Source of the DNA: Phycisphaerae bacterium RAS2
Lineage (GTDB): Bacteria; Planctomycetota; Phycisphaerae; UBA1845; UTPLA1
DNA length: 64,000 bases
Direction: 5' to 3'
NCBI GenBank assembly: GCA_007753915.1
Contig: CP036352.1
Span: 3,907,306 to 3,971,305 of the forward strand
The translations under genes and the position numbers were made by a program. Under the pieces are notes generated by a model, which saw only the letters and a list, made by a program, of their open reading frames with translations, was not told where the DNA came from and did not search any database. Below, piece after piece: positions 1 through 64,000 of this stretch; the stretch's first letter is position 1, and each line of letters starts with the position of its first letter.

Positions 1-677
1 ACAAAATGAGCGTTCGCGCCGACAAGGAGGCCGCGAACGGCCGCATCGGCATCTTCGCGAATGAGAAGGGCGCCGCCCTGTGCGAAGTGCGCTGTGAGAC
101 GGACTTCGTCGCGACGAACGATACCTTCCGCGAGCTGGCCAACCAGATCGCCCAGGCCGCGCTGGACAGCGGTCTCACCGATGGCGAGAAGATCAAAGCC
201 GCCAAGGCCGCTGATGGCCGCGCAGTGAACGATCACCTGGTCGATGCCTTCGGCAAGCTGAAGGAGAACATGAACGTGCAGCGCGCCAAGCTGGTGTCCG
301 GCATCGGCGCGGCCTACGTGCATCACAACGGCAAGGTCGGCGCGGCCATCGGTTGCGACGGCGCGCCGGGCGAGGCCGGTCGGCACATCTGCATGCACAT
401 CGCATCGACGCAGTTGATCACCGGCCTGTCGCGCGAGGATGTGCCGTCGGCCGAGGTTGAAACCGCCCGGGCCAAGTTCAAGGAAGAGGTCAAGGGCAAG
501 CCGGAGCAGATCATCGACAAGATCGTGAGCGGCAAGATGGACCGCTGGTTCGGCGAGCGCGTGCTGGTCGAGCAGCCGTTCGTGATGGACGACAAGAAGA
601 CGGTCGGGGCCTATGCGAAGGAGCACGGGTTCACGATCAAATCGTTCACGAAGATGGAAGTCGGGGCGATGAACTGA
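1..677 (+). CDS. tsf: Elongation factor Ts, 5'-truncated by window edge
   Basis: EF-Ts is the guanine-nucleotide exchange factor that recycles EF-Tu during translation. The reading frame is open to the left edge. The visible protein starts just before the family signature CETDFVATNDTF and then carries the core and C-terminal dimerisation regions. The N-terminal UBA-like domain that binds EF-Tu, normally about 50 residues, lies upstream of the window. The first ATG at position 6 is therefore internal and not the true start. The stop is TGA at 675-677, directly followed by a strong terminator. The next gene is pyrH, a common tsf neighbour in bacteria; rpsB would be expected upstream. Confidence 0.95.
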   Translation, partial: KMSVRADKEAANGRIGIFANEKGAALCEVRCETDFVATNDTFRELANQIAQAALDSGLTDGEKIKAAKAADGRAVNDHLVDAFGKLKENMNVQRAKLVSGIGAAYVHHNGKVGAAIGCDGAPGEAGRHICMHIASTQLITGLSREDVPSAEVETARAKFKEEVKGKPEQIIDKIVSGKMDRWFGERVLVEQPFVMDDKKTVGAYAKEHGFTIKSFTKMEVGAMN

Positions 678-685
678 TTTCTTCC

Positions 686-710
686 AAAGCCGCGAAAGCG
701 GCTTTTTTTA
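686..710 (+). terminator. Rho-independent terminator after tsf
   Basis: A perfect 8-bp stem (aaagccgc / gcggcttt) closes a GAAA tetraloop and is followed by a T-run. It sits 8 nt after the tsf stop, so tsf and pyrH are probably separate transcripts, or pyrH is read through at a reduced level. Confidence 0.9.
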
Positions 711-717
711 TGCGCAG

Positions 718-1485
718 GTGCATGCCATCATGCCAAAGTCAGGACGAGCAAGATCGATGGGCGGAAAAAAGGCCGGCGGCATTCGTCGTGCGTTGCTGAA
801 AATCTCCGGCGAGGGAATCGGCACGCCCGGCGGCTTCGGCATCGACGGGGCCGCGCTTCGTCGCATCGCGGAAGAAGTCATCACCGTGACGAAGACCGGC
901 GTGCAGGTCGCCATCGTCGTCGGCGGCGGGAACTTTCTCCGAGGCGAGACGACCGCTTCGGCCCTGCGCATCCAGGAGGCCACCGCGCATTACATGGGCA
1001 TGCTCGCGACGGTCATCAACGCCCTCGCCTTGCAGGACACGCTCGAAGACCTCGGCCAGCCGACGCGCGTGCAGTCCTCCATCGCCATTCACAGCGCCTG
1101 CGAAAGCTACATCCGCCGACGATGCATCCGGCATCTCGAAAAGGGCCGCGTGGTCATCATCGCCGCCGGCACCGGCCGCCCCTATGTGACCACCGACACG
1201 GCCGCGGCCCTGGCGGCGGTCGAGATTAATGCCGACGTGCTGTTCAAGGCGACGAAGGTGGACGGCGTGTACACCGCCGATCCGAAGAAGGACAAGCGCG
1301 CGAAGTTCATGCCGACCTTGAGCTACAATCAGGTGATCGACCAGCGGCTGCGCGTGATGGACGTGTCGGCGGTCGATCTTTGCCAGCGCCATGGCGTGCC
1401 GATCCGCGTGTTCAATTTGATGACACCGGGGAACATGAAGAAGGCGGTCTCCAGCAGCAAGATCGGCACGCTGATTTCAGAATGA
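718..1485 (+). CDS. pyrH: UMP kinase
   Basis: Phosphorylates UMP to UDP in pyrimidine nucleotide synthesis; cytoplasmic hexamer of the amino-acid-kinase fold. Visible family motifs are KISGEG near the N-terminus, VVGGGNFLRG for phosphate binding, and the segment TTDTAAALAAVEINAD followed by KATKVDGVYTADP, which is typical of bacterial PyrH. Length 255 aa from the first ATG; family members are usually about 235-245 aa, so the ATG at 730 or 757 may be the true start. The usual downstream partner frr is absent here; the next gene is rlmN after a 150-bp gap holding a palindrome. Confidence 0.95.
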   Translation: MHAIMPKSGRARSMGGKKAGGIRRALLKISGEGIGTPGGFGIDGAALRRIAEEVITVTKTGVQVAIVVGGGNFLRGETTASALRIQEATAHYMGMLATVINALALQDTLEDLGQPTRVQSSIAIHSACESYIRRRCIRHLEKGRVVIIAAGTGRPYVTTDTAAALAAVEINADVLFKATKVDGVYTADPKKDKRAKFMPTLSYNQVIDQRLRVMDVSAVDLCQRHGVPIRVFNLMTPGNMKKAVSSSKIGTLISE

Positions 1486-1582
1486 GCCCGCGGGAAGTGT
1501 CTGCCGAGCGCGAGGCGTGTACCGAATGAGAAGCATCCACCAAGCGTGAAAAGTATTTGCAAGACGATTGAATGATCTCAAG

Positions 1583-1610
1583 AAGCCGACGGATGGCCAT
1601 CCGCCGGCTT
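1583..1610. repeat. Palindrome of the AAGCCGACGGAT family
   Basis: Two 14-base arms (aagccgacggatgg / ccatccgccggctt) pair with a single mismatch and essentially no loop. It lies between pyrH and rlmN. Closely similar palindromes occur at 14434-14463 and, degenerate, at 18097-18126; a hairpin with related arms is at 57470-57499. It could act as a terminator for pyrH, although no T-run follows on the + strand. Confidence 0.7.
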
Positions 1611-1635
1611 TGCAACGTTCCAAATTGGCGAACCC

Positions 1636-2733
1636 ATGCAAGCGCATCGCGAACACCTGCTGGACTTCGACCTGCCCGGGCTGACGGAGCAATTCAAAGC
1701 AGCCGGCGAGGCGGCATTTCGCGCGAAGCAGGTACTCGAATGGGTCTTCGAGCGCGGCGCGACGACTTTCGAGCAAATGACGAACCTGTCCAAGCCGTTG
1801 CGCGAGAAGCTCGCGACGCAATACGACCTTTACGCCTCCACGATCACACGCCGCGCCGCATCCAGCGACGGCACGGTCAAACTGCTGCTCGGCTGGCCCG
1901 ACGGCGCGACGACCGAATGCGTGCTCATTCCCGTGCCGGTCGAAGGACGCTACACCGCCTGCATCAGTTCGCAGGTCGGCTGCCCGGTGGGCTGTCGCTT
2001 CTGCGCCAGCGGGTTGGACGGCTTGCAGCGCAACCTCACCGCCGGGCAGATCATCGAGCAAGCGTTGCGGGTGCGCGCCGAGGCCGTGGCGGCCGGCGGC
2101 GAGCGTTTGACAAATGTCGTGTTCATGGGCCTGGGCGAACCGTTGGCGAATTATGAAAACGTCCTGCAGGCGGCGCGGGCGATCAACGCGCCGTGGGGGC
2201 TGGAGGTCGGCGCGAGGAAGATCACCATCAGTACGGTCGGTCTGCCGAAGCAGATTCGCCGCCTTGCAGACGAGGGACTGCAACTGACGCTGGCCCTGTC
2301 GCTGCACGCGCCGAACGAATCGCTTCGAGCGGAGCTGATCCCCTGGGCGGAGAAGATCCGCCTCCAGGAGATCACGACTGCATGCCGGCACTACTTCGAA
2401 AAGACCGGGCGCGAAATTACGCTGGAGTACATCCTGCTGCACGGTGTCAACGACCGGCCCGAGCACGCGGCACAGCTCGCCGCCTTCTGTCGCCAGCTTC
2501 GCTGCAACGTCAACCTGATCCGCTACAATCCGGTCGAGGGCCTGCCCTATGGCCGGCCGACGAGTGAGTCCACGGCCGCCTTTCAGCGACACCTTCGCGA
2601 GCGCGGCGTGAATGCGCACGTGCGAACATCGCGCGGGCTGGACATCGACGCGGCCTGCGGGCAACTGCGGCGCAAGGAGGCGGCGGCCGGCGTGCAGATA
2701 ACGGTCGGCGAGGCAACCCCTGAATCGCGATGA
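1636..2733 (+). CDS. rlmN: 23S rRNA (adenine2503-C2)-methyltransferase, radical SAM
   Basis: RlmN methylates A2503 of 23S rRNA and A37 of some tRNAs using two SAM molecules and a 4Fe-4S cluster. The radical-SAM motif CxxxCxxC is seen in VGCPVGCRFCAS (about residues 117-128). The downstream MGLGEPLANYENV glycine-rich motif and the C-terminal catalytic cysteine region DIDAACGQL are also present. Length 365 aa is normal. The stop overlaps the region where tilS begins, which suggests co-transcription with tilS. Confidence 0.95.
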   Translation: MQAHREHLLDFDLPGLTEQFKAAGEAAFRAKQVLEWVFERGATTFEQMTNLSKPLREKLATQYDLYASTITRRAASSDGTVKLLLGWPDGATTECVLIPVPVEGRYTACISSQVGCPVGCRFCASGLDGLQRNLTAGQIIEQALRVRAEAVAAGGERLTNVVFMGLGEPLANYENVLQAARAINAPWGLEVGARKITISTVGLPKQIRRLADEGLQLTLALSLHAPNESLRAELIPWAEKIRLQEITTACRHYFEKTGREITLEYILLHGVNDRPEHAAQLAAFCRQLRCNVNLIRYNPVEGLPYGRPTSESTAAFQRHLRERGVNAHVRTSRGLDIDAACGQLRRKEAAAGVQITVGEATPESR

Positions 2734-2774
2734 GACGTTCCGCTGGCGGAAGCGAATCCGGCTCAAGACATCCA

Positions 2775-3968
2775 ATGGACATTCGACTTTTTCATCGACG
2801 CTTGTTCGAATCGGCGCGCGACCTGCTGCCGCCCGGTGCAGCCGCTGTCTGCGCCGTATCGGGCGGGGCCGACTCAACGGCCATGCTGCACGGATTGCAT
2901 GAGGTCAATCGGCGCAAGCGCTGCGGCTGGCGGCTGATTGTGGCGCATTTGGATCACGGGCTTCGCGCCGAGTCCGCAGCCGCGCGGGCGTTTGTCGAGG
3001 CCGTCTCGGCGAACTTGGCGCTGCCGTGCGTGTGCGACACCGCCGACGTGGCGGCCCTGGCCCGTCGCGCGAAGCAGTCGATCGAAGAGGCCGGCAGGAC
3101 GCGGCGCTACGCCTTTCTTGGCGAGGTCTCGCAGCGTCACGCTGCGCGCTTCATCGCCGTGGCTCATCATGCCGACGACCAGGCGGAAACCGTGCTCCAC
3201 CGAATTCTGCGCGGCACGGGCTTGCGCGGGTTGGGCGGGATCCCGCGGCGGCGGCGGCTTCATCCAAACAGCGACATTCGTATTGTCAGGCCGATGCTTC
3301 CGTTCACGCGTGACGCGTTGCGCGGGTACCTGCACCAGCGCGACTTGAATTTCATGGACGACTCGACGAACGCCGATCCGTCGGTCGCCACGCGAAACTT
3401 CCTGCGCCAGGAAGTCATGCCCCGGCTCGCGCGCGGGGTCAACCCGCGGGCAAGCGCAGCGCTGGTCCGCCTCGGTGAGCAGGCCCGCGCGGCATCACAG
3501 GCCATTCGCAGATCAGCGCGGGCGGCCCTTGAGCGTGCAATTCGCACGGCCGACGAGGGCGGGCGCGCGGTGGCCGGACGGTTTGCAATGTCCCGCATGG
3601 CGGAATCGCGCGTGATTTCCGTGGAGCCTCTGCGCGACGTGCCAGCCGCGATTCAGCGCGAGGTTGTCGTGCTTCTGTTGGGTCGCCTAGGCTGGCCGCG
3701 CAAGCTCGTGACCGCCGAGCGGATCGACGCGCTGGCGAAATTACTCCGGATGGATGGTCGACGGCGGCGAGTCGAGCTGCCCGGAGGCTGCTTTGAACGA
3801 AGCGGCGGATGGGTGTGCGCGAGCCGAAGAGAGATCGGCGCGCGCGACTTGTCGAACCCGCTCCCTCACGGTCGCGGCTCGGAGAAAACACTTGGCCGGG
3901 AAAATGCAAGCCGCGGTCGCAAGCCCCGCCGGCAGCTCGCTTCGACGCTGGAGGGCACGGGTCATTGA
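2775..3968 (+). CDS. tilS: tRNA(Ile)-lysidine synthetase
   Basis: TilS converts C34 of the CAU anticodon of tRNA-Ile2 to lysidine with ATP and lysine. The PP-loop signature SGGADST is near the N-terminus, followed by HLDHGLR and the HHADDQAETVLHRILRGTGLRGL region typical of TilS. The start at 2775 (MDIRLFHRR) gives 397 aa. An ATG at 2730 overlapping the rlmN stop would add 15 residues and cannot be excluded. The last 30-40 residues are low-complexity and coded in part by a dispersed repeat (3860-3882), so the ancestral C-terminus probably lay earlier. The stop TGA overlaps a TTG start of the next gene. Confidence 0.92.
   Translation: MDIRLFHRRLFESARDLLPPGAAAVCAVSGGADSTAMLHGLHEVNRRKRCGWRLIVAHLDHGLRAESAAARAFVEAVSANLALPCVCDTADVAALARRAKQSIEEAGRTRRYAFLGEVSQRHAARFIAVAHHADDQAETVLHRILRGTGLRGLGGIPRRRRLHPNSDIRIVRPMLPFTRDALRGYLHQRDLNFMDDSTNADPSVATRNFLRQEVMPRLARGVNPRASAALVRLGEQARAASQAIRRSARAALERAIRTADEGGRAVAGRFAMSRMAESRVISVEPLRDVPAAIQREVVVLLLGRLGWPRKLVTAERIDALAKLLRMDGRRRRVELPGGCFERSGGWVCASRREIGARDLSNPLPHGRGSEKTLGRENASRGRKPRRQLASTLEGTGH
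3860..3882 (+). repeat. Dispersed repeat with core CGGTCGCGGCTCGG, copy 1 (inside tilS)
   Basis: A 23-base block inside the 3' end of tilS, coding the peptide PLPHGRGSE. A second copy, differing at two bases (CA versus TA/T in the middle), lies in intergenic DNA at 18866-18888. The presence of the block in a coding tail and in a non-coding gap suggests a mobile or recombining short repeat. Confidence 0.7.
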
Positions 3969-5209
3969 GCGGCGAAACCTGTTCGGTCAGCGCGTTTCGT
4001 CGAGGCCTCGCATGCGTGCTGATTTCCGCGATTCTTTGCCAGATTGGCGTCATCGCCTGGGCCGAGTGGCAGCCGAAGCGATTCGACTATCCCGACTCGC
4101 ACCGATACCTGCGCGTCGCGCGAAACATCGCGGCGGGCAACGGCCCGATTGAATCAGCCAGTATCCGCGCCGGCACCGATCCGCTTTATCCGTACTTGTT
4201 GTCCATCCCGATTCGTCTTGGTTTCATGGAAGACATTCAGATCTATCGATTCGCGCGCGGGATGCAGGCGGTACTTGGCGTCCTTATCGTCGCTCTGACC
4301 GCCGCCGTGGCACGCCGATGGGTAAGCGACCGCGCAGCGCTGGGCGCGGCGGCCCTGCTCGCGACGCATCCGATTCTCCTCTTCTTTCACGGGCTTGTCC
4401 TCACCGAAATCATGTACATCGCATTCCTCATGGCCGCGTGGTTCTTTCTGGCGCGCCTGCGGGAACAGGACGGCTTGCCGGATGCGTTCGCCTGCGCCGG
4501 CGCCATCGGCATCCTTCTGGGCCTGGCCACCCTCACGCGCAGCACGAGTCTGTTTCTGCCAATCCTGGTACTGCCGTTAATATGGCACCACACGAACGGC
4601 CCGGTGCACAACAAGGCTCGCATCGCCCTTGCGGCGGCGCTCGTCTATGGCGCGGTCCTCGCGCCCAACATCCTGCGAAACGATCGCCTGTTCGGGCGAT
4701 TCATCCCCACCCGCGTCGGTGGCGGCGCGAGCCTGCTGGAGGCGCTCGGTCCCTGGGCCGACGGCGGCCCGGGCATGGATCGCATCGTGTATCCGCCGGC
4801 AGAGGAACTCGCCGACGAGGCCGAGCGCGACGCCGTCTATCGCCGCGCTGCGCTCGACTGGGCGCGGTCGCACCCGCGCGAGACGCTCTCGCTCGCATGG
4901 ACCAAATTACGGCGCACGTGGTCCATTACGCTCAATGCGCCGGGTTACGAATCCGCGCTGTTTACCGCCGTCGGCTGGCTCACCGTCGCGCCGATCTTTG
5001 TCCTCGCAGCCGTTGGCGTCTGGCGTTTGCGCCGCCAGGGTTGGACGCTGCTCTTCCTGCTGTCGCCGGCGATCTATTTCTCGGCGATCCACATGGTTTT
5101 TGTCGGCTCGGTGCGATATCGCCTGCCGGCGATGCCCCTGCTCATGATCCTCGTTGTCATCGGGGCGGGCGCACGGCTTCGTCTGGACCGGCCGCGCGGC
5201 AACGCCTAG
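3965..5209 (+). CDS. Membrane glycosyltransferase, ArnT/PMT (GT39)-like
   Basis: A 414-residue polytopic membrane protein resembling the ArnT/protein O-mannosyltransferase superfamily, which transfers sugars from polyprenyl-phosphate donors on the outer face of the membrane. A TM helix begins at once (RRGLACVLISAILCQIGVIA), followed by a loop with an acidic motif (FDYPDSHRYLRVARNI). Repeated hydrophobic segments follow (VLIVALTAAVA, AALLATHPILLFF, IAFLMAAWFFLARL, PILVLPLIW and more). An ATG at 3809 would give an arginine-rich extension wholly inside tilS, so I prefer the TTG at 3965, whose last two bases begin the tilS stop codon (TTGA). Substrate unknown. The final 50 codons are followed by an AsmA-like gene after 10 nt. 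Confidence 0.7.
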   Translation: MSGETCSVSAFRRGLACVLISAILCQIGVIAWAEWQPKRFDYPDSHRYLRVARNIAAGNGPIESASIRAGTDPLYPYLLSIPIRLGFMEDIQIYRFARGMQAVLGVLIVALTAAVARRWVSDRAALGAAALLATHPILLFFHGLVLTEIMYIAFLMAAWFFLARLREQDGLPDAFACAGAIGILLGLATLTRSTSLFLPILVLPLIWHHTNGPVHNKARIALAAALVYGAVLAPNILRNDRLFGRFIPTRVGGGASLLEALGPWADGGPGMDRIVYPPAEELADEAERDAVYRRAALDWARSHPRETLSLAWTKLRRTWSITLNAPGYESALFTAVGWLTVAPIFVLAAVGVWRLRRQGWTLLFLLSPAIYFSAIHMVFVGSVRYRLPAMPLLMILVVIGAGARLRLDRPRGNA

Positions 5210-5219
5210 ATTGTCGAAC

Positions 5220-8200
5220 ATGGCCTTGACCGGAATGACCACTGCCGAGGCGCGTCGCCGGCGCCGACGTCTCTGGATCCAGCGCCGGGCCGTGGACCGC
5301 CACCCCGTCTCGCTGACGCGCTACCGGGCAAGCCTTGCGACGCTCCTATTTATTCTCCTGGGGGGAATCTGGTACGCGGCGACGACGCGCGATCGCGCGA
5401 TTCAGCAGCGCGCGGTTGAGTTTCTTCAGGATTCGACGGGGTGCGAGGTGCGCATCGGCAGCGCGCGGTTCAGCCTCTTCGGCGGAATCACGCTGCGCGA
5501 TGTTCGCATCGCCACGCCCTACAAGCCCGAACTGGACCCCCGCGCCATCGACCCGGACGATCGCCAGATCGTCTCTGCGGAGTCCATCCAACTGATTCAC
5601 AATCCCTGGCTCTTGTTCCTTGGTCGGCTTCGCGTCGAGGAGCTGATCGCCGTCGAACCCCGCATCCGATTCCTCCAGAACGCCGACACGGGTGCCCACA
5701 ATTGGCAGTTCTTCGGACGCAGCGAGCGCCAGACCAGCGGCACGGGCGGCGGCCATCGTCCGCTGGTTCGCGTGCGGTCCGCCCGCGCCATCGTCGCCAG
5801 CCTTTCGCACAATTCCGAGCCCGCCATGCGCGAGGAGGAACTGGACGCCGACGTGCGGCCGCATCCCACGTCGGAGACGGGTTACTACATTGAAGTCCGG
5901 CGGTACAGCGACCCGGCCGAACGCGCCACCGTCGCCTTCGACCCGGGCGCCAAGGTCGTCACCAACGCTCCCTTCGTCGACGCCCGCACCGTGCGGCTGC
6001 AACTTCCCAAGGCCGCCCAGCAACTCTTCGAGCGGATTGACCTGCAAGGCGAAGTGAAGCTCACGCGCATGACCTACGAGGCCAGCTCGGCGGTGGAGCG
6101 CAATTACGAAATCGCCCTGCGAAGCGTCCGCTGCCGCATTCCGCTCTCCATGCTGCGCTCGGGCAACGCGGAGACGCTGCCCGCCGACGCGAGCGCCGGC
6201 ACGGCCGCGGAAGGAACCGAGTCCGCCGTGACGATGACCGGTGTGCAAGGTCGGCTCAAGTGGAGCGGCACGCGGCTCGAGCTGGACGTCGCCGGACTCG
6301 TGAACGACGCGACGTGCCAGCTTGAAGGCACGGTTGACGCAGCCGACCGGCCCCTGGATGAAATGGGTTTCGACGTGCGATTCACCGCCGCGGCGCTTCC
6401 CGCGCCCGAAGGCCCCGTCCGCGCCGAACTGCTGGACGACCCGTCCGTGCCGCACGTGCTTCGGTCCATCTTCACCGACTACGACCCGCACGGTGTGTTC
6501 GACGTGGACCTGCAGCTGCGCCGCGAACCGGGCAAGCATGCCGCCCTCGATCTGCACGGTGTCCTCAAGCCGCTTTTCGTGCGAGCGCGGTCGGCCTGGT
6601 TTCCTTATGAAGTCACCGATCTCACCGGGGCCCTTCGATTCGACGGCCCCATCGTGCGACTTGAAGGGCTTCGCGGTCGCCATGGCCCGGCCGACCTGGA
6701 GTTCCACGGTACGGTCGATCAGCGCCGGTTCTGGTCGCAGGTGGCGGTTGAGATTCGCGGGCGAGGGGTGCCCCTGGATGGGGACTTGCATGCCGCCCTG
6801 TCGCCGCACCACCAGGCGGCCTGGCGCCGAATCACGCCGACCGGCTCGGTCGATCTCGACGTGAGTCTGAATCGCGCGGGCAGCGCCGATGAGTCGCAGC
6901 AGCCCGACTGGCGAACTCGCGTCGATGTGACGCCCGTCACGTGCGCGTTCTCCCTTGCAAACCGGTATGAAGTCACCAGCGTGTGCGGCCGCATCGCCAT
7001 CGACGACGACCTTGTCGAGATTCGTGACCTGGTGGGCCACCGGGGCGACGCCGTTATCCGAATCGATGGCCGTACCGTGTTCCATCCGGATGCCCCGCCC
7101 GAATCAGAGTTGAACGTCCAGGCGACAGGCGTGCCGCTGGATGATGCCCTGGCGTCGATTCTCCCGCCGGAAGGTCGCGGCGCGTTTGCGCAGTTTCAAC
7201 CCAGCGGACGAGTGGATGTCGGTGGGTCCATTCTGCTTCGCCGCGCCGAGCCGACGGCGCTGTACGACCTGCGCCTGACGCTTCACGACGGGCTTGTCTG
7301 CTATCGGGACTTCCCTTACCGCGTAGAAGGCGTGACCGGCGAGGTGCTGATTCAGCCCGAGGGCGTGTCGATTCTTCGCGCACAGGGCCGCCATGGCCAG
7401 GCCGCCATAACCGTATCCGGCGACGTCCTGCGAAACGACGACGGCGGATTCGCCGCCGATCTGGCGCTTGCGTGCGACTCACTTCCTCTGGATCGCGATC
7501 TCTATGCGGCGTTTCCCGAAAGCCTGCAGGTGGCGTGGAAGAGCCTCAACCCAAGCGGCACCGTCGCGGCGAAAACGCATCTGCACTGCCTCGCACGCGA
7601 CGGTGACCTGCAGACGCGCCATCAGACCCTTCTCACCGTCCGCGAGGGCGCGGTGCGATTGGAAGCGCTGCCCCTGCCGCTCACCGGTCTCTCGGGATCC
7701 ATCCGCATCGGCCCGCGCCGAGTCGAGCTGCTGGGCATGACCGGTCGGCTGGGCGACGGCCGCTTTCGCGTCGCGGGAGACATCGACTTGTCGGCGCCGC
7801 GCCCCGCCGGGCTGCTGTCGCTCCGCGCGACCGATCTGAAACTGGATGACTCGCTCTTCTCAGCGCTGCCCGCCAACCTGCGCACGGCCCTGAAGGACGC
7901 ACGGGCGCGCGGCACGGTTGACGTGCAGCTCGATCCGCTGCGGTTCGCGCCCGACGAGTCGGGCCGCATGGCCTGGTATTTCGACGGGAGTCTCACCCTC
8001 CGCGACGGCCGGGCCGACCTGGGCCTGGCGATACGCGACGCCGCCGGAACGGTGCAAGGCAGCGGGCAGGTCGATCCGGTCGAGGGCGCGGCGCTGGACC
8101 TGAGAACGGCGCTGCGCACCGTGACGCTGTCGGGCTGGCCGCTTGAAGACCTGGCGGCGACCGTGCGGATGGAGGCGGGACGTCGCAAGATTCAGGTTGA

Positions 8201-8957
8201 TGACGCATCTGCCGGGTTGTATGGCGGACAGGTGACCGCCCTCGCGGAGATTGATCTGGGGCGTGGCGATCCGCGCTATCGGGCGTCGATCACGGCACAC
8301 GACCTGCAATTGGATCAGTACCTTCACTCATCCGAATCGCCGGAGAATGGAGCAGCGCCGCCTATTCAATCAAAGTCGCGCAGTGCGTCAGGAAAACGCA
8401 CGGCCGACGAGGAGGTCAACGCCACAGGCGACATCTACGGCAACCTCATACTTCGCGGGCGCGGCGGCAAGGACGCCTATCGCGAAGGCGCGGGCGAAGT
8501 GTATGTTCGCTCGGCGCAAGTCTGGAAGCTGCCGCTGGTCTTCGCCATTTTTCAGGTGCTCAACCTGACGCCCGATGAGAATGTTTTTCACGACGGGCGG
8601 CTCAAGTTCTTTCTATCGAAAGACACGCTGACGCTTCAGGCCATTGATCTGCAGGGTCGCGCCGTTTCATTCGTCGGCGGCGGCACGATGAATCTCGCGT
8701 CGCGCGAGCTGGATGTCACGTTGCTGGCCGGCAGCCCGGTGCGACTTCGCGTGCCGTTCCTGACCGATCTTCTTGAAGGGGCATCGCGCGAATTCATGGA
8801 AGTGCGCCTGCGCGGCACGGTCGAAGAGCCGACAATCCACCCCCAGCCCCTGCGAAGTCTCAAGGAAATCCTGCGGAGCCTCTTCCCCAAACCACCCGAG
8901 CCGGTCGAGCCGCAGCCGCTTGAAACCGCCGCACAGCACGACGCACCGGCCGAGTAA
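5220..8957 (+). CDS. Large AsmA-like membrane-anchored protein
   Basis: A 1245-residue protein with an arginine-rich N-terminus, one TM helix (ASLATLLFILLGGIWYAA, about residues 40-57) and a very long repetitive beta-rich region. The C-terminal block (GNLILRGRGG, VFAIFQVLNLTPDENVFHDG, GGGTMNLASRELDVTL) is the pattern of AsmA-type C-terminal domains. Proteins of this group (AsmA, TamB, YhdP) span the periplasm and are linked to phospholipid transport and outer membrane assembly; this role is inferred here. The start is ATG 5220, 10 nt after the previous stop; an ATG at 5154 would lie inside the glycosyltransferase gene. The protein ends in a proline/glutamate-rich tail. Confidence 0.8.
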   Translation: MALTGMTTAEARRRRRRLWIQRRAVDRHPVSLTRYRASLATLLFILLGGIWYAATTRDRAIQQRAVEFLQDSTGCEVRIGSARFSLFGGITLRDVRIATPYKPELDPRAIDPDDRQIVSAESIQLIHNPWLLFLGRLRVEELIAVEPRIRFLQNADTGAHNWQFFGRSERQTSGTGGGHRPLVRVRSARAIVASLSHNSEPAMREEELDADVRPHPTSETGYYIEVRRYSDPAERATVAFDPGAKVVTNAPFVDARTVRLQLPKAAQQLFERIDLQGEVKLTRMTYEASSAVERNYEIALRSVRCRIPLSMLRSGNAETLPADASAGTAAEGTESAVTMTGVQGRLKWSGTRLELDVAGLVNDATCQLEGTVDAADRPLDEMGFDVRFTAAALPAPEGPVRAELLDDPSVPHVLRSIFTDYDPHGVFDVDLQLRREPGKHAALDLHGVLKPLFVRARSAWFPYEVTDLTGALRFDGPIVRLEGLRGRHGPADLEFHGTVDQRRFWSQVAVEIRGRGVPLDGDLHAALSPHHQAAWRRITPTGSVDLDVSLNRAGSADESQQPDWRTRVDVTPVTCAFSLANRYEVTSVCGRIAIDDDLVEIRDLVGHRGDAVIRIDGRTVFHPDAPPESELNVQATGVPLDDALASILPPEGRGAFAQFQPSGRVDVGGSILLRRAEPTALYDLRLTLHDGLVCYRDFPYRVEGVTGEVLIQPEGVSILRAQGRHGQAAITVSGDVLRNDDGGFAADLALACDSLPLDRDLYAAFPESLQVAWKSLNPSGTVAAKTHLHCLARDGDLQTRHQTLLTVREGAVRLEALPLPLTGLSGSIRIGPRRVELLGMTGRLGDGRFRVAGDIDLSAPRPAGLLSLRATDLKLDDSLFSALPANLRTALKDARARGTVDVQLDPLRFAPDESGRMAWYFDGSLTLRDGRADLGLAIRDAAGTVQGSGQVDPVEGAALDLRTALRTVTLSGWPLEDLAATVRMEAGRRKIQVDDASAGLYGGQVTALAEIDLGRGDPRYRASITAHDLQLDQYLHSSESPENGAAPPIQSKSRSASGKRTADEEVNATGDIYGNLILRGRGGKDAYREGAGEVYVRSAQVWKLPLVFAIFQVLNLTPDENVFHDGRLKFFLSKDTLTLQAIDLQGRAVSFVGGGTMNLASRELDVTLLAGSPVRLRVPFLTDLLEGASREFMEVRLRGTVEEPTIHPQPLRSLKEILRSLFPKPPEPVEPQPLETAAQHDAPAE

Positions 8958-9000
8958 CCCGCACGCTTTTCAACCCGCGCCGTCTCCCCTTCCAACGCGG

Positions 9001-10107
9001 TCAGGCATCCACGGCAGCCGCGGCGACCAGGCGCTGCTGGTGGTCGAGCTTGCGCAGCGCTGCGATGACTTCGTCCAATTCGCCGTTGCTGATCTGCTCG
9101 AGCGAGAAACTCTCGTTGACGCGATGATCGGTGCAGCGGTTCTGCGGGAAGTTGTACGTGCGGATGCGCTCGCTGCGATCGCCTGAACCGATCATGCTCT
9201 TGCGCGTGGAATCCCGCTTGGCCCGCTCCACTTCGTCGTAATGTTGCTTCACACGGCTGATCATCAACCGTCGCGCCTTGGCTCGATTCTTGTGCTGGCT
9301 GCGCTCGTCGCGCATCGAGACGGTGATGCCCGTCGCTTTGTGTTCGAGCTTGATCGCCGATGCCACCTTGTTGACATTCTGCCCGCCGGGACCGCCCGCC
9401 GCGCTCACGTGTTCCAGCACGTCCTTGTCCCAGTCGATCTCGAACTCGGTCTCCTCCACTTCCGGCAGCACGGCAACCGTCGCCGCCGACGTGTGAATGC
9501 GCCCCTGGGTCTCGGTGGCCGGCACACGCTGCACGCGGTGGCCGCCGCCTTCGTAGCCGAGGTGCGTGTAAACACCCGGACCCTTCACGTTGAAAATGAC
9601 TTCGCGATAGCCGCCGTGGTCGCCGGGCGAAGCATCGATCAGCTCGATTTTGAAGCCATGCCCTGCGGCGTAGCGCGAATAAATATCAAACAAGTCGCCG
9701 GCAAACAGGGCGGCCTCGTCGCCGCCGGTCCCCGCGCGGATTTCCATGATGATCGAATCGACGTTCGCGTCGTCGCCCGCGAGAAGGCCGGCGATCAACT
9801 CCTCCATGAGACCCGCAACGCGCGATTCCAACTGCGGCAGCTCCTCTCGCGCCATCTCGCGCAATTCAGCATCGCCCGAAGCGTCGTCAGCCATCGCGCG
9901 CGTCTCGTCGAGTTGCCGCAGCAAATCGCGATACGCCCGATACGGCTCCACGAGGCGACCGAGGTTGTGATGCTCCTTGGCGAGGCGAACGATCTTCGCG
10001 GAGTTCGACGCCGTCGCCGGGTCGGACATTTCCGTCGTGATCGCGTCATAGCGCGTGGCCAGCGCATCGAGCCGGGTCAGGAGTTGCTTGTTCAGTTCGT
10101 CGGACAT
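9001..10107 (-). CDS. prfA: Peptide chain release factor 1
   Basis: RF1 reads UAA and UAG stop codons and triggers peptidyl-tRNA hydrolysis. The catalytic GGQ motif is seen in AAGGPGGQNVNKV, and the C-terminal segment RIRTYNFPQNRCTDHRVNES is the class-I release factor signature. Length 368 aa is slightly above the usual 360. It lies downstream of rpmE on the same strand, a conserved bacterial order, but a terminator hairpin sits between the two genes. Confidence 0.96.
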   Translation of the reverse strand: MSDELNKQLLTRLDALATRYDAITTEMSDPATASNSAKIVRLAKEHHNLGRLVEPYRAYRDLLRQLDETRAMADDASGDAELREMAREELPQLESRVAGLMEELIAGLLAGDDANVDSIIMEIRAGTGGDEAALFAGDLFDIYSRYAAGHGFKIELIDASPGDHGGYREVIFNVKGPGVYTHLGYEGGGHRVQRVPATETQGRIHTSAATVAVLPEVEETEFEIDWDKDVLEHVSAAGGPGGQNVNKVASAIKLEHKATGITVSMRDERSQHKNRAKARRLMISRVKQHYDEVERAKRDSTRKSMIGSGDRSERIRTYNFPQNRCTDHRVNESFSLEQISNGELDEVIAALRKLDHQQRLVAAAAVDA

Positions 10108-10154
10108 AGGGCCGGGTCACGCTTGCCAAATTGCCGTTCGCGCGGGCGGTCAAA

Positions 10155-10193
10155 AAGAAAAACGCCGCCGTCTCCCGAGAGAGACCGCGGCGC
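10155..10193 (-). terminator. Terminator between rpmE and prfA
   Basis: Read on the minus strand, a GC-rich stem (gccgcggtctc pairing with gagacggcggc with one bulge) is followed by TTTTTCTTTTTG. It lies downstream of rpmE and upstream of prfA, so it would end the rpmE transcript or attenuate prfA. Confidence 0.75.
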
Positions 10194-10215
10194 ATTGAAA
10201 TCAATTCCACTGTCG

Positions 10216-10455
10216 CTAGGCCTTGTTCGGTTCGCCCTTCTTGCCGCCCTTGAAGTAGTTCGAGCCGAACTTTTTCTGAAACTTCTCGACGCGGCCGGCC
10301 GTGTCCACGAACTTCTGCGTGCCGGTGAAGAACGGATGGCACGCCGAGCAGATTTCCACGGCGATCTTCTCTCGCGTGCTGCCGGTCTCAAACGAATGGC
10401 CGCAGCCGCACGTCACGGTCGTTTTGAAATACTTCGGATGAATGTCGGGCTTCAC
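10216..10455 (-). CDS. rpmE: 50S ribosomal protein L31, zinc-binding type
   Basis: Small large-subunit ribosomal protein that contributes to the inter-subunit bridge. The true start is GTG at 10455 (protein begins [10 protein letters not shown]); the longer frame reaching 10539 only adds unrelated residues. The zinc-binding cysteines are present as CGCGHSF and [10 protein letters not shown], the C+ form expected under zinc-replete growth. Length 79 aa is typical. It is transcribed towards prfA, as in many bacteria. Confidence 0.95.
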
Positions 10456-10499
10456 GGGGTCACCTGTTGCCTTGTTGCAAGTCCTGTTTCGAGCCGTGC

Positions 10500-10527
10500 A
10501 TTTTAGTGGCTTGCTGCGGGTGAACAA
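10500..10527 (-). promoter_or_regulatory. Candidate sigma-70 promoter of rpmE
   Basis: On the minus strand a TTGTTC hexamer is separated by 16 bp from TAAAAT, 45 nt upstream of the rpmE GTG. The match is moderate and was judged by eye. Confidence 0.4.
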
Positions 10528-10703
10528 GGGGGACCCCATCGGAAAGGCGCTAGAGGCGAATTCTGACCCCCATTCACCCTATCTCAAGGCCAATTTGGCC
10601 GGCGTTAACTGCCTTATGCGACGCTACTTGCGACGGCCGGGGTCGCCTCCCGCTGACAATCTATAATGCCGCAGGCCTTCGGTTCCGATAAGGTTCCCAT
10701 CGT

Positions 10704-11216
10704 ATGGAAACGCTCCTTACCTGCCCCAAGTTCTTCATCGTGCGGAAGTCCGTGCGCGGACGCGATGGCCGGGACCATTTGCGGGAGATTGTCGTTCATC
10801 CCGGCGCGGTCGTCGTGCTACCGCTGCTGGACGACGGACGCTGCCTGATGCTGCGGCACGTTCGGCCGTCGGTGGACAAGGTGCTGTGGGAGCTACCGGC
10901 CGGGACGCTGGACAAGCCGGGCGAACCGCCCGAGTCGGCGGCCGCTCGTGAACTGGAGGAGGAGACAGGCCACCGCGCCGGGCGAATTGACTCCCTTTGC
11001 GAGTTCCACCCGTCGCCGGGGATCTTGAGCGAGCTGATCCGCGCGTACGTCGCGCGCGATCTGTCGCCAACGCACCAGAACCTCGACGCCGGCGAGGACC
11101 TGGACATCGTGCCGACGCCGGTTGAGGATGCCATAAATATGGCACTCGACGGGCGCATCATCGACGCGAAAACGATCATCACGCTGCTGGTCTGGAACGG
11201 GAGGGGAAGGCCATGA
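10704..11216 (+). CDS. NUDIX hydrolase, ADP-ribose pyrophosphatase-like
   Basis: NUDIX enzymes hydrolyse nucleoside diphosphate derivatives; this one resembles the ADP-ribose pyrophosphatase (NudF) branch. The NUDIX box is visible as ELPAGTLDKPGEPPESA followed by ARELEEETGH, with the catalytic REUxEE glutamates. The downstream FHPSPGILSE segment fits the ADPRase branch. Length 170 aa. A TATAAT hexamer occurs at 10662-10667 upstream without a convincing -35 box. The last four bases (ATGA) overlap the start of the M50 protease gene, which indicates translational coupling. Confidence 0.88.
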   Translation: METLLTCPKFFIVRKSVRGRDGRDHLREIVVHPGAVVVLPLLDDGRCLMLRHVRPSVDKVLWELPAGTLDKPGEPPESAAARELEEETGHRAGRIDSLCEFHPSPGILSELIRAYVARDLSPTHQNLDAGEDLDIVPTPVEDAINMALDGRIIDAKTIITLLVWNGRGRP

Positions 11217-12247
11217 GCTGGGAGCATCGGGAGTGGGCCGGCGGCGGCGGATACCGCGAGGGCGGACGCTTCGCCGACAATCCACTGAATTGGGCGCCGA
11301 CGATCGGAACCGTTTCGGGCATTCGAGTCCGGGTGCATATCCTCTTCATCCTGTTCATTTTCTTTGAACTGCTCGGGGCGAAGTACTCGGTCTCCTATAC
11401 CGCCCAATGCATGTTCGTTCTGTTTGGGTCGGTCCTGTTGCATGAGTTCGGGCATTGTCTCGCCGGCCGGCGCGTCGGCGGATTCGCAACGGACATTCTG
11501 ATGTGGCCGCTGGGGGGATTGGCGACGGTCGAAGCTCCGCGGCGACCCTGGCCGCAATTTCTTACGGTTGTCTTTGGCCCGTTGGTCAACGTCGCGCTGT
11601 TTTCGATTGCCGCGGGGCTGATGTGGTCGGGCGTATTTGGTGAGCGAAGCGTGCCTTTCAACCCGTTCTTCGGCTGGGAATCAGACGCTTCCACCTGGGC
11701 GAATCCACGGCTCTGGGCCCGACTGATTTTTCAGATTAACTGGGTGCTCTTCCTGTTCAACCTCTGGCCCATGTACCCGATGGATGGCGGTCGAATGCTG
11801 CAATGTGTGCTTTGGTGGAAACTTGGCCACAATCGCTCGCTGTCGATCGCCACGACGGTCGGCATGGTGGCCGCAATCGTTTTGGGTTTCTACGGACTCG
11901 CCAATCAACAGTGGATGCTGCTGGCAATTGCAATCATGGGTTACATGGCCTGTCGCAACCAGCGCATGCTGCTGAAGTTCGGCGCTTACGACGGAAGTGA
12001 GTCTCAAGGACCGCGATTTGATTTGTCGCAAGATCGACCGAGGCGCGATGGTTGGCTCACCAGACTTCGGAAGCAGCGGCAGGCGCGTGCACTGGAGCTT
12101 CACCGCGAGAAACAGGCATCGCTTCAAGAAGAAGTCGACCGTATCCTCGAGAAGGTCCACCAGAATGGCATTCAGAGCCTGACCGAGCGCGAGAAGAAGA
12201 CCCTCGCCGATGCGACGCACAAGCAGCAGGCCGCCGGGCGGCGATAA
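11213..12247 (+). CDS. M50 (site-2-protease-like) membrane metallopeptidase
   Basis: A 344-residue intramembrane zinc metalloprotease of the M50/S2P group. The zinc-binding motif HEFGH is in a TM helix (LFGSVLLHEFGHCLAG), and the third ligand motif is NLWPMYPMDGGR. At least five hydrophobic segments are visible. A C-terminal charged, coiled-coil-like region of about 90 residues (KQRQARALELHREKQASLQEE) is cytoplasmic by prediction. There is no PDZ domain, unlike RseP. It is coupled to the NUDIX gene by an ATGA overlap; substrate unknown. Confidence 0.88.
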   Translation: MSWEHREWAGGGGYREGGRFADNPLNWAPTIGTVSGIRVRVHILFILFIFFELLGAKYSVSYTAQCMFVLFGSVLLHEFGHCLAGRRVGGFATDILMWPLGGLATVEAPRRPWPQFLTVVFGPLVNVALFSIAAGLMWSGVFGERSVPFNPFFGWESDASTWANPRLWARLIFQINWVLFLFNLWPMYPMDGGRMLQCVLWWKLGHNRSLSIATTVGMVAAIVLGFYGLANQQWMLLAIAIMGYMACRNQRMLLKFGAYDGSESQGPRFDLSQDRPRRDGWLTRLRKQRQARALELHREKQASLQEEVDRILEKVHQNGIQSLTEREKKTLADATHKQQAAGRR

Positions 12248-12249
12248 AA

Positions 12250-12278
12250 TTGATTTTTGCGCCGACGATGGCTACGCT
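12250..12278 (+). promoter_or_regulatory. Weak promoter candidate for the SelW-like gene
   Basis: TTGATT and TACGCT hexamers with a 17-bp spacer lie immediately after the M50 protease stop and about 85 nt before the SelW-like start. The resemblance is modest. Confidence 0.25.
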
Positions 12279-12363
12279 GTAGCAACCGCGCGACCGATCG
12301 GGCGAGCGCGTTTGAACCCGAGCACTGCGAAGCCCAAGAAAGCGCAACACACGGAGGCATGAC

Positions 12364-12606
12364 ATGAAGATCCACATCACCTACTGCAATCAGTGAAACT
12401 ATCTGCCCCAAGCCACCGGTCTGGTGGCTGAATTGACGCAGAAGTACGGCAAGGACAAGGTCACGTGTGAACTCACGGCCGGCAGCGGCGGCGTGTTCGA
12501 TGTGACGCTCGACGGCAAGCTGATCTTCAGCAAGAAGCAGGTCGGGCGGTTTCCCACCTACGGCGAAATTCCGCTCGCGATCGACATGGATCTAGCGAAT
12601 CGCTAG
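12364..12606 (+). CDS. SelW/Rdx-family selenoprotein with in-frame UGA (Sec11)
   Basis: An 80-residue thioredoxin-fold redox protein of the SelW/SelT/SelH (Rdx) group. The ATG at 12364 is preceded by GGAGG with 6-nt spacing. Codons 7-11 read Tyr-Cys-Asn-Gln-UGA, which gives the family's CxxU redox motif after the first beta strand (MKIHITYCNQ). The frame continues through family features: a GSGGVFDVTLDG segment, LIFSKK and GRFPTYGEI. The UGA is at 12394-12396, and a hairpin with loop GGUCU follows 14 nt later. Ordinary gene calling would see only a fragment starting after the UGA. The stop TAG overlaps the convergent minus-strand gene. No selA, selB, selC or selD is visible in the window, so decoding must rely on genes elsewhere. 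Confidence 0.88.
12411..12429 (+). promoter_or_regulatory. Bacterial SECIS-like hairpin in the SelW-like gene
   Basis: A perfect 7-bp stem (agccacc / ggtggct) closes the pentaloop GGTCT. The apical loop begins 21 nt after the UGA, within the window in which SelB recognises bacterial SECIS elements. The GGUCU loop is the same loop core as in the E. coli fdhF SECIS (from memory). The hairpin is inside the coding sequence, as expected for bacteria. Confidence 0.82.
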
Positions 12607-14372
12607 ACCGGGAGCATCGCCGCGTCCTGAATCGTGTTGCCGCAAAGCTGCCCGACGGGGACAATCGCCGCCGGCGATTGCGGTTCGCTCGGTCGCCATA
12701 GTAGCAACCTGTCACGATTATCATTCACCGCCGCAATCCAGTCATCCGCCGCCCAGGACCACCGCAGCGGCACGGCTGCGCGATACTCCCCCCGATAGGC
12801 ATCGCCGATCACCAGTAAATCCAGCACCGGGCGACGATCCGCCACGAGCAGCCGCGCAACCCCCCCGCCCGCCAGCCAATGCAGCGACTCCACCGCCTGC
12901 CCCGTCGGCCCGCGAAGCTCCACCAGGTCGTGCGGCGCGCGCGTCGGCCAGTGAAGCAGACGACCGTCTTTCAATCCCGCGCAGACCCAGCCATCGGCGA
13001 CGCACAGCGCCGTCACTTCCGCCGGCGCGGTCAGCAGCACCGGCGCGTCCGCGGAATCGGGACGCCAACCCGCGACCCGCGAGTCGATGGAGAACCAGAT
13101 CGCGCCCGCCCCATCGCCCTGCACGTCGCGCACGCTCTTCGCGCCGGTCGTCAACTGTTCCAGGCACGGCGACCCATCGTCGGCCGTCACCTCGCCGGCG
13201 GAGTCACTCGGCGCGGCACGAAGCGCCCACCGCCGCAGCCCGGCCTCGGAATGCGTCGCGAACAACGACTCACCAAGCACCACCGAGGCGTTTACGCCGC
13301 CGCGCGGTGACGCAGGCTTGTCGAACGCAAATTGGCGCGTCAGATTGAACTCGCCATTCATCAAATAGACGCCACGCCGCGCGCCAACAAGCACTGTGCA
13401 CTCGTCGCAGGCTTCCATCACTCGCACCGAGCGAAGCGGGCCGATGTCGCCCTCGAGCCGCCGCCGCCACGCGAGCTGGTGCGGCGACGCCGGATCGACC
13501 GCCAGCAACTCGCTGCCCGCGACAAGAAGAATCAGCGCCGTTCGGCGCGACGCGGGCTGGGCCAGCAGACCGGCGTAGAGCTGCGCCCGCTGGCCGGCGT
13601 CGAACGTACGAATCAACTCCGCGACGCGCGCCTCGCCCGACTCCCCCGCCATCGCGCGAACCTTGTCGAGCATCGACGCGAGCGACGCCAGATGCGCCTC
13701 GCGCGAGGCAGCCGCTTTCTTCCGCAGCGCCTCTTCCTCCTCGATGCGCTTGTGACGCTGCTCGGCGGAGCGCTGATCGAGCCGCGCGGCCTCGAACGCG
13801 CCCGACGTGAACTCTGCCCGCACGTCGGCACAGAGGCCCATCCCACTCGAAAAGCCGAACGCCTTGAACCGATCGGCCAGCGCGGTATCGAAGGACTCCC
13901 ACGCGGCGACGCTCGCCAGCTCTCCGGCGGTTCGCGCGCGGGCGAATTCCGCTGCACCCAGTCGCACGGTCTCTTCACAGTGGCGATGCAGTTGCTCCAG
14001 CGTCACGCGTTCGCCGCTGCCGACGACCGCGCGATGAAACGACGCCAGCTCGTCGCGCTGCGGCACGAACTGCACGCGAAGATGAATCGTCGCCGTGAAA
14101 TCGAATCCGTCCGATGACGGCAATCGGCGAAGCTCATACGCCAGCGGGAGTGGATCGGTCCGCGCGATCAGAATGCGCCGCCATCGGCCGCTCTCAATTT
14201 CCGCGCCGGCGCGGAGCAATTCAGGCTGGCCGCCGTCCGCCCACGCCAGCGCGACGCACGACGCCGGCACGGTGACACGACGCGAGAGTAGCGAGAAGAC
14301 ATCCGACGCGAACGTGACGGCCGCGACCAACTGCGAATCGCGCGTGAATTTGTCCAGATCAAATCGCGGCAT
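12603..14372 (-). CDS. SPFH/band-7-like, coiled-coil and beta-propeller protein (ESCRT-like cluster)
   Basis: A 589-residue protein. Residues about 1-190 look like an SPFH/band-7 domain (beta-rich start, then FTATIHLRVQFVP and a helical DLHRHCEETVRL-type tail; inferred). Residues about 190-250 form a charged coiled coil (RHKRIEEEEALRKKAAASRE). The last ~330 residues are a repeat-rich all-beta region with WD/PQQ-like strands (VLVGARRGVYLMNGEF, WVCAGLKDGRLLHWP), read as a beta-propeller. The ATG at 14372 has a GAGG Shine-Dalgarno; upstream frame to 14564 crosses a palindrome and is not coding. It is the last gene of the minus-strand ESCRT-like cluster and may be a membrane-scaffold component. 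Confidence 0.6.
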   Translation of the reverse strand: MPRFDLDKFTRDSQLVAAVTFASDVFSLLSRRVTVPASCVALAWADGGQPELLRAGAEIESGRWRRILIARTDPLPLAYELRRLPSSDGFDFTATIHLRVQFVPQRDELASFHRAVVGSGERVTLEQLHRHCEETVRLGAAEFARARTAGELASVAAWESFDTALADRFKAFGFSSGMGLCADVRAEFTSGAFEAARLDQRSAEQRHKRIEEEEALRKKAAASREAHLASLASMLDKVRAMAGESGEARVAELIRTFDAGQRAQLYAGLLAQPASRRTALILLVAGSELLAVDPASPHQLAWRRRLEGDIGPLRSVRVMEACDECTVLVGARRGVYLMNGEFNLTRQFAFDKPASPRGGVNASVVLGESLFATHSEAGLRRWALRAAPSDSAGEVTADDGSPCLEQLTTGAKSVRDVQGDGAGAIWFSIDSRVAGWRPDSADAPVLLTAPAEVTALCVADGWVCAGLKDGRLLHWPTRAPHDLVELRGPTGQAVESLHWLAGGGVARLLVADRRPVLDLLVIGDAYRGEYRAAVPLRWSWAADDWIAAVNDNRDRLLLWRPSEPQSPAAIVPVGQLCGNTIQDAAMLPV

Positions 14373-14433
14373 GGATTCCTCAATGATGCCGAACGTTGTT
14401 TTCAAGAATCCGCTGCGCGTATTATAGAACGAT

Positions 14434-14463
14434 GAAGCCGACGGATTGCAATCCGTCGGCTTC
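14434..14463. repeat. Perfect 30-bp palindrome, GAAGCCGACGGATTG family
   Basis: A 15-base arm (gaagccgacggattg) is followed at once by its exact reverse complement. It lies between the AAA ATPase gene and the SPFH/propeller gene. It could terminate transcripts, but it has no clear T-run and the sequence is shared with other intergenic sites, so a dispersed-repeat origin is likely. Confidence 0.85.
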
Positions 14464-14538
14464 CGATTGCGCGCCAGCGTCACACGACAGGACGTCATCC
14501 CGCGGCGCCATATTTCACACGATTCAACAACACGAAAT

Positions 14539-15657
14539 CTATCCACCGGCCCGGAACCGTTCAAATCGCAGCAGGTCTTTCTTGTTCACGCTCGGCGCGA
14601 CTTGCTCGATCACCGCAAAAATGTCGGCACGATTGATCGGCCGCGGCTCGCTGCCGCCGATCGCACTCATGAATGGGATCGTCGCCGCTTTCTCGGCAAT
14701 CGCCTTCACATCGGCCCCGCTGTAGCCATCGAGCCGATCAACGATCTCGCCGAAGTCCACGTCCGCCGCCAGCGGGCGCTTGCCGAGATAAATTTCCACC
14801 AGCTTGAATCGCGCCGGCGCATCAGGCAGTGGCACGTAGACCTTCGAATCAAACCGGCCCGGCCGCATCACCGCGCTATCCAGCGCCCACGGCTCGTTGG
14901 TCGCGCCGACAAAGAGCAACGGATTGGACTTCGCATTGCGGTCGAAGCCTTCCAGCTCCTGCAAGATTTGAGGCACCACGCGCGTCATCACGCTGCTGTT
15001 CGAATCACGCCGGCTGGGCACCAGCGCCTCGATCTCGTCGATGAAGATGATCGAACGCGGCTCGGCCTTCGCCGCGGTGAACAACTTTCGAACGTTCTGC
15101 TCCGCTTCGCCGACCCACTTGCTCAACACCTGCGCCGGGCTGATGACAAACATCGTCGCGTCGATTTCGGCCGCGACGGCCTTGGCGATCATCGTCTTGC
15201 CTGTGCCGGGCGGACCGTAGAGCAGCAGGCCGCCGCCGGTGGCGATGCCGTACTTCGCCGCCAGCTCCGGGTGGCTGAACGGGTAAATCATCTTCATGCG
15301 GATTTCGTGCTTCACGTCCTCCAGCCCGGCGATGTCATCGAATCGCACCGACGGCTTCTCGCGCACGACCCAGTCGGAGGCATCGGCGCCCTTGTCGTCG
15401 CCATCGCTGGCAGCCGCGCGACGCACAGCGCGCTTCTGGTCAGCACGTTCATCGCACTGCCGGGCGAACTCGATCAACTCGGCGGCCATCACCTTTCGCC
15501 GCTCGCGCCGCGCCGCATCCGCCGTGTCCGCCGCGATCTTGATCATCGCATCAGCCGCCTGCATGAGAAACGGCTTGGCCTCGGCGTAGTTGCCGGCCTT
15601 GTACGCGGCGAGGCCGCGGGTCTTGAGGCGTTCGAAGGTGTCGTAGGAAATGGTCAT
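14539..15657 (-). CDS. Vps4-like MIT-AAA ATPase
   Basis: A 372-residue AAA+ ATPase of the meiotic (Vps4/katanin/spastin) clade. Residues 5-72 form a three-helix MIT-like domain (FERLKTRGLAAYKAGNYAEA, then QAADAMIKIA) that aligns by eye with the Vps4 MIT domain. The AAA core has Walker A GPPGTGKT (148-155), pore-loop SKWVGEAE (179-186), Walker B IIFIDEIE (203-210), the Vps4-type GATNEPWALDSA segment, arginine fingers in RPGRFD and the YSGADVKAIA sensor-2 region. Vps4 disassembles ESCRT-III filaments; its placement beside Snf7-like genes makes the same role the best guess. The beta domain insertion of Vps4 is not evident. Confidence 0.88.
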   Translation of the reverse strand: MTISYDTFERLKTRGLAAYKAGNYAEAKPFLMQAADAMIKIAADTADAARRERRKVMAAELIEFARQCDERADQKRAVRRAAASDGDDKGADASDWVVREKPSVRFDDIAGLEDVKHEIRMKMIYPFSHPELAAKYGIATGGGLLLYGPPGTGKTMIAKAVAAEIDATMFVISPAQVLSKWVGEAEQNVRKLFTAAKAEPRSIIFIDEIEALVPSRRDSNSSVMTRVVPQILQELEGFDRNAKSNPLLFVGATNEPWALDSAVMRPGRFDSKVYVPLPDAPARFKLVEIYLGKRPLAADVDFGEIVDRLDGYSGADVKAIAEKAATIPFMSAIGGSEPRPINRADIFAVIEQVAPSVNKKDLLRFERFRAGG

Positions 15658-15708
15658 AACGCATTTGTACCGACGTGGTTTCCCAACAGGACGGAGAACA
15701 ACGCTGGT

Positions 15709-16458
15709 TTATTCCTTAAGCTGCGCTGGGCGGGATGTGGGTTGATTCGAAAGAGCCTGATGTTCACCGCTAGTTACACTGTTCGATATCGATTCAGCAA
15801 CTCGCACGGTATCGCTGGACATGTAATGTTGAGTCAATTTGCTAAATACCGGCTCGTTACCCGGACAGTGGTTCACATAAGTATGCGTCTCAATACTATC
15901 CGGACCATTGGGATAATTCCGAACGTAGTCTTGAAGCGTCATCATTAATGAATCACCGCCCGGAAGCCCCGCGGCGAGTGTCCTGACAGGTCGATTTATG
16001 GCGCGACTGGTAATTGGATTGCTAAGGTGCCATGCCATTTCAATCTGAATCTTCGGAAAGCTCGTTGTCCACAAACGACCCTCACACATGTAATAGTCGA
16101 ATTGATCGCCTTTGGCATTGAGACACTCTATTGCCATGCCGATGTACCAAACCGCCCGCTGCTCGCCGGACCAGCCGTTTGTGACAGCGGCTATTCGGTT
16201 GACTCGCAATAACGATTGCAATGCTTTGGGACGAATTGTTTCGATTCCGCTGGATGTCTTTCTACTTATGATAATCCCATTCTGATCGCCGAGGATCGTC
16301 CACGTTTCATTCGTGTTCTTGAGTTGAACCACGGCGCCATTTGAGCTGGATACCATGATCGGCGATGGATTGGACAATTCCCTGTCAACCGGCTCGGGAG
16401 CAAGTTGCCCCGATATAAGCAGTAACAACGAGGAGCAGATCAATACAGGCGACTTCAT
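15709..16458 (-). CDS. Secreted hypothetical protein, AT-rich orphan
   Basis: I do not recognise this 249-residue protein. It begins with a signal peptide (MKSPVLICSSLLLLISGQLA), and the mature part is polar with several cysteines. Base composition is visibly more AT-rich than in the genes on both sides, and codon use differs (many TCA, AAT, ATA). It lies between the Vps4-like and Snf7-like genes and interrupts an otherwise coherent cluster, so it may be a later insertion. No domain motif is visible. Confidence 0.6.
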   Translation of the reverse strand: MKSPVLICSSLLLLISGQLAPEPVDRELSNPSPIMVSSSNGAVVQLKNTNETWTILGDQNGIIISRKTSSGIETIRPKALQSLLRVNRIAAVTNGWSGEQRAVWYIGMAIECLNAKGDQFDYYMCEGRLWTTSFPKIQIEMAWHLSNPITSRAINRPVRTLAAGLPGGDSLMMTLQDYVRNYPNGPDSIETHTYVNHCPGNEPVFSKLTQHYMSSDTVRVAESISNSVTSGEHQALSNQPTSRPAQLKE

Positions 16459-16515
16459 TTTCCATGTCCTCCAATCAAATAGACGGAATACGCTCGACTG
16501 TCATGCATCGCCGTT

Positions 16516-17124
16516 CTACTTCGTTTCCTTCGCTCCGGCGTTCTTCACTTCGTTCAGCTCCGCACGCAGCGCGTCCAGTTCGTCCACATCCTTCGCATGT
16601 TCCGCCTCGCTCTCGGCATCGATCATCGCGTCGATCTCGGCGTCGGTCACCACTTCGGCCGGCACGTGCTCGGTGTCTTTCGCGGCGATGTCTTCGACCG
16701 TCTCCAGAAACATCGTCATGCGCTCTTCCATCGTCTGGCTCTGGGCCATCGCCTTTTCCCATTCCGTCTGCGTGCGCACAAGGTCGGTCTCGCCGAACAT
16801 GCGGGCGATTTCGCGGGCCATCGTGCCCATCGCCTCGGCGAAATCGCTGCTCGCCTCGGCCTGACGCTTGATGATCAGCGCGTTTTTCACGGCCAATAGC
16901 TGCCGCTCCAGCATTTTCTTCACTGTGGCCGTCTTCTTCAGCGAGTTGCGAATGAAGATGTACTGCGAGTTGTCGCCGATCTGCTTGGCACGGCGGGCGT
17001 TCTTCACGAACTCGTCGGTGAACTTGTTTTGCTCGGTGATGGACTTCTCGATCCGCCGGATGCCCTGGCGAATCTTGATGTCCCGCTCGATGCGGCGTTC
17101 TTCGGAACTCTTGAACAGGCTCAT
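16516..17124 (-). CDS. ESCRT-III (Snf7-domain) protein
   Basis: A 202-residue helical protein with the layout of eukaryotic CHMP proteins. It has a short hydrophobic/basic N-terminus (MSLFKSSEERR), a long helix 1 (about 11-48), a turn at GDNS, helix 2 (52-92), a helix with AEAMGTMAREIARM matching the CHMP region AMKGVTKAMGTM, and a helix 4 rich in Met/Glu (MEERMTMFLETVED). It then has an acidic linker and a C-terminal helix DELDALRAELNEVK that resembles a MIT-interacting motif. The start is ATG 17124 with a GAGGA Shine-Dalgarno; the longer frame to 17184 is coded by a dispersed repeat. ESCRT-III proteins form membrane-remodelling filaments. The fold was assigned by eye. Confidence 0.82.
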   Translation of the reverse strand: MSLFKSSEERRIERDIKIRQGIRRIEKSITEQNKFTDEFVKNARRAKQIGDNSQYIFIRNSLKKTATVKKMLERQLLAVKNALIIKRQAEASSDFAEAMGTMAREIARMFGETDLVRTQTEWEKAMAQSQTMEERMTMFLETVEDIAAKDTEHVPAEVVTDAEIDAMIDAESEAEHAKDVDELDALRAELNEVKNAGAKETK

Positions 17125-17146
17125 ATCACGTCCTCGTGCGTTCAGC

Positions 17147-17195
17147 TTCGATTGCCCGCCACGGCGGGTCTGCGACTCACGCAATCGGCTCTTTG
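17147..17195. repeat. Dispersed repeat with CCCGCCACGGCGGG, copy 1
   Basis: A block of about 49 bp, containing the near-palindrome CCCGCC-AC-GGCGGG and then CGACT..CGCA.TCGGCTC.TTG. It matches the block at 20391-20439 at most positions. It sits in the 107-bp gap between the Snf7 gene and the zinc-ribbon gene. Confidence 0.75.
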
Positions 17196-17231
17196 GGTGG
17201 CATGGCCGCGGCAGTTGGCGGTCATCCTCGC

Positions 17232-18041
17232 TTAATCCTCAACCACGGCTTCGGCCTCGGCGTCGCGCGCCCGACGGCGCTGTCGCACCGGCTCTGCCTC
17301 GCCGGCCGCACCGTTTGATTCCGCGTTCTCTGTCGGCGCCTCGACGGCGACCTCTGATTCAACCGCTTCATCCCGCTCAATCGTCACACCGCGCTCGGCC
17401 TGCGACTCACTCTCTTCGACTGCTTCCACGGGAATCGGGCGCGACGCCACCGGTGAACCGCTCGCCGGCGCGGAAGCAGCCGCCTCCACATTTCGCTCGT
17501 CCACTGACGACTGCGCTGGCGCCGCCAACTGCTCTTCCGCCAAAGACGACGCGGCCGCCGCTTGCTTGCGCCGCTTCGGCGGGAAATCCGCCGCGCTCAT
17601 GCTCAATCGCTTGCCGCAACGGGCGCAGTAATTCGCCGTCACCACTTCGACCGGCGCCTGGCAGGTCGGGCACACAGCCGGCGACTGCACCGCTTGCGCC
17701 GCCGCGTCCCGCAAGAAGGCTTCGATGCGATGCGCCAGCATCAGGCAGTCTTCCCGCGAGCCCGGCGACAGGTTCACGACCGTGCGGCCCTTCTTGCGAG
17801 AAAACTCGATGTCCACGGCCGGCCGGTCGCTCGGCCAGTTGAGCAGCAAGGTATTGATCCGGTCGCCCCAGCCAGGCCGATGGCTCTCCCATCCGCCGCG
17901 CGGCGGCGCGGGCGGCCCCTCGATGCGCACGCCGTCGAGGTACCACGGCTCGACGATGCGCATGCCGCGGCGCAGGGCGAACTGCATCAGCGCCCACCGC
18001 ACCCGGTCCTTGCTGCAATCGACCATGACATCAAACGCCAT
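17232..18041 (-). CDS. Zinc-ribbon protein of the ESCRT-like cluster
   Basis: A 269-residue protein. The N-terminal 110 residues form an unrecognised alpha/beta domain (MAFDVMVDCSKDRVRWALMQ). It is followed by a zinc ribbon with CPTC and CARCG (about residues 123-143). The last 125 residues are a disordered, Ala/Glu-rich tail ending in RRRARDAEAEA. It lies between the two Snf7-like genes, so an adaptor role is plausible; no enzyme motif is visible. The zinc ribbon echoes those in the kinase and in the small membrane protein upstream. Confidence 0.6.
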   Translation of the reverse strand: MAFDVMVDCSKDRVRWALMQFALRRGMRIVEPWYLDGVRIEGPPAPPRGGWESHRPGWGDRINTLLLNWPSDRPAVDIEFSRKKGRTVVNLSPGSREDCLMLAHRIEAFLRDAAAQAVQSPAVCPTCQAPVEVVTANYCARCGKRLSMSAADFPPKRRKQAAAASSLAEEQLAAPAQSSVDERNVEAAASAPASGSPVASRPIPVEAVEESESQAERGVTIERDEAVESEVAVEAPTENAESNGAAGEAEPVRQRRRARDAEAEAVVED

Positions 18042-18096
18042 CCGTCAATCCCGATTCATCACACTCAACTTCTTTGCACGTAACACCGCGCGACAC

Positions 18097-18126
18097 GAAG
18101 CCGGCGGATTGCAATCCTTCGAATTC
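18097..18126. repeat. Degenerate member of the GAAGCCGACGGATTG palindrome family
   Basis: gaagccggcggattgcaat is followed by a decayed right arm (ccttcgaattc). The left arm matches the 14434 copy closely. It lies in the gap between the zinc-ribbon gene and the second Snf7-like gene. Confidence 0.55.
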
Positions 18127-18129
18127 TCA

Positions 18130-18738
18130 TCACGACGCGCCTTCCGCCTGTTGATGCCGCTCGCGCACGCGCCGTTCCGCTTCGTCAAACGCCTGCCCCT
18201 CGTCCGAAATCAGACCTGTGTCCATTTGCTCCCACACGTCCAGCACCTGCTTCGATCCCGGCGTCAGGATGCTCTCCCCGTCCGTCGCCGACACCTGCAG
18301 CATGTCGTCCAGCCGCTCCTGGTACATCTCCGACGTGATCGAGTCGTTGGCAATCATCTTCTCCAGCGCGATCAGGTCCTTTTCGGAGATCAGCCCCAGC
18401 CGCGAGCCGCGCGACTTTGCCCGGTCGGCGTTCTCGCGCAGCATGCGCATGCGGGAGACGGTGAGATACTCCTTCGAGCGGATGTTGAGCTGACGACCCA
18501 TCATCAACTGCTCGGTCGTCTTCAGGTCAAACTCCTGCGCCAGCATCCGCCGCACCTCGGGCGATTTCTCCTCACGGCCGCGCTGAAAGATCTCCTGCTT
18601 TTTGCCGGCGGCATCTTGTATTTTTTTGTGCAACTGCTGCCGCTCGCGGTCCAGCAGCAGCTCCTGCCGGCGAAGCTCCTGCCGCGTCATCTGTGACAGC
18701 GCCTTGCCGCGTTTCGTCAGCCAGTCAAACAGTCCCAT
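18130..18738 (-). CDS. ESCRT-III-like coiled-coil protein
   Basis: A 202-residue highly helical protein. It starts MGLFDWLTKRG, like the amphipathic helix 0 of PspA/Vipp1 and CHMP proteins. A helix with LLDRERQQLHKKI (CHMP2 has ELDRERQKLETQ) is followed by a turn at EEKSPE and a second long helix (VRRMLAQEFDLKTTEQL, then YLTVSRMRMLREN), which is the antiparallel hairpin of ESCRT-III. A C-terminal helix (DEAERRVRERHQQ) could bind a partner. Assignment as ESCRT-III is by pattern, less certain than for the 16516 gene. It lies between the winged-helix fusion gene and the zinc-ribbon gene; all are on one strand. Confidence 0.7.
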   Translation of the reverse strand: MGLFDWLTKRGKALSQMTRQELRRQELLLDRERQQLHKKIQDAAGKKQEIFQRGREEKSPEVRRMLAQEFDLKTTEQLMMGRQLNIRSKEYLTVSRMRMLRENADRAKSRGSRLGLISEKDLIALEKMIANDSITSEMYQERLDDMLQVSATDGESILTPGSKQVLDVWEQMDTGLISDEGQAFDEAERRVRERHQQAEGAS

Positions 18739-18865
18739 TCAAGCCACCCTTCGTGCTCAATGCAGCGCCGACGTCTCGCCGGTGAAAAAAAACGCGACCA
18801 GGTCCATCTCATCGCCGCGCTTGCGCCCGTGCGAAGCGGTCCCTCTCGCATCAGCGTCCTACGGC

Positions 18866-18888
18866 GCTCCCTTATGGTCGCGGCTCGG
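18866..18888. repeat. Dispersed repeat with core GGTCGCGGCTCGG, copy 2
   Basis: This block matches the tilS-embedded block at 3860-3882 at all but two of 23 positions. Here it is non-coding, in the 188-bp gap between the winged-helix fusion gene and the second ESCRT-III-like gene. Confidence 0.7.
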
Positions 18889-18926
18889 ATGATCCGCGCA
18901 CGGACCATTCGCTCGAGCGCGACGCA

Positions 18927-20339
18927 TCAACCCTCCGCCTGCGCCGGACCGCGATCTTTCTGACCGCTTGCGCGCGACGGCGGTGCGGCGTCCGCTGATT
19001 TGCTTGATACGTTGGTCGATTTCGTCGTGGCGGCGTCGCCTTCCAGTTCTTTCAATATCGCCGCTTCGTCCTCCGAGATGGACGTCTCGGCCAGGCCCAC
19101 TTCCAGGCCGGTCACCAATTCATCGTTCGCCGAAAGCTGCTCCAGCATCTCCTCGGCGTTCACGGCCGCCTCCGTCAATTCCTCGCTCGTCGGCATCTCG
19201 GCCGCGGTCCCGGTGCGGGCCAGCTCGAGATTGTGAATGTGCGTGCTGATGATGTTGATCTGCTTGGAAAGGATCGACGCGCTCGTGTTGCAGCGCGAAA
19301 TATCCTTCCGCAGGTGCGCGATCTGCGACGCCAGCCGCCGCTTGGCCACCTGCGACGTCTGTTTTCGGCCCTCTTCCACCATGTCGGCCTCGCGCTTCTC
19401 CAGTCGCGCGATGTCGTCGTACATGCGGTCGAGCCGGCCCGACAACGCCGCGCGCCGCTCGGCGAGGACGTTGATCTTCTTCGCCTCGTCGCCCTCGCGC
19501 GAGAAAAGGCTCTTGATCCATTCGGCCAGCGACATTGAATCGTTCTCCTTGCCGGGATCGGCCGGCGCTCCACGATACAGATAAACGTCCCCATCCTGAC
19601 GGCTGACGCGAAGCTCGTCGTCCTGCCGCGCGGCTGCTTCGAACGCCTGACGCACGAGCAGCTGCGGCAGCTCCAGCCGGCGCGCCATGCTATCGGCCGA
19701 CAGCCCGCCGGTCAGCAAATCGGTCCGGCGGCTCTCAATCTCCCGGCGGACGCGCGCGACCTTCTCGCCGACGTCCTCGGGGTCAAAGATGCGCATCAGC
19801 CGTTCGTCAAGATGCCGCCCGGTCGAGGCAACCCTCCAGCCTCCGCCGGGCCGCGGCGCGATCAGCACGACGCGCACGTTGTGCAGATCAAGATTCGCCA
19901 GATAGACACTTTCCTCGAATCCGCTCGGGCTGCACACGCCGATCAAGTGCGGCGCCTTGCCGTCGGTCACCAGCTCGCGCACGTGCGCCGACAACTCCGC
20001 CAGCGTCACCGGCGGCGGATTCTCGCTCCCGTCCAGCAACGGGCCGGGCGGACACAGCACGCTCGCCACCGCCACACTGCGAAGCTTTTTCCCGAAGAAG
20101 AATCGCCGTTCGTAGCCGCGAACCGTGAAGCCCCGCCCATGTGGCAGACGCGACAGCCTCTCGCGCTCGAACATCCGCCGATCGATCATCGCCGCGCGCA
20201 ACGCCTCGGCGCGGTCGTGATCGGCGCGGCGAAACCATTTCCCCGAAATGACGCGCCCCTCGGCCGCCTTCAGGTTCGCCGCCGCGCCGGCCAGAAAGGC
20301 CGACTCGACTTCCAGCGCATGTTCAGCGGCCGTCTTCAA
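18927..20339 (-). CDS. Winged-helix / ESCRT-III-like fusion protein
   Basis: A 470-residue protein. Residues 1-205 form an unrecognised alpha/beta domain (VCSPSGFEESVYLANLDL, VRVVLIAPRPGGGW). Residues 208-256 look like a winged helix (LSADSMARRLELPQLLVRQA, then DVYLYRG). Residues 269-282 (MSLAEWIKSLFSRE) look like an amphipathic helix, followed by a helical hairpin (290-375) with the ESCRT-III turn (EGRKQTSQVAKRRLASQI). An acidic tail has a helix EDEAAILKELEGD, reminiscent of MIT-interacting motifs. The layout (winged helix then ESCRT-III) is the layout of CHMP7. ATG 20339 has no strong Shine-Dalgarno; a start at the internal Met269 seems less likely. Confidence 0.65.
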   Translation of the reverse strand: MKTAAEHALEVESAFLAGAAANLKAAEGRVISGKWFRRADHDRAEALRAAMIDRRMFERERLSRLPHGRGFTVRGYERRFFFGKKLRSVAVASVLCPPGPLLDGSENPPPVTLAELSAHVRELVTDGKAPHLIGVCSPSGFEESVYLANLDLHNVRVVLIAPRPGGGWRVASTGRHLDERLMRIFDPEDVGEKVARVRREIESRRTDLLTGGLSADSMARRLELPQLLVRQAFEAAARQDDELRVSRQDGDVYLYRGAPADPGKENDSMSLAEWIKSLFSREGDEAKKINVLAERRAALSGRLDRMYDDIARLEKREADMVEEGRKQTSQVAKRRLASQIAHLRKDISRCNTSASILSKQINIISTHIHNLELARTGTAAEMPTSEELTEAAVNAEEMLEQLSANDELVTGLEVGLAETSISEDEAAILKELEGDAATTKSTNVSSKSADAAPPSRASGQKDRGPAQAEG

Positions 20340-20390
20340 CCGGCGTTCCTCCAGGACAATCCAACGATCGGACCGGTCTCACGCATCCGG

Positions 20391-20439
20391 TTCGATAGCC
20401 CGCCACGGCGGGACTTCGACTTGCGCATTCGGCTCCTTG
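20391..20439. repeat. Dispersed repeat with CCCGCCACGGCGGG, copy 2
   Basis: This block is the partner of 17147-17195. It lies in the 114-bp gap between the winged-helix fusion gene and the small membrane protein gene. Confidence 0.75.
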
Positions 20440-20453
20440 ATTCCTCCGATCCG

Positions 20454-20708
20454 TCACGTGCGCGGGCGGCCGCACATGCGGCAGAATCGCGCCTGCGGAG
20501 GATTGGCGGCGCGGCATCGACCGCCGCCGCATTCCCAACGAATCACCGGCGGCCGATCGTACAAGCTCCGGCCGCCTTGCCCTTTTCGGCCGGTCAGGGT
20601 CGACAGGTGGAACATCGCGTTCAAAAAGAAGAACGTCAGAAAAATGGCGCCCGCCACCAGACCGAGCGCGACCAACCCGGGCGAACCGCCTGAAGCCCAG
20701 AACACCAT
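20454..20708 (-). CDS. Small membrane protein with C-terminal zinc ribbon
   Basis: An 84-residue protein: one or two TM segments (GLVALGLVAGAIFLTFFFLN), then a short linker and a zinc ribbon (CGGGRCRAANPPQARFCRMCG-type, four cysteines). I chose ATG 20708, 4 nt after the kinase stop; a longer frame to 20753 would overlap the kinase. It may anchor a partner of the kinase. Function unknown. Confidence 0.65.
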   Translation of the reverse strand: MVFWASGGSPGLVALGLVAGAIFLTFFFLNAMFHLSTLTGRKGQGGRSLYDRPPVIRWECGGGRCRAANPPQARFCRMCGRPRT

Positions 20709-20712
20709 CGCG

Positions 20713-21771
20713 TCAGCCCACCCTTTCCGGCAGGCCGCCGCCGCAGAACACACAGAAGCGATCGTCGGCGCCGGGGTATCCGCCGCAATGCTCGCAGCGC
20801 CGCGGGTTCGTCACCAACTGCGCGCCGCAGTGAATGCAGAAATTGTCATCTTGCTCGACGCGACCGTCGCAGGCCGGACAGGCGCCCCCGACCGCGACGC
20901 CGACCGGTCGCGAATGCAGATGCTCGGACGAGCGGATGATCGGCGGCGCGCTGCCCACGTCGATCATCGCCAGCGCCTCGGTCGCCGAAGCCAGCCGCCG
21001 GTCACGACGCGTGTACAATTTTCCGTAAACGCCGTCCACCCACGACGGCAGGCCCGGCCGGATGTGCGACGGCATGTCCCCGCCGCTGGGCCGCTCGCCG
21101 CAGCACATTTCAAACAACACGATGCCCACCGAGTACAAATCGCTTCGATTGTCGGTCTGTCCGCCGTCGCGCTGTTCGGGCGCCATGTACGCCAGCGTGC
21201 CCGAAATGCTGCGCCCCTCTTCGGAGACCAGACTGCCCGATTGAAGGATGCTCGCGGTGGTGACCTCGCCCGCCTGACCCAGCCCGAAATCCGTCACCTT
21301 CACGTCATTCGAGACAATAGTCTCAACAGGCTTCCGACCCGCCCCGGCGACCAGCACGTTGGCCGGCTTGATGTCCCGGTGGATCACGCCGCTGGCGTGC
21401 GCGTGCTCCAGCGCACGCAGAATCCCGACGGTGATCTGCTGCACGCTCGAAGGCGGCAATCCGCGCGGGTGCTTTCCGATCAACCCCGCGAGCGACAATC
21501 CGTCGACATATTCCATCACCAGGTACGGAACATCCGCGAACGGGTCCAGCCCGATCGCGCGGACGATGTTCGGGTGCCGCAACCCGTGAATCGCGATGCC
21601 TTCCTTCTGGAGGTTGCGAACATACTGCGAGTCGGTCGGCACCTTGATCGCGACGGTGTCATTCTTCCAGATGTGGTGGTGGGCCTTCCAAACCTGGCCG
21701 AAGCTGCCGACCCCGACTTGAGAATCGAGGACGTACTCGCTGATTCGTTCTCCAGCCTTTGGCCCGGTCAT
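20713..21771 (-). CDS. Ser/Thr protein kinase with two C-terminal zinc ribbons
   Basis: A 352-residue Hanks-type kinase. Glycine-rich loop GVGSFGQVW, catalytic Lys in AIK (about 41-43), HRDIKPANVL catalytic loop, DFGLG and the APEQ segment are all present. The last 55 residues hold two zinc ribbons (CPAC/CIHCG and CEHCG/CVFCG). There is no TM helix; membrane anchoring may come from the neighbour at 20454. It is in the ESCRT-like cluster and is a candidate regulator of filament assembly, by analogy only. A second kinase at 51435-52416 is similar. Confidence 0.92.
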   Translation of the reverse strand: MTGPKAGERISEYVLDSQVGVGSFGQVWKAHHHIWKNDTVAIKVPTDSQYVRNLQKEGIAIHGLRHPNIVRAIGLDPFADVPYLVMEYVDGLSLAGLIGKHPRGLPPSSVQQITVGILRALEHAHASGVIHRDIKPANVLVAGAGRKPVETIVSNDVKVTDFGLGQAGEVTTASILQSGSLVSEEGRSISGTLAYMAPEQRDGGQTDNRSDLYSVGIVLFEMCCGERPSGGDMPSHIRPGLPSWVDGVYGKLYTRRDRRLASATEALAMIDVGSAPPIIRSSEHLHSRPVGVAVGGACPACDGRVEQDDNFCIHCGAQLVTNPRRCEHCGGYPGADDRFCVFCGGGLPERVG

Positions 21772-21868
21772 GACTCGCCCCTTGTATGTTCTGTAAACGT
21801 TGAAAACGCTTGACGGGTGCGGACGCGGCCGCTCGATTTCATCGCGGCCGCGCGCAGGTCGTTTACCG

Positions 21869-22294
21869 TCAACCGTTTACGTGTCGCGCCAGGGACTCGC
21901 AGATGATGAAATTATAAGCCCCCGCTGCGGCGAAACCAACCATCACCACGAACCACGACAACCCGCCGCTGATCCCGCCGTCGGCCAGCCAGAGCGCCAG
22001 CAAGACGTCAACAACGCTGTACCCGCCGATCAAGCCGACACTCGTCGCCGCCGCGCCCTGCGCGCTGTTCATCCGCGCCTGCGCCGCCAGCAACGGCCTC
22101 ATGAACAGGTAGCTCGACCATGGCAAGGCAGCCACCACGGCCAGCCACACGATCGTGAGCTTTACGACGCCGCCGGCGGCCTTGAGCGCTTCGGGGTTTT
22201 TGTAGGCCCAATACCCACCCGCAGCGACCCCGGCGAAAATGATCGCCGTGGCAACCTTTGCCCCGACAAACTTGAATGCGTCCACAAGGAACAT
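21869..22294 (-). CDS. Small polytopic membrane protein (first gene of ESCRT-like cluster)
   Basis: A 141-residue protein with three to four TM segments (VATAIIFAGVAAGGYWAY, LTIVWLAVVAALPW, GLIGGYSVVDVLLALWLA, WFVVMVGFAAAGAYNF). No recognised domain. It is the first gene of the minus-strand cluster, 97 nt upstream of the kinase. Function unknown. Confidence 0.55.
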   Translation of the reverse strand: MFLVDAFKFVGAKVATAIIFAGVAAGGYWAYKNPEALKAAGGVVKLTIVWLAVVAALPWSSYLFMRPLLAAQARMNSAQGAAATSVGLIGGYSVVDVLLALWLADGGISGGLSWFVVMVGFAAAGAYNFIICESLARHVNG

Positions 22295-22607
22295 CGCCCT
22301 GCTCCGTACTCACCGGCCCGGCAGATGGCGGCGGCTCACGATTCAACCATGGAACCGACCACCGGCGGAGCCTTCAGCCCGACAAAAATCGCGCAGAATG
22401 GTATTCCCGTCCGGTCTGTATCTATTTTGAACTATAACAGAGAGTTACGTCACGGCGACTACAATTCGGACCGCTGTTTGGAACCGGTTCCCCTTGACGA
22501 ATCGCCGGGCTTCGCCGACACTTTAACGTCTGATTTCGCAGCAGGTTAACTTCTCGGACGTACCGCCGACGGCCAGGGGGGCCGCCGGTCAGCACAGGAA
22601 AACGACT
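22295..22607. other. Divergent intergenic region upstream of efp and the ESCRT-like cluster
   Basis: This 313-bp gap lies between two divergent transcription units. It has a more AT-rich patch at about 22415-22445 (attttgaactataacag) that could hold a promoter on either strand. No hexamer pair with proper spacing was convincing, and no RNA structure was recognised. Confidence 0.4.
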
Positions 22608-23165
22608 ATGCCCAAAGCCATCGATCTTCGCAAAGGCCAGTGTGTCGAATACGAGAACAAGCTCTGGTTTGTCCACGAGGCGTCGCGCGTCTCCAAGGGC
22701 AATTGGCGCAGCTACATGCAGGTCAAGCTTAAGAACTTCCAGACCGGCCAGATCATCGACCAGCGATTCAACATGGACGAGGACCTGCCCTCGCCCCACG
22801 TTGAGGACCGCGCCTACGAATACCTCTATCGCGACGGCGACAGCTTCGTCCTGATGGATATGCAGAACTACGAACAGGTCAACGTGTCGAAGGACCTCAT
22901 GCCCGACGCCGAGCATTATCTCAAGGGCAACGAGAAAGTGATCGCGAAGAGCATCGACGGCCAGATTGTCGGCGTTGAACTTCCCAACACGGTCGTGCTG
23001 CAAGTGGCCGAAGCTCCGCCCGTCGTGAAGGGCGCGACGGCCACCAACCAGAGCAAGGACGCCGTGCTGGAGACCGGACTGAAAGTCCGCGTGCCGCCGT
23101 TCATCGTGATCGGCGAGATGGTCAAGATCGACACGCGGACCGGGGAATACATCGAGCGGGCATAG
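22608..23165 (+). CDS. efp: Elongation factor P
   Basis: EF-P rescues ribosomes stalled at polyproline. It is 185 aa with the N-terminal KOW-like domain, OB-fold domains II and III, and the C-terminal signature VPPFIVIGEMVKIDTRTGEY. The tip lysine that is modified in many bacteria lies in an unusual loop, SKGNWRSY, rather than the common PGKGxA loop. Upstream there is only a weak Shine-Dalgarno (AGGAAAACGACT). The next gene starts with GTG sharing one base with the efp stop. Confidence 0.95.
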   Translation: MPKAIDLRKGQCVEYENKLWFVHEASRVSKGNWRSYMQVKLKNFQTGQIIDQRFNMDEDLPSPHVEDRAYEYLYRDGDSFVLMDMQNYEQVNVSKDLMPDAEHYLKGNEKVIAKSIDGQIVGVELPNTVVLQVAEAPPVVKGATATNQSKDAVLETGLKVRVPPFIVIGEMVKIDTRTGEYIERA

Positions 23166-23977
23166 TGTCCCTGTCGCAGATCACCGGCCGGCGCGCCTAC
23201 CCGTGGTACCACGACATCGTGCCGTTTCTGGGCGGCCTGGCTGATCCGCTCATGGGGATCACCAGCGCCACGGCGCGATTCTTCCGCTCGTTTCCGCTCC
23301 CACATACCGCCGACACGCCGAGGCGCCGAAAGCGCGGCATCGCCTTCATCCTTGGCGGCATCGAAGGCCCCAGTCAGCGCGGCCGCGATATGGGGATGGG
23401 TCTGCTGCGCGGCGGCTATCGCGGCGCGGTGTCAATCTTTCCGTGGAATCGCTGCGTCCCGGTTATCGGCGCGTTTCGCAACCTGACGAGCCGCGCCCAT
23501 CACGAACAACAGTCGGATGCGCTCGTAACACTCGTCAGAAGGCACCGCGCCGAAAATCCAAACTCTCCCGTCAGCTTCATCGCTCAATCAGGCGGCTGCT
23601 TTATCACTGTCCGAACGCTGGAGAAGCTCCACCACGCAGACGGTGTCGCCTACGCGATCCTGCTCGCGCCCTCGATTTCACCCGGCTTTGACATCCGCCC
23701 GGCTGCCAACCGCTGCTCCGGCGGCCTGTACAGCCTCGGCGGGCGCGGTGACTACTTCTTCCTCGGCCTTGGAACGATGCTCTTCGGCACCTCCGACCGG
23801 GTCCGCACGCCGTCCGCCGGACTGGTCGGCTGGCACCACCGCCATGAAAAGTTTCACGAAGTTCGGTGGCACCCCTCGTGGACCCGACTGGGATATCTGG
23901 GAAACCACATAACGACTTCCTGTCAGCGGTTCATCGCCGAAATTATCGCACCTTTGCTGCGGAGCACTCGAACCTGA
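23165..23977 (+). CDS. Alpha/beta-hydrolase-like hypothetical protein
   Basis: A 270-residue protein, translationally coupled to efp by a shared base (GTG start at 23165). A segment VSFIAQSGGCFITVRTLEKL looks like a nucleophile elbow (x-x-Ser-Gly-Gly) of alpha/beta hydrolases. Earlier segments (FILGGIEGPSQRG) look like the oxyanion-hole strand. Late histidines (WHHRHEKFHEV) could supply the catalytic His. There is no signal peptide. Substrate unknown; family assignment is tentative. Confidence 0.55.
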   Translation: MSLSQITGRRAYPWYHDIVPFLGGLADPLMGITSATARFFRSFPLPHTADTPRRRKRGIAFILGGIEGPSQRGRDMGMGLLRGGYRGAVSIFPWNRCVPVIGAFRNLTSRAHHEQQSDALVTLVRRHRAENPNSPVSFIAQSGGCFITVRTLEKLHHADGVAYAILLAPSISPGFDIRPAANRCSGGLYSLGGRGDYFFLGLGTMLFGTSDRVRTPSAGLVGWHHRHEKFHEVRWHPSWTRLGYLGNHITTSCQRFIAEIIAPLLRSTRT

Positions 23978-24087
23978 TCCCGGTGTACCCCATTTCTTGA
24001 CCCTCTCTCACCGGGTCGCCTAGAATCGCCCCCCCAAGGGCGGCGGGTTGGTTCCCGCCTCCCGCGCAACCGAGGAACCCAATCCGA

Positions 24088-24561
24088 ATGGACATCGACG
24101 AAATCAAAACCCTGACGGATCTGATGGTTGAGAACGATCTGTCGGAGATCATGATTCGGGACGGTGAAAAGCGAATCGTCCTTCGCCGGGGCGGCCGAGT
24201 ACCCGTCGTGGCGGCCGTTCAGGCAGCCATCCCAGCGGCCCATGCCGCAGCGGCCCACGCACCGGCGCCAACCGCAGCAGCCCCTGCCCCGGCGGCATCG
24301 GCTGCCCCAGCGGTGGACGCCAGCCTGGCCGCAATCAAATCACCGATGGTCGGCACGTTCTATGCGACCCCCGACCCGGATGCGCCGGCCTTTGTGAAGG
24401 TTGGCGATCGCGTCAGCCCGGAGACTGTGGTTTGCATCATCGAGGCGATGAAGGTCTTCAACGAGATCAAGGCCGAAGTCAGCGGTACGATCGAATCGAT
24501 CGACGTGACCAGCGGAACACCCGTTGAGTTTGGGCAGGTTCTAATGCGCGTTCGCCCCTAG
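24088..24561 (+). CDS. accB: Biotin carboxyl carrier protein of acetyl-CoA carboxylase
   Basis: A 157-residue carrier. It starts MDIDEIKTLTDLMVEN, as in bacterial AccB. A flexible Ala/Pro linker covers about residues 47-80, and the biotinyl domain ends in the biotinylation motif EAMKVFNE, with the lysine as attachment site. It forms a pair with accC, 54 nt downstream; accA and accD are not in the window. Confidence 0.95.
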   Translation: MDIDEIKTLTDLMVENDLSEIMIRDGEKRIVLRRGGRVPVVAAVQAAIPAAHAAAAHAPAPTAAAPAPAASAAPAVDASLAAIKSPMVGTFYATPDPDAPAFVKVGDRVSPETVVCIIEAMKVFNEIKAEVSGTIESIDVTSGTPVEFGQVLMRVRP

Positions 24562-24615
24562 CGGCGTGGTCCAACAAATAGCTGTCCTTCCGACTGAAAC
24601 CGAACAGGAGCCAAC

Positions 24616-26010
24616 GTGGCGTTAGGGGCGTCCCGACCAACCGTGCAAAAGCGCAAGTTCTCCAAGATTCTTGTGGCCAATCGGGGCGAAATCGCCCTGC
24701 GGGTGATCCGCGCCTGCAAGGAGATGGGCATCCAGACGGTCGCGGTCTACTCCGAGGCCGACCGCGACGCGCCCTATCTCCAGCTCGCCGACCAGCGTGT
24801 GTGCATCGGCCCGGCGCCCTCGGCCCAGAGTTACCTGCGATCGGATCGAATCATCGCGGCGGCCGAAGTCGCCAACGTTGATGCCATCCATCCCGGCTAC
24901 GGGTTCCTGGCCGAGAACGCGAGTTTTTCCGAGCAGTGTCGCGCGAGCAAGATTGAATTCATCGGCCCCAGCGCCGAGGCGATCCGCCTCCTGGGGGACA
25001 AGGCCGCCGCGAAGAAGCTTGCCAGGAAAGCACGGGTCAAGACCGTGCCCGGCAGCGAAGGCATCGTTGAAGACGACGAACACGCGGTGAAGCTGGCTGC
25101 CGAGATCGGTTACCCAGTGATGATCAAGGCGGCCGCCGGCGGCGGCGGGCGCGGCATGCGCGTGGCGCACAACGAAGTCACGCTGCGCACGCAAATTCGC
25201 AACGCCCGCAACGAAGCCGAAACCGCCTTCAAGGACGGCCGCGTTTACATCGAGAAACTGATCGAACAGCCACGGCACGTCGAGGTGCAGATCCTCGCGG
25301 ATCAGCACGGCAACCGGATTCACCTGTGGGAGCGCGATTGCACACTCCAGCGGCGGCATCAAAAGCTGGTGGAAGAGTCTCCCTCCCCGGCGATCAGCGA
25401 TAAGACGCGGCAGGCGCTGTGCGCCGCGGCCGTGAAGCTCGTCGAAGCGGCGAATTACTACTCCGCCGGGACGGTTGAATTCATTGTCGACAAGAACGGG
25501 AACTTCTATTTCCTCGAAGTCAACACCCGCATCCAAGTGGAACATTGCGTGACCGAGCTGGTCACCGGCACGGACCTGATCCAGTGGATGATTCGCATCG
25601 CCGCCGGCGAGAAGCTGACCCTGCGGCAGAAGGACATCCCGCAAAACGGCTGCGCGATTGAGGTGCGCATCAACGCCGAGGACCCGGCCCACAACTTCCG
25701 CCCCAGTCCGGGCCGGATCGACGAGTTTCGCGCGCCGGGCGGCCTGGGCGTGCGGCTTGATTCACACGCCAGCGCGGGCTACACGATCGGACCGAACTAC
25801 GACTCGCTCGTGGGCAAGCTGCTGGTGCACCGAGCGACGCGCGAAGAGGCGATCCACTGCATGCAGCGCTGCTTGGCCGAGTTTCACATCGCCCCGATCA
25901 AGACGACGATTCCGCTGTTGCGCGAGATCTTCGCCAACGCCGACTTCGCCAACGCCAACATTGATACGGGATTCATCGAGCGCGTCCTGCTGGCGCGCCC
26001 GTCGGCCTGA
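24616..26010 (+). CDS. accC: Biotin carboxylase subunit of acetyl-CoA carboxylase
   Basis: A 464-residue ATP-grasp enzyme that carboxylates biotin on AccB. Motifs: [13 protein letters not shown] near the N-terminus, [11 protein letters not shown] glycine-rich loop, and [14 protein letters not shown] in the catalytic region. The start is GTG at 24616 with AGGAG upstream. It converges with a receiver-domain gene ending 10 nt after the accC stop. Confidence 0.95.
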
Positions 26011-26020
26011 TCGGCCCTTC

Positions 26021-26458
26021 TTACTTCGTCGTCGCGCGCGCCAGGCACCCCTGAATCATGCGAATCAGATCCGCCGTTTCGACCGGCTTGGTCAGGTAAT
26101 CGTCGCAGCCTTCAACAATGCACGTGTCGCGCTCGGGACCGGTTGACTCGGCCGTCAGCGCGATGATCGGGCGATCGAATCCCTTGGCGCGAAGCAGCCG
26201 CGTGGCCGCGTGGCCGTCTAGCACGGGCATGTCCATGTCCATGAGAACAGCATCGACCGGCGAATCCGACGCGCGCCCGTCGAGCACGACGTTGACCGCC
26301 GATTTGCCGTTGTCGCAAACCGAAACATGCGCGCCTTCGCGACTAAGCAACCGCGCGATCAGTCCGCGCGTGGAGGAGCAATCTTCGACGACGAGAATGT
26401 GTCTGCCGGAGAGTTCTCGAAAACCGTGGCCCTGTCCATTGTCGGCTTCAGCAACCAT
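26021..26458 (-). CDS. Stand-alone response regulator receiver domain protein
   Basis: A 145-residue single-domain receiver. It has the acidic pocket VVEDCSS, the phosphoacceptor Asp in DAVLMDMDMPVLDG, the conserved Thr in IALTAES and the Lys in YLTKPVE. No output domain is present, as in CheY- or phosphorelay-type proteins. It lies convergent with accC; no histidine kinase is nearby. Confidence 0.9.
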   Translation of the reverse strand: MVAEADNGQGHGFRELSGRHILVVEDCSSTRGLIARLLSREGAHVSVCDNGKSAVNVVLDGRASDSPVDAVLMDMDMPVLDGHAATRLLRAKGFDRPIIALTAESTGPERDTCIVEGCDDYLTKPVETADLIRMIQGCLARATTK

Positions 26459-26657
26459 GTCAAACCTGCCTCCTCGTTGGAGCCACGACCGCTTCCAGTC
26501 GTCCGAGTGCGCACGGCCCAGCCGTCTGTTCGGCGGGGCCGACTCGCGCAGTACGGCAACACCCCATTAGGCCCATCGGCGAATACCGATGAACGATTCA
26601 CCTCGTTCAATTCTAGGCGCGCCAATTCGTGTTTATCTGACCTTTTCAGATGTGTCG

Positions 26658-27590
26658 CTATGCACGCTCCGTCCATGCGTTGTTCGGAGCGGCAGATTCC
26701 CCTGCCGCCGACGCCATCGAGACCGTCGGGATCGTCGAAGTTTGTCGCTTTCCGAATGCGATGACTTCATTCAGGCTGCCGGACCGAAAACCCTCGAGAT
26801 CGAGCGAGACGTAGGCATAACCGATCGCTCGAAAAGCCGCCGCGACACGTTGACGAATCGCCGGATCGGCAAGGGTCGCAATCCAGTCCCCCGGCACTTC
26901 GATCCGCGCCAGCTCGCCATGGTGACGGACCCGGCACTCCATCAAACCTTCGCGCCGCAGCACCTGCTCGGCCTGCTCCACCATCGCCAGCTTCTGGGGC
27001 GTGACGGCTTCGCCATAAGGCAAGCGGCTCGACAGGCACGGCGCCGCCGGCTTGTCGGCCGTCGGCAGGTCCAGTTGCCGCGACACCGCTCGAACGTCGG
27101 TCTTGGTCAGTCCGGCTTCCGCGAGCGGCGCGCGAACGCCGAACTCGGCCGCCGCCAACAGCCCCGGACGATGATCGCCCAGGTCGTCGGCGTTCGTGCC
27201 GGACGTGATGGCTGCCAGGCCGTGCCGCGCGAGCAGCGGCGTCATCCGCGAATAAAGTTCGGTCTTGCAGTGATAACAACGGTTGATGGGGTTGGCGAGG
27301 TACGCGGAATTCTCAAACTCGCGCGTGGTAACGGTCTCGTGTTTCGCGCCGATTTGCGCCGCGAACCTCCGAGCGTCGGCCAGTTCATTCGCCGCGATGC
27401 TGGGACTGACGCCCGTTACCGCAAGGACGCGCTCCGCGCCGAGTGCATCGACCGCCAGTTTCAATACAAGTGTCGAATCGACCCCGCCGCTGAATGCGAC
27501 GGCTGCGCTGCCCAGCTCCCGGAGGATGCCCCTCGCGCGATCGAGTTTCGCCCCGGCGTCCATGCCCATTTCTGCCGCTCCATCGGCCAT
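26658..27590 (-). CDS. larE: ATP-dependent sacrificial sulfur transferase LarE
   Basis: LarE adds sulfur to the pyridinium precursor of the nickel-pincer cofactor of lactate racemase. The 310-residue protein has the PP-loop SGGVDST, the NRCYHCK region, and the sacrificial cysteine region AAPCLSSRLPYG. larA, larB and larC are not in the window, so the cofactor may serve another enzyme. The 3' tail after about residue 285 is low-complexity. Confidence 0.9.
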   Translation of the reverse strand: MADGAAEMGMDAGAKLDRARGILRELGSAAVAFSGGVDSTLVLKLAVDALGAERVLAVTGVSPSIAANELADARRFAAQIGAKHETVTTREFENSAYLANPINRCYHCKTELYSRMTPLLARHGLAAITSGTNADDLGDHRPGLLAAAEFGVRAPLAEAGLTKTDVRAVSRQLDLPTADKPAAPCLSSRLPYGEAVTPQKLAMVEQAEQVLRREGLMECRVRHHGELARIEVPGDWIATLADPAIRQRVAAAFRAIGYAYVSLDLEGFRSGSLNEVIAFGKRQTSTIPTVSMASAAGESAAPNNAWTERA

Positions 27591-27660
27591 GAAGACATCT
27601 TAACCGACCCGCGGCGCAGCGTCGCGTGGCGACGCGCGAAGGGAAACGGCGATCGAGTCG

Positions 27661-27711
27661 GGTGGGCATGGCCCACCATATCACGCGAAGCGTTGGTGGG
27701 CGGTGCCCACC
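27661..27711. repeat. Two GGTGGGC hairpin repeats
   Basis: Two tandem hairpins, each with GGTGGGC and GCCCACC arms and a 3-base loop: 27661-27677 (loop ATG) and 27695-27711 (loop GGT). They lie in the 121-bp gap between larE and the permease gene. They have the same architecture (7-8 bp stem, 3-nt loop) as the GGTGCGTC repeats at 30014-30088 and 36262-36278. Confidence 0.75.
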
Positions 27712-29028
27712 CTACGGCGAACCGGGAATGCGACTGCCGTGCGGGTCGGCCGCGTCGGGCATCTCCTGCTCGATGCGCGATTGAAGCTCGGCGCCGACGT
27801 AGTGCTCCATGCGGCCGGCCGGTTCGTGCAGGTGATCCAGCGGAAGCGGGAAGTGCTTGTTCAGATACGCCTCCCACAAGCGGTGCGCCCGGACAAGGCT
27901 CGCAGCCGCCGCGCGCCCGGCGTCGGTCAGCCGCAACATCTCCCGCGATCCACCCAGAAGCCGATCGCGCATCAGCGCCCGCACAGCCGAACGCGACGTG
28001 CGCGTCGCGCCGATCGAGCCGAAGAGCACGTCCGCGGTCAGAGGGCGACCGCCGGCGCGCTCCTCCCAGCGATAAACCATGCCGAGCACGTCCTCGCGGG
28101 CGATGCGCAGGGCAAGCGTCCACTGCCGCCAACGCTTGCTGATGTACCCGTGCCGCGGCGCCAGGAACACGGCCAACGCGAAGAATCCGGCTGCCACCGT
28201 GGCCATCATTGCTGCGGGCGGTGTATCAATGACATACGCCGCGACGAGGTAGCCGACCACGCCGCTCACCGCGCCGATCAGCGCCGCCAGCACGAGCATC
28301 GTCTTGAGCCGGTCGGTCAGCAGGTAGGCGGTGGCCGGCGGCGCGATGAGCATGGCGACGACGAGGATCGACCCGACCGCCTCGAACGACGCCACGGCCG
28401 TCGCGGCGACGAGCGTCATGAGCAGGTAATGCACGAGCGTGGCGCTGATGCCCATGGTCGTCGCGAGAAACGCGTCGAACGACACGATCTGCAATTCCTT
28501 GAAGCACAGGGCCACAAAGGCGAGATTGACCGCGCACATGATCGCGAGGATGGCTGTCTGGCGCGGGACGGGCCATTCGCGGCCCAGGAGCATGAGCGGG
28601 TAGCCCGGCGTCGCGCCGATGTCGCCGTAGAGCACGCAGCCGGGGTCGAGATCGACGCTGTCGGCGACGAACGTAATGAGCAGCACGCCAAGGGCGAAGA
28701 GTGACGTGAATACGACACCCATCGACGAGTCTTCGGGGACTTTCCCCCATTGGTGAAGCAACTGGGTCGCGTAGGCGGTGAAGACCCCGACGACCAGTGC
28801 GCCGATCAGCATGGGCACGACGTGCCGCGTGCCGGTGAGGATGAACGCCAGCGCCAGGCCCGGCAGCACCGCGTGCGAGATCGCATCGCCCAGCAGCGCC
28901 ATGCGTCGCAGCACGAGAAAGCACCCGAGCAGCGCGCACGCCACATTGCACAACACGGCAGTCGCCATCACCCAGCCGTCGTCGGGCGTGAGCATCGCGA
29001 GCATCGGCATCAGCGCGGCGGACTTCAT
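27712..29028 (-). CDS. Metal ABC transporter permease fused to a DtxR-like C-terminus
   Basis: A 438-residue fusion. Residues about 1-290 are a nine-helix ABC-3 permease (MntB/ZnuB family; LRRMALLGDAISHAVLPG). Residues about 310-425 have winged-helix features (SIGATRTSRSAVRALMRDRL) and a DtxR-type dimerisation helix set (ASLVRAHRLWEAYLNKHF, HEPAGRMEHYV). This layout is the same as Chlamydia YtgCR, where the C-terminus acts as a metal-dependent repressor (established for Chlamydia; the role here is inferred). ATGA overlaps the next permease gene. Confidence 0.85.
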   Translation of the reverse strand: MKSAALMPMLAMLTPDDGWVMATAVLCNVACALLGCFLVLRRMALLGDAISHAVLPGLALAFILTGTRHVVPMLIGALVVGVFTAYATQLLHQWGKVPEDSSMGVVFTSLFALGVLLITFVADSVDLDPGCVLYGDIGATPGYPLMLLGREWPVPRQTAILAIMCAVNLAFVALCFKELQIVSFDAFLATTMGISATLVHYLLMTLVAATAVASFEAVGSILVVAMLIAPPATAYLLTDRLKTMLVLAALIGAVSGVVGYLVAAYVIDTPPAAMMATVAAGFFALAVFLAPRHGYISKRWRQWTLALRIAREDVLGMVYRWEERAGGRPLTADVLFGSIGATRTSRSAVRALMRDRLLGGSREMLRLTDAGRAAAASLVRAHRLWEAYLNKHFPLPLDHLHEPAGRMEHYVGAELQSRIEQEMPDAADPHGSRIPGSP

Positions 29029-29942
29029 GCGACGGCGCCTCCCGCCGGCGCGGGCGGAATCACCCCTCGACGGCGAAGCAGGCTCGCCACGACGCCGCGC
29101 TGCGGCGCGAAAAGCAGCGACAAGGTGAAGATCACAGCCGAGGTCAGCACGACCGCCGGGCCGGTTGAAATCTTCGCGTGCAGGGCACTGACCGCGCTGC
29201 CGACGATGCCGGACACCGCTCCGAAGAACGCCGCCAGCACGATCATGCGATGGAGCCGATGCGTCCAGAATCGCGCGGCCGCCGCAGGAATAATCAGCAA
29301 CGCCGCCATCAGCACGACGCCGACCGCCGGCAACCCGACGACCGTGCAGACGACCAGCAGGAGCATCAGGGCGAGGTCCAGCCGCCGCACCGGCCAGCCC
29401 TGCGTCGCGCCGAACTCCCGGTCAAAACAAAGCAGGCGGAACTCTTTGAAGAAGAGAGTCACGATGGCGACCGTGGCGGCGGCGACCGCGGCGATGGTCC
29501 ACACATCCTCCGGCAGCATCGCGGCGGCCTTGCCGAACAGAAAGCCGTCCAGCCCGGCCGAGTTGCCCAGGTGCATGTCGCCGATGATGCGCGACAGGCA
29601 CAGCCCGGCGGCGAAGAAGCCGCTCAACACGATTCCAATGGCGGCGTCTTCCTTGATGCGCGTGTGATCGCGGATGAATGCCACAGCGGCGACACCCAGC
29701 GCGCCGGCGACCGCCGCTCCGGCGAGCAGCGCGAGGAAGCTGCGATCGCGCGTCAGGAAGAACGCCACCCACAGCCCCGGCAACGCCGCATGGGCCAGCG
29801 CGTCGCCCATCAGCGCCCGGCGGCGCAACACCGCGAGGCTGCCGATCACGCCGGAGCACAACCCCAGCAGGCCGGTACCGATCAGCACGATCCGCGTATT
29901 GGGGTCCTGAAGCGTCAGCAATCGCAGAAGGTCATCCGTCAT
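29025..29942 (-). CDS. Metal ABC transporter permease
   Basis: A 305-residue polytopic ABC-3 family permease paralogous to the 27712 gene (LRRRALMGDALAHAALPG). It lacks the DtxR-like tail. It probably forms a heterodimeric channel with the fused permease, with the ATPase encoded upstream at 30095. Overlaps 4 bases with the next gene in transcription order. Confidence 0.92.
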   Translation of the reverse strand: MTDDLLRLLTLQDPNTRIVLIGTGLLGLCSGVIGSLAVLRRRALMGDALAHAALPGLWVAFFLTRDRSFLALLAGAAVAGALGVAAVAFIRDHTRIKEDAAIGIVLSGFFAAGLCLSRIIGDMHLGNSAGLDGFLFGKAAAMLPEDVWTIAAVAAATVAIVTLFFKEFRLLCFDREFGATQGWPVRRLDLALMLLLVVCTVVGLPAVGVVLMAALLIIPAAAARFWTHRLHRMIVLAAFFGAVSGIVGSAVSALHAKISTGPAVVLTSAVIFTLSLLFAPQRGVVASLLRRRGVIPPAPAGGAVA

Positions 29943-30013
29943 TCAGATAAACACCAGGTCGCCGAAGCACAAATACGCCGAAAAACCAAATCCAGTTTTG
30001 ATGCCGCGGGCGG

Positions 30014-30088
30014 GATGCGTTCTCGACGCATCGCCGCATTCGTAGAGTCGTAGTGTTATAGGGTCGTAGGGTGCGTCCTCGACGCACC
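30014..30088. repeat. GATGCGT and GGTGCGTC hairpin repeats
   Basis: Two hairpins lie in the 152-bp gap between the permease gene and the ATPase gene: 30014-30032 (GATGCGT / ACGCATC, 5-nt loop) and 30070-30088 (GGTGCGTC / GACGCACC, 3-nt loop). The sequence CGTAGGGTGCGTCCTCGACG recurs in the 36231-36278 gap. Confidence 0.75.
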
Positions 30089-30094
30089 GGGTTT

Positions 30095-30961
30095 CTACAC
30101 CCGCTTCGCCTGGCGCAGCGCCTCGCCGGCCGCGTCCAGAATCGTCAGCCGCCCGCCGTAGGTCTCCTGAAGATTTTTGTTGTTGAACACATCCTGCGTC
30201 GGCCCGGCGGCCACGAGGCGCAGGTTCAGCAGCACCGTGTAATCAAAATACTCCGGCGCGGTTTGCAGATCGTGGTGCACTGCGATGACCGTCCGCCCCG
30301 ACGTGCGCAGCGCCTTGAGCAACTCCACGATCGCCGCCTCAGTCGCCGCATCGACCCCCGCGAACGGCTCGTCCATGAAATAGACATCCGCCTCCTGCAC
30401 AAGGGCCCGCGCGAGGAACACGCGCTGCTGCTGCCCGCCCGACAACTGGCTGATCTGTCGGTGCGCGAAATCCGCCATCCCCACGCGCGCCAGCCCATCC
30501 ATCGCCGCTGCTCGGTCCGCCCGGCCCGGCCGACGCAACCAACCCAGCCGTCCGTACCGGCCCATCAGCACGACATCCAGCGCGCTCACGGGAAAATCCC
30601 AGTCCACCGTCTCGCGCTGCGGCACGTAGCCCACGCGGCGGCGACAGCGCGCCAGCGGCTCGCCGAAAATCTCGATCCGCCCGCTGGCGATCGGCACCAG
30701 GCCCAGCACCGCCTTGAGCAGCGTCGTCTTGCCTGCGCCGTTGGGCCCCATGACGCCGATCAACCGCCCCGCCGGCAACTCCAGGTCCACGTCCCACAGC
30801 ACCGGCTTGCGGTCATAGGCGACGGTCACATCGTGAACTTCAACGGCGATCATTCTGTTTTCATCGGCATCGGCGCGCGACGAGACCTGTCGGCCCGGTT
30901 TCGCCACCGACGGGGCTGCTCTGCTCCCGGGAACGGGAGGGGAATCAACATGCGGAGTCAT
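30095..30961 (-). CDS. Metal ABC transporter ATP-binding protein
   Basis: A 288-residue ABC ATPase: Walker A GPNGAGKTT, signature LSGGQQQR, Walker B VYFMDEP. The family is the Mn/Zn/Fe chelate type. I place the start at ATG 30961, which overlaps the SBP stop (ATGA) and adds 36 residues before MIAVEVHDV. An ATG at 30853 would give a 252-residue protein of normal length and is equally possible. It couples with the two permeases downstream. Confidence 0.93.
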   Translation of the reverse strand: MTPHVDSPPVPGSRAAPSVAKPGRQVSSRADADENRMIAVEVHDVTVAYDRKPVLWDVDLELPAGRLIGVMGPNGAGKTTLLKAVLGLVPIASGRIEIFGEPLARCRRRVGYVPQRETVDWDFPVSALDVVLMGRYGRLGWLRRPGRADRAAAMDGLARVGMADFAHRQISQLSGGQQQRVFLARALVQEADVYFMDEPFAGVDAATEAAIVELLKALRTSGRTVIAVHHDLQTAPEYFDYTVLLNLRLVAAGPTQDVFNNKNLQETYGGRLTILDAAGEALRQAKRV

Positions 30962-31935
30962 TGCAGCGCCTTCACGATCGTTTCGACGTTGTGCCGCACC
31001 ATGCCGATGTACGTCCCTTCGATCGTCCCCGCCGCTCCCATCGCGTCGCTGAACAATTCGCCGCCGATTCGCACGGCGTGGCCTCGCGCCTTGCAGCCCT
31101 CGATCAGCGCCTGGATCGTTCGCGGGTTCACGCTGCTCTCGACGAACACCGCGGGAATCTTTCGAGCGACCAGCGTATCCACCAGGTCGTTGATCTTCTT
31201 CAGCGCCGCCTCGCTCTCGGTACTGATTCCCTGAATCGCCAGCACCTCCATCCCGTACGCCCGGCCGAAGTAGCCGAACGCATCGTGCGCCGTCACCAGC
31301 ACGCGCCGCTCGGCCGGAAGCGAAGCGATGCGCGAACGGCACCAGCCGTGCAGCTCATCCAGCTTCGCCGAATAGTCCGCGCCGCGCGCGGCGAACTCAT
31401 CCTTCCACGCCGGCCGCACCTCGCCCAATCCGTCGCGGATCGTGCCAACGGCTGTCTTCCAGAGCGATACGTCGAACCAGACGTGCGGGTCAAACTGACC
31501 CTCAAACTCCGGTGGCTCGCGCAGCTTGGAGGGCTCGATGTCCTGCGTCACGGCGAGCACGGGCTTCTTCCGTGCCATCTGCACGAACAGGTCGGCCATT
31601 TTGCCTTCGAGGTGCAAGCCGCCGTAGAAGATGACATCGGCGGCGGACAGGGCGCGATGGTCGGCCGGCGTCGCCTTGTACAGGTGCGGATCGACGTGCT
31701 CGCCCATGAGGCCGATGACCTCGACGCGCGGGCCGCCGATGTTGCGCACGACATCGGTGATCATGCCGATGGTGCAGACGACTTTCAGGGGCGCGTCAGC
31801 GGCCGCGCCGGGCGAGGCCGACGCCTGCGCGCTCGGTGCGTCGTCGCGGCAGCCTGCGGCCGTGAGCGTAAGGCCGAGCGCGAAAAGGACCCGAAGGGCC
31901 GAACGGCGATTTGTGGGCGAAAGCAAGTTGGGCAT
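30958..31935 (-). CDS. Metal ABC transporter substrate-binding lipoprotein
   Basis: A 325-residue cluster A-I solute-binding protein (MntA/ZnuA type). The lipobox is LTLTAAGC (Cys29). Candidate metal ligands: His in HVDPHLY, His in DPHVWFD, Glu in VESSVN and a late Asp (ELFSDAMG). The absence of a His-rich loop favours Mn or Fe over Zn. It starts the minus-strand transporter operon and is divergent to an MntR-like gene. Confidence 0.9.
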   Translation of the reverse strand: MPNLLSPTNRRSALRVLFALGLTLTAAGCRDDAPSAQASASPGAAADAPLKVVCTIGMITDVVRNIGGPRVEVIGLMGEHVDPHLYKATPADHRALSAADVIFYGGLHLEGKMADLFVQMARKKPVLAVTQDIEPSKLREPPEFEGQFDPHVWFDVSLWKTAVGTIRDGLGEVRPAWKDEFAARGADYSAKLDELHGWCRSRIASLPAERRVLVTAHDAFGYFGRAYGMEVLAIQGISTESEAALKKINDLVDTLVARKIPAVFVESSVNPRTIQALIEGCKARGHAVRIGGELFSDAMGAAGTIEGTYIGMVRHNVETIVKALQ

Positions 31936-31960
31936 ACAATCTATCTCCGTGGCTTAGAAG

Positions 31961-31976
31961 TGTAGCATAGGCTACA
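31961..31976. promoter_or_regulatory. Candidate DtxR/MntR-type operator
   Basis: An inverted repeat TGTAGC-ATAG-GCTACA, with partial extension (GAA...TTC), lies in the 107-bp divergent intergenic region, 26 nt upstream of the transporter operon and about 67 nt upstream of the MntR-like start. The palindrome size and place suit an operator bound by the neighbouring regulator. Confidence 0.6.
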
Positions 31977-32042
31977 ATTCTTGGCAACGAGGCCGGCGAG
32001 GGGTTCCGCCGGCTCGCAACGCCCCGATCCAGGAGCTGCACT

Positions 32043-32525
32043 TTGGCTCGAAAACGCCCATCCACGACTCGAAAACCCACATCCGGCACGCCCGGTGCTC
32101 CAGCACGCGGCCGGCGGAATCACGCCGACGCCTTCCGGGCCAGCCGCCAGTCCAACGCCGCGGAGACCGCCGAGGACTACGCCGAGTTGATCGATGAGTT
32201 GATTCGTCAGAATGGGGAAGCGCGATCCGTGGAGCTTGCGACGCGGCTGGGCGTGTCGCATGTGACCGTGGCGAAGACGATCCGGCGATTGTGTCGTGAG
32301 GGGTTGGTGCGGGCCGAGCCGTACCGCGCGATTTTTCTGACGTCGCAGGGTCAGGCGCTGGCCGAGCGCTGCCGCAAGCGACACGAGGAAGTCGCCGCGT
32401 TTCTCGTCGCCCTGGGTGTCTCGTCCGCGACAGCCGAGATCGACGCAGAAGGAATCGAGCATCACGTTAGCGATGAGACGCTCGAAGCGATGCGCCGGTT
32501 CATAAAAAAAGGCTCGCGCCGGTGA
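32043..32525 (+). CDS. mntR: MntR-like DtxR-family metal regulator
   Basis: A 160-residue regulator: a basic N-terminal tail, a winged helix (ARSVELATRLGVSHVTVAKT) and a dimerisation/metal domain (CRKRHEEVAAFLVALG, EGIEHHVSDETLEAM). The motif EGIEHHVS is the metal-site helix of MntR. The SH3-like domain of long DtxR proteins is missing, as in MntR. The start is TTG at 32043 with AGGAG 8 nt upstream. It is divergent to the transporter operon it probably represses. Confidence 0.85.
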   Translation: MARKRPSTTRKPTSGTPGAPARGRRNHADAFRASRQSNAAETAEDYAELIDELIRQNGEARSVELATRLGVSHVTVAKTIRRLCREGLVRAEPYRAIFLTSQGQALAERCRKRHEEVAAFLVALGVSSATAEIDAEGIEHHVSDETLEAMRRFIKKGSRR

Positions 32526-32536
32526 GCGCGAGCCTT
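32509..32536 (-). terminator. Terminator for the gene at 32568
   Basis: A 10-bp stem (aaggctcgcg / cgcgagcctt) with an 8-nt loop. An A-run precedes it on the + strand, so on the minus strand the hairpin is followed by T-residues. It overlaps the last codons of mntR. Confidence 0.7.
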
Positions 32537-32567
32537 GAAGAATCAAGTGTCATTCGTTCGCGTGGCG

Positions 32568-32933
32568 TCAGATACCACCGCCGCCACCACCGCCGCCCTG
32601 ACCCAATCCGCCACCCTGGGCATTCTCCGGATCAGTGATTCCCCCCCCGTTGTTGCCTGGGAATCCGGGAGGTGTGTCCTGATAAAGACCTTCCGGAGAG
32701 CATCCCAGCGGAATCGTGCAGGACGGGTCGGCGTTGAAGTCCGGCGTCTCCAGCAGCGGGAACATCAGGTTCAACTGATCCGTCGGCGTGCAGAACGTCA
32801 GCACCGTGCCGCAGATCGGCACCGACGCCAGCGTGTTGATGCAGCCGTTGTTCAGCACCGTCCCGCCGGCGAGGATCGCCGTCGCGCCGAGCATCAGCTT
32901 CCGGAGTTTTCGTGCATGGGTCACGGGTTTCAT
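32568..32933 (-). CDS. Small secreted/lipoprotein-like hypothetical protein
   Basis: A 121-residue protein with a signal sequence (MKPVTHARKLRKLMLGATAILAGGTVLNNGC; a lipobox-like NGC). The middle is Cys/Pro-rich, and the C-terminus is a glycine-rich run. It forms a pair with a similar small protein at 32987. Function unknown. Confidence 0.55.
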   Translation of the reverse strand: MKPVTHARKLRKLMLGATAILAGGTVLNNGCINTLASVPICGTVLTFCTPTDQLNLMFPLLETPDFNADPSCTIPLGCSPEGLYQDTPPGFPGNNGGGITDPENAQGGGLGQGGGGGGGGI

Positions 32934-32986
32934 GATTCAGTTCCTCAAACTGTCTATTCAGCGAGGCACATTTTCTTCACACTTTG

Positions 32987-33265
32987 TCACGGGCCGATCG
33001 TCGTCACCGGGCAGCCGTAGAACAGGTCATCGCCGCCGTTCAGGATCTCGGCTGCCGGCACGCCGTTCTCTCCGACCACTTGCACGTTCGGCACGCCGCA
33101 CACGTTGAAGATGCCCAGGAATCGGCCGTTCGCATCGATCAGCGACGGCGTCACTGACGTCACACCGGTCTGCAGCGCAATCACGGTGCAGGGGCCAAGC
33201 TGGGTCAGGAACGCGCCGGACAGGATCATCAGCGCAAGCTTCGCGGCTTTGTAACGTCGCATCAT
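32987..33265 (-). CDS. Small secreted hypothetical protein
   Basis: A 92-residue protein with a signal peptide (YKAAKLALMILSGAFLTQLG, then PC). The ATG at 33265 has a GGAG Shine-Dalgarno; an upstream TTG would add six residues. It resembles the 32568 protein in size and style (cysteine after a hydrophobic leader). Function unknown. Confidence 0.55.
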   Translation of the reverse strand: MMRRYKAAKLALMILSGAFLTQLGPCTVIALQTGVTSVTPSLIDANGRFLGIFNVCGVPNVQVVGENGVPAAEILNGGDDLFYGCPVTTIGP

Positions 33266-33553
33266 CGCAATCTTCTCCGCCAAATTCCCCGAGGCAGGCT
33301 ACAGCAGGCAGGCTGGGATGGCCGCCGCCGGGCAAACCGGCTGCTTCCATCTCTCCCTAATGCTACCCGCCCACCGCCCGGCTTTCAAGGGGTTTTGTGC
33401 GAGCGATCACGGGTCGCGGCGACCGGATCGCCGGCGCGAAGGCATCGCAATACCCGGCCCGCGAATGAGTCGTTGCAAACCGGCCGGGAGGCGTCAGAAA
33501 CCCGTTCCTATCGGGCTGTTACGTGCGTGTTCGCCGTGAGATAACAATAGAAT

Positions 33554-34671
<1,118 letters not shown>

Positions 34672-34675
<4 letters not shown>

Positions 34676-35142
34676 GGTACGTCACCCGCCAATTCGGCCA
34701 CCATTTCAACTTCGACTGACGCGTTCATGGGAAGCTCGGCCGCGCCGACGGCGGCGCGCGCGTGGCGGCCGGCCTCGCCGAAGACTTCGACCATGAGGTC
34801 GCTCGCGCCGTTGGCGACCTTCGGTTGATCGGAAAATCCCGGCGCGCTGTTCACGAAGACGGCGAGTCGCACGATGCGCCCGATGCGGTCGATTCCACCG
34901 GCGACGTTCGCGGCGATCGCGAGGGCGTTCAGCCCGGCCTGGCGCGCGGCGCCGCGAGCGGTTTCCAGATCGACCTCCGTCGCGACCTTGCCTGTCGAGG
35001 TCAGTTGGCCGTTGAGAAAGGGCAGTTGCCCGCTGACGAAGATCAATCGGCCCGCGCGGATTCCGGGGACGTACGAGCCGATGGCCTGCGGCGCCGGCGG
35101 CAGGGTCAGGCCCAGTTGAGCGAGCTTCTCCGAGGGCGTCAC
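34672..35142 (-). CDS. RidA/YjgF family protein
   Basis: A 156-residue RidA-superfamily protein, which in many cases hydrolyses reactive enamine/imine intermediates. Family motifs: RLIFVSGQLP and the ARAAVGAAELPMNASVEVEM block. It is coupled to mtnA and scpA by ATGA overlaps on both sides. Confidence 0.9.
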
Positions 35143-36155
35143 GGTTGGTCCTCGTCGGTATCCGCCGCGCCGGCCCCCTCGCGCAGCACGGCGTCGATAT
35201 CTATATCTGTCTTGATGCGATCCAGCTCGGCGAAGGCCGCCGCGTCGTCCTCGTCCAGCTCGTCGAGCGCTTCGGCCTCGTCGTCGTTCGCCCTGGCACG
35301 CCGCACGGCGGGCGCGTCCGCGTCGCCGTCGGATTCGTCGATGGCGTCGGGCTCATCGTCGGGCGCGCGACCGGCCATCGCCGCTTCGCCGGCCCGGTTG
35401 TACTCCCATTCTCCGCCGACGGTGATCGGCTCGGCCGAAAGCAGCGTGATCGAGATCGGCCCGTGCAGCAGATCCTGTCGCACGGCGATCCGCTTCTGAC
35501 GGATCAGCTCCAGCAGCGCGAGGAACAGGCCGATCATCTCGACCTTGGTGCGGCCGATGAACACTTCCTCGAAGCCCAGGTCGCGCCCCTCGCGCACCAG
35601 CCGGTCCAGCAGGTCGGTCGCGTGCAGCGAGATCGGCGTGTCGTCGAAGAGCACGTCGTGCGTGGCGGCCTTCGCGCCGATGGAGGACATCAACTGGTTG
35701 AACGCGGCGACGAGATCCCAGATCTGCACGTCTTCGAGGTCCACCGCGTTGGACTTGGGAATCACGTCGCGCGCCGGGATGCGCGACCATTTCATCGCCT
35801 GCATCTGCGCCGCGGCGCCCAACTCGAACGAAGCGTCCTTGAACTTCTTATATTCCAGCAACTGACGCACCAGCTCCAGCCGCGGGTCCGACAGGTCTTC
35901 CTCGCCGCCCTCTTCGACCGGAGGCCGCGGCAGCAACATGCGGCTCTTGATCTCCATGAGCGTGGCGGCCATGACGAGAAAATCACCGGCGACGTTCGGA
36001 TCGACCGCTGCAAGCGTCTCGACGTAACGGCAATACTGCTCCGTCACCCGCGCGATGGGGATGTCGTAAATGTCCACCTCGTCGCGCCGGATCAGGTAAA
36101 GCAGCAGATCCAGCGGGCCGTTGTAGACGTCGGTTTGAACGGAGTAATCTGCCAT
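35139..36155 (-). CDS. scpA: Segregation and condensation protein A
   Basis: ScpA is the kleisin of the bacterial SMC-ScpAB complex. It is 338 aa with the N-terminal kleisin motif YNGPLDLLLYLIRRDEVDIY and the C-terminal winged helix segment (MIGLFLALLELIRQKRI). The last ~90 residues are acidic and longer than usual. scpB is not in the window. Confidence 0.95.
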   Translation of the reverse strand: MADYSVQTDVYNGPLDLLLYLIRRDEVDIYDIPIARVTEQYCRYVETLAAVDPNVAGDFLVMAATLMEIKSRMLLPRPPVEEGGEEDLSDPRLELVRQLLEYKKFKDASFELGAAAQMQAMKWSRIPARDVIPKSNAVDLEDVQIWDLVAAFNQLMSSIGAKAATHDVLFDDTPISLHATDLLDRLVREGRDLGFEEVFIGRTKVEMIGLFLALLELIRQKRIAVRQDLLHGPISITLLSAEPITVGGEWEYNRAGEAAMAGRAPDDEPDAIDESDGDADAPAVRRARANDDEAEALDELDEDDAAAFAELDRIKTDIDIDAVLREGAGAADTDEDQP

Positions 36156-36230
36156 CGCGGGCTATCTTAGCCGGTGCGGGAATTGGCGGCGAGCCGGAGT
36201 GGACCGCGCCCACGACACACGTTATTCGCA

Positions 36231-36278
36231 GGGTGCGCCCTCGACACGCGCCATCCGTAGCGTGCGTCCTCGACGCAC
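36231..36278. repeat. Degenerate and intact GTGCGTC hairpin repeats
   Basis: ggtgcgccctcgacacgcg (36232-36250) and the clean hairpin GTGCGTC-CTC-GACGCAC (36262-36278). They match the 30070-30088 copy. They lie in the 145-bp gap between scpA and lpdA. Confidence 0.7.
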
Positions 36279-36300
36279 CACTCCGAGACGCAAACACCTT

Positions 36301-37713
36301 TCAATGTCCGACGTGGCCCACGCTGCCGAACATCGCCTCGGCCGCCTCCATCAGCGTTTCGCTCGTGGCCGGATGCGGGTGGATCGTCGTGCCGATGTCT
36401 TCGGCGACAGCCGCCATTTCAATCGCCAACGCGCCCTCGGCGATCAGGTCGCCCGCGTGCGCACCGGCCAGGCCGACGCCGAGCAGGCGTTGCGTCGATT
36501 TGTCGAAGATAAGTTTGGTCAATCCATCCGTGCGGCCCATCGCGACGGCTCGGCCGCTGGCGCTCCACGGGTACTTGGTGACTTTCACATCCAGCCCCTT
36601 GGCCTTGGCCTCGGCCTCGGTGACGCCGCACCAGGCGACTTCGGGGTCGGTGTACACCACCGCCGGAATGCATGCGGGGTCGAACACCGTCGGTTTGCCG
36701 AGTATCGCGTCGACGGCGACCTTGCCCTCACGGCTGGCCTTGTGTGCCAGCATCGGCTCGCCGGCCACGTCGCCGATCGCAAAGATACGCTTGTCGGTTG
36801 TGCGCCGCTGCGGATCGACCGTGATAAAGCCGCGATCGTTCACCGCAACCTTGGTATTCTCCAGCCCAAGTCCGTCCGTGTTGGGTCGCCGGCCGACCGA
36901 AACAAGCACGCGATCGAACTCCAGCGTCTGTTCCTGCCCGCCCTGCGAGAATGTGATCGCCACGGCGTTGCCGCTCTTTTTCGCCGACTTCAGCGCCGCG
37001 CCGGTGAGAATCGCCTTGAATTGCTTCTTCAATTTGGTCAGCAGTGGTCGCGTCAGGTCGGCATCGGCGCCCATGAGCAGGCTGTCCAGCGCCTCCAACA
37101 CGGTGACTTCGCTGCCGAGCGTTGCGTAAACCTGGCCCAGCTCAAGGCCGATGTACCCGCCGCCGATGACCAGCAGCCGCTTGGGAATCTCCTGCATCTT
37201 CAGCGCGTCGGCCGCGTCCCAGCACAGCTCGCGCGGCATGATCTTCTCGGGCAGCAGCTTGGCGACCGATCCGGTTGCGATGATGCAATGCTTGAATTTC
37301 ACCCGCGCGACTTCGCCGCCCTCGACGCGCACGGTCTTCGAATCCTCAAACTCCGCGATGCCGGTGATGTAGTCCACCTTGCGCGATGAGAGCAGCGTCT
37401 TCACCCCGCCCGACAGCTTCTTGATGACGCCGTTCTTCCAGTCGCGCAGCTTGGCGACATCGGTCTGCGGCTTGCCAAACGTCACGCCCCAGGCAGCGGC
37501 TTCGTGCGCCTCGTCGATCACCTTCGCCACGTGCAGGAGCGTCTTGCTCGGGATGCAACCCTCGCGCAGGCAAACGCCGCCGGGCACCTCGGCCCTTTCA
37601 ATCAGCGCCGTCTTGATGCCGTGGTCGCCGGCATAAACCCCCGCGACGTAGCCGCCGGGCCCGCCGCCGATGATCAACAGATCCACTTCCTGGGTGAATT
37701 CACCGACTACCAT
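36301..37713 (-). CDS. lpdA: Dihydrolipoyl dehydrogenase
   Basis: E3 flavoprotein of 2-oxo acid dehydrogenase complexes. It is 470 aa from ATG 37713, which has GAGGTGGGA upstream. FAD motif LLIIGGGPGGYVA, redox-active disulfide GGVCLREGCIPSK, NAD-binding LLVIGGGYIGLELG and the C-terminal His-Glu active-site pair (TIHPHPATSE). The longer frame to 38001 adds nothing recognisable. E1/E2 genes are not adjacent. Confidence 0.95.
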   Translation of the reverse strand: MVVGEFTQEVDLLIIGGGPGGYVAGVYAGDHGIKTALIERAEVPGGVCLREGCIPSKTLLHVAKVIDEAHEAAAWGVTFGKPQTDVAKLRDWKNGVIKKLSGGVKTLLSSRKVDYITGIAEFEDSKTVRVEGGEVARVKFKHCIIATGSVAKLLPEKIMPRELCWDAADALKMQEIPKRLLVIGGGYIGLELGQVYATLGSEVTVLEALDSLLMGADADLTRPLLTKLKKQFKAILTGAALKSAKKSGNAVAITFSQGGQEQTLEFDRVLVSVGRRPNTDGLGLENTKVAVNDRGFITVDPQRRTTDKRIFAIGDVAGEPMLAHKASREGKVAVDAILGKPTVFDPACIPAVVYTDPEVAWCGVTEAEAKAKGLDVKVTKYPWSASGRAVAMGRTDGLTKLIFDKSTQRLLGVGLAGAHAGDLIAEGALAIEMAAVAEDIGTTIHPHPATSETLMEAAEAMFGSVGHVGH

Positions 37714-38024
37714 CTTCCCACCTCGCGAGGCTTTTCCTGGTTTTTCCCAGCCTGCCCGGCCCCCTAACCGGTAAGCGTTGCAGGAGTTTAAGGGTCCCAG
37801 CGGTTGCCGCCAACCACAGCGCCCGTGTTGATCCCGGCCGGAATGGAGTCTATCTTCTGAACGAGGAGACTCAACGAAATTCGGTGGCCAAAATGGGGCC
37901 ATGGCGACCGATTTGCCCTGTGCTGAACTCTTCGCTGACCCGTATTTCACGGCGTTCAGTTGGTCTTTGTAACCTACCGGAGCGATGAAGCTCGTCCGCA
38001 TGCAACCCGCGGGATGTGCGAATC
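37714..38024. other. Intergenic region upstream of lpdA and a LuxR-type gene
   Basis: A 311-bp gap between divergent genes. I see no coding region, repeat or RNA structure that I can support. The lpdA Shine-Dalgarno lies at its left edge. Confidence 0.3.
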
Positions 38025-38420
38025 ATGGCCGGTATACAACTTGGCAAGACCGCGGCACGCGCGCCGGATGAGGAGCTCGCCATGGAGACCGGACGCACGA
38101 TTCCGCTCGCCACGCGCGGTGCGATGCCGCGCGGGCGGCACGCCCTAAGCGAGGAGCAATGGGACTATGCCGGTCGCCGGCTGCGCCTTTCGCGCCGCGA
38201 AATGCAAATCTCCAAGTGTATTTTTGATGATCTGAAGGAGTCCGCGATCGGACGAGGGCTTGGCATCTCCCCTCATACGGTTCATACGCACCTGGAGCGC
38301 TTGTATCACAAGCTCGGAGTTCGAAGCCGCCTGGCCCTCGTCGTGCGCGTGGTGTCGGAGATCAATCACGCGCCGCGGACTGCTGTGCAAACGCACAGTC
38401 GCCGCCCCAAATCACTGTGA
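38025..38420 (+). CDS. LuxR-type helix-turn-helix protein
   Basis: A 131-residue protein whose C-terminal half is a GerE/LuxR DNA-binding domain (LSRREMQISKCIFD, ESAIGRGLGISPHTVHTHLE, LYHKLGVRSRLALV). The first ~45 residues have no recognisable domain. A GTG at 38016 would add three residues. No sensor partner is adjacent; regulation and targets unknown. Confidence 0.8.
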   Translation: MAGIQLGKTAARAPDEELAMETGRTIPLATRGAMPRGRHALSEEQWDYAGRRLRLSRREMQISKCIFDDLKESAIGRGLGISPHTVHTHLERLYHKLGVRSRLALVVRVVSEINHAPRTAVQTHSRRPKSL

Positions 38421-38614
38421 TGGCGCGGTGTGGGCTGCGCAGCCGACACCTCATCAGCCGAATTGAGCAGCCACTGCCCGATCGGGTATCGTCATCTTGA
38501 CGGATGGCGGGTCCCGAACTCAACCGAGGCAGAATTGGTTGTTCCGCTGTCTTCCGGCGACACCGTTGTCGCCTGCTCACGTCATTCGGGAGTCTCGAAA
38601 GGAGGAGTTCAGCC

Positions 38615-39415
38615 ATGACGCGCATCGCGCCACACGCACCACCATTGATGTCTCGTGCCGGTACGGCGCTGGCCGCTGTTTGTACCGCAGTGATCGGTGC
38701 GGCGACGGTCCAAGCCAATCCAGTCAATCTGCCGGTCAAATGGTCCCAGCCGATCTGCCCGACTGCGGTCGATCCCAACACCATCTTCGGACTTGATCGG
38801 GAGTCCCAGAAGGGTCCGCCGGGAGTTCCAAGCCAAATTTTGGCGGATGACTTTATTGGCGACGGTACGCCTCTTTTTGCCGTGCGCTGGTGGGGTTCCT
38901 ATCTGTTCAACCCCAGTGTCCAGCCGGACATGAAAGTGCCTTTCCAGATTGCCATTCACTTCTCGGATGCCAATGGGAATCCGGCCGTGCACCCCTTCAG
39001 TCTGCCGGCGACAACGATGCAGGTCTACCCGGATGTGCTCGCATTCCAGCACTTTGTCGGTTTCGACAAGGCCCAGGAAGCGGTGTATGTGTACGAAGCC
39101 ATGCTTCCCACGCCGTTCCCGCAAGAAGCCGGCATTGAGTACTTCATCAGCATCGAACGGCACTTTAACCCGAATGATCCAACGGGCCAGCGCTGGGGCT
39201 GGCATGACACGTGCGAACCGCGACTCGACTGGGCCGCCGTGACGTTTCAGAAGTTTGGACCGTGGGATACATACACGGTTCCGCAGCCGGATCCGAACAG
39301 CCTGATCCACACGAACCTCGCGTTTGAGTTGATGACCATCCCCGAGCCCGCGACCGCCGGCGCGATGCTGGTGTTCGCGTTGTTTGGCATCGGGCGCCGA
39401 ATCCGCCGCCGCTAG
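38615..39415 (+). CDS. Secreted PEP-CTERM protein
   Basis: A 266-residue exported protein. ATG 38615 has a strong AGGAGGA Shine-Dalgarno; a frame opening at 38504 lacks one. It has a signal peptide (AGTALAAVCTAVIGAATVQA), a mature beta-rich domain with conserved Trp/Cys, and a C-terminal PEP-CTERM signal: IPEPATAG, a hydrophobic helix (AMLVFALFGIG) and RRIRRR. The exosortase is not in the window. Role unknown. Confidence 0.85.
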   Translation: MTRIAPHAPPLMSRAGTALAAVCTAVIGAATVQANPVNLPVKWSQPICPTAVDPNTIFGLDRESQKGPPGVPSQILADDFIGDGTPLFAVRWWGSYLFNPSVQPDMKVPFQIAIHFSDANGNPAVHPFSLPATTMQVYPDVLAFQHFVGFDKAQEAVYVYEAMLPTPFPQEAGIEYFISIERHFNPNDPTGQRWGWHDTCEPRLDWAAVTFQKFGPWDTYTVPQPDPNSLIHTNLAFELMTIPEPATAGAMLVFALFGIGRRIRRR

Positions 39416-39457
39416 CGCGGTGCGACGCGTTCATTGGAACGAAGCAGCTATTCGCAG

Positions 39458-39493
39458 GACCGCCGGCACCCAGCGCGCTCGGCGGTCTTTTTT
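39458..39493 (+). terminator. Terminator after the PEP-CTERM gene
   Basis: A 7-bp stem (gaccgcc / ggcggtc) with a 16-nt loop and a T6 run at 39488-39493. It lies 42 nt after the stop and just before the convergent CDF stop. Confidence 0.8.
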
Positions 39494-40481
39494 AGTGAAT
39501 GAATTCCCGCGCCGTGGGCGAATCGTCGTCGGTGCGCACCTTCGGCTGGTCCTTCGTCCACTCGCGATGATTCGCGTCGGCCGTGTTTAGAGGCTCGATG
39601 TGAACCGTCGTTCGCGCCGTGGGCCAGTGCGCGGCGATGGCGCCTTCGATCTCGTGCCCCAGCGCGTGGGCCGTGGCGACGGTCGTCTCCGGCAGCACGA
39701 CCAGGTGCATCTCGATGTGCCGCTCGGCGCCGCTCTGCCGCGTGCGCAGGCCGTGTACTTCCACGAAGCGACTGGCGAACGGATCGATCAGCGCGGCGAT
39801 CTGATCGAGGTCCTCCTTCGGCAGCGCCGCGTCGGTGAACTGCCGGTACACCTCGCGAAAGATGTGCAACCCGATGAATACGAGGCAGACCGATACACCG
39901 AGGGACAGGAGATTGTCCACCAACGGGTAGTCGCCCACCGCGCCGACGAGCAGGCCGACCGCCAGCCCCGCTGTAATATAGATATGAGTCTGTAAATGCA
40001 TCGCCTCGGCATAGACCGCCGGCGAGCGCGTCGCCCGAGCCTCGCGCAGCAGGTACAGCGACACAAACAGGTACAGCACCGACGCGCCACCCATCGCCGC
40101 CACCACATACCACGGAATCGCATCCGGCGACTTGTCGTGAAGCATCCGATCCACCGACTCGTACGCGATGCCGATCGCCGCCGCGATCACGAACGACGCC
40201 TCGACCGACGCCCCCAGCGCCTCAAACTTGCCGTGCCCGAACGGGTGCGAACGGTCGGCCGGCCGCGCGGCGATGTACACCGCAATCAGCACGACGACCG
40301 AATCGAGACCGTCCAGCAGGGTATGAATGCCCTCGGCAACAAGACTGGCCAGCCCGAGCGTAATACCCAGCGCCAGTTCCACAATACAAACCAGCGCACT
40401 GGTGACGATGCACAGCTTGACCGCGCGGACTCGCCGCTGGGTCTCCAGTTGCTGCGGCGTTTGGGTCGGTGACTGGTTCAT
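39492..40481 (-). CDS. Cation diffusion facilitator transporter
   Basis: A 329-residue CDF protein with six TM segments and a cytoplasmic C-terminal domain. TM2 has the motif EGIHTLLDGLDS (HxxxD), as expected. TM5 reads AEAMHLQTHIYITAG, with HxxxH instead of the usual HxxxD, so the metal site may differ from Zn-type transporters. ATG 40481 was chosen; the frame to 40625 adds nothing CDF-like. Metal unknown. Confidence 0.9.
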   Translation of the reverse strand: MNQSPTQTPQQLETQRRVRAVKLCIVTSALVCIVELALGITLGLASLVAEGIHTLLDGLDSVVVLIAVYIAARPADRSHPFGHGKFEALGASVEASFVIAAAIGIAYESVDRMLHDKSPDAIPWYVVAAMGGASVLYLFVSLYLLREARATRSPAVYAEAMHLQTHIYITAGLAVGLLVGAVGDYPLVDNLLSLGVSVCLVFIGLHIFREVYRQFTDAALPKEDLDQIAALIDPFASRFVEVHGLRTRQSGAERHIEMHLVVLPETTVATAHALGHEIEGAIAAHWPTARTTVHIEPLNTADANHREWTKDQPKVRTDDDSPTAREFIH

Positions 40482-40596
40482 GGTGCGCGCGGCATGCCGT
40501 GCGGCGTCTATCCTACGGCCCGCCGCACACGGAGCAACCGGCGTGTATACTCCGTGAACGCAAAGGCCGCGCGGCGGCCGCCAGCGAGTGCCCTGC

Positions 40597-41580
40597 ATGA
40601 CGAATGCCGACGCGACGATCATCATTCCGAATTACAACGGAATGCGGTTTCTGCCCGATTTGATGGCGTCGCTCGGGCGACAAAGCCTCGGCGGGGCCCG
40701 CGTGATGGTGGTCGATGACGCCTCGACGGACGAAAGCTGCGCCTATCTGCGCAGCAGGCACCCAACGGTGACGGTGCTGCGAAACGAGCGCAACCTCGGC
40801 TTCGCCGGAACCTGCAACGCAGGGCTGCGCACCGCGACCACGACATTCGTCGTACTTCTCAACAACGACACCACCGTCGACGAGGATTGGCTGGCGGCAG
40901 GCCTCGCGGCGTTCGACGCGCCGGACATCGCCGCCGTGGCTTCGCTCGTGGTGCTGGCCGATCCGCCGCATCGAATCGACTCCGCGGGCGACGTGTACTC
41001 CGTCGTCGGCGGCGCAGCAAAGCGCTGCCACGGTCAACCGCGCGAGGCGGCCGGCGATCTGCCGCGCGAGGTGTTTTCCGCCTGCGGCGCGTCGGCGTTC
41101 TATCGGCGCGAGGCGATCGCGCGACTCGGCTGCCTTGACGAGCGAATGGTGAGCTACTACGAAGACGTGGACATGGGCCTTCGACTGGCCTGGGCGGGCT
41201 ATCGCTGTGTGTTCGAGGCGCAGTCCGTGTGCTATCACCGGTTGAGCGCATCGTACGACCCGCGCGGCTGGAATTATCACTTCAATTCCGCGCGCAACGC
41301 CGAGATCATCTGGCAGGCGCTGGTGCCGCCGCCAACAAGAGACGAATTCACCGCCTCGCGGCGCGTGTTTCTGTCGATCCAGGCAGCGCACAAGTGGCGA
41401 TTGGGCTGCCTGAAAGCGCACCGCGCCGGCCGACGCGCCGCCGCCCAGGCCGTAGATTGGATCGCACACAAGCGCCTTGAAGTAGCGAAGTCGGCCGCCG
41501 ATTCCGGAGTCACGGCGGAGCAAATCGCGGCGCGACTGGAACGCGATTGGTGGCGATTGCACGTTTGGGGGCGGCGCTAG
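40597..41580 (+). CDS. Family 2 glycosyltransferase
   Basis: A 327-residue GT-A fold glycosyltransferase. The donor-binding strand and DxD-like acid are seen in IIIPNYNGM, VMVVDDASTD and LLNNDTTVDEDW. A later EDVDMGLRLAWAGY motif is typical of rhamnosyltransferase-like GT2 enzymes. A GTG at 40588 is an alternative start. It precedes a second GT2 gene by 13 nt. Confidence 0.88.
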   Translation: MTNADATIIIPNYNGMRFLPDLMASLGRQSLGGARVMVVDDASTDESCAYLRSRHPTVTVLRNERNLGFAGTCNAGLRTATTTFVVLLNNDTTVDEDWLAAGLAAFDAPDIAAVASLVVLADPPHRIDSAGDVYSVVGGAAKRCHGQPREAAGDLPREVFSACGASAFYRREAIARLGCLDERMVSYYEDVDMGLRLAWAGYRCVFEAQSVCYHRLSASYDPRGWNYHFNSARNAEIIWQALVPPPTRDEFTASRRVFLSIQAAHKWRLGCLKAHRAGRRAAAQAVDWIAHKRLEVAKSAADSGVTAEQIAARLERDWWRLHVWGRR

Positions 41581-41593
41581 GCGTCGAAGCGAC

Positions 41594-42403
41594 ATGATCA
41601 GCGTGCTGTGCGTCAATTATCGAAGCGTCGACGATGTCGCGGACCTGGCGGCGAGCCTCCGCGCGTCGGTCAACATCTCGACGCCCATTGAGTTGATCGT
41701 CACAAACAACTCGCCCGAACAGCCACTGAAGCTCGAATCCGATTCCCGTTTAACGGTGCGCGTCTTTGAGGCACCGAACATCGGTTTTGCCGCCGGCGTC
41801 AATCATGCCCTGCGTCACAGCAACGGCGACCGGATCATGATCGCCAATCCCGACGTGACCGTGCAACCCGATACGCTCGCCGCCGCATGCGATTATCTCG
41901 ATGCTCATCCCGAGGTCGGCATCGTCCTGCCGCGTCTGATCAACCCCGACGGCACGGATCAGGCGTCGATCCGCCGGTTCTACACATGGCCCGTGGTGCT
42001 CTTCGCGCGCACGCCGCTCCGCGCACTGGGTTATCGCCCGAAGTTCTTTTGCGAGTACCTCTACGACTCGCTGCCTCGCGATCAGCCCATCGATGTCGAC
42101 TGGGGCATCGGCGCGGCCATGTTCCTGCGCCGGGCGGACTGCGAGGGCGGCATCTTTGACGAGCGGTTCTTCCTGTACTTCGAGGATGTCGATCTTTGTC
42201 TGCGTACGTGGCAGCGGGGCCGGCGGGTCGTCTATTGCCCGCATCTGGCCTGCCTGCACGCCCATCGCCGCGCGAGCAGCAACCCCTTCAGCGGCGCGGG
42301 TTGGATGCACCTCCGCAGCATGGTGCGATTCATCCGCAAACATCGCGGCCTGCCGCAACGGCCCGTGAACCGCGCAACGCCCTCCGCCGCTCAAGATGAA
42401 TGA
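41594..42403 (+). CDS. Family 2 glycosyltransferase (rhamnosyltransferase-like)
   Basis: A 269-residue GT2 enzyme: VLCVNYRSVDD, NNSPEQ, APNIGFAAGVNHAL, ANPDVTV, and FLYFEDVDLCLRTWQRG. The pattern is close to dTDP-rhamnosyl transferases (WbbL-like), but the substrate cannot be read from sequence. Probably co-transcribed with the 40597 gene. Confidence 0.88.
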   Translation: MISVLCVNYRSVDDVADLAASLRASVNISTPIELIVTNNSPEQPLKLESDSRLTVRVFEAPNIGFAAGVNHALRHSNGDRIMIANPDVTVQPDTLAAACDYLDAHPEVGIVLPRLINPDGTDQASIRRFYTWPVVLFARTPLRALGYRPKFFCEYLYDSLPRDQPIDVDWGIGAAMFLRRADCEGGIFDERFFLYFEDVDLCLRTWQRGRRVVYCPHLACLHAHRRASSNPFSGAGWMHLRSMVRFIRKHRGLPQRPVNRATPSAAQDE

Positions 42404-42424
42404 ACTCGCCCCAGACGAGGCATG

Positions 42425-44191
42425 TCACGCCAAGTCCAACGATTGAAACCGGTGCAGCCAGGTGTGCGACGCGCGAACATACGCCCCGGCCGCCGCGCCC
42501 CGCGCCGCAAACGCCTGCGGCTCGCGCTGATAACGCTCCAGCAAGTCCGACAATTCAGCCCGCGAGCCGAACCGGTTTAGGTGCGCCGTCGCCCCCGCCA
42601 CATCGCTCAACGCTCCGTCGATAGTGCCATCATTCTGTCGCACCGCGACGCAGGCATTCATTGCCATGGCATCCAGGGTCGCGTGAACGCGGGACTCCGC
42701 CGCATCCAGGACGACCAACAAGCCCGCGCCCGGCAGCTCGCCGCCGTGCGGGATACACGCCGCCTGCGAGTCGCAAGCGAGCGCGACGGCCCGATACGCC
42801 TCATTCACCAGCGCGGGAATCAGCAGCCGCGCCACGCGCTCCAGCAACCCACCACGCACGGTTGGATTACGAACCTGAAAGCCCAGGTCGCGCTCCGCCG
42901 CCGCCAGAAGCGACTCCGCATCCGCGGGCTTCAACGTGTCCACGCGCGCCGCGCCCAGCACCGCTGCACGCTCGTACAACTTCACATGCGTCGCAAGATT
43001 CAGCCCCGCCGCCGCAGCCGCCGTGCTTAGCGGAGCCGCCAGCAGCGCGACACCGCGCGACGCCGGCGCCCCCCCGTTGGACACGGAACCCGCCTGATTT
43101 GCGCCGCGCTGGGCGGCTGACACGCTCGCCGCCGGCGGACACAGACCAATGCGCTCCCCCGGAAAACCCGCCGCCACGGCCGCGGCCTGTTGCCTGGCAC
43201 TTCGCGCGATCAGCCGAGCACCCGCCGGGATCTGCCACAGCCATTCCGCCGCCAGCGGTTGTCCGTGGGTCGGCATCAACGCAAGCGGAGCCGACGGCAG
43301 GCGATAGGTCAGCGCCCCCAGCGCGCAATCCAGCAGCACGATTCTTGACGGCCGCCACGAAGCCAGATGCTCCTCCAACGCCAATGGATGCACGGCATCA
43401 GGCCGATCATAGACGAAAGTGGATATCTGTGCGCCCGTCGCCGAAGCCCCCTCACCCAGGCGCGACGCCGTCTCCCAAGCCGCCGACGACGGCGCGGCCG
43501 ACACGATCGCGAGCCGACACACCCGCGTCGCCGACGACTCCGCCTGATCCGGCGCGGAATGCTCCAGCACCGTAGGCAATTCCGCGCGGCGCGCCGCGCG
43601 CTTCGCCGCCACATCCTGCGAAATCGCCATCAATCGCGTTGATATCGCATGGACATCCGAATGCGTGAAGTGCGGCCACGACAGAACCCGATCCGGCACG
43701 AGATACCCGATCTGCTCATGCAGAAATCGGTGCAGCCCGTTCCACGCATCCGGGCCCGCGAAGATGAGAAGCCGGCCGCGCTCGAGTTGCACCGCGAAGT
43801 CGTGCACGCAGACCGCCAGAGCCGCCGTCGCCGCGTCCTCCTCGATGACAAACACCGCCTGGTGCGGCGCGAGCCGCGCCAGCAGAATCGCCGCCTCGGC
43901 CCCCTGCCCCATCCCGACAAGCAGCACATTGCCGCTGCCCGGCGCGAAAGCTTCCACCAGCGCTTCGGCCCGCACCTGTGGCATCGTCGAACGCCCGAGC
44001 CACGCCGGCGAACCATCCGCCTGCTGCCAGCAAAGTGTCATCGATCCATCGCGCCCGGTCGCAAACCGCACACCGGCCGGCAACGCAGCGCGACGAAGCA
44101 GCGCGGCGCTGTCCGGCAGCCGCCGCGCCAACGCCGTCAATTGATGTTCGAGCCGATCTCTTGAGAGGCCTTCGGCCAGTGCGGCGCCCAT
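42425..44191 (-). CDS. Large hypothetical protein, glycosyltransferase- or MAF-like
   Basis: A 588-residue protein. Residues about 60-180 resemble a Rossmann-type domain (GNVLLVGMGQGAEAAILLA, then VFVIEEDAATAALAV) as in motility accessory factor/DUF115-type proteins. The second half (about 220-580) resembles a GT-B glycosyltransferase with a final region like glycosyl transferase group 1 (VNEAYRAVALACDSQAACIP). The genes to its right in the array are GT2 enzymes, which supports a glycan role. The assignment is tentative. Confidence 0.5.
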   Translation of the reverse strand: MGAALAEGLSRDRLEHQLTALARRLPDSAALLRRAALPAGVRFATGRDGSMTLCWQQADGSPAWLGRSTMPQVRAEALVEAFAPGSGNVLLVGMGQGAEAAILLARLAPHQAVFVIEEDAATAALAVCVHDFAVQLERGRLLIFAGPDAWNGLHRFLHEQIGYLVPDRVLSWPHFTHSDVHAISTRLMAISQDVAAKRAARRAELPTVLEHSAPDQAESSATRVCRLAIVSAAPSSAAWETASRLGEGASATGAQISTFVYDRPDAVHPLALEEHLASWRPSRIVLLDCALGALTYRLPSAPLALMPTHGQPLAAEWLWQIPAGARLIARSARQQAAAVAAGFPGERIGLCPPAASVSAAQRGANQAGSVSNGGAPASRGVALLAAPLSTAAAAAGLNLATHVKLYERAAVLGAARVDTLKPADAESLLAAAERDLGFQVRNPTVRGGLLERVARLLIPALVNEAYRAVALACDSQAACIPHGGELPGAGLLVVLDAAESRVHATLDAMAMNACVAVRQNDGTIDGALSDVAGATAHLNRFGSRAELSDLLERYQREPQAFAARGAAAGAYVRASHTWLHRFQSLDLA

Positions 44192-44221
44192 CCATGGACT
44201 CCGATACGATGAAGTGATTAG

Positions 44222-44404
44222 CTACTGCAACGCGCCGGTCCAGCGGTCAATCGCAATCCAGGCAAGAAACCCCATCCACGCTGCGTACAACGCAACCGAA
44301 AGAACGAGTTGCCCGGCCGAGACCTTCGGGGCGAACTGCTTCTCCCATGCGTGCGTGCCCGCCACCGCCTCGGGGCTCATGGCCGTCGCGTCGTTCGAGC
44401 TCAT
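44222..44404 (-). CDS. Small single-pass membrane protein
   Basis: A 60-residue protein with one TM helix (LVLSVALYAAWMGFLAWIA). It is coupled by an ATGA overlap to the Minf_1886-type gene upstream, which argues that it is a real gene. Function unknown. Confidence 0.6.
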   Translation of the reverse strand: MSSNDATAMSPEAVAGTHAWEKQFAPKVSAGQLVLSVALYAAWMGFLAWIAIDRWTGALQ

Positions 44405-44967
44405 GCCCCCTCCGCCTCCAGCGCCGCCTCGGTCGAGCCGCAGACGGGAATGCGGTAGTTGCGATCAAAAGCCGTGCGAAAATCATAGACGTTGTCAAAA
44501 TCTTCGATCACGTCGTCCGGCTGCTTCTGAAGCAGGCCGTTCTCCACCAATGCGAAGACCATTTCGCCGAAATCGCGCGTGCTGCGAATGCCCCAGTGAC
44601 GAAGCACCGTGCCGGCCATCATCCCCCATCGCTCAATCGCCAGGTCGCGCAGGCCGCGGCACAAATCCGCGCCGCTGACGTGGAGATTCATCCCGTCGGC
44701 CAGTTCCTCGATGCCCCCCATGTCTTCGATGAGCTTCACGATGCGAGAAGGAAGCCGCCCCTTGATGAGCAGCTCCATCAGCGAGTCCAGGTCCACCTCG
44801 TGATGGTGCATCCAGTCGAGGACAGCCCGAACCTGTTTCACGTTCGGGCCATGAACCTCCCGAACCGTGTAGTCCAAACCCTGGCGCAGAAAATCATACG
44901 CATCAGGCGAGTACCGCCCCAGCTCCCGCGCCACGTCGACAATGTCTTTGACTTCGGTCTCGCTCAT
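44401..44967 (-). CDS. Minf_1886 family protein
   Basis: A 188-residue cytoplasmic protein that I recognise as the Minf_1886 family, known from Planctomycetes and Verrucomicrobia and without assigned function. Typical features are YDFLRQGLDYTVREVHGP and LRHWGIRSTRDFGEMVFALV. I chose ATG 44967; the frame to 44991 adds eight residues. Coupled to the small membrane protein downstream. Confidence 0.8.
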   Translation of the reverse strand: MSETEVKDIVDVARELGRYSPDAYDFLRQGLDYTVREVHGPNVKQVRAVLDWMHHHEVDLDSLMELLIKGRLPSRIVKLIEDMGGIEELADGMNLHVSGADLCRGLRDLAIERWGMMAGTVLRHWGIRSTRDFGEMVFALVENGLLQKQPDDVIEDFDNVYDFRTAFDRNYRIPVCGSTEAALEAEGA

Positions 44968-45075
44968 AAACCGTCGGACGATTATAGGCAAAACCGGCCG
45001 ACGCGTCGAAACCTCGCGCGGGACCGCACGACCCGCGCGGAACAGCGAGTCGACGCCTGTGCCATATGACTCACT

Positions 45076-46449
45076 TCACGCGTTGGGAGGGCCCGGTTCG
45101 GTTGAAGAATCCCCCGCTGCCCCACCCGATTCGCCCCCGCCGTCCGGCCGTCGCCCTCTTCGACCGCGGCGTCGCCGCCGACGGCCGCGTGAACCGCGAT
45201 CCTGCTCTGAATCCTGTGCAGCCGCATTCGCGCCCTGTTCCTGATCCAGCACCCCCTCCGCGAAACCGGGTTCGTCCGGCGATGGATCGGGACCGTGATG
45301 CTCCGCCTCCATGGGCGCGGGTGGCAAGGCCGGTTGCTCGGCGGCGGCATCGGTCGAGCTGCTTTCACTCATCGGTGGACGGTCCGTCGGACGACCGGCG
45401 CGGCGATCAGGTTCCCGCCGGGGTCGTTGCGGCCTTCCTCGATCTCCGCCCGGCATCTCGCCCGGCGGCAACGGCGGCAGTTTGGGTAAATCACGCTCCA
45501 ACAGCGCCTCGATCCCGACCGTTTCAACCTGATTATCCCGGTCATACTGAATGGTGAGCAGTTGCGTGAGCACCTGCCGATCGCGGATCGTCCCTACGCC
45601 ACGATCCGTTCGCACGCGCACCCCATTGCGCGGCAGCTTCTTGTCGAGTTCTTCGTACCCCTCATGCTCATAACGCAGACAGCAGCGCAGTCGGCCGCAC
45701 CGGCCCGACACCTTCGCCGGGTCCAGCGTCGCTTTCTGCAGCTTGGCCATGCGCATCGTCACGGGCCGAAGCGTCTTGAGGAAGTTCTTGCAGCAGCACT
45801 CGCGCCCGCAGATTTCATAGTCGGCCACGAGTCTCGCTTCGTCGCGCGCGCCGACCTGGTGCATCTCGATGCGCGTGTGGTATTCGTGGGCAAGCTGGCG
45901 AACCAGTTCGCGAAAATCGATTCGCCCGTCAGCCATGAAGTGAAAGATAATCCGCTCGCCGCCGAAGAGATGCTCACAGGCGACGAACTTGAGCGGCAGG
46001 TCCAGCCCGACGGCAATCTCCCGCGCGCGCCTTAGCTTTGTCGCCGCGTCGGCGCTGATGTGCCGATCTTCGTCGAGGTCCTGCGGCGTGGCCACGCGAA
46101 GGATTCGCCCGGCCTTAAGCGTGTAGAAATCCGGTCCGCTGTTCTTCACATAATCGAGCAACTGATCGCGCCGGACGGACTTTTCGCAGCCGCTGCACGT
46201 CAGGCTGACCATCTGCCCGATCTCGATGCCGCGAGCTGTCTGAACCACGACCTTCGCCCCGCAGCCGAACAGCATCCCGGGCGCGTATCGAAACTCCCCG
46301 ATGTAGTTCATGTACCCGTGGCGAACGGCGCAGGTCGGATAGACCTTCTCCAGCCCGTTGCCGCATTGGCCGTTCGGGTTGCACGAACTCGGCGAGAAGC
46401 TGCGGCTTCCCGTAAGCGCGTCATTGATGACGGGTAGTTGTGCGACCAT
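45076..46449 (-). CDS. RicT/YaaT (PSP1-domain) protein with a basic tail
   Basis: A 457-residue protein. Residues 1-290 are PSP1/RicT: VYPTCAVRHGY, and the Cys-rich region with CGRECCCKNFL and GRCGRLRCCLRYE that binds Fe-S in B. subtilis RicT. In B. subtilis the RicAFT complex affects RNA processing and sporulation; the role here is not known. The last ~125 residues are proline/glutamate-rich and end in a basic run (RRRRRRGRRGRRPDGG), longer than usual. Confidence 0.85.
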   Translation of the reverse strand: MVAQLPVINDALTGSRSFSPSSCNPNGQCGNGLEKVYPTCAVRHGYMNYIGEFRYAPGMLFGCGAKVVVQTARGIEIGQMVSLTCSGCEKSVRRDQLLDYVKNSGPDFYTLKAGRILRVATPQDLDEDRHISADAATKLRRAREIAVGLDLPLKFVACEHLFGGERIIFHFMADGRIDFRELVRQLAHEYHTRIEMHQVGARDEARLVADYEICGRECCCKNFLKTLRPVTMRMAKLQKATLDPAKVSGRCGRLRCCLRYEHEGYEELDKKLPRNGVRVRTDRGVGTIRDRQVLTQLLTIQYDRDNQVETVGIEALLERDLPKLPPLPPGEMPGGDRGRPQRPRREPDRRAGRPTDRPPMSESSSTDAAAEQPALPPAPMEAEHHGPDPSPDEPGFAEGVLDQEQGANAAAQDSEQDRGSRGRRRRRRGRRGRRPDGGGESGGAAGDSSTEPGPPNA

Positions 46450-46623
46450 TCGCGGCCTGACTTTCCTAAAGGAGAGCGCACGACTCGCCCATGGTCTGAT
46501 GGGCTACCTCGTTCAGTCGGTTGCCACCTCTCCGGTCCGCAATTCTAGTCCGATTTGGCCGTTGCACAAACACTAAACGGAGAGTTGCCCAGCGTGGCGA
46601 AAATCGAGGCGTCGAGTGATGCG

Positions 46624-48321
46624 TCAAACGTCCGACGCACGACGATCGCGCTTCCCGCGATTTCCTCTGCGGCGAGGTCGCGCCACGAGCAGCAGCACCA
46701 TGACCGCCGTCATCGGCGCTGCGCCGGTTCCACACGCACCACACGCATCGGCTCCGCCCGCGGCGACCACGGCCAGAATGCTGAACGGGTCGGAATCGAC
46801 CGTTGGGAACGAGCCGGACGTCGCACGCAGGATGGCGTTTTCGCAGGGCGTATCAATCGACAAAGCGCCGAACGTCGCCAGCCCGGCCACGCCGTTCTCG
46901 GCCGCTCCGGCCAGTTGACCGCCGCAATCCGAAACCAGCTCCAGATTCACGAGCGCCGTTGAATCGGTCAGGTTGCCAAACTCGTCGGTGATCTCAACCG
47001 TCACGGCCGGATCGATCGCCGCGTCCTGGTCCACGTTTGAAGGTTGCTGCGCGAATCGCACCGCGGCGGGATCGGCCGCCACGATGTCAAAGAAGTCGGT
47101 AAACACCGGATCGCCCGCGCCGGAAGCGGACAACTGATAATCCGCGACCGCTTTGTTGATGCGCAGATTGTCCGTCGCGTCCCATGTCGCCACGCCGTTC
47201 ACCGTCGTCTTCGTCAGGCTCGAATCCACCAGCAGCGGCCAGCCGCCCGTGTTCACGGCCGAATCGAGCGTGATGTCCGCCGTCGACCCAGTGACGATGT
47301 TGTCCATGTCGTCGAACACGGTGACCGATAGCTCGATCGCGTCGCCGGCCGGCGTGGTCACCGGTTGCGTAGAGATTTCCATCCGATTGGCCGGGCCGGA
47401 GGTCACGTCGAAGTCCGTGCTGTCCACGGTGTCGCTCGTGAGAAACGCAGCGCCGTCGTGCGACGCGCGAAGCGTGTAACCGGCGGCGGCCACCGTGATG
47501 TTCAAATCGTCTTCGTCCTGCCACGTGGCGACGCCCTGGCCGGTAAGTTTCTGGAGGATGCCGTTCAACGTTGTTGCGCCGGGATTGTTCTGAATCGCCA
47601 GCGTGATGTTGCGGTTGGAATTGGTCACGGCGTTGCCGCCAAAGTCCACGATGCGCACCGCCGGCAGGATGTCAAAGCCCGCCTGCACGTCGCCCGGCTG
47701 AATCGAAAACACCAGTCGATCCGGTGCCCCGACCGTGATGTTTGTCGCGACAATGCCCTGATTGGTGAACGCGCCGCCCGCCGTGGTGGTTGTCAGTTGC
47801 AGCGTCGTCTGTGCCGGACCGGCCGCGCCCGCCGCACTCAAGATGCGAACGCGAATTCCGTTGATGCGAATGATGTCCTGAACGTTCACGTTCGTGCCGC
47901 TGGTCAGGTTGAACGTGATGATTTCATTGGCCGCGCCGGTCGGTACGACGGTCGCCACCGCGTTGAGGCCGCCGCCGTTGATACCGATCGTGGCGCTCTG
48001 CGCGGTGACGCTCGACGTGGGATCGAACTGGAACCCGGGGCGCGCCTGGATTGAAAAGCTCTTGCCCGTGCCGGAGCTGTATTCGGGCAAGGAGATTTCA
48101 GCGAGGGTAATCGTGTTCACCACAACCGACGTGCCGACCGCGCCGTTGCCGCTGCCGATTGCGCGGTTGGTGTCGACGTTCATGGTGATGTTGGGCGAGT
48201 TGACCGAATCGGCGTGCGCGATCGCTGCCGTCATGATGATCGCCATCGCAAAGACGATACTGCGTACGCCAAACGTGTTGATGGCTGATGCGAAAGAAAG
48301 TTGACCGCTAGGACGGACCAT
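46624..48321 (-). CDS. Large secreted protein with C-terminal CGACG-TM-Arg signal
   Basis: A 565-residue secreted protein. A signal peptide (GVRSIVFAMAIIMTAAIAHA) is followed by several Ig/big-like beta domains with repeated segments (NGVATWDATDNL, QGVATWQDEDDL, GVAGLATFG). The C-terminus reads DACGACGTG, then hydrophobic MTAVMVLLLVA, then RPRRRGNRGKRDRR. This three-part end resembles MYXO-CTERM or other cysteine-type sorting signals. Function unknown; likely cell-surface. Confidence 0.75.
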   Translation of the reverse strand: MVRPSGQLSFASAINTFGVRSIVFAMAIIMTAAIAHADSVNSPNITMNVDTNRAIGSGNGAVGTSVVVNTITLAEISLPEYSSGTGKSFSIQARPGFQFDPTSSVTAQSATIGINGGGLNAVATVVPTGAANEIITFNLTSGTNVNVQDIIRINGIRVRILSAAGAAGPAQTTLQLTTTTAGGAFTNQGIVATNITVGAPDRLVFSIQPGDVQAGFDILPAVRIVDFGGNAVTNSNRNITLAIQNNPGATTLNGILQKLTGQGVATWQDEDDLNITVAAAGYTLRASHDGAAFLTSDTVDSTDFDVTSGPANRMEISTQPVTTPAGDAIELSVTVFDDMDNIVTGSTADITLDSAVNTGGWPLLVDSSLTKTTVNGVATWDATDNLRINKAVADYQLSASGAGDPVFTDFFDIVAADPAAVRFAQQPSNVDQDAAIDPAVTVEITDEFGNLTDSTALVNLELVSDCGGQLAGAAENGVAGLATFGALSIDTPCENAILRATSGSFPTVDSDPFSILAVVAAGGADACGACGTGAAPMTAVMVLLLVARPRRRGNRGKRDRRASDV

Positions 48322-48529
48322 TCAAAGGCTCCTTGTTCGGCGGCGAGGCCAGCCGCAAAGAGAATTGTATCCGGCAACCGAAGACGGAACAGGGGTCATT
48401 GAAGGTAGGCAATAAGGCGAAAGAGCGATCAACACTTGACCAATTGACATCGAATGATCTTGCCGGTTTGGTGGGAGCAACAATAGCCGGCTTGGCCTTC
48501 TCATCCTGTCGGTCTAACATGACCCTGAC

Positions 48530-48976
48530 ATGCGAATCTACTTCGACGCCTGCTGCCTGAATCGGCCCTTTGACGACCAGTCGCAAGATCGAATTCGACT
48601 TGAAAGTGAAGCGGTAAAACTTGTGATGGACTTGTGCGCAAAGGGCATCCACTCATGGGTGATCAGCAACACCCTGGAGTTTGAGATTGCCCAAAATCCA
48701 GATGTCGAAAAACGTGCCGCCGTATTGGCGCTTCTGGGCGCCGCCGGTGAATGCCTTCAGGTGAGCGAACCGGCAATTCAGAAGGCTCGACAATTATTGG
48801 ACCGCAGAATCAGGCCGATGGATGCTTTGCATCTTGCGTTGGCCGACACAGGCGGATGCGATATACTTCTGACGGTGGATGATGAATTGTTGCGGCGGTC
48901 GCGCGACTGCAATGAATTGACGATTCGCGTCGAAAACCCCGCACGTTTCGTTGTTGACGAGCTTGAAGGCGCATGA
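48530..48976 (+). CDS. PIN-domain toxin
   Basis: A 148-residue PIN-domain RNase. Acidic active site residues are seen in MRIYFDACCL (Asp6), TLEFEIAQN (Glu), RPMDALHLALAD (Asp) and LLTVDDELL (Asp). It is coupled by ATGA overlap to a small downstream gene, which makes a type II toxin-antitoxin pair likely, with toxin first. Confidence 0.85.
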   Translation: MRIYFDACCLNRPFDDQSQDRIRLESEAVKLVMDLCAKGIHSWVISNTLEFEIAQNPDVEKRAAVLALLGAAGECLQVSEPAIQKARQLLDRRIRPMDALHLALADTGGCDILLTVDDELLRRSRDCNELTIRVENPARFVVDELEGA

Positions 48977-49185
48977 CCAGGACTCTGACAATTCCTGAAC
49001 TGAAGAAAGCGGGACTGGAAGCCCTCCGCGAGCGCCTCGGCCCGGCAGGCATGATCCGCTTTTTGCAGGAGTTCTCCTCCGGCAGCGGAGACTACACGCG
49101 CGATCGCGCCGCGTGGCTGGACGAACTGACACTAGACCAGTTGGTCGAGAAAATTGCACAATTTCAGAAACCCGCCGCCCCCTGA
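48973..49185 (+). CDS. Candidate antitoxin of the PIN pair
   Basis: A 70-residue protein without TM segments, coupled to the PIN gene by a 4-base overlap. It has helical segments (TIPELKKAGLEALRERLG, LDQLVEKIAQFQ). No DNA-binding motif is obvious. Antitoxin role is inferred from position. Confidence 0.65.
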   Translation: MTRTLTIPELKKAGLEALRERLGPAGMIRFLQEFSSGSGDYTRDRAAWLDELTLDQLVEKIAQFQKPAAP

Positions 49186-49213
49186 TCGCCCGATCACTCA
49201 CTTTGCATTCTGC

Positions 49214-49738
49214 CTATATTGCCTTACCGTTGATGACCGCTTTCAGGAAATCCGCCAATGCGACACTGCGGTGACCCAGGATGCTCGTGATGGTTGCAAT
49301 GGCAATGATGTCAGAATCTGGCAGACCCATGTGTCGTCTCACGGATCGTGCGAGAAACCAATGATAGCCGGGCTGGGCTTCTTGGTTCGCCTGATAAATA
49401 GCGGTCCACTCGTTGTGCAGCGGTTCGACGAACTCACGCAATTTCATCGCCGGAAACCCGCGACTCGTCCACGCGTCATACGTCTCATCAACGTGGCCCC
49501 TCCTAAATGCCTCATGCATTTCATCGTTTATGAACTCTGCGCGGCATGATGTCAGAATGTCCCACCATGCAAGAAACAGAAACCATCGAGACAATGCTTG
49601 ATCCGACAGATTTCCCGCCAAGTCTCGAATCACATCCAGATGTGAGCCAAAGCCTTGGCAGTATTCTTCGAAAAGCGCACGTGACCAGACTCGACCTGCC
49701 TCGTAGATCAACTTGTGTGAATCGACGGCTTCAGGCAC
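49214..49738 (-). CDS. Hypothetical protein
   Basis: A 174-residue helical protein with many aromatic residues (SRWFLFLAWWDILTSCRAEF). GTG start at 49738. Composition is less GC-rich than neighbours. It lies between the toxin-antitoxin pair and the IS-disrupted kinase gene. Function unknown. Confidence 0.5.
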   Translation of the reverse strand: MPEAVDSHKLIYEAGRVWSRALFEEYCQGFGSHLDVIRDLAGNLSDQALSRWFLFLAWWDILTSCRAEFINDEMHEAFRRGHVDETYDAWTSRGFPAMKLREFVEPLHNEWTAIYQANQEAQPGYHWFLARSVRRHMGLPDSDIIAIATITSILGHRSVALADFLKAVINGKAI

Positions 49739-49810
49739 TTTGAACGTTCTTTGAGCATGTAGCTGCTATTGTAATACGCCGCTGGTTTTTTTTTTGACCG
49801 GACCAAGCAG

Positions 49811-50143
49811 TCACTTCGACAATGCAATGACCGCGCCGACATAACCTGCGATGCCCAATAGTGTAAGAACGTGAATCAAAAAGCTTCTTCTTGCGGTTCG
49901 TTGAAGTAACTGCCGCATGATGAGTAGCCCAACTAATGCCCATGTTGCACAAATACACACTGAAACAGCAACAAGTTCAATTCCTCCTTCAAAAAGACAA
50001 ATAAGCACGGCAATCCAATTCAGGCCTGGAATGAGCAAAATTATCCAAGCTGCAATCGGGATGGGGCGGTAGACTCCCAAATTCAACAAGCCGCACTTCT
50101 GTGCCAATGCGACTGTCAGAAATACCAGAATTGGCAATGAATA
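49811..50143 (-). pseudogene. C-terminal membrane fragment of the IS-split kinase gene
   Basis: The fragment codes about 110 residues with four hydrophobic segments (SLPILVFLTVALAQ, PIAAWIILLIPGLNWIAVLI, LVAVSVCICATWALVGLLI, LIHVLTLLGIAGYVGAVIAL). Its apparent N-terminus, up to 50200, lies inside the IS element. Removing 1295 bases (IS plus one target copy) puts this frame in phase with the kinase at 51435-52416. Confidence 0.85.
50140..50143. repeat. Target site duplication AATA, left copy
   Basis: AATA directly flanks the left end of the IS and repeats at 51435-51438 on the right side. Confidence 0.85.
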
Positions 50144-50212
50144 TGACCTTCCCCCCAGAAACTGATCCAGGTCCTGAGTTAGGATTGGGGCTTGGATCAA
50201 GGAGGAAGGGTC

Positions 50213-50491
50213 ATGAGCAGGAAGCGATTCAAGGCGGAGGAGATCGTCAACAAGCTTCGTGAGGCGGATGTGTTGATTGCTCAGGGTCGATCGGTGGCGC
50301 AGGCGAGCAAGCAGATCGGCGTGGCAGAGCAGACGTATTACCGTTGGCGGAAGGAGTACGGCGGGTTGAAGGCTGACCAGGCGAAGCGGCTCAAGGAGCT
50401 GGAGCGAGAGAATGCCCGGCTGAAGCGGTTGGTGGCCGATGCGGAGTTGGACAAGGCGATCCTTCGGGAGGCGGCCCGCCCAAACTTCTAA
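50213..50491 (+). CDS. IS3-family transposase OrfA
   Basis: A 92-residue protein with an HTH (GRSVAQASKQIGVAEQTYYR) and a C-terminal leucine-zipper-like helix. ATG 50213 follows GGAGGAAGGG. The heptamer CCCAAAC at 50479-50485, in the orfA phase as C-CCA-AAC, is a classical -1 slippery site before the orfA stop. Confidence 0.92.
   Translation: MSRKRFKAEEIVNKLREADVLIAQGRSVAQASKQIGVAEQTYYRWRKEYGGLKADQAKRLKELERENARLKRLVADAELDKAILREAARPNF
50479..50485 (+). promoter_or_regulatory. Slippery heptamer for -1 frameshifting in the IS
   Basis: CCCAAAC fits the X-XXY-YYZ pattern in the orfA phase. A -1 shift gives AAA CTT CTA AGC and continues into the orfB frame, which would produce an OrfAB transposase. 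Confidence 0.7.
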
Positions 50492-50511
50492 GCCCGCAGC
50501 AGAAGCGTCAG

Positions 50512-51405
50512 GTGGTCGAGGAGGTGGTGGAGCACCTGGGCATCTCCGAGCGGCGGGCGTGCAAGGCGCTGGGTCAGTCTCGCGCGACGCAGCGGTACTT
50601 ACCGTTGGTTCATGAGGATGAGGACAAGTTGACGCAGCGGATCATCGAGCTGGCGGCGGTGTACGGTCGATACGGGACACCGCGGATCACCGGCTTGATC
50701 CGGAACGAAGGGATGCAGGTGAATCACAAGCGGGTCGAGCGAATCTGGAAGGCCGCCGGGCTGAAGGTGCCGAAGAAGCAGCCCCGACGGGGCCGCATGT
50801 GGTTGAATGATGGCTCGTGTGTTCGGCTTCGGCCGGAGCACAAGGATCACGTCTGGGCGTATGACTTTGTGCAGGCGTGGACGCATGACGGCCGGCCGTT
50901 TCGGATGTTGACGCTGGTGGATGAGTACACGCGGGAGTGCCTGGCGATTGACGTGGCGAGAAGGTTGCGATCGGATGATGTGCTGGAGCGGCTGGCGTGG
51001 TTGTTTGCGACGCGGGGTGTGCCGGGGCATCTGCGGAGCGACAATGGTCCGGAGTTCACGGCGAAGGTGGTTCGCGAGTGGCTGGCCCGAGTCGGCGTGA
51101 AGACGCTGTTCATCGAGCCGGGAAGCCCCTGGGAGAACGGCTACGTGGAGAGTTTTAACGGGAAGCTGAGCGATGAGTTGCTGAATGGCGAGATCTTCTA
51201 CACGTTGAAAGAGGCGAAGGTCTTGATTGAGCGCTGGCGGGTTCATTCCAACACGGTTCGGCCGCACAGTGCGTTGGGCTATCGGCCGCCGGCCCCTGAG
51301 GCCCGAATGAGCGCGCCGCTGTGGGCAGGCTCCGCTCCGTTCGCTCCGCTCACTGCGCTCCGCCCGCCCACAGCGTGTGCTGTGAACGGTGTTGGACTAA
51401 CATAA
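50512..51405 (+). CDS. IS3-family transposase OrfB (integrase core)
   Basis: A 297-residue rve/DDE protein. The DDE residues are seen at YDFVQAW (D), SDNGPEFTAK (D) and ENGYVESFNGKL (E). The frame is open upstream of the GTG at 50512 and joins orfA at the slippery site, so this start may not be used alone. Its end overlaps the remnant kinase frame inside the IS. Confidence 0.93.
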   Translation: MVEEVVEHLGISERRACKALGQSRATQRYLPLVHEDEDKLTQRIIELAAVYGRYGTPRITGLIRNEGMQVNHKRVERIWKAAGLKVPKKQPRRGRMWLNDGSCVRLRPEHKDHVWAYDFVQAWTHDGRPFRMLTLVDEYTRECLAIDVARRLRSDDVLERLAWLFATRGVPGHLRSDNGPEFTAKVVREWLARVGVKTLFIEPGSPWENGYVESFNGKLSDELLNGEIFYTLKEAKVLIERWRVHSNTVRPHSALGYRPPAPEARMSAPLWAGSAPFAPLTALRPPTACAVNGVGLT

Positions 51406-51434
51406 CAGGTGGACTAAACCGTGGGGGAAGGTCA

Positions 51435-51438
51435 AATA
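51435..51438. repeat. Target site duplication AATA, right copy
   Basis: Right copy of the 4-bp duplication flanking the IS; see 50140-50143. Confidence 0.85.
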
Positions 51439-52416
51439 CCTGTAGTAATAAAAGCCGAATTTGTTCGGTAATCTGGAATCTACTCTCCCCTCTTCGCTGG
51501 GAACACGATCTCCTTGTAAGCATTCGCGGCGCTGTGGCAACAAGTTCCCAGCAGAAACGCCTCCCATTGGCAACTTCTCAACCGTTAATTGCTGTAGCAT
51601 CGAGTGCAATGCAGTCAACATTGACCCCACTCCTGAATACCGGCGGCTCGGCGAATGACAGGCCCGCGAATAAAGCTCGTCCCAAAGCGGCCCCTTTTTG
51701 AGCCGATCCCGGCAGTCGCTCGGCTTTTGCACGCCAAAGGGCCTATGGCCGGCCAGCATTTCGAAGAGCATGATTCCAAGTGAGAAAACATCCGACGACT
51801 TGCCGGCAGGATGTCCGTCACATAGTTCCGGCGCCATGTAGGCCAGCGTGCCCACGATTCTCGACGCGGCGTCGGCGGTCATCGACGCGCTTTGCACCAT
51901 CGACTGACTGATCTCGGCAGCGTTCAGATTGCGCGACAGGCCGAAGTCACTGATGTGCGCGCGGCCCGCCTCATCGAGCAGAATATTGCTCGGTTTCAGA
52001 TCGCGATGGATGATGCCCTTGTCATGGGCTTCGGAAAGCGCCGACAGGATGTCGGTCAGGATTTGCTCGACGCGATCTTCGGGCAGGCCGTTGGGATTCG
52101 CCGCGATCAGGTCCTTTAGCGTGCCGCCGGAGTAGTGCGGCATGACCACATAGGGGATTTCCGCGAAGCGCGTGTCGCTGTCGATGATCGGAACAATTCG
52201 TTCGTGCTTGAGAGGCGGCAGTTTCGCTTCGCTGGCAAGCTGTTTGCGAAACTCGGGATCGATGACGATCTTGATCGCGACCTCTCGATGCTCCTGTTCA
52301 TGGTGAAAGGCCTTCCATACCTCAGCGAAGCCGCCCCGGCCGATCAGCTCGCGCAGGATGTAATTCCCGAAGCGTGCCCCGGCTGCGATGGCGGTCGAGA
52401 TCAGGGATTCAGCCAT
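51435..52416 (-). pseudogene. Ser/Thr kinase gene disrupted by IS (N-terminal part)
   Basis: Codes a Hanks-type kinase: GRGGFAEVWKAF, AIKIV, HRDLKPSNILL, DFGLS and GTLAYMAPELCDG. The remaining frame runs 13 codons into the IS (stop at 51397), which replaces the true C-terminus. The original protein would have been 436 residues, with the kinase domain followed by the four-TM fragment at 49811-50143. The kinase part may still be expressed as a shortened protein of 339 residues. It is a paralogue of the kinase at 20713. Confidence 0.88.
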
Positions 52417-52511
52417 ATCAGGCCTCGATTTGGACGATGACGCCAGTATAAGCGATAGGGGTGTCCCTTTTTCCAGACGAATTCAGACAAATGGGCCGGC
52501 CAAAGGACAGT

Positions 52512-52550
52512 AAAAAAGCGAAAGCCGATCACCCTTCGATGGCCGGCTCG
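52512..52550 (-). terminator. rRNA operon terminator T3
   Basis: On the minus strand an agccggccatcg / tgatcggctt stem is followed by cgcTTTTTTA. It is the farthest of three hairpins after 5S. Confidence 0.7.
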
Positions 52551-52594
52551 AACGGGCGCACGAAACCGACTGGGAGCAATTGCGGGGCAACGGT

Positions 52595-52635
52595 AAAAAA
52601 GGAGAGAGCCGGGCATCTCGCGATGACCGGCTCGA
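52595..52635 (-). terminator. rRNA operon terminator T2
   Basis: Minus strand: a gagccggtcatcg / gatgcccggctc stem followed by a T6 run. It resembles T3 in sequence, so these two may be duplicates. Confidence 0.75.
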
Positions 52636-52646
52636 ATTCGCGCAAA

Positions 52647-52680
52647 GAAAAAACCCGCGGGGTGACCGCGGGTTTTTTCA
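52647..52680 (-). terminator. rRNA operon terminator T1
   Basis: A 13-bp stem (aaaaaacccgcgg / ccgcggg + tttttt) with loop GGTGA. It is bidirectional by symmetry and starts 6 nt after the 5S 3' end. Confidence 0.9.
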
Positions 52681-52685
52681 TAAAA

Positions 52686-52792
52686 GCTGGCACTGACCTA
52701 CTCTCGCCCGGTAGGACTACCATCGGCCCCAAGGACTTCACTACTGAGTTCGGAATGGGATCAGGTGTTTCCCCTTGGGCTTGGGCACCAGC
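52686..52792 (-). rRNA. rrf: 5S ribosomal RNA
   Basis: On the minus strand: GCTGGTGC start, the internal segment CCGAACTCAGTAGTGAAG, and GTGCCAGC end that pairs with the start. Length about 107 nt. It is the downstream member of the 23S-5S operon. Confidence 0.9.
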
Positions 52793-53045
52793 AAAGGATC
52801 GCCGGACCTGTCGGCCCGACGAACCTGTTATCCTTAGAACCGCGGGAGCGTTTCCAGACAAACGACGACTTTAACATCACCGAGAACTTTCCTCTGCCTC
52901 CCACGGGTCAGGTACAAATGGAGAATAGAGTGGACATGCGGAGCGGCCGAATCTCGAAGATCCTTGCCGAACGTACGACTTTGATGTCGGGAGACACGGG
53001 CCGGCGATTTGAGTCGCCGACGTCGCAACAGCCCGTCATCAATGT

Positions 53046-55953
<2,908 letters not shown>

Positions 55954-56368
55954 ACATTGATGACACGCTGTCAAAACCGTGACACCACGCTCCCTTGCGG
56001 AACCGCCGTGCCCCGACTCATCCCTCGTGCCGCCAACCTGGCCAGCCGCCGTCGGCGCTCTATTGTCTTTCACCCCACCTGAAAAACCTTCCGAGTCGAT
56101 CGCTTGCGCGATCGGCCCCTGGGCCTCTCCGATGGACCGAAATCCAACAGAACAATAAGGATCTTGTGATTCGGATTACTCTCACATATCCACTCTATTC
56201 AATTGTCAAAGAGCATCGAGTCTGCCAACAACCGGCCTGCGTATCCGCCGACCTGCCGCCGCAGCACCCGGCGACACGCTTTCCACCGAAAGCCCGTCGC
56301 CCGACGCTGCCTACCCGATCTTCACTTGTCACTGCAGCGGTCCAACGTCAACCGCCCGATTCCTTCAC

Positions 56369-56441
56369 TGGAGCCGACCGGGATCGAACCGGCAACCCCT
56401 AGCTTGCAAAGCTAGTGCTCTCCCAATTGAGCTACGGCCCC
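56369..56441 (-). tRNA. tRNA-Ala (UGC)
   Basis: 73 nt. Acceptor GGGGCCG pairs with CGGCTCC, anticodon loop TTTGCAA gives UGC, T-arm GGTTCGATCCC is intact, CCA is not encoded. Confidence 0.95.
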
Positions 56442-56523
56442 GATCTCTTCCGGACCGCCCGGTCCGACTTCCGCCGGACCGTTTCGCTCGTCGGTCTGCA
56501 CAACTCGGCAAGCCGCTCGATAT

Positions 56524-56597
56524 TGGGCCCGACAAGATTCGAACTTGTGACCTCGTCCTTATCAGGGACGCGCTCTAACCAACTGAGCTACGAGCCC
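56524..56597 (-). tRNA. tRNA-Ile (GAU)
   Basis: 74 nt. Acceptor GGGCTCG pairs with CGGGCCC, anticodon loop CTGATAA gives GAU, T-arm GTTCGAATC present. It lies upstream of tRNA-Ala, in the order of a normal rRNA spacer. Confidence 0.95.
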
Positions 56598-56661
56598 GAA
56601 CTTTGTCGCCCTTCACTCCGTCGGGCACTTGACTCCGCCCACTTCCGTCACTGACCGGCGA

Positions 56662-56691
56662 CAAAAAAGCCACCGACGATTGCGGTGGCTC
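56662..56691 (-). terminator. Terminator-like hairpin in the operon leader
   Basis: A perfect 8-bp stem (agccaccg / cggtggct) with a 7-nt loop and a T6 run on the minus strand. It lies between the promoter at 56837-56864 and tRNA-Ile. Confidence 0.8.
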
Positions 56692-56836
56692 GGAGAAACC
56701 GTTGCCTACCTCACTCTTCGTCGATGCCGTCAAACTCGCGTGTCGGCGTTTGCGTTCAGTTCGCTGTCTCCGCCTTTCTCGTCATGGCCGATTCGCTACG
56801 AATCAACCGTCCTGCGTTTGCGATTCGCAGCACAGT

Positions 56837-56864
56837 AATGTAGCGGGACGGCGCACCCTGTCAA
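56837..56864 (-). promoter_or_regulatory. Sigma-70-like promoter for the tRNA-23S-5S operon (or a leader RNA)
   Basis: On the minus strand a consensus TTGACA is separated by 16 bp from TACATT. Transcription would start near 56830 and run through the leader hairpin towards the tRNAs. Confidence 0.65.
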
Positions 56865-57243
56865 CCGCCAATTTCATGCGATTTTAATGGCTTTTCATGC
56901 AGCCACAACCTTATTCCAATCCACCACTTACAGCAATCCAGCGGGGTGGCTTTTCCAAAGCCGCCTCCTGATTTTTTTCGACCGATTCCAGCCCCAAACT
57001 CCAGTTCTTCCCGGGGTCATGTTCCTCTTCCAGCGATCCGCGCGGCTGGCCTTCCCAATACGATGTTCTGTCTAATTTCAGCCCACGAATTTCCTCGTCT
57101 GCCCGCCCGCCGCCAATTCCACGGATTGTGATATACTACCCGGCTCGGCCCAGCCGCCTGATCGGCCGGCCGAACCCGACGGAAACACTGTATTTCGCAA
57201 CGTAATTACGCATCGCCGAGAAGACTCTGGAGGATACGCAGTC

Positions 57244-57429
57244 GTGAGAAAGACCAAGGACATCAAACGCAAGCGCAAACTGGCCGCCATCGAGTATCGC
57301 AAGGGCAACAAGACGGAAGCCTACAAGATGTACGCCGAGGCGAAGAAGGAGATTGACGAACTCCGCGGCCGCAACAAGCCCGCCCCCGCCGCAGCAGCCG
57401 CCGGCGAAGCCGAAGCCAAGGCCGAGTGA
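57244..57429 (+). CDS. Small basic protein, N-terminal Lys/Arg-rich
   Basis: A 61-residue protein, GTG start with GGAGG upstream. The first half is rich in Lys/Arg and helical (MRKTKDIKRKRKLAAIEYRK-type), and the end is an Ala-rich tail. I do not recognise the family. Followed by a hairpin. Confidence 0.6.
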   Translation: MRKTKDIKRKRKLAAIEYRKGNKTEAYKMYAEAKKEIDELRGRNKPAPAAAAAGEAEAKAE

Positions 57430-57469
57430 GTAGCTTGCCGATCGAAACAGGATTGAAGTTTGCGATGGT

Positions 57470-57499
57470 GAAGCCTACGGATTGAAAACCGTAGGCTTC
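57470..57499. terminator. Bidirectional terminator, related to the palindrome family
   Basis: An 11-bp stem (gaagcctacgg / ccgtaggcttc) with loop ATTGAAAA, between convergent genes. The arms resemble those at 14434-14463. Confidence 0.7.
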
Positions 57500-57517
57500 C
57501 TCGCTTCCTAGAAGTGC

Positions 57518-59134
57518 CTACGGCACGAGGGCGTCTACAAACCCCGCCGCGTCCAGACCGTCAATAAACGTGTCGCTGTTCATGTCGCCGTTGGAGATCG
57601 GGCAGCAACTGTTCGCCGCCGCGTAGCCGATCGGATCGAGCAGCGCATCGACAAACGGCCCCACGTCCCCCAGCGTCACCAATCCATCGCAGTTCATGTC
57701 CCCAAGCGGAGCCGGCACAGCCGGGCCGAGCGAGCCGTTCGCGCGGACATTCTGCACGAAAACATCCTGCCCGCCGCCGCTGGCGCCGTCGGACCACACC
57801 AGCTTGCTCATGCCGCAATCGTCCATCGCCACGTCGAGCCGGTTCTTCCCGCTCGGGCGCGTCGACGCAAGCAACGGCGAACCCGACCAATCGTGCGCGC
57901 CGCTCGAATCAAGCCGCGCGGACTTCACGACGGCCGTTCCGCCGCCGGTGTCCTCAAACCAGTGCGTGATGCAGCCGCCGCCGAATGCGACGGTGCGGTC
58001 AAATCCTTCCTGCGACGCGTCCATCGCCGAGAGCACGGCGCCGTCGTCGGTCCATTGCCTCGCGCCGACCTCGTCAAACCGCTGCGCCCGCACGCCCCAC
58101 ATGTTCTGCGTCGGGCTGGACGACTCCACCGTGCTAAGAAAAATCTCGTTCGCGGCGGCGTCATACGCAACACTCGCCGAGATGCGAATGCGCCCGGCCG
58201 TCACGCCGGTCGAAGCGACGCCGTTGTGCGGGAACAGTTCATTCCCCGCGGCGTCGACATGCTGCACGTAAGCGTTTCGCGAGCCGCCGTTCTCATACCA
58301 GCTGAAGATCGCGCCACCCGCACCGTCGGGCAGGAACGGCGGAAACGTCGCATTCTGCAACGATGTGCCGTCGAAAACGATGCGCGGGCTGCCGCCGTTC
58401 CACATCGGCGTGCCGGCGGCGTCATACTTCTGTGCATACAAGTGCTTGTTGCTGGTGATGCAGTTCGTGCCGCCGCAGCGCACCCACAAGGCGATGACGC
58501 TGCCGTTGTCGCCGGGTTGCAGATCGGCGAGCAACAGTCTGCGCGACGCCTCGGTGATGGACACGCCGCCCGGCCCCCATTGCAGCGCCCCGTTGGCATC
58601 CAGTTTGTGGAGGATCAATCCGGCGCCTTCGCTCCAACCGACAATCGTGTAACCGTCGGTCGTGACCGCGACGCGCGGGCTGTGGCTGTCGGTGGTATTG
58701 AACACCACGCCGCTGGCGCCCCAAAGCTTGTTTCCGGCGGGATCGATTTTCTGCACCGCGAGCGATGAAAAGTTCACCAGTCCATAGGCGAGCACGGCGT
58801 TGTCATCAGCATCAACGGCCAGGCCGTAATCCTCGGTCGAACTGACCGAGCGGTCGGCGATCTCGTTTCCGTTGGCGGTCCATTGCGGGACACCGGCCAC
58901 GTCAAGCCGCTGGAGGTACACGTCGTACCCACCGGTGCGGTTGTCGAACCAGCTCACGTAGCTCGCGCCGCCGGCGGCGTTGCGAATCTTCGGCTGCACC
59001 TGGTCACCCGATGCGGTGCAGACAGGCGTATTAGCCGACGGATCGGTGGTCCACTGCCCGCGCGCCGCCGAGACCGGAAACACCGCCGCGCAGACCAAAG
59101 CCGCCGAGAACGAACGAACAAACGATGATGTCAT
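57518..59134 (-). CDS. Secreted protein with dockerin-type C-terminus
   Basis: A 538-residue protein. ATG 59134 has GGAGGGG upstream. Signal peptide (SFSAALVCAAVFPVSAARG). The body has repeated beta-propeller-like segments (VYLQRLDVAGVPQWTANG, VQKIDPAGNKLWGASG, LHKLDANGALQWGPGG), like LVIVD/NHL-type repeats. The C-terminus has two calcium-type dockerin repeats (DMNCDGLVTLGDVGPFVDAL and DMNSDTFIDGLDAAGFVDAL). Such tails are common in planctomycetes. Role unknown. Confidence 0.8.
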   Translation of the reverse strand: MTSSFVRSFSAALVCAAVFPVSAARGQWTTDPSANTPVCTASGDQVQPKIRNAAGGASYVSWFDNRTGGYDVYLQRLDVAGVPQWTANGNEIADRSVSSTEDYGLAVDADDNAVLAYGLVNFSSLAVQKIDPAGNKLWGASGVVFNTTDSHSPRVAVTTDGYTIVGWSEGAGLILHKLDANGALQWGPGGVSITEASRRLLLADLQPGDNGSVIALWVRCGGTNCITSNKHLYAQKYDAAGTPMWNGGSPRIVFDGTSLQNATFPPFLPDGAGGAIFSWYENGGSRNAYVQHVDAAGNELFPHNGVASTGVTAGRIRISASVAYDAAANEIFLSTVESSSPTQNMWGVRAQRFDEVGARQWTDDGAVLSAMDASQEGFDRTVAFGGGCITHWFEDTGGGTAVVKSARLDSSGAHDWSGSPLLASTRPSGKNRLDVAMDDCGMSKLVWSDGASGGGQDVFVQNVRANGSLGPAVPAPLGDMNCDGLVTLGDVGPFVDALLDPIGYAAANSCCPISNGDMNSDTFIDGLDAAGFVDALVP

Positions 59135-59216
59135 GAGACCCCTCCATGCGTCGCGCGCTCGCCTGCGCCCGCGCAAGAATACTAAGGGAACATCGTACCA
59201 CATTGGGCTTGGCAAT

Positions 59217-60158
59217 TCAGCGGGTTTGCATCCAGGCTTGCCGCCGCGCCCGCGCGGACAACCAGAACAGCAGTGCCAGCCCGGTCACGAGGTGTGCCAA
59301 GCCCATCCACGCAGGCCAGTTCGATACGTCGCCGGTCAGCGGATCAGGCTGCGACTTTTCCACGCGCATGAAAAGCAGCCCCTGCACCAGCAGCAGCGCG
59401 CCGACAGCCTTCCCCCAGCGCGGCATTCCGCGATGCAGCAGCAGCAGCCACGCCACGGCGGCAATCATCAACTCGCGCGCGAGCGGAAACACCGCGATGC
59501 CGTACGCCAACGACGCCGGCGCTTCGGCGATCGCGTTACGCACATTCACTTTCGTCCCCTGCGACGTGGCTACAACCACCTTGGACGCGCCCGGCCCCAT
59601 CCATTCCCCCTCCGGCGTGACAACCCAGATGTGCTTCAGGTCCGCCACCATGCGCGACTGATAGCCCAGCCTTCGCATCACCGACGCGGCGATGACCGCG
59701 CGGCCGTCGCAGTCTTCCCGCAGGATGCCGTTGTTCTCGCGCGCCTTTTCAAAAATCTCCGCGACGGTGGGCATGTAGTCGGCGCTGCCCCACAGGTTCC
59801 AGTCCCACTCGTACTTCACTTTGTCGTAAACAAACCGCTCGACCTCGCGCTGCATCGCGGCAGCGGGGCGCACGGGCTTGCCGGCGTCGCGCTGGATCTT
59901 CACCCTGTCCTTGATGTGACGGCGCAATTCGGCCAGCTCGTCATCCCAGGCCGCCAGTTCAGGGGCGTCCGGCTCGATCATCCGGTCGAAATTCGACATG
60001 TGTCGCAGGTGCCGGGCGTACCGAATCGGATCGGGAAACAGGACGAAGTGCGTCGCGACGGCAAACAGCACCAGTTTCAGCGGGATGCGCCAGTACCAGC
60101 GCAGACCGCGGCGCGGGGGTTTCGCGGAATCCGGCGAGCGGGGGTCAATCTCGCTCAT
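59217..60158 (-). CDS. Transglutaminase-like membrane protein
   Basis: A 313-residue protein. One N-terminal TM helix, a transglutaminase-like core (ILREDCDGRAVIAASVMRRL, with Cys-Asp-Gly and a later His in LKHIWVV), and two to three C-terminal TM segments. I chose ATG 60158; the first ATG would be 60176. The catalytic Cys is seen; a role in protein modification is only inferred. Confidence 0.7.
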   Translation of the reverse strand: MSEIDPRSPDSAKPPRRGLRWYWRIPLKLVLFAVATHFVLFPDPIRYARHLRHMSNFDRMIEPDAPELAAWDDELAELRRHIKDRVKIQRDAGKPVRPAAAMQREVERFVYDKVKYEWDWNLWGSADYMPTVAEIFEKARENNGILREDCDGRAVIAASVMRRLGYQSRMVADLKHIWVVTPEGEWMGPGASKVVVATSQGTKVNVRNAIAEAPASLAYGIAVFPLARELMIAAVAWLLLLHRGMPRWGKAVGALLLVQGLLFMRVEKSQPDPLTGDVSNWPAWMGLAHLVTGLALLFWLSARARRQAWMQTR

Positions 60159-60183
60159 GGGGTCACGCCTCTTCAAAGCGTTG

Positions 60184-60915
60184 TCACGGGTGCGGCGCGG
60201 GTTGCGCGTCTTTGTGATCGCGCCAAAAGTGAATCAGCAGCACGCCGACGCCGATTACAAGCAACGCATCCGCGATGTTGAAGATCCACGGCCACAGCGC
60301 CAAGTTGCCGATCTTCGCTTCGATCTGAATGAAATCTCGAACGACCGGCTGCAGGCCGCTCTTACCGTCGGCCGGCGGCTTGGGATAGGTGCGCGGATTG
60401 GCTCCGGTGGGAAAATCGCCGAGCGTGATCGCGTTGGGCGTCTCGGAAATCAGCGCGCCGACGATGCGGCCACGATCGGGATAGTACGCGACGTATGCGG
60501 ATTGCGTCGTGCGATCGTAGAGATTGCCCAGTGCGCCGGCGAGAACGCAGCCGAGGGCAACGTGCATCGTCCAGCGCTTCGCACCGGAATTGGCGAAGAG
60601 ATAAAGTACGAACAGGAGCGCCAGCACCGACGCGCCGACAAAAATCGGCGCGAGGCCGGCGCCGATGCCGAACAGCGCGCCGGGGTTGAGCGAAAGCCGC
60701 AGGCTGCACAGGTTTCGGATCAGTTCGATGCTGTCGTCGGCATCGTAGCGCTGGAAGGCCCAGGCCTTGGTCCACAGATCGGCGACGAGTCCGACAATTG
60801 TCGCGATCCACAGCCGGACGTGGCTGGGCACGTGGCCCATGGCCCACGGTTCGATCTGTTCGGCCGTGGTGGGCGCGGCCGGAGCCGTCAGGATCGTGGA
60901 TGCGTCGGCAGACAT
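60184..60915 (-). CDS. lspA: Signal peptidase II
   Basis: LspA cleaves lipoprotein signal peptides. The catalytic aspartates are in GNLYDR and FNIADALL. The segment between them is about 65 residues, longer than the usual 20-25. ATG 60915 is chosen; the TTG at 61059, which overlaps the upstream stop, would add 48 residues. N-terminal TM starts about residue 35. Confidence 0.88.
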   Translation of the reverse strand: MSADASTILTAPAAPTTAEQIEPWAMGHVPSHVRLWIATIVGLVADLWTKAWAFQRYDADDSIELIRNLCSLRLSLNPGALFGIGAGLAPIFVGASVLALLFVLYLFANSGAKRWTMHVALGCVLAGALGNLYDRTTQSAYVAYYPDRGRIVGALISETPNAITLGDFPTGANPRTYPKPPADGKSGLQPVVRDFIQIEAKIGNLALWPWIFNIADALLVIGVGVLLIHFWRDHKDAQPAPHP

Positions 60916-61055
60916 TCGCGGGAGGATATCGCCGGCGGTGGGCAATTTCCACCCAACGAGCCGGACGCGCAAGCGAGTCGGATCAAATGTGAAGCAACCG
61001 GCACGAAACGAGACGCACGATTGGCGGTCGTCGATTGCCTGCGCTATCGGCTCTT

Positions 61056-61658
61056 TCAACCGCTCCGGCCGCGCTGCTCCTGCTGGCGGTGATACTCGAT
61101 GCAGTAGCGCGCCCAGGGTCGGGCATCGAGCCGGGCCTTGCTGATGGGCTTGTGCGTGCCGAGGCAGACGCCGTACGTGCCGGCGTCGATCCGAACAAGC
61201 GCCTCGTCGATCTCCTTGAGCGTCTCGCGCTCGTTGGCGATGAGGCCTAGCGTGAATTCCTGTTCGTAGTTGTCGGTGCCGATGTCGGCCATGTGAATCG
61301 GCATTTGCGAGAGATCGCCGGCCGATTCGGAACGGCTCTTGCCCAGGGCCTCGTTCTCCATGTGGGTGACGGCGCCGAGAAGCTGGTCGCGCTTGGCGAG
61401 CAGCATCCGGCGATAGCGATCCAGCTCCGCCGTCGACAGCGAAGAACGCGGTACCGGTGTTTCAGCGGACATGGGCGGATTCGACTGCGCGACCGGCATG
61501 CGACGCGAAAGCGCGCCGGGCGCGCTCGCGCGGCGAGAGACCCCGTTGGATCCGTTCCCCCCGGCGTGCTGACCGTTTGAACCGTGTTGCCCGTTGCCGT
61601 CCCTGGCGGATTTCCCGTTCAGCTTGTGCGTACCATTACGCCGCTTTCCCACATCCAT
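61056..61658 (-). CDS. DksA/TraR-type protein with degenerate zinc finger
   Basis: A 200-residue protein. The N-terminal 80 residues are Asn/Gly-rich and disordered, followed by a coiled coil (LDRYRRMLLAKRDQLLGAV) and a finger region YGVCLGTHKPI and RYCIEYHRQ. Only two of the four usual cysteines remain (C-x-x-T and C-x-x-Y), as in some TraR-type relatives. ATG 61658 chosen; the frame to 61772 adds little. Confidence 0.78.
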   Translation of the reverse strand: MDVGKRRNGTHKLNGKSARDGNGQHGSNGQHAGGNGSNGVSRRASAPGALSRRMPVAQSNPPMSAETPVPRSSLSTAELDRYRRMLLAKRDQLLGAVTHMENEALGKSRSESAGDLSQMPIHMADIGTDNYEQEFTLGLIANERETLKEIDEALVRIDAGTYGVCLGTHKPISKARLDARPWARYCIEYHRQQEQRGRSG

Positions 61659-61936
61659 GCAAGACACGCTCCTGAATAGTGCGAGGCAATCTTTCGGCCG
61701 CGCTGGACCGGGAATTGCTTGCCCCGGCAACGGCCGCTTCCCTCCGAAACGGAGTGCAATCGACCGATTCACTATATGACAAACCGCCGGGTTGTGTCAA
61801 GCGGGCGGGATGCCTTATCGTTTCCGGACGAAGCCATCCGCGGCGGTCCGGACCCGCGCCGCCGCGCCAGCGCGCTCAACAAAGCGACGTTTGTGTTTTC
61901 ACAATCCGCCGCTGCGCGAATTGACATCGCATCGCC

Positions 61937-63076
61937 ATGAGCTCCACCCCCGTCACCCATCAAGCCGTCGCCGCCTGCTCCGCCACCCGCGCGCGCACCG
62001 GACGCCTGCACACGCCGCACGGCATAATTGATACACCTGTATTCATGCCGGTCGGCACCCGCGGCTCGGTCAAGGGCATCACACCGGACATGCTCCGTGC
62101 CGCCGGCGCGGGCATTCTCCTCGCCAACACCTACCACCTGACCCTGCGGCCCGGCGAGGAAACCGTCGCCGCTCTGGGCGGCCTGCACCGCTTCATGGGA
62201 TGGGACGGCCCCATCCTGACCGACTCCGGCGGCTTTCAGGTGTTTTCGCTCGCCGTGCTCACGCGCGCCGACGACGAGGGCGTCACGTTCAAGTCTCACA
62301 TCGACGGTGCGGCGATGCGACTCGACCCGGCCCGGGCCGTCGCCATCCAGGAACAGCTCGGCGCCGACATCATCATGGCGTTCGACCAGTGCCCCGCCCT
62401 GCCCGCGACAGCCGAATCGCTCGAAACAGCCGTGCGCCGCTCCATCGCCTGGGCCGGCGCCTGCAAACAGGCCCAGCAGCGCAGCGACCAGGCGCTTTTT
62501 GCCATCGTGCAGGGCGGCCTTGATCTCGACCTGCGTCTCCATTGCCTTGACGCACTGGTGAACATCGGCTTCCCCGGCTACGCCGTCGGCGGCCTTTCGG
62601 TCGGCGAACATCCCGACGACATGGCGGCGCTCCTGCGGCCGTTCGCGCACCGCATGCCGGCCGATCGGCCGCGCTACCTGATGGGCGTTGGTCGCCCGCT
62701 GGACATCGTCCGCGCCGTCGCCGCCGGCATCGACATGTTTGATTGTGTGATGCCGACGCGGAACGGGCGAAACTCGTTTGCGTTTGTTGACGGCGGGGTG
62801 CTGCGCCTGCGCAATGCGAAGTACCGGCTCGACACGCGACCGCTCGACGAATCCTGCGATTGCTATGCGTGCCGCCATTTCTCTCGCGGCTACCTGCGGC
62901 ACCTGTTCCTCGCGGATGAGATGCTCGGGCCGATTCTGGTGTCGCTGCACAACATCGCGTATTATCTGCGATTCATGGCGCGGATCCGCTCGGCCATCGC
63001 CGACGGTTCGTTTCCGCGCCTGCTCGAAGCCTGTGAAGCGGCCGCCGCATCGCCGCCGACCGAGGAACCGGAATGA
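61937..63076 (+). CDS. tgt: Queuine tRNA-ribosyltransferase
   Basis: TGT exchanges G34 for preQ1 in tRNA-Asn, Asp, His, Tyr. 379 aa. Motifs: [34 protein letters not shown] and the zinc-binding [18 protein letters not shown]. The stop overlaps the yajC start (ATGA). Confidence 0.96.
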
Positions 63077-63444
63077 TTGAATTGATGTCGCTGCTCGCCC
63101 AGGGAACGCCTGCAACCGGTTCGCCCGCGCCGGCGCCGGGCCTGTCGCAGATGCTCTTTCCGCTGCTGCTCATGGGCGCGGTGTTTTACTTTCTCCTGAT
63201 TCGCCCGCAGAGCGCGGAAAAGAAGCGCCGCGAGTCCATGCTCTCGGCCTTGAAAAAGAACGACCGCGTCGTCACCGCCGGCGGCATCCTCGGTACGGTG
63301 CTCAACGTCAAGGACGACGAAGTCACCCTCAAGGTCGATGAGTCCAGCAACACGAAAATCACTTTCACGCGATCAGCCATCCAGCGCGTGCTCGGCACCG
63401 AGGCCGCGCCAGCCGGCGCGACGGTCGAGCCGGCGAAGAAGTAG
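63073..63444 (+). CDS. yajC: Preprotein translocase subunit YajC
   Basis: A 123-residue single-pass membrane protein that associates with SecDF. TM segment ([18 protein letters not shown]), then [22 protein letters not shown] normal tgt-yajC order; secD and secF would be expected near but are not in the window. Confidence 0.92.
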
Positions 63445-63479
63445 CCCGCCGCTCAATCAACGCGATGCACTTGTCAGGG

Positions 63480-64000
63480 ATGACTTCCATGCTCCATGAG
63501 CTTTCGAATCCTCGCGCGACGGATAGCGCATCCGCGACGGCGGCCGGCACCCCCAGGGCCGCATTGACGCGCGAACAGATCGACACTCGGCACAAATGGA
63601 ATCTCGCGGACATCTTCGCGGACGACGCCGCGTTCGAGGGCGCGTTCAAGGCGGTGGAGTCCGAGCTGGCGTCCTTCGCCGCGCGGCGCGGCACGCTGGC
63701 GCGCAGCGCGAACGACCTGCGCGACGCACTCGCCGTTCACGACGAACTCGGCACGCGGCTTGAACGCGTCGTTCTCTATGCGGGCCTGTCGTATCACCTC
63801 GACATGTCGGTCAGCGCGGCCCAGGGCCGATGGGATCGCGCCCACTCGCTCTCCACGCGCGCCGCTGAAGCCACGAGCTGGATGACGCCGGAATTGATCG
63901 CCGCCGGCCGAGAGAAAATCAACGGCTGGATGGCATCCGATCCAAAGCTGGCCGTGTATCGTCACATGTTCGACGATCTGTTCCGCCAACAGGCGCATGT
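63480..64000 (+). CDS. pepF: Oligoendopeptidase F (M3), 3'-truncated by window edge
   Basis: The frame is open from 63480 to the window end. The segment RHKWNLADIFADDAAFEGAF is the conserved N-terminus of PepF-type M3 peptidases. The HExxH motif lies beyond the window. An ATG at 63489 is an alternative start. Confidence 0.85.
   Translation, partial: MTSMLHELSNPRATDSASATAAGTPRAALTREQIDTRHKWNLADIFADDAAFEGAFKAVESELASFAARRGTLARSANDLRDALAVHDELGTRLERVVLYAGLSYHLDMSVSAAQGRWDRAHSLSTRAAEATSWMTPELIAAGREKINGWMASDPKLAVYRHMFDDLFRQQAH

Follow-up and report, generated by a model that had tools for sequence, protein, structure and literature searches.

A selW-like gene interrupted by one UGA codon

The window, meaning the whole 64,000-nucleotide stretch of DNA that was analyzed, carries a selW-like gene of the Rdx/SelTWH family on its plus strand at positions 12364 to 12606. 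This interval is a single frame of 80 codons plus a TAG stop codon, and the sole interruption is a UGA at codon 11 (12394–12396, plus strand). Read through this codon, the translation is MKIHITYCNQ-U-NYLPQATGLVAELTQKYGKDKVTCELTAGSGGVFDVTLDGKLIFSKKQVGRFPTYGEIPLAIDMDLANR-stop. The putative selenocysteine (Sec) completes a CxxU redox motif, Cys8-Asn-Gln-Sec11, encoded at 12385–12396 on the plus strand; the CNQU residues, 8 to 11, lie close to the N terminus of the protein. A Shine–Dalgarno sequence, GGAGG, is found at 12353–12357 on the same strand, with a gap of 6 nt to the start codon, an ATG at 12364, and CACACGGAGGCA is also conserved in a relative from the same genus (L094).

The neighborhood of the gene is also conserved in L094. 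The ORF upstream, at 11213–12247 on the plus strand, contains the motifs HEFGH and PMDGG, a pair typical of M50 site-2 proteases. Elsewhere in the window, the minus strand carries tRNA-Ile, tRNA-Ala, 23S rRNA, and 5S rRNA in that order (52685–56597), which is part of an ordinary rRNA operon.

Family searches were made with the read-through protein, entering the UGA (Sec) as Cys. The protein matches the Pfam Rdx family (PF10262) over residues 2 to 69 with an E value of 1.2e-20, TIGR02174 with an E value of 9e-18, and the NCBIfam model NF041051, the SelT/SelW/SelH family (seleno)protein, with a score of 94.7 bits, where the cut-off is 88. The Rdx/SelTWH match spans residues 2 to 71, covering either side of the UGA. 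A preliminary description of this DNA had proposed a SelW/Rdx identity, a good Shine–Dalgarno sequence, and a UGA that specifies Sec, and all three proposals are borne out, the last by a lone in-frame UGA within a full-length family match. The description had also called the gene hidden, which goes too far, since current curated models detect it, NF041051 above its cut-off. A thioredoxin-like fold would agree with the sequence matches to solved family members, and a single-sequence AlphaFold model shows a plausible order of strands and helices at low confidence (mean pLDDT only 60).

Naive gene callers had been predicted to shorten the gene to a fragment from 12424, and a mechanical ORF caller yields exactly this, a GTG-start ORF of 60 aa at 12424–12606. 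Were the UGA a true stop codon, this ORF would be an independent 60-aa protein, just as the caller presents it. All relatives share a first strand and a Cys/Sec redox motif, and such a protein would have neither; it also gives no reason for the loop codon bias described below. With a family match that is continuous through the UGA, and with that bias, an independent downstream ORF is extremely improbable and was rejected. Of the codon differences from the same-genus relative, 23 are synonymous and 5 nonsynonymous, which points to purifying selection on the frame and counts against a pseudogene.

Conservation of the UGA and the selenocysteine machinery

The UGA is shared widely among relatives. 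Of 392 genomes sampled from the phylum, 143 carry a homologue, which in nearly all of them has exactly one TGA in frame, and in a sample of the class, a homologue was found in 88 of 397 genomes, every one of the 88 with an in-frame TGA. In the relatives whose sequences were read out, [YF]CxxU ends with the TGA. This TGA is homologous to the UGA described here, and not at the nonhomologous position that the preliminary description had named as counting against its proposal. An alignment with Cys-containing homologues, also suggested beforehand, places Cys exactly at the UGA column: this column is the second Cys of CxxC in structure 2fa8 and in L140–L150, a set from Nitrospirae-type and Desulfobacteraceae genomes that was gathered with a peptide pattern having Cys at the Sec site and consists only of Cys forms from other phyla. 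The L140–L150 proteins share YCxTCNYRP.

These comparisons bear on the chance that the locus is a pseudogene or a sequencing error, in which the TGC or TGT codon of an ordinary Cys-type Rdx gene was mutated or misread to TGA. A single base separates TGA from either Cys codon, and Cys homologues do exist. Against this stand the in-frame UGA throughout the class homologues and in nearly all of those in the phylum, the purifying selection on the frame, and the full Sec machinery in the genome. The conservation of the UGA across independent genomes led to the rejection of this explanation, whose probability is minimal.

The machinery was looked for in the same 4.32-Mb single-contig genome that carries the SelW-like gene. 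The check for selA, selB, selC, and selD proposed in the preliminary description found all of the components: tRNA-Sec (71 bits versus 47 required; anticodon TCA by ARAGORN), SelB (297.8 bits, above the cut-off, with its C-terminal part matched too), SelA directly downstream of SelB (508.6 bits), and SelD (372 bits). A genome lacking SelB or tRNA-Sec had been named as speaking against a selenoprotein, and this genome encodes both. The Sec-decoding trait is present in the genome and very probably in use. The SelD gene (G000:C1:2633461-2634384, minus strand; locus L018) has an in-frame UGA in the segment CAGUAGKLPRG, and judging from this sequence, the SelD of this genome is very probably itself a selenoprotein.

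SelW and tRNA-Sec tend to occur together across the class. Both were found in 73 genomes, SelW only in 15, tRNA-Sec only in 64, and neither in 245, an association with a Fisher p of about 1e-26, uncorrected for phylogeny. The 15 genomes with SelW but no strong hit to tRNA-Sec all carry SelA or SelB, so the missing tRNA-Sec is best explained by missed matches or assembly gaps. Three fairly complete genomes of the same order (G436, G547, and G602) gave no tRNA-Sec match even on closer look; they nevertheless carry a UGA-type SelW, SelA, and SelB, and either an assembly gap or an unusual tRNA-Sec would account for them. Six genomes of the same family (G492, G543, G551, G638, G644, and G673) each carry a pair of SelW-like genes, usually with an in-frame UGA in both; the second copy in G673 is without a UGA.

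Within the order, the UGA-coded SelW is nearly universal, occurring in 16 of 16 genomes sampled from the same family and in most other members, and it is rare elsewhere in the class. Perhaps the protein has a conserved redox role that contributes to the retention of the Sec trait in the lineage, a tentative reading that may well not hold.

The hairpin after the UGA

A bacterial SECIS hairpin is found at 12411–12429 on the plus strand. The sequence AGCCACC-GGUCU-GGUGGCU forms a 7-bp stem (12411–12417 paired with 12423–12429) around a 5-nt loop (12418–12422), with a spacing of 21 nt from the UGA and a predicted folding energy of −12.8 kcal/mol. The published bSECIS model describes a loop of 3–9 nt, a stem of 4–16 bp, a G within the first two loop nucleotides, a distance from the UGA of 16–37 nt, and a minimum free energy of −7.5 kcal/mol or lower (PMC13188914). 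The hairpin fits this model in every respect, and the SECIS-like hairpin of the preliminary description, with loop GGUCU 21 nt past the UGA, was placed correctly.

Judged alone, the hairpin is unremarkable. Its z score ranges from −0.8 to −2.7, varying with the stretch folded, and 17% of synonymous versions of the sequence fold equally well. A search with Rfam gave no SECIS family match within the 64,000-nt window. The convincing case for the hairpin comes from comparative data and not from the lone fold. Across 82 distinct sequences, a mean of 5.82 of the 7 pairs is formed versus 4.68 under synonymous codon redrawing (200 trials, sd 0.09, maximum 4.93). This conservation is carried by the five loop-proximal pairs, one of which occurs as C-G in 62 sequences and as G-C in 11; the two outermost pairs are poorly kept among relatives (44/82 and 52/82).

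The most distinct sign of conservation is the codon choice in the loop. Of the 82 sequences, 77 have U as the third base of the loop codon. Where it encodes Gly it is GGU in 32 of 33 cases, versus 60 of 486 Gly codons downstream (p 1.5e-25, uncorrected for relatedness), and where it is an AGY Ser codon it is AGU in 45 of 48 cases, versus 13 of 106 AGY codons downstream (p 2e-23, likewise uncorrected). This bias suggests that selection at the RNA level maintains the nearly invariant G-U of the apical loop. The contrast between Sec and Cys forms is incomplete, with AGU at the loop codon position in 4 of the 11 Cys homologues (two of the four identical); the AGU codons in L140–L150 may be left over from a Sec ancestor or may be due to chance.

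The hairpin also bears on whether the UGA might be read through without Sec, for example, by insertion of Trp or Cys through a suppressor or a change in the code. Any read-through would yield the complete protein, and nothing specific favors this version of it. A complete Sec machinery, a hairpin of the bSECIS type, and the presence elsewhere of Cys, which commonly takes the place of Sec, at the aligned position all count against it, and on these grounds it was rejected as having next to no likelihood.

The SelW-like protein among known selenoproteins

The locus almost certainly encodes a SelW-like selenoprotein of the Rdx family, with SelB-dependent Sec insertion at 12394–12396 giving a putative CxxU thioredoxin-fold oxidoreductase. 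The frame, the homology, the conservation of the UGA and the hairpin, and the presence of the Sec machinery are all direct observations. We infer the insertion of Sec in the organism and the redox role of the protein. In the proposed mechanism, SelB carrying Sec-tRNA-Sec would bind the hairpin just 3′ of the UGA, and selenocysteine would be placed at this codon. The product would have 80 residues, a thioredoxin fold, and a CxxU redox center. As its family suggests, it probably serves as a small oxidoreductase of the thiol-selenol type, perhaps linked to glutathione.

The gene is real, and ordinary gene calling would shorten or miss it, but it does not represent a new type of system. Bacterial SelW-like selenoproteins had been described beforehand as rare, which is contradicted by their frequency in the phylum sample and by environmental surveys. 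Reports of these proteins from bacteria date back to 2004–2006. They were the most abundant prokaryotic selenoprotein family both in the Sargasso Sea, with 48 genes (PMC1088965), and in the Global Ocean Sampling (GOS) data, with 427 sequences (PMC2398784). A 2006 survey listed 10 SelW-like proteins, considered Sec probably the original state, and remarked that in bacteria that use Sec, SelW seldom switches to the Cys form (PMC1794560). The wide retention of the UGA-coded SelW in the order provides more examples for asking why this switch is rare. A 2015 study described SelW genes in Epsilonproteobacteria that annotation had overlooked (PMC4607533). The family is a common one, known for two decades, and the gene described here is a correct but ordinary find.

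The protein resembles the bacterial SelW-like family (PF10262, TIGR02174, and NF041051, the last named after Campylobacter) in its domain, its length of about 80 aa, the CxxU motif, the UGA position, and the downstream bacterial SECIS, and there is no essential difference. The Cys-type SelW-like protein Atu0228 (PDB 2fa8) matches with an E value of 4.6e-11 and its CxxC aligns with the CNQU motif; it differs in having Cys for Sec and therefore lacks a UGA. Eukaryotic selenoprotein W (PDB 2npb) belongs to the same CxxU family and is a distant sequence match (E value 0.0044). Eukaryotic SECIS elements are located in the 3′ UTR. They also differ in structure from the bacterial ones (PMC1088965). 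SelW of Campylobacter jejuni (CJnc60) is also 80 aa long and was also missed by annotation owing to UGA recoding; its full-length translation past the Sec site was confirmed by Ribo-seq and proteomics (PMC11955535), whereas the SelW-like gene described here is known from its sequence.
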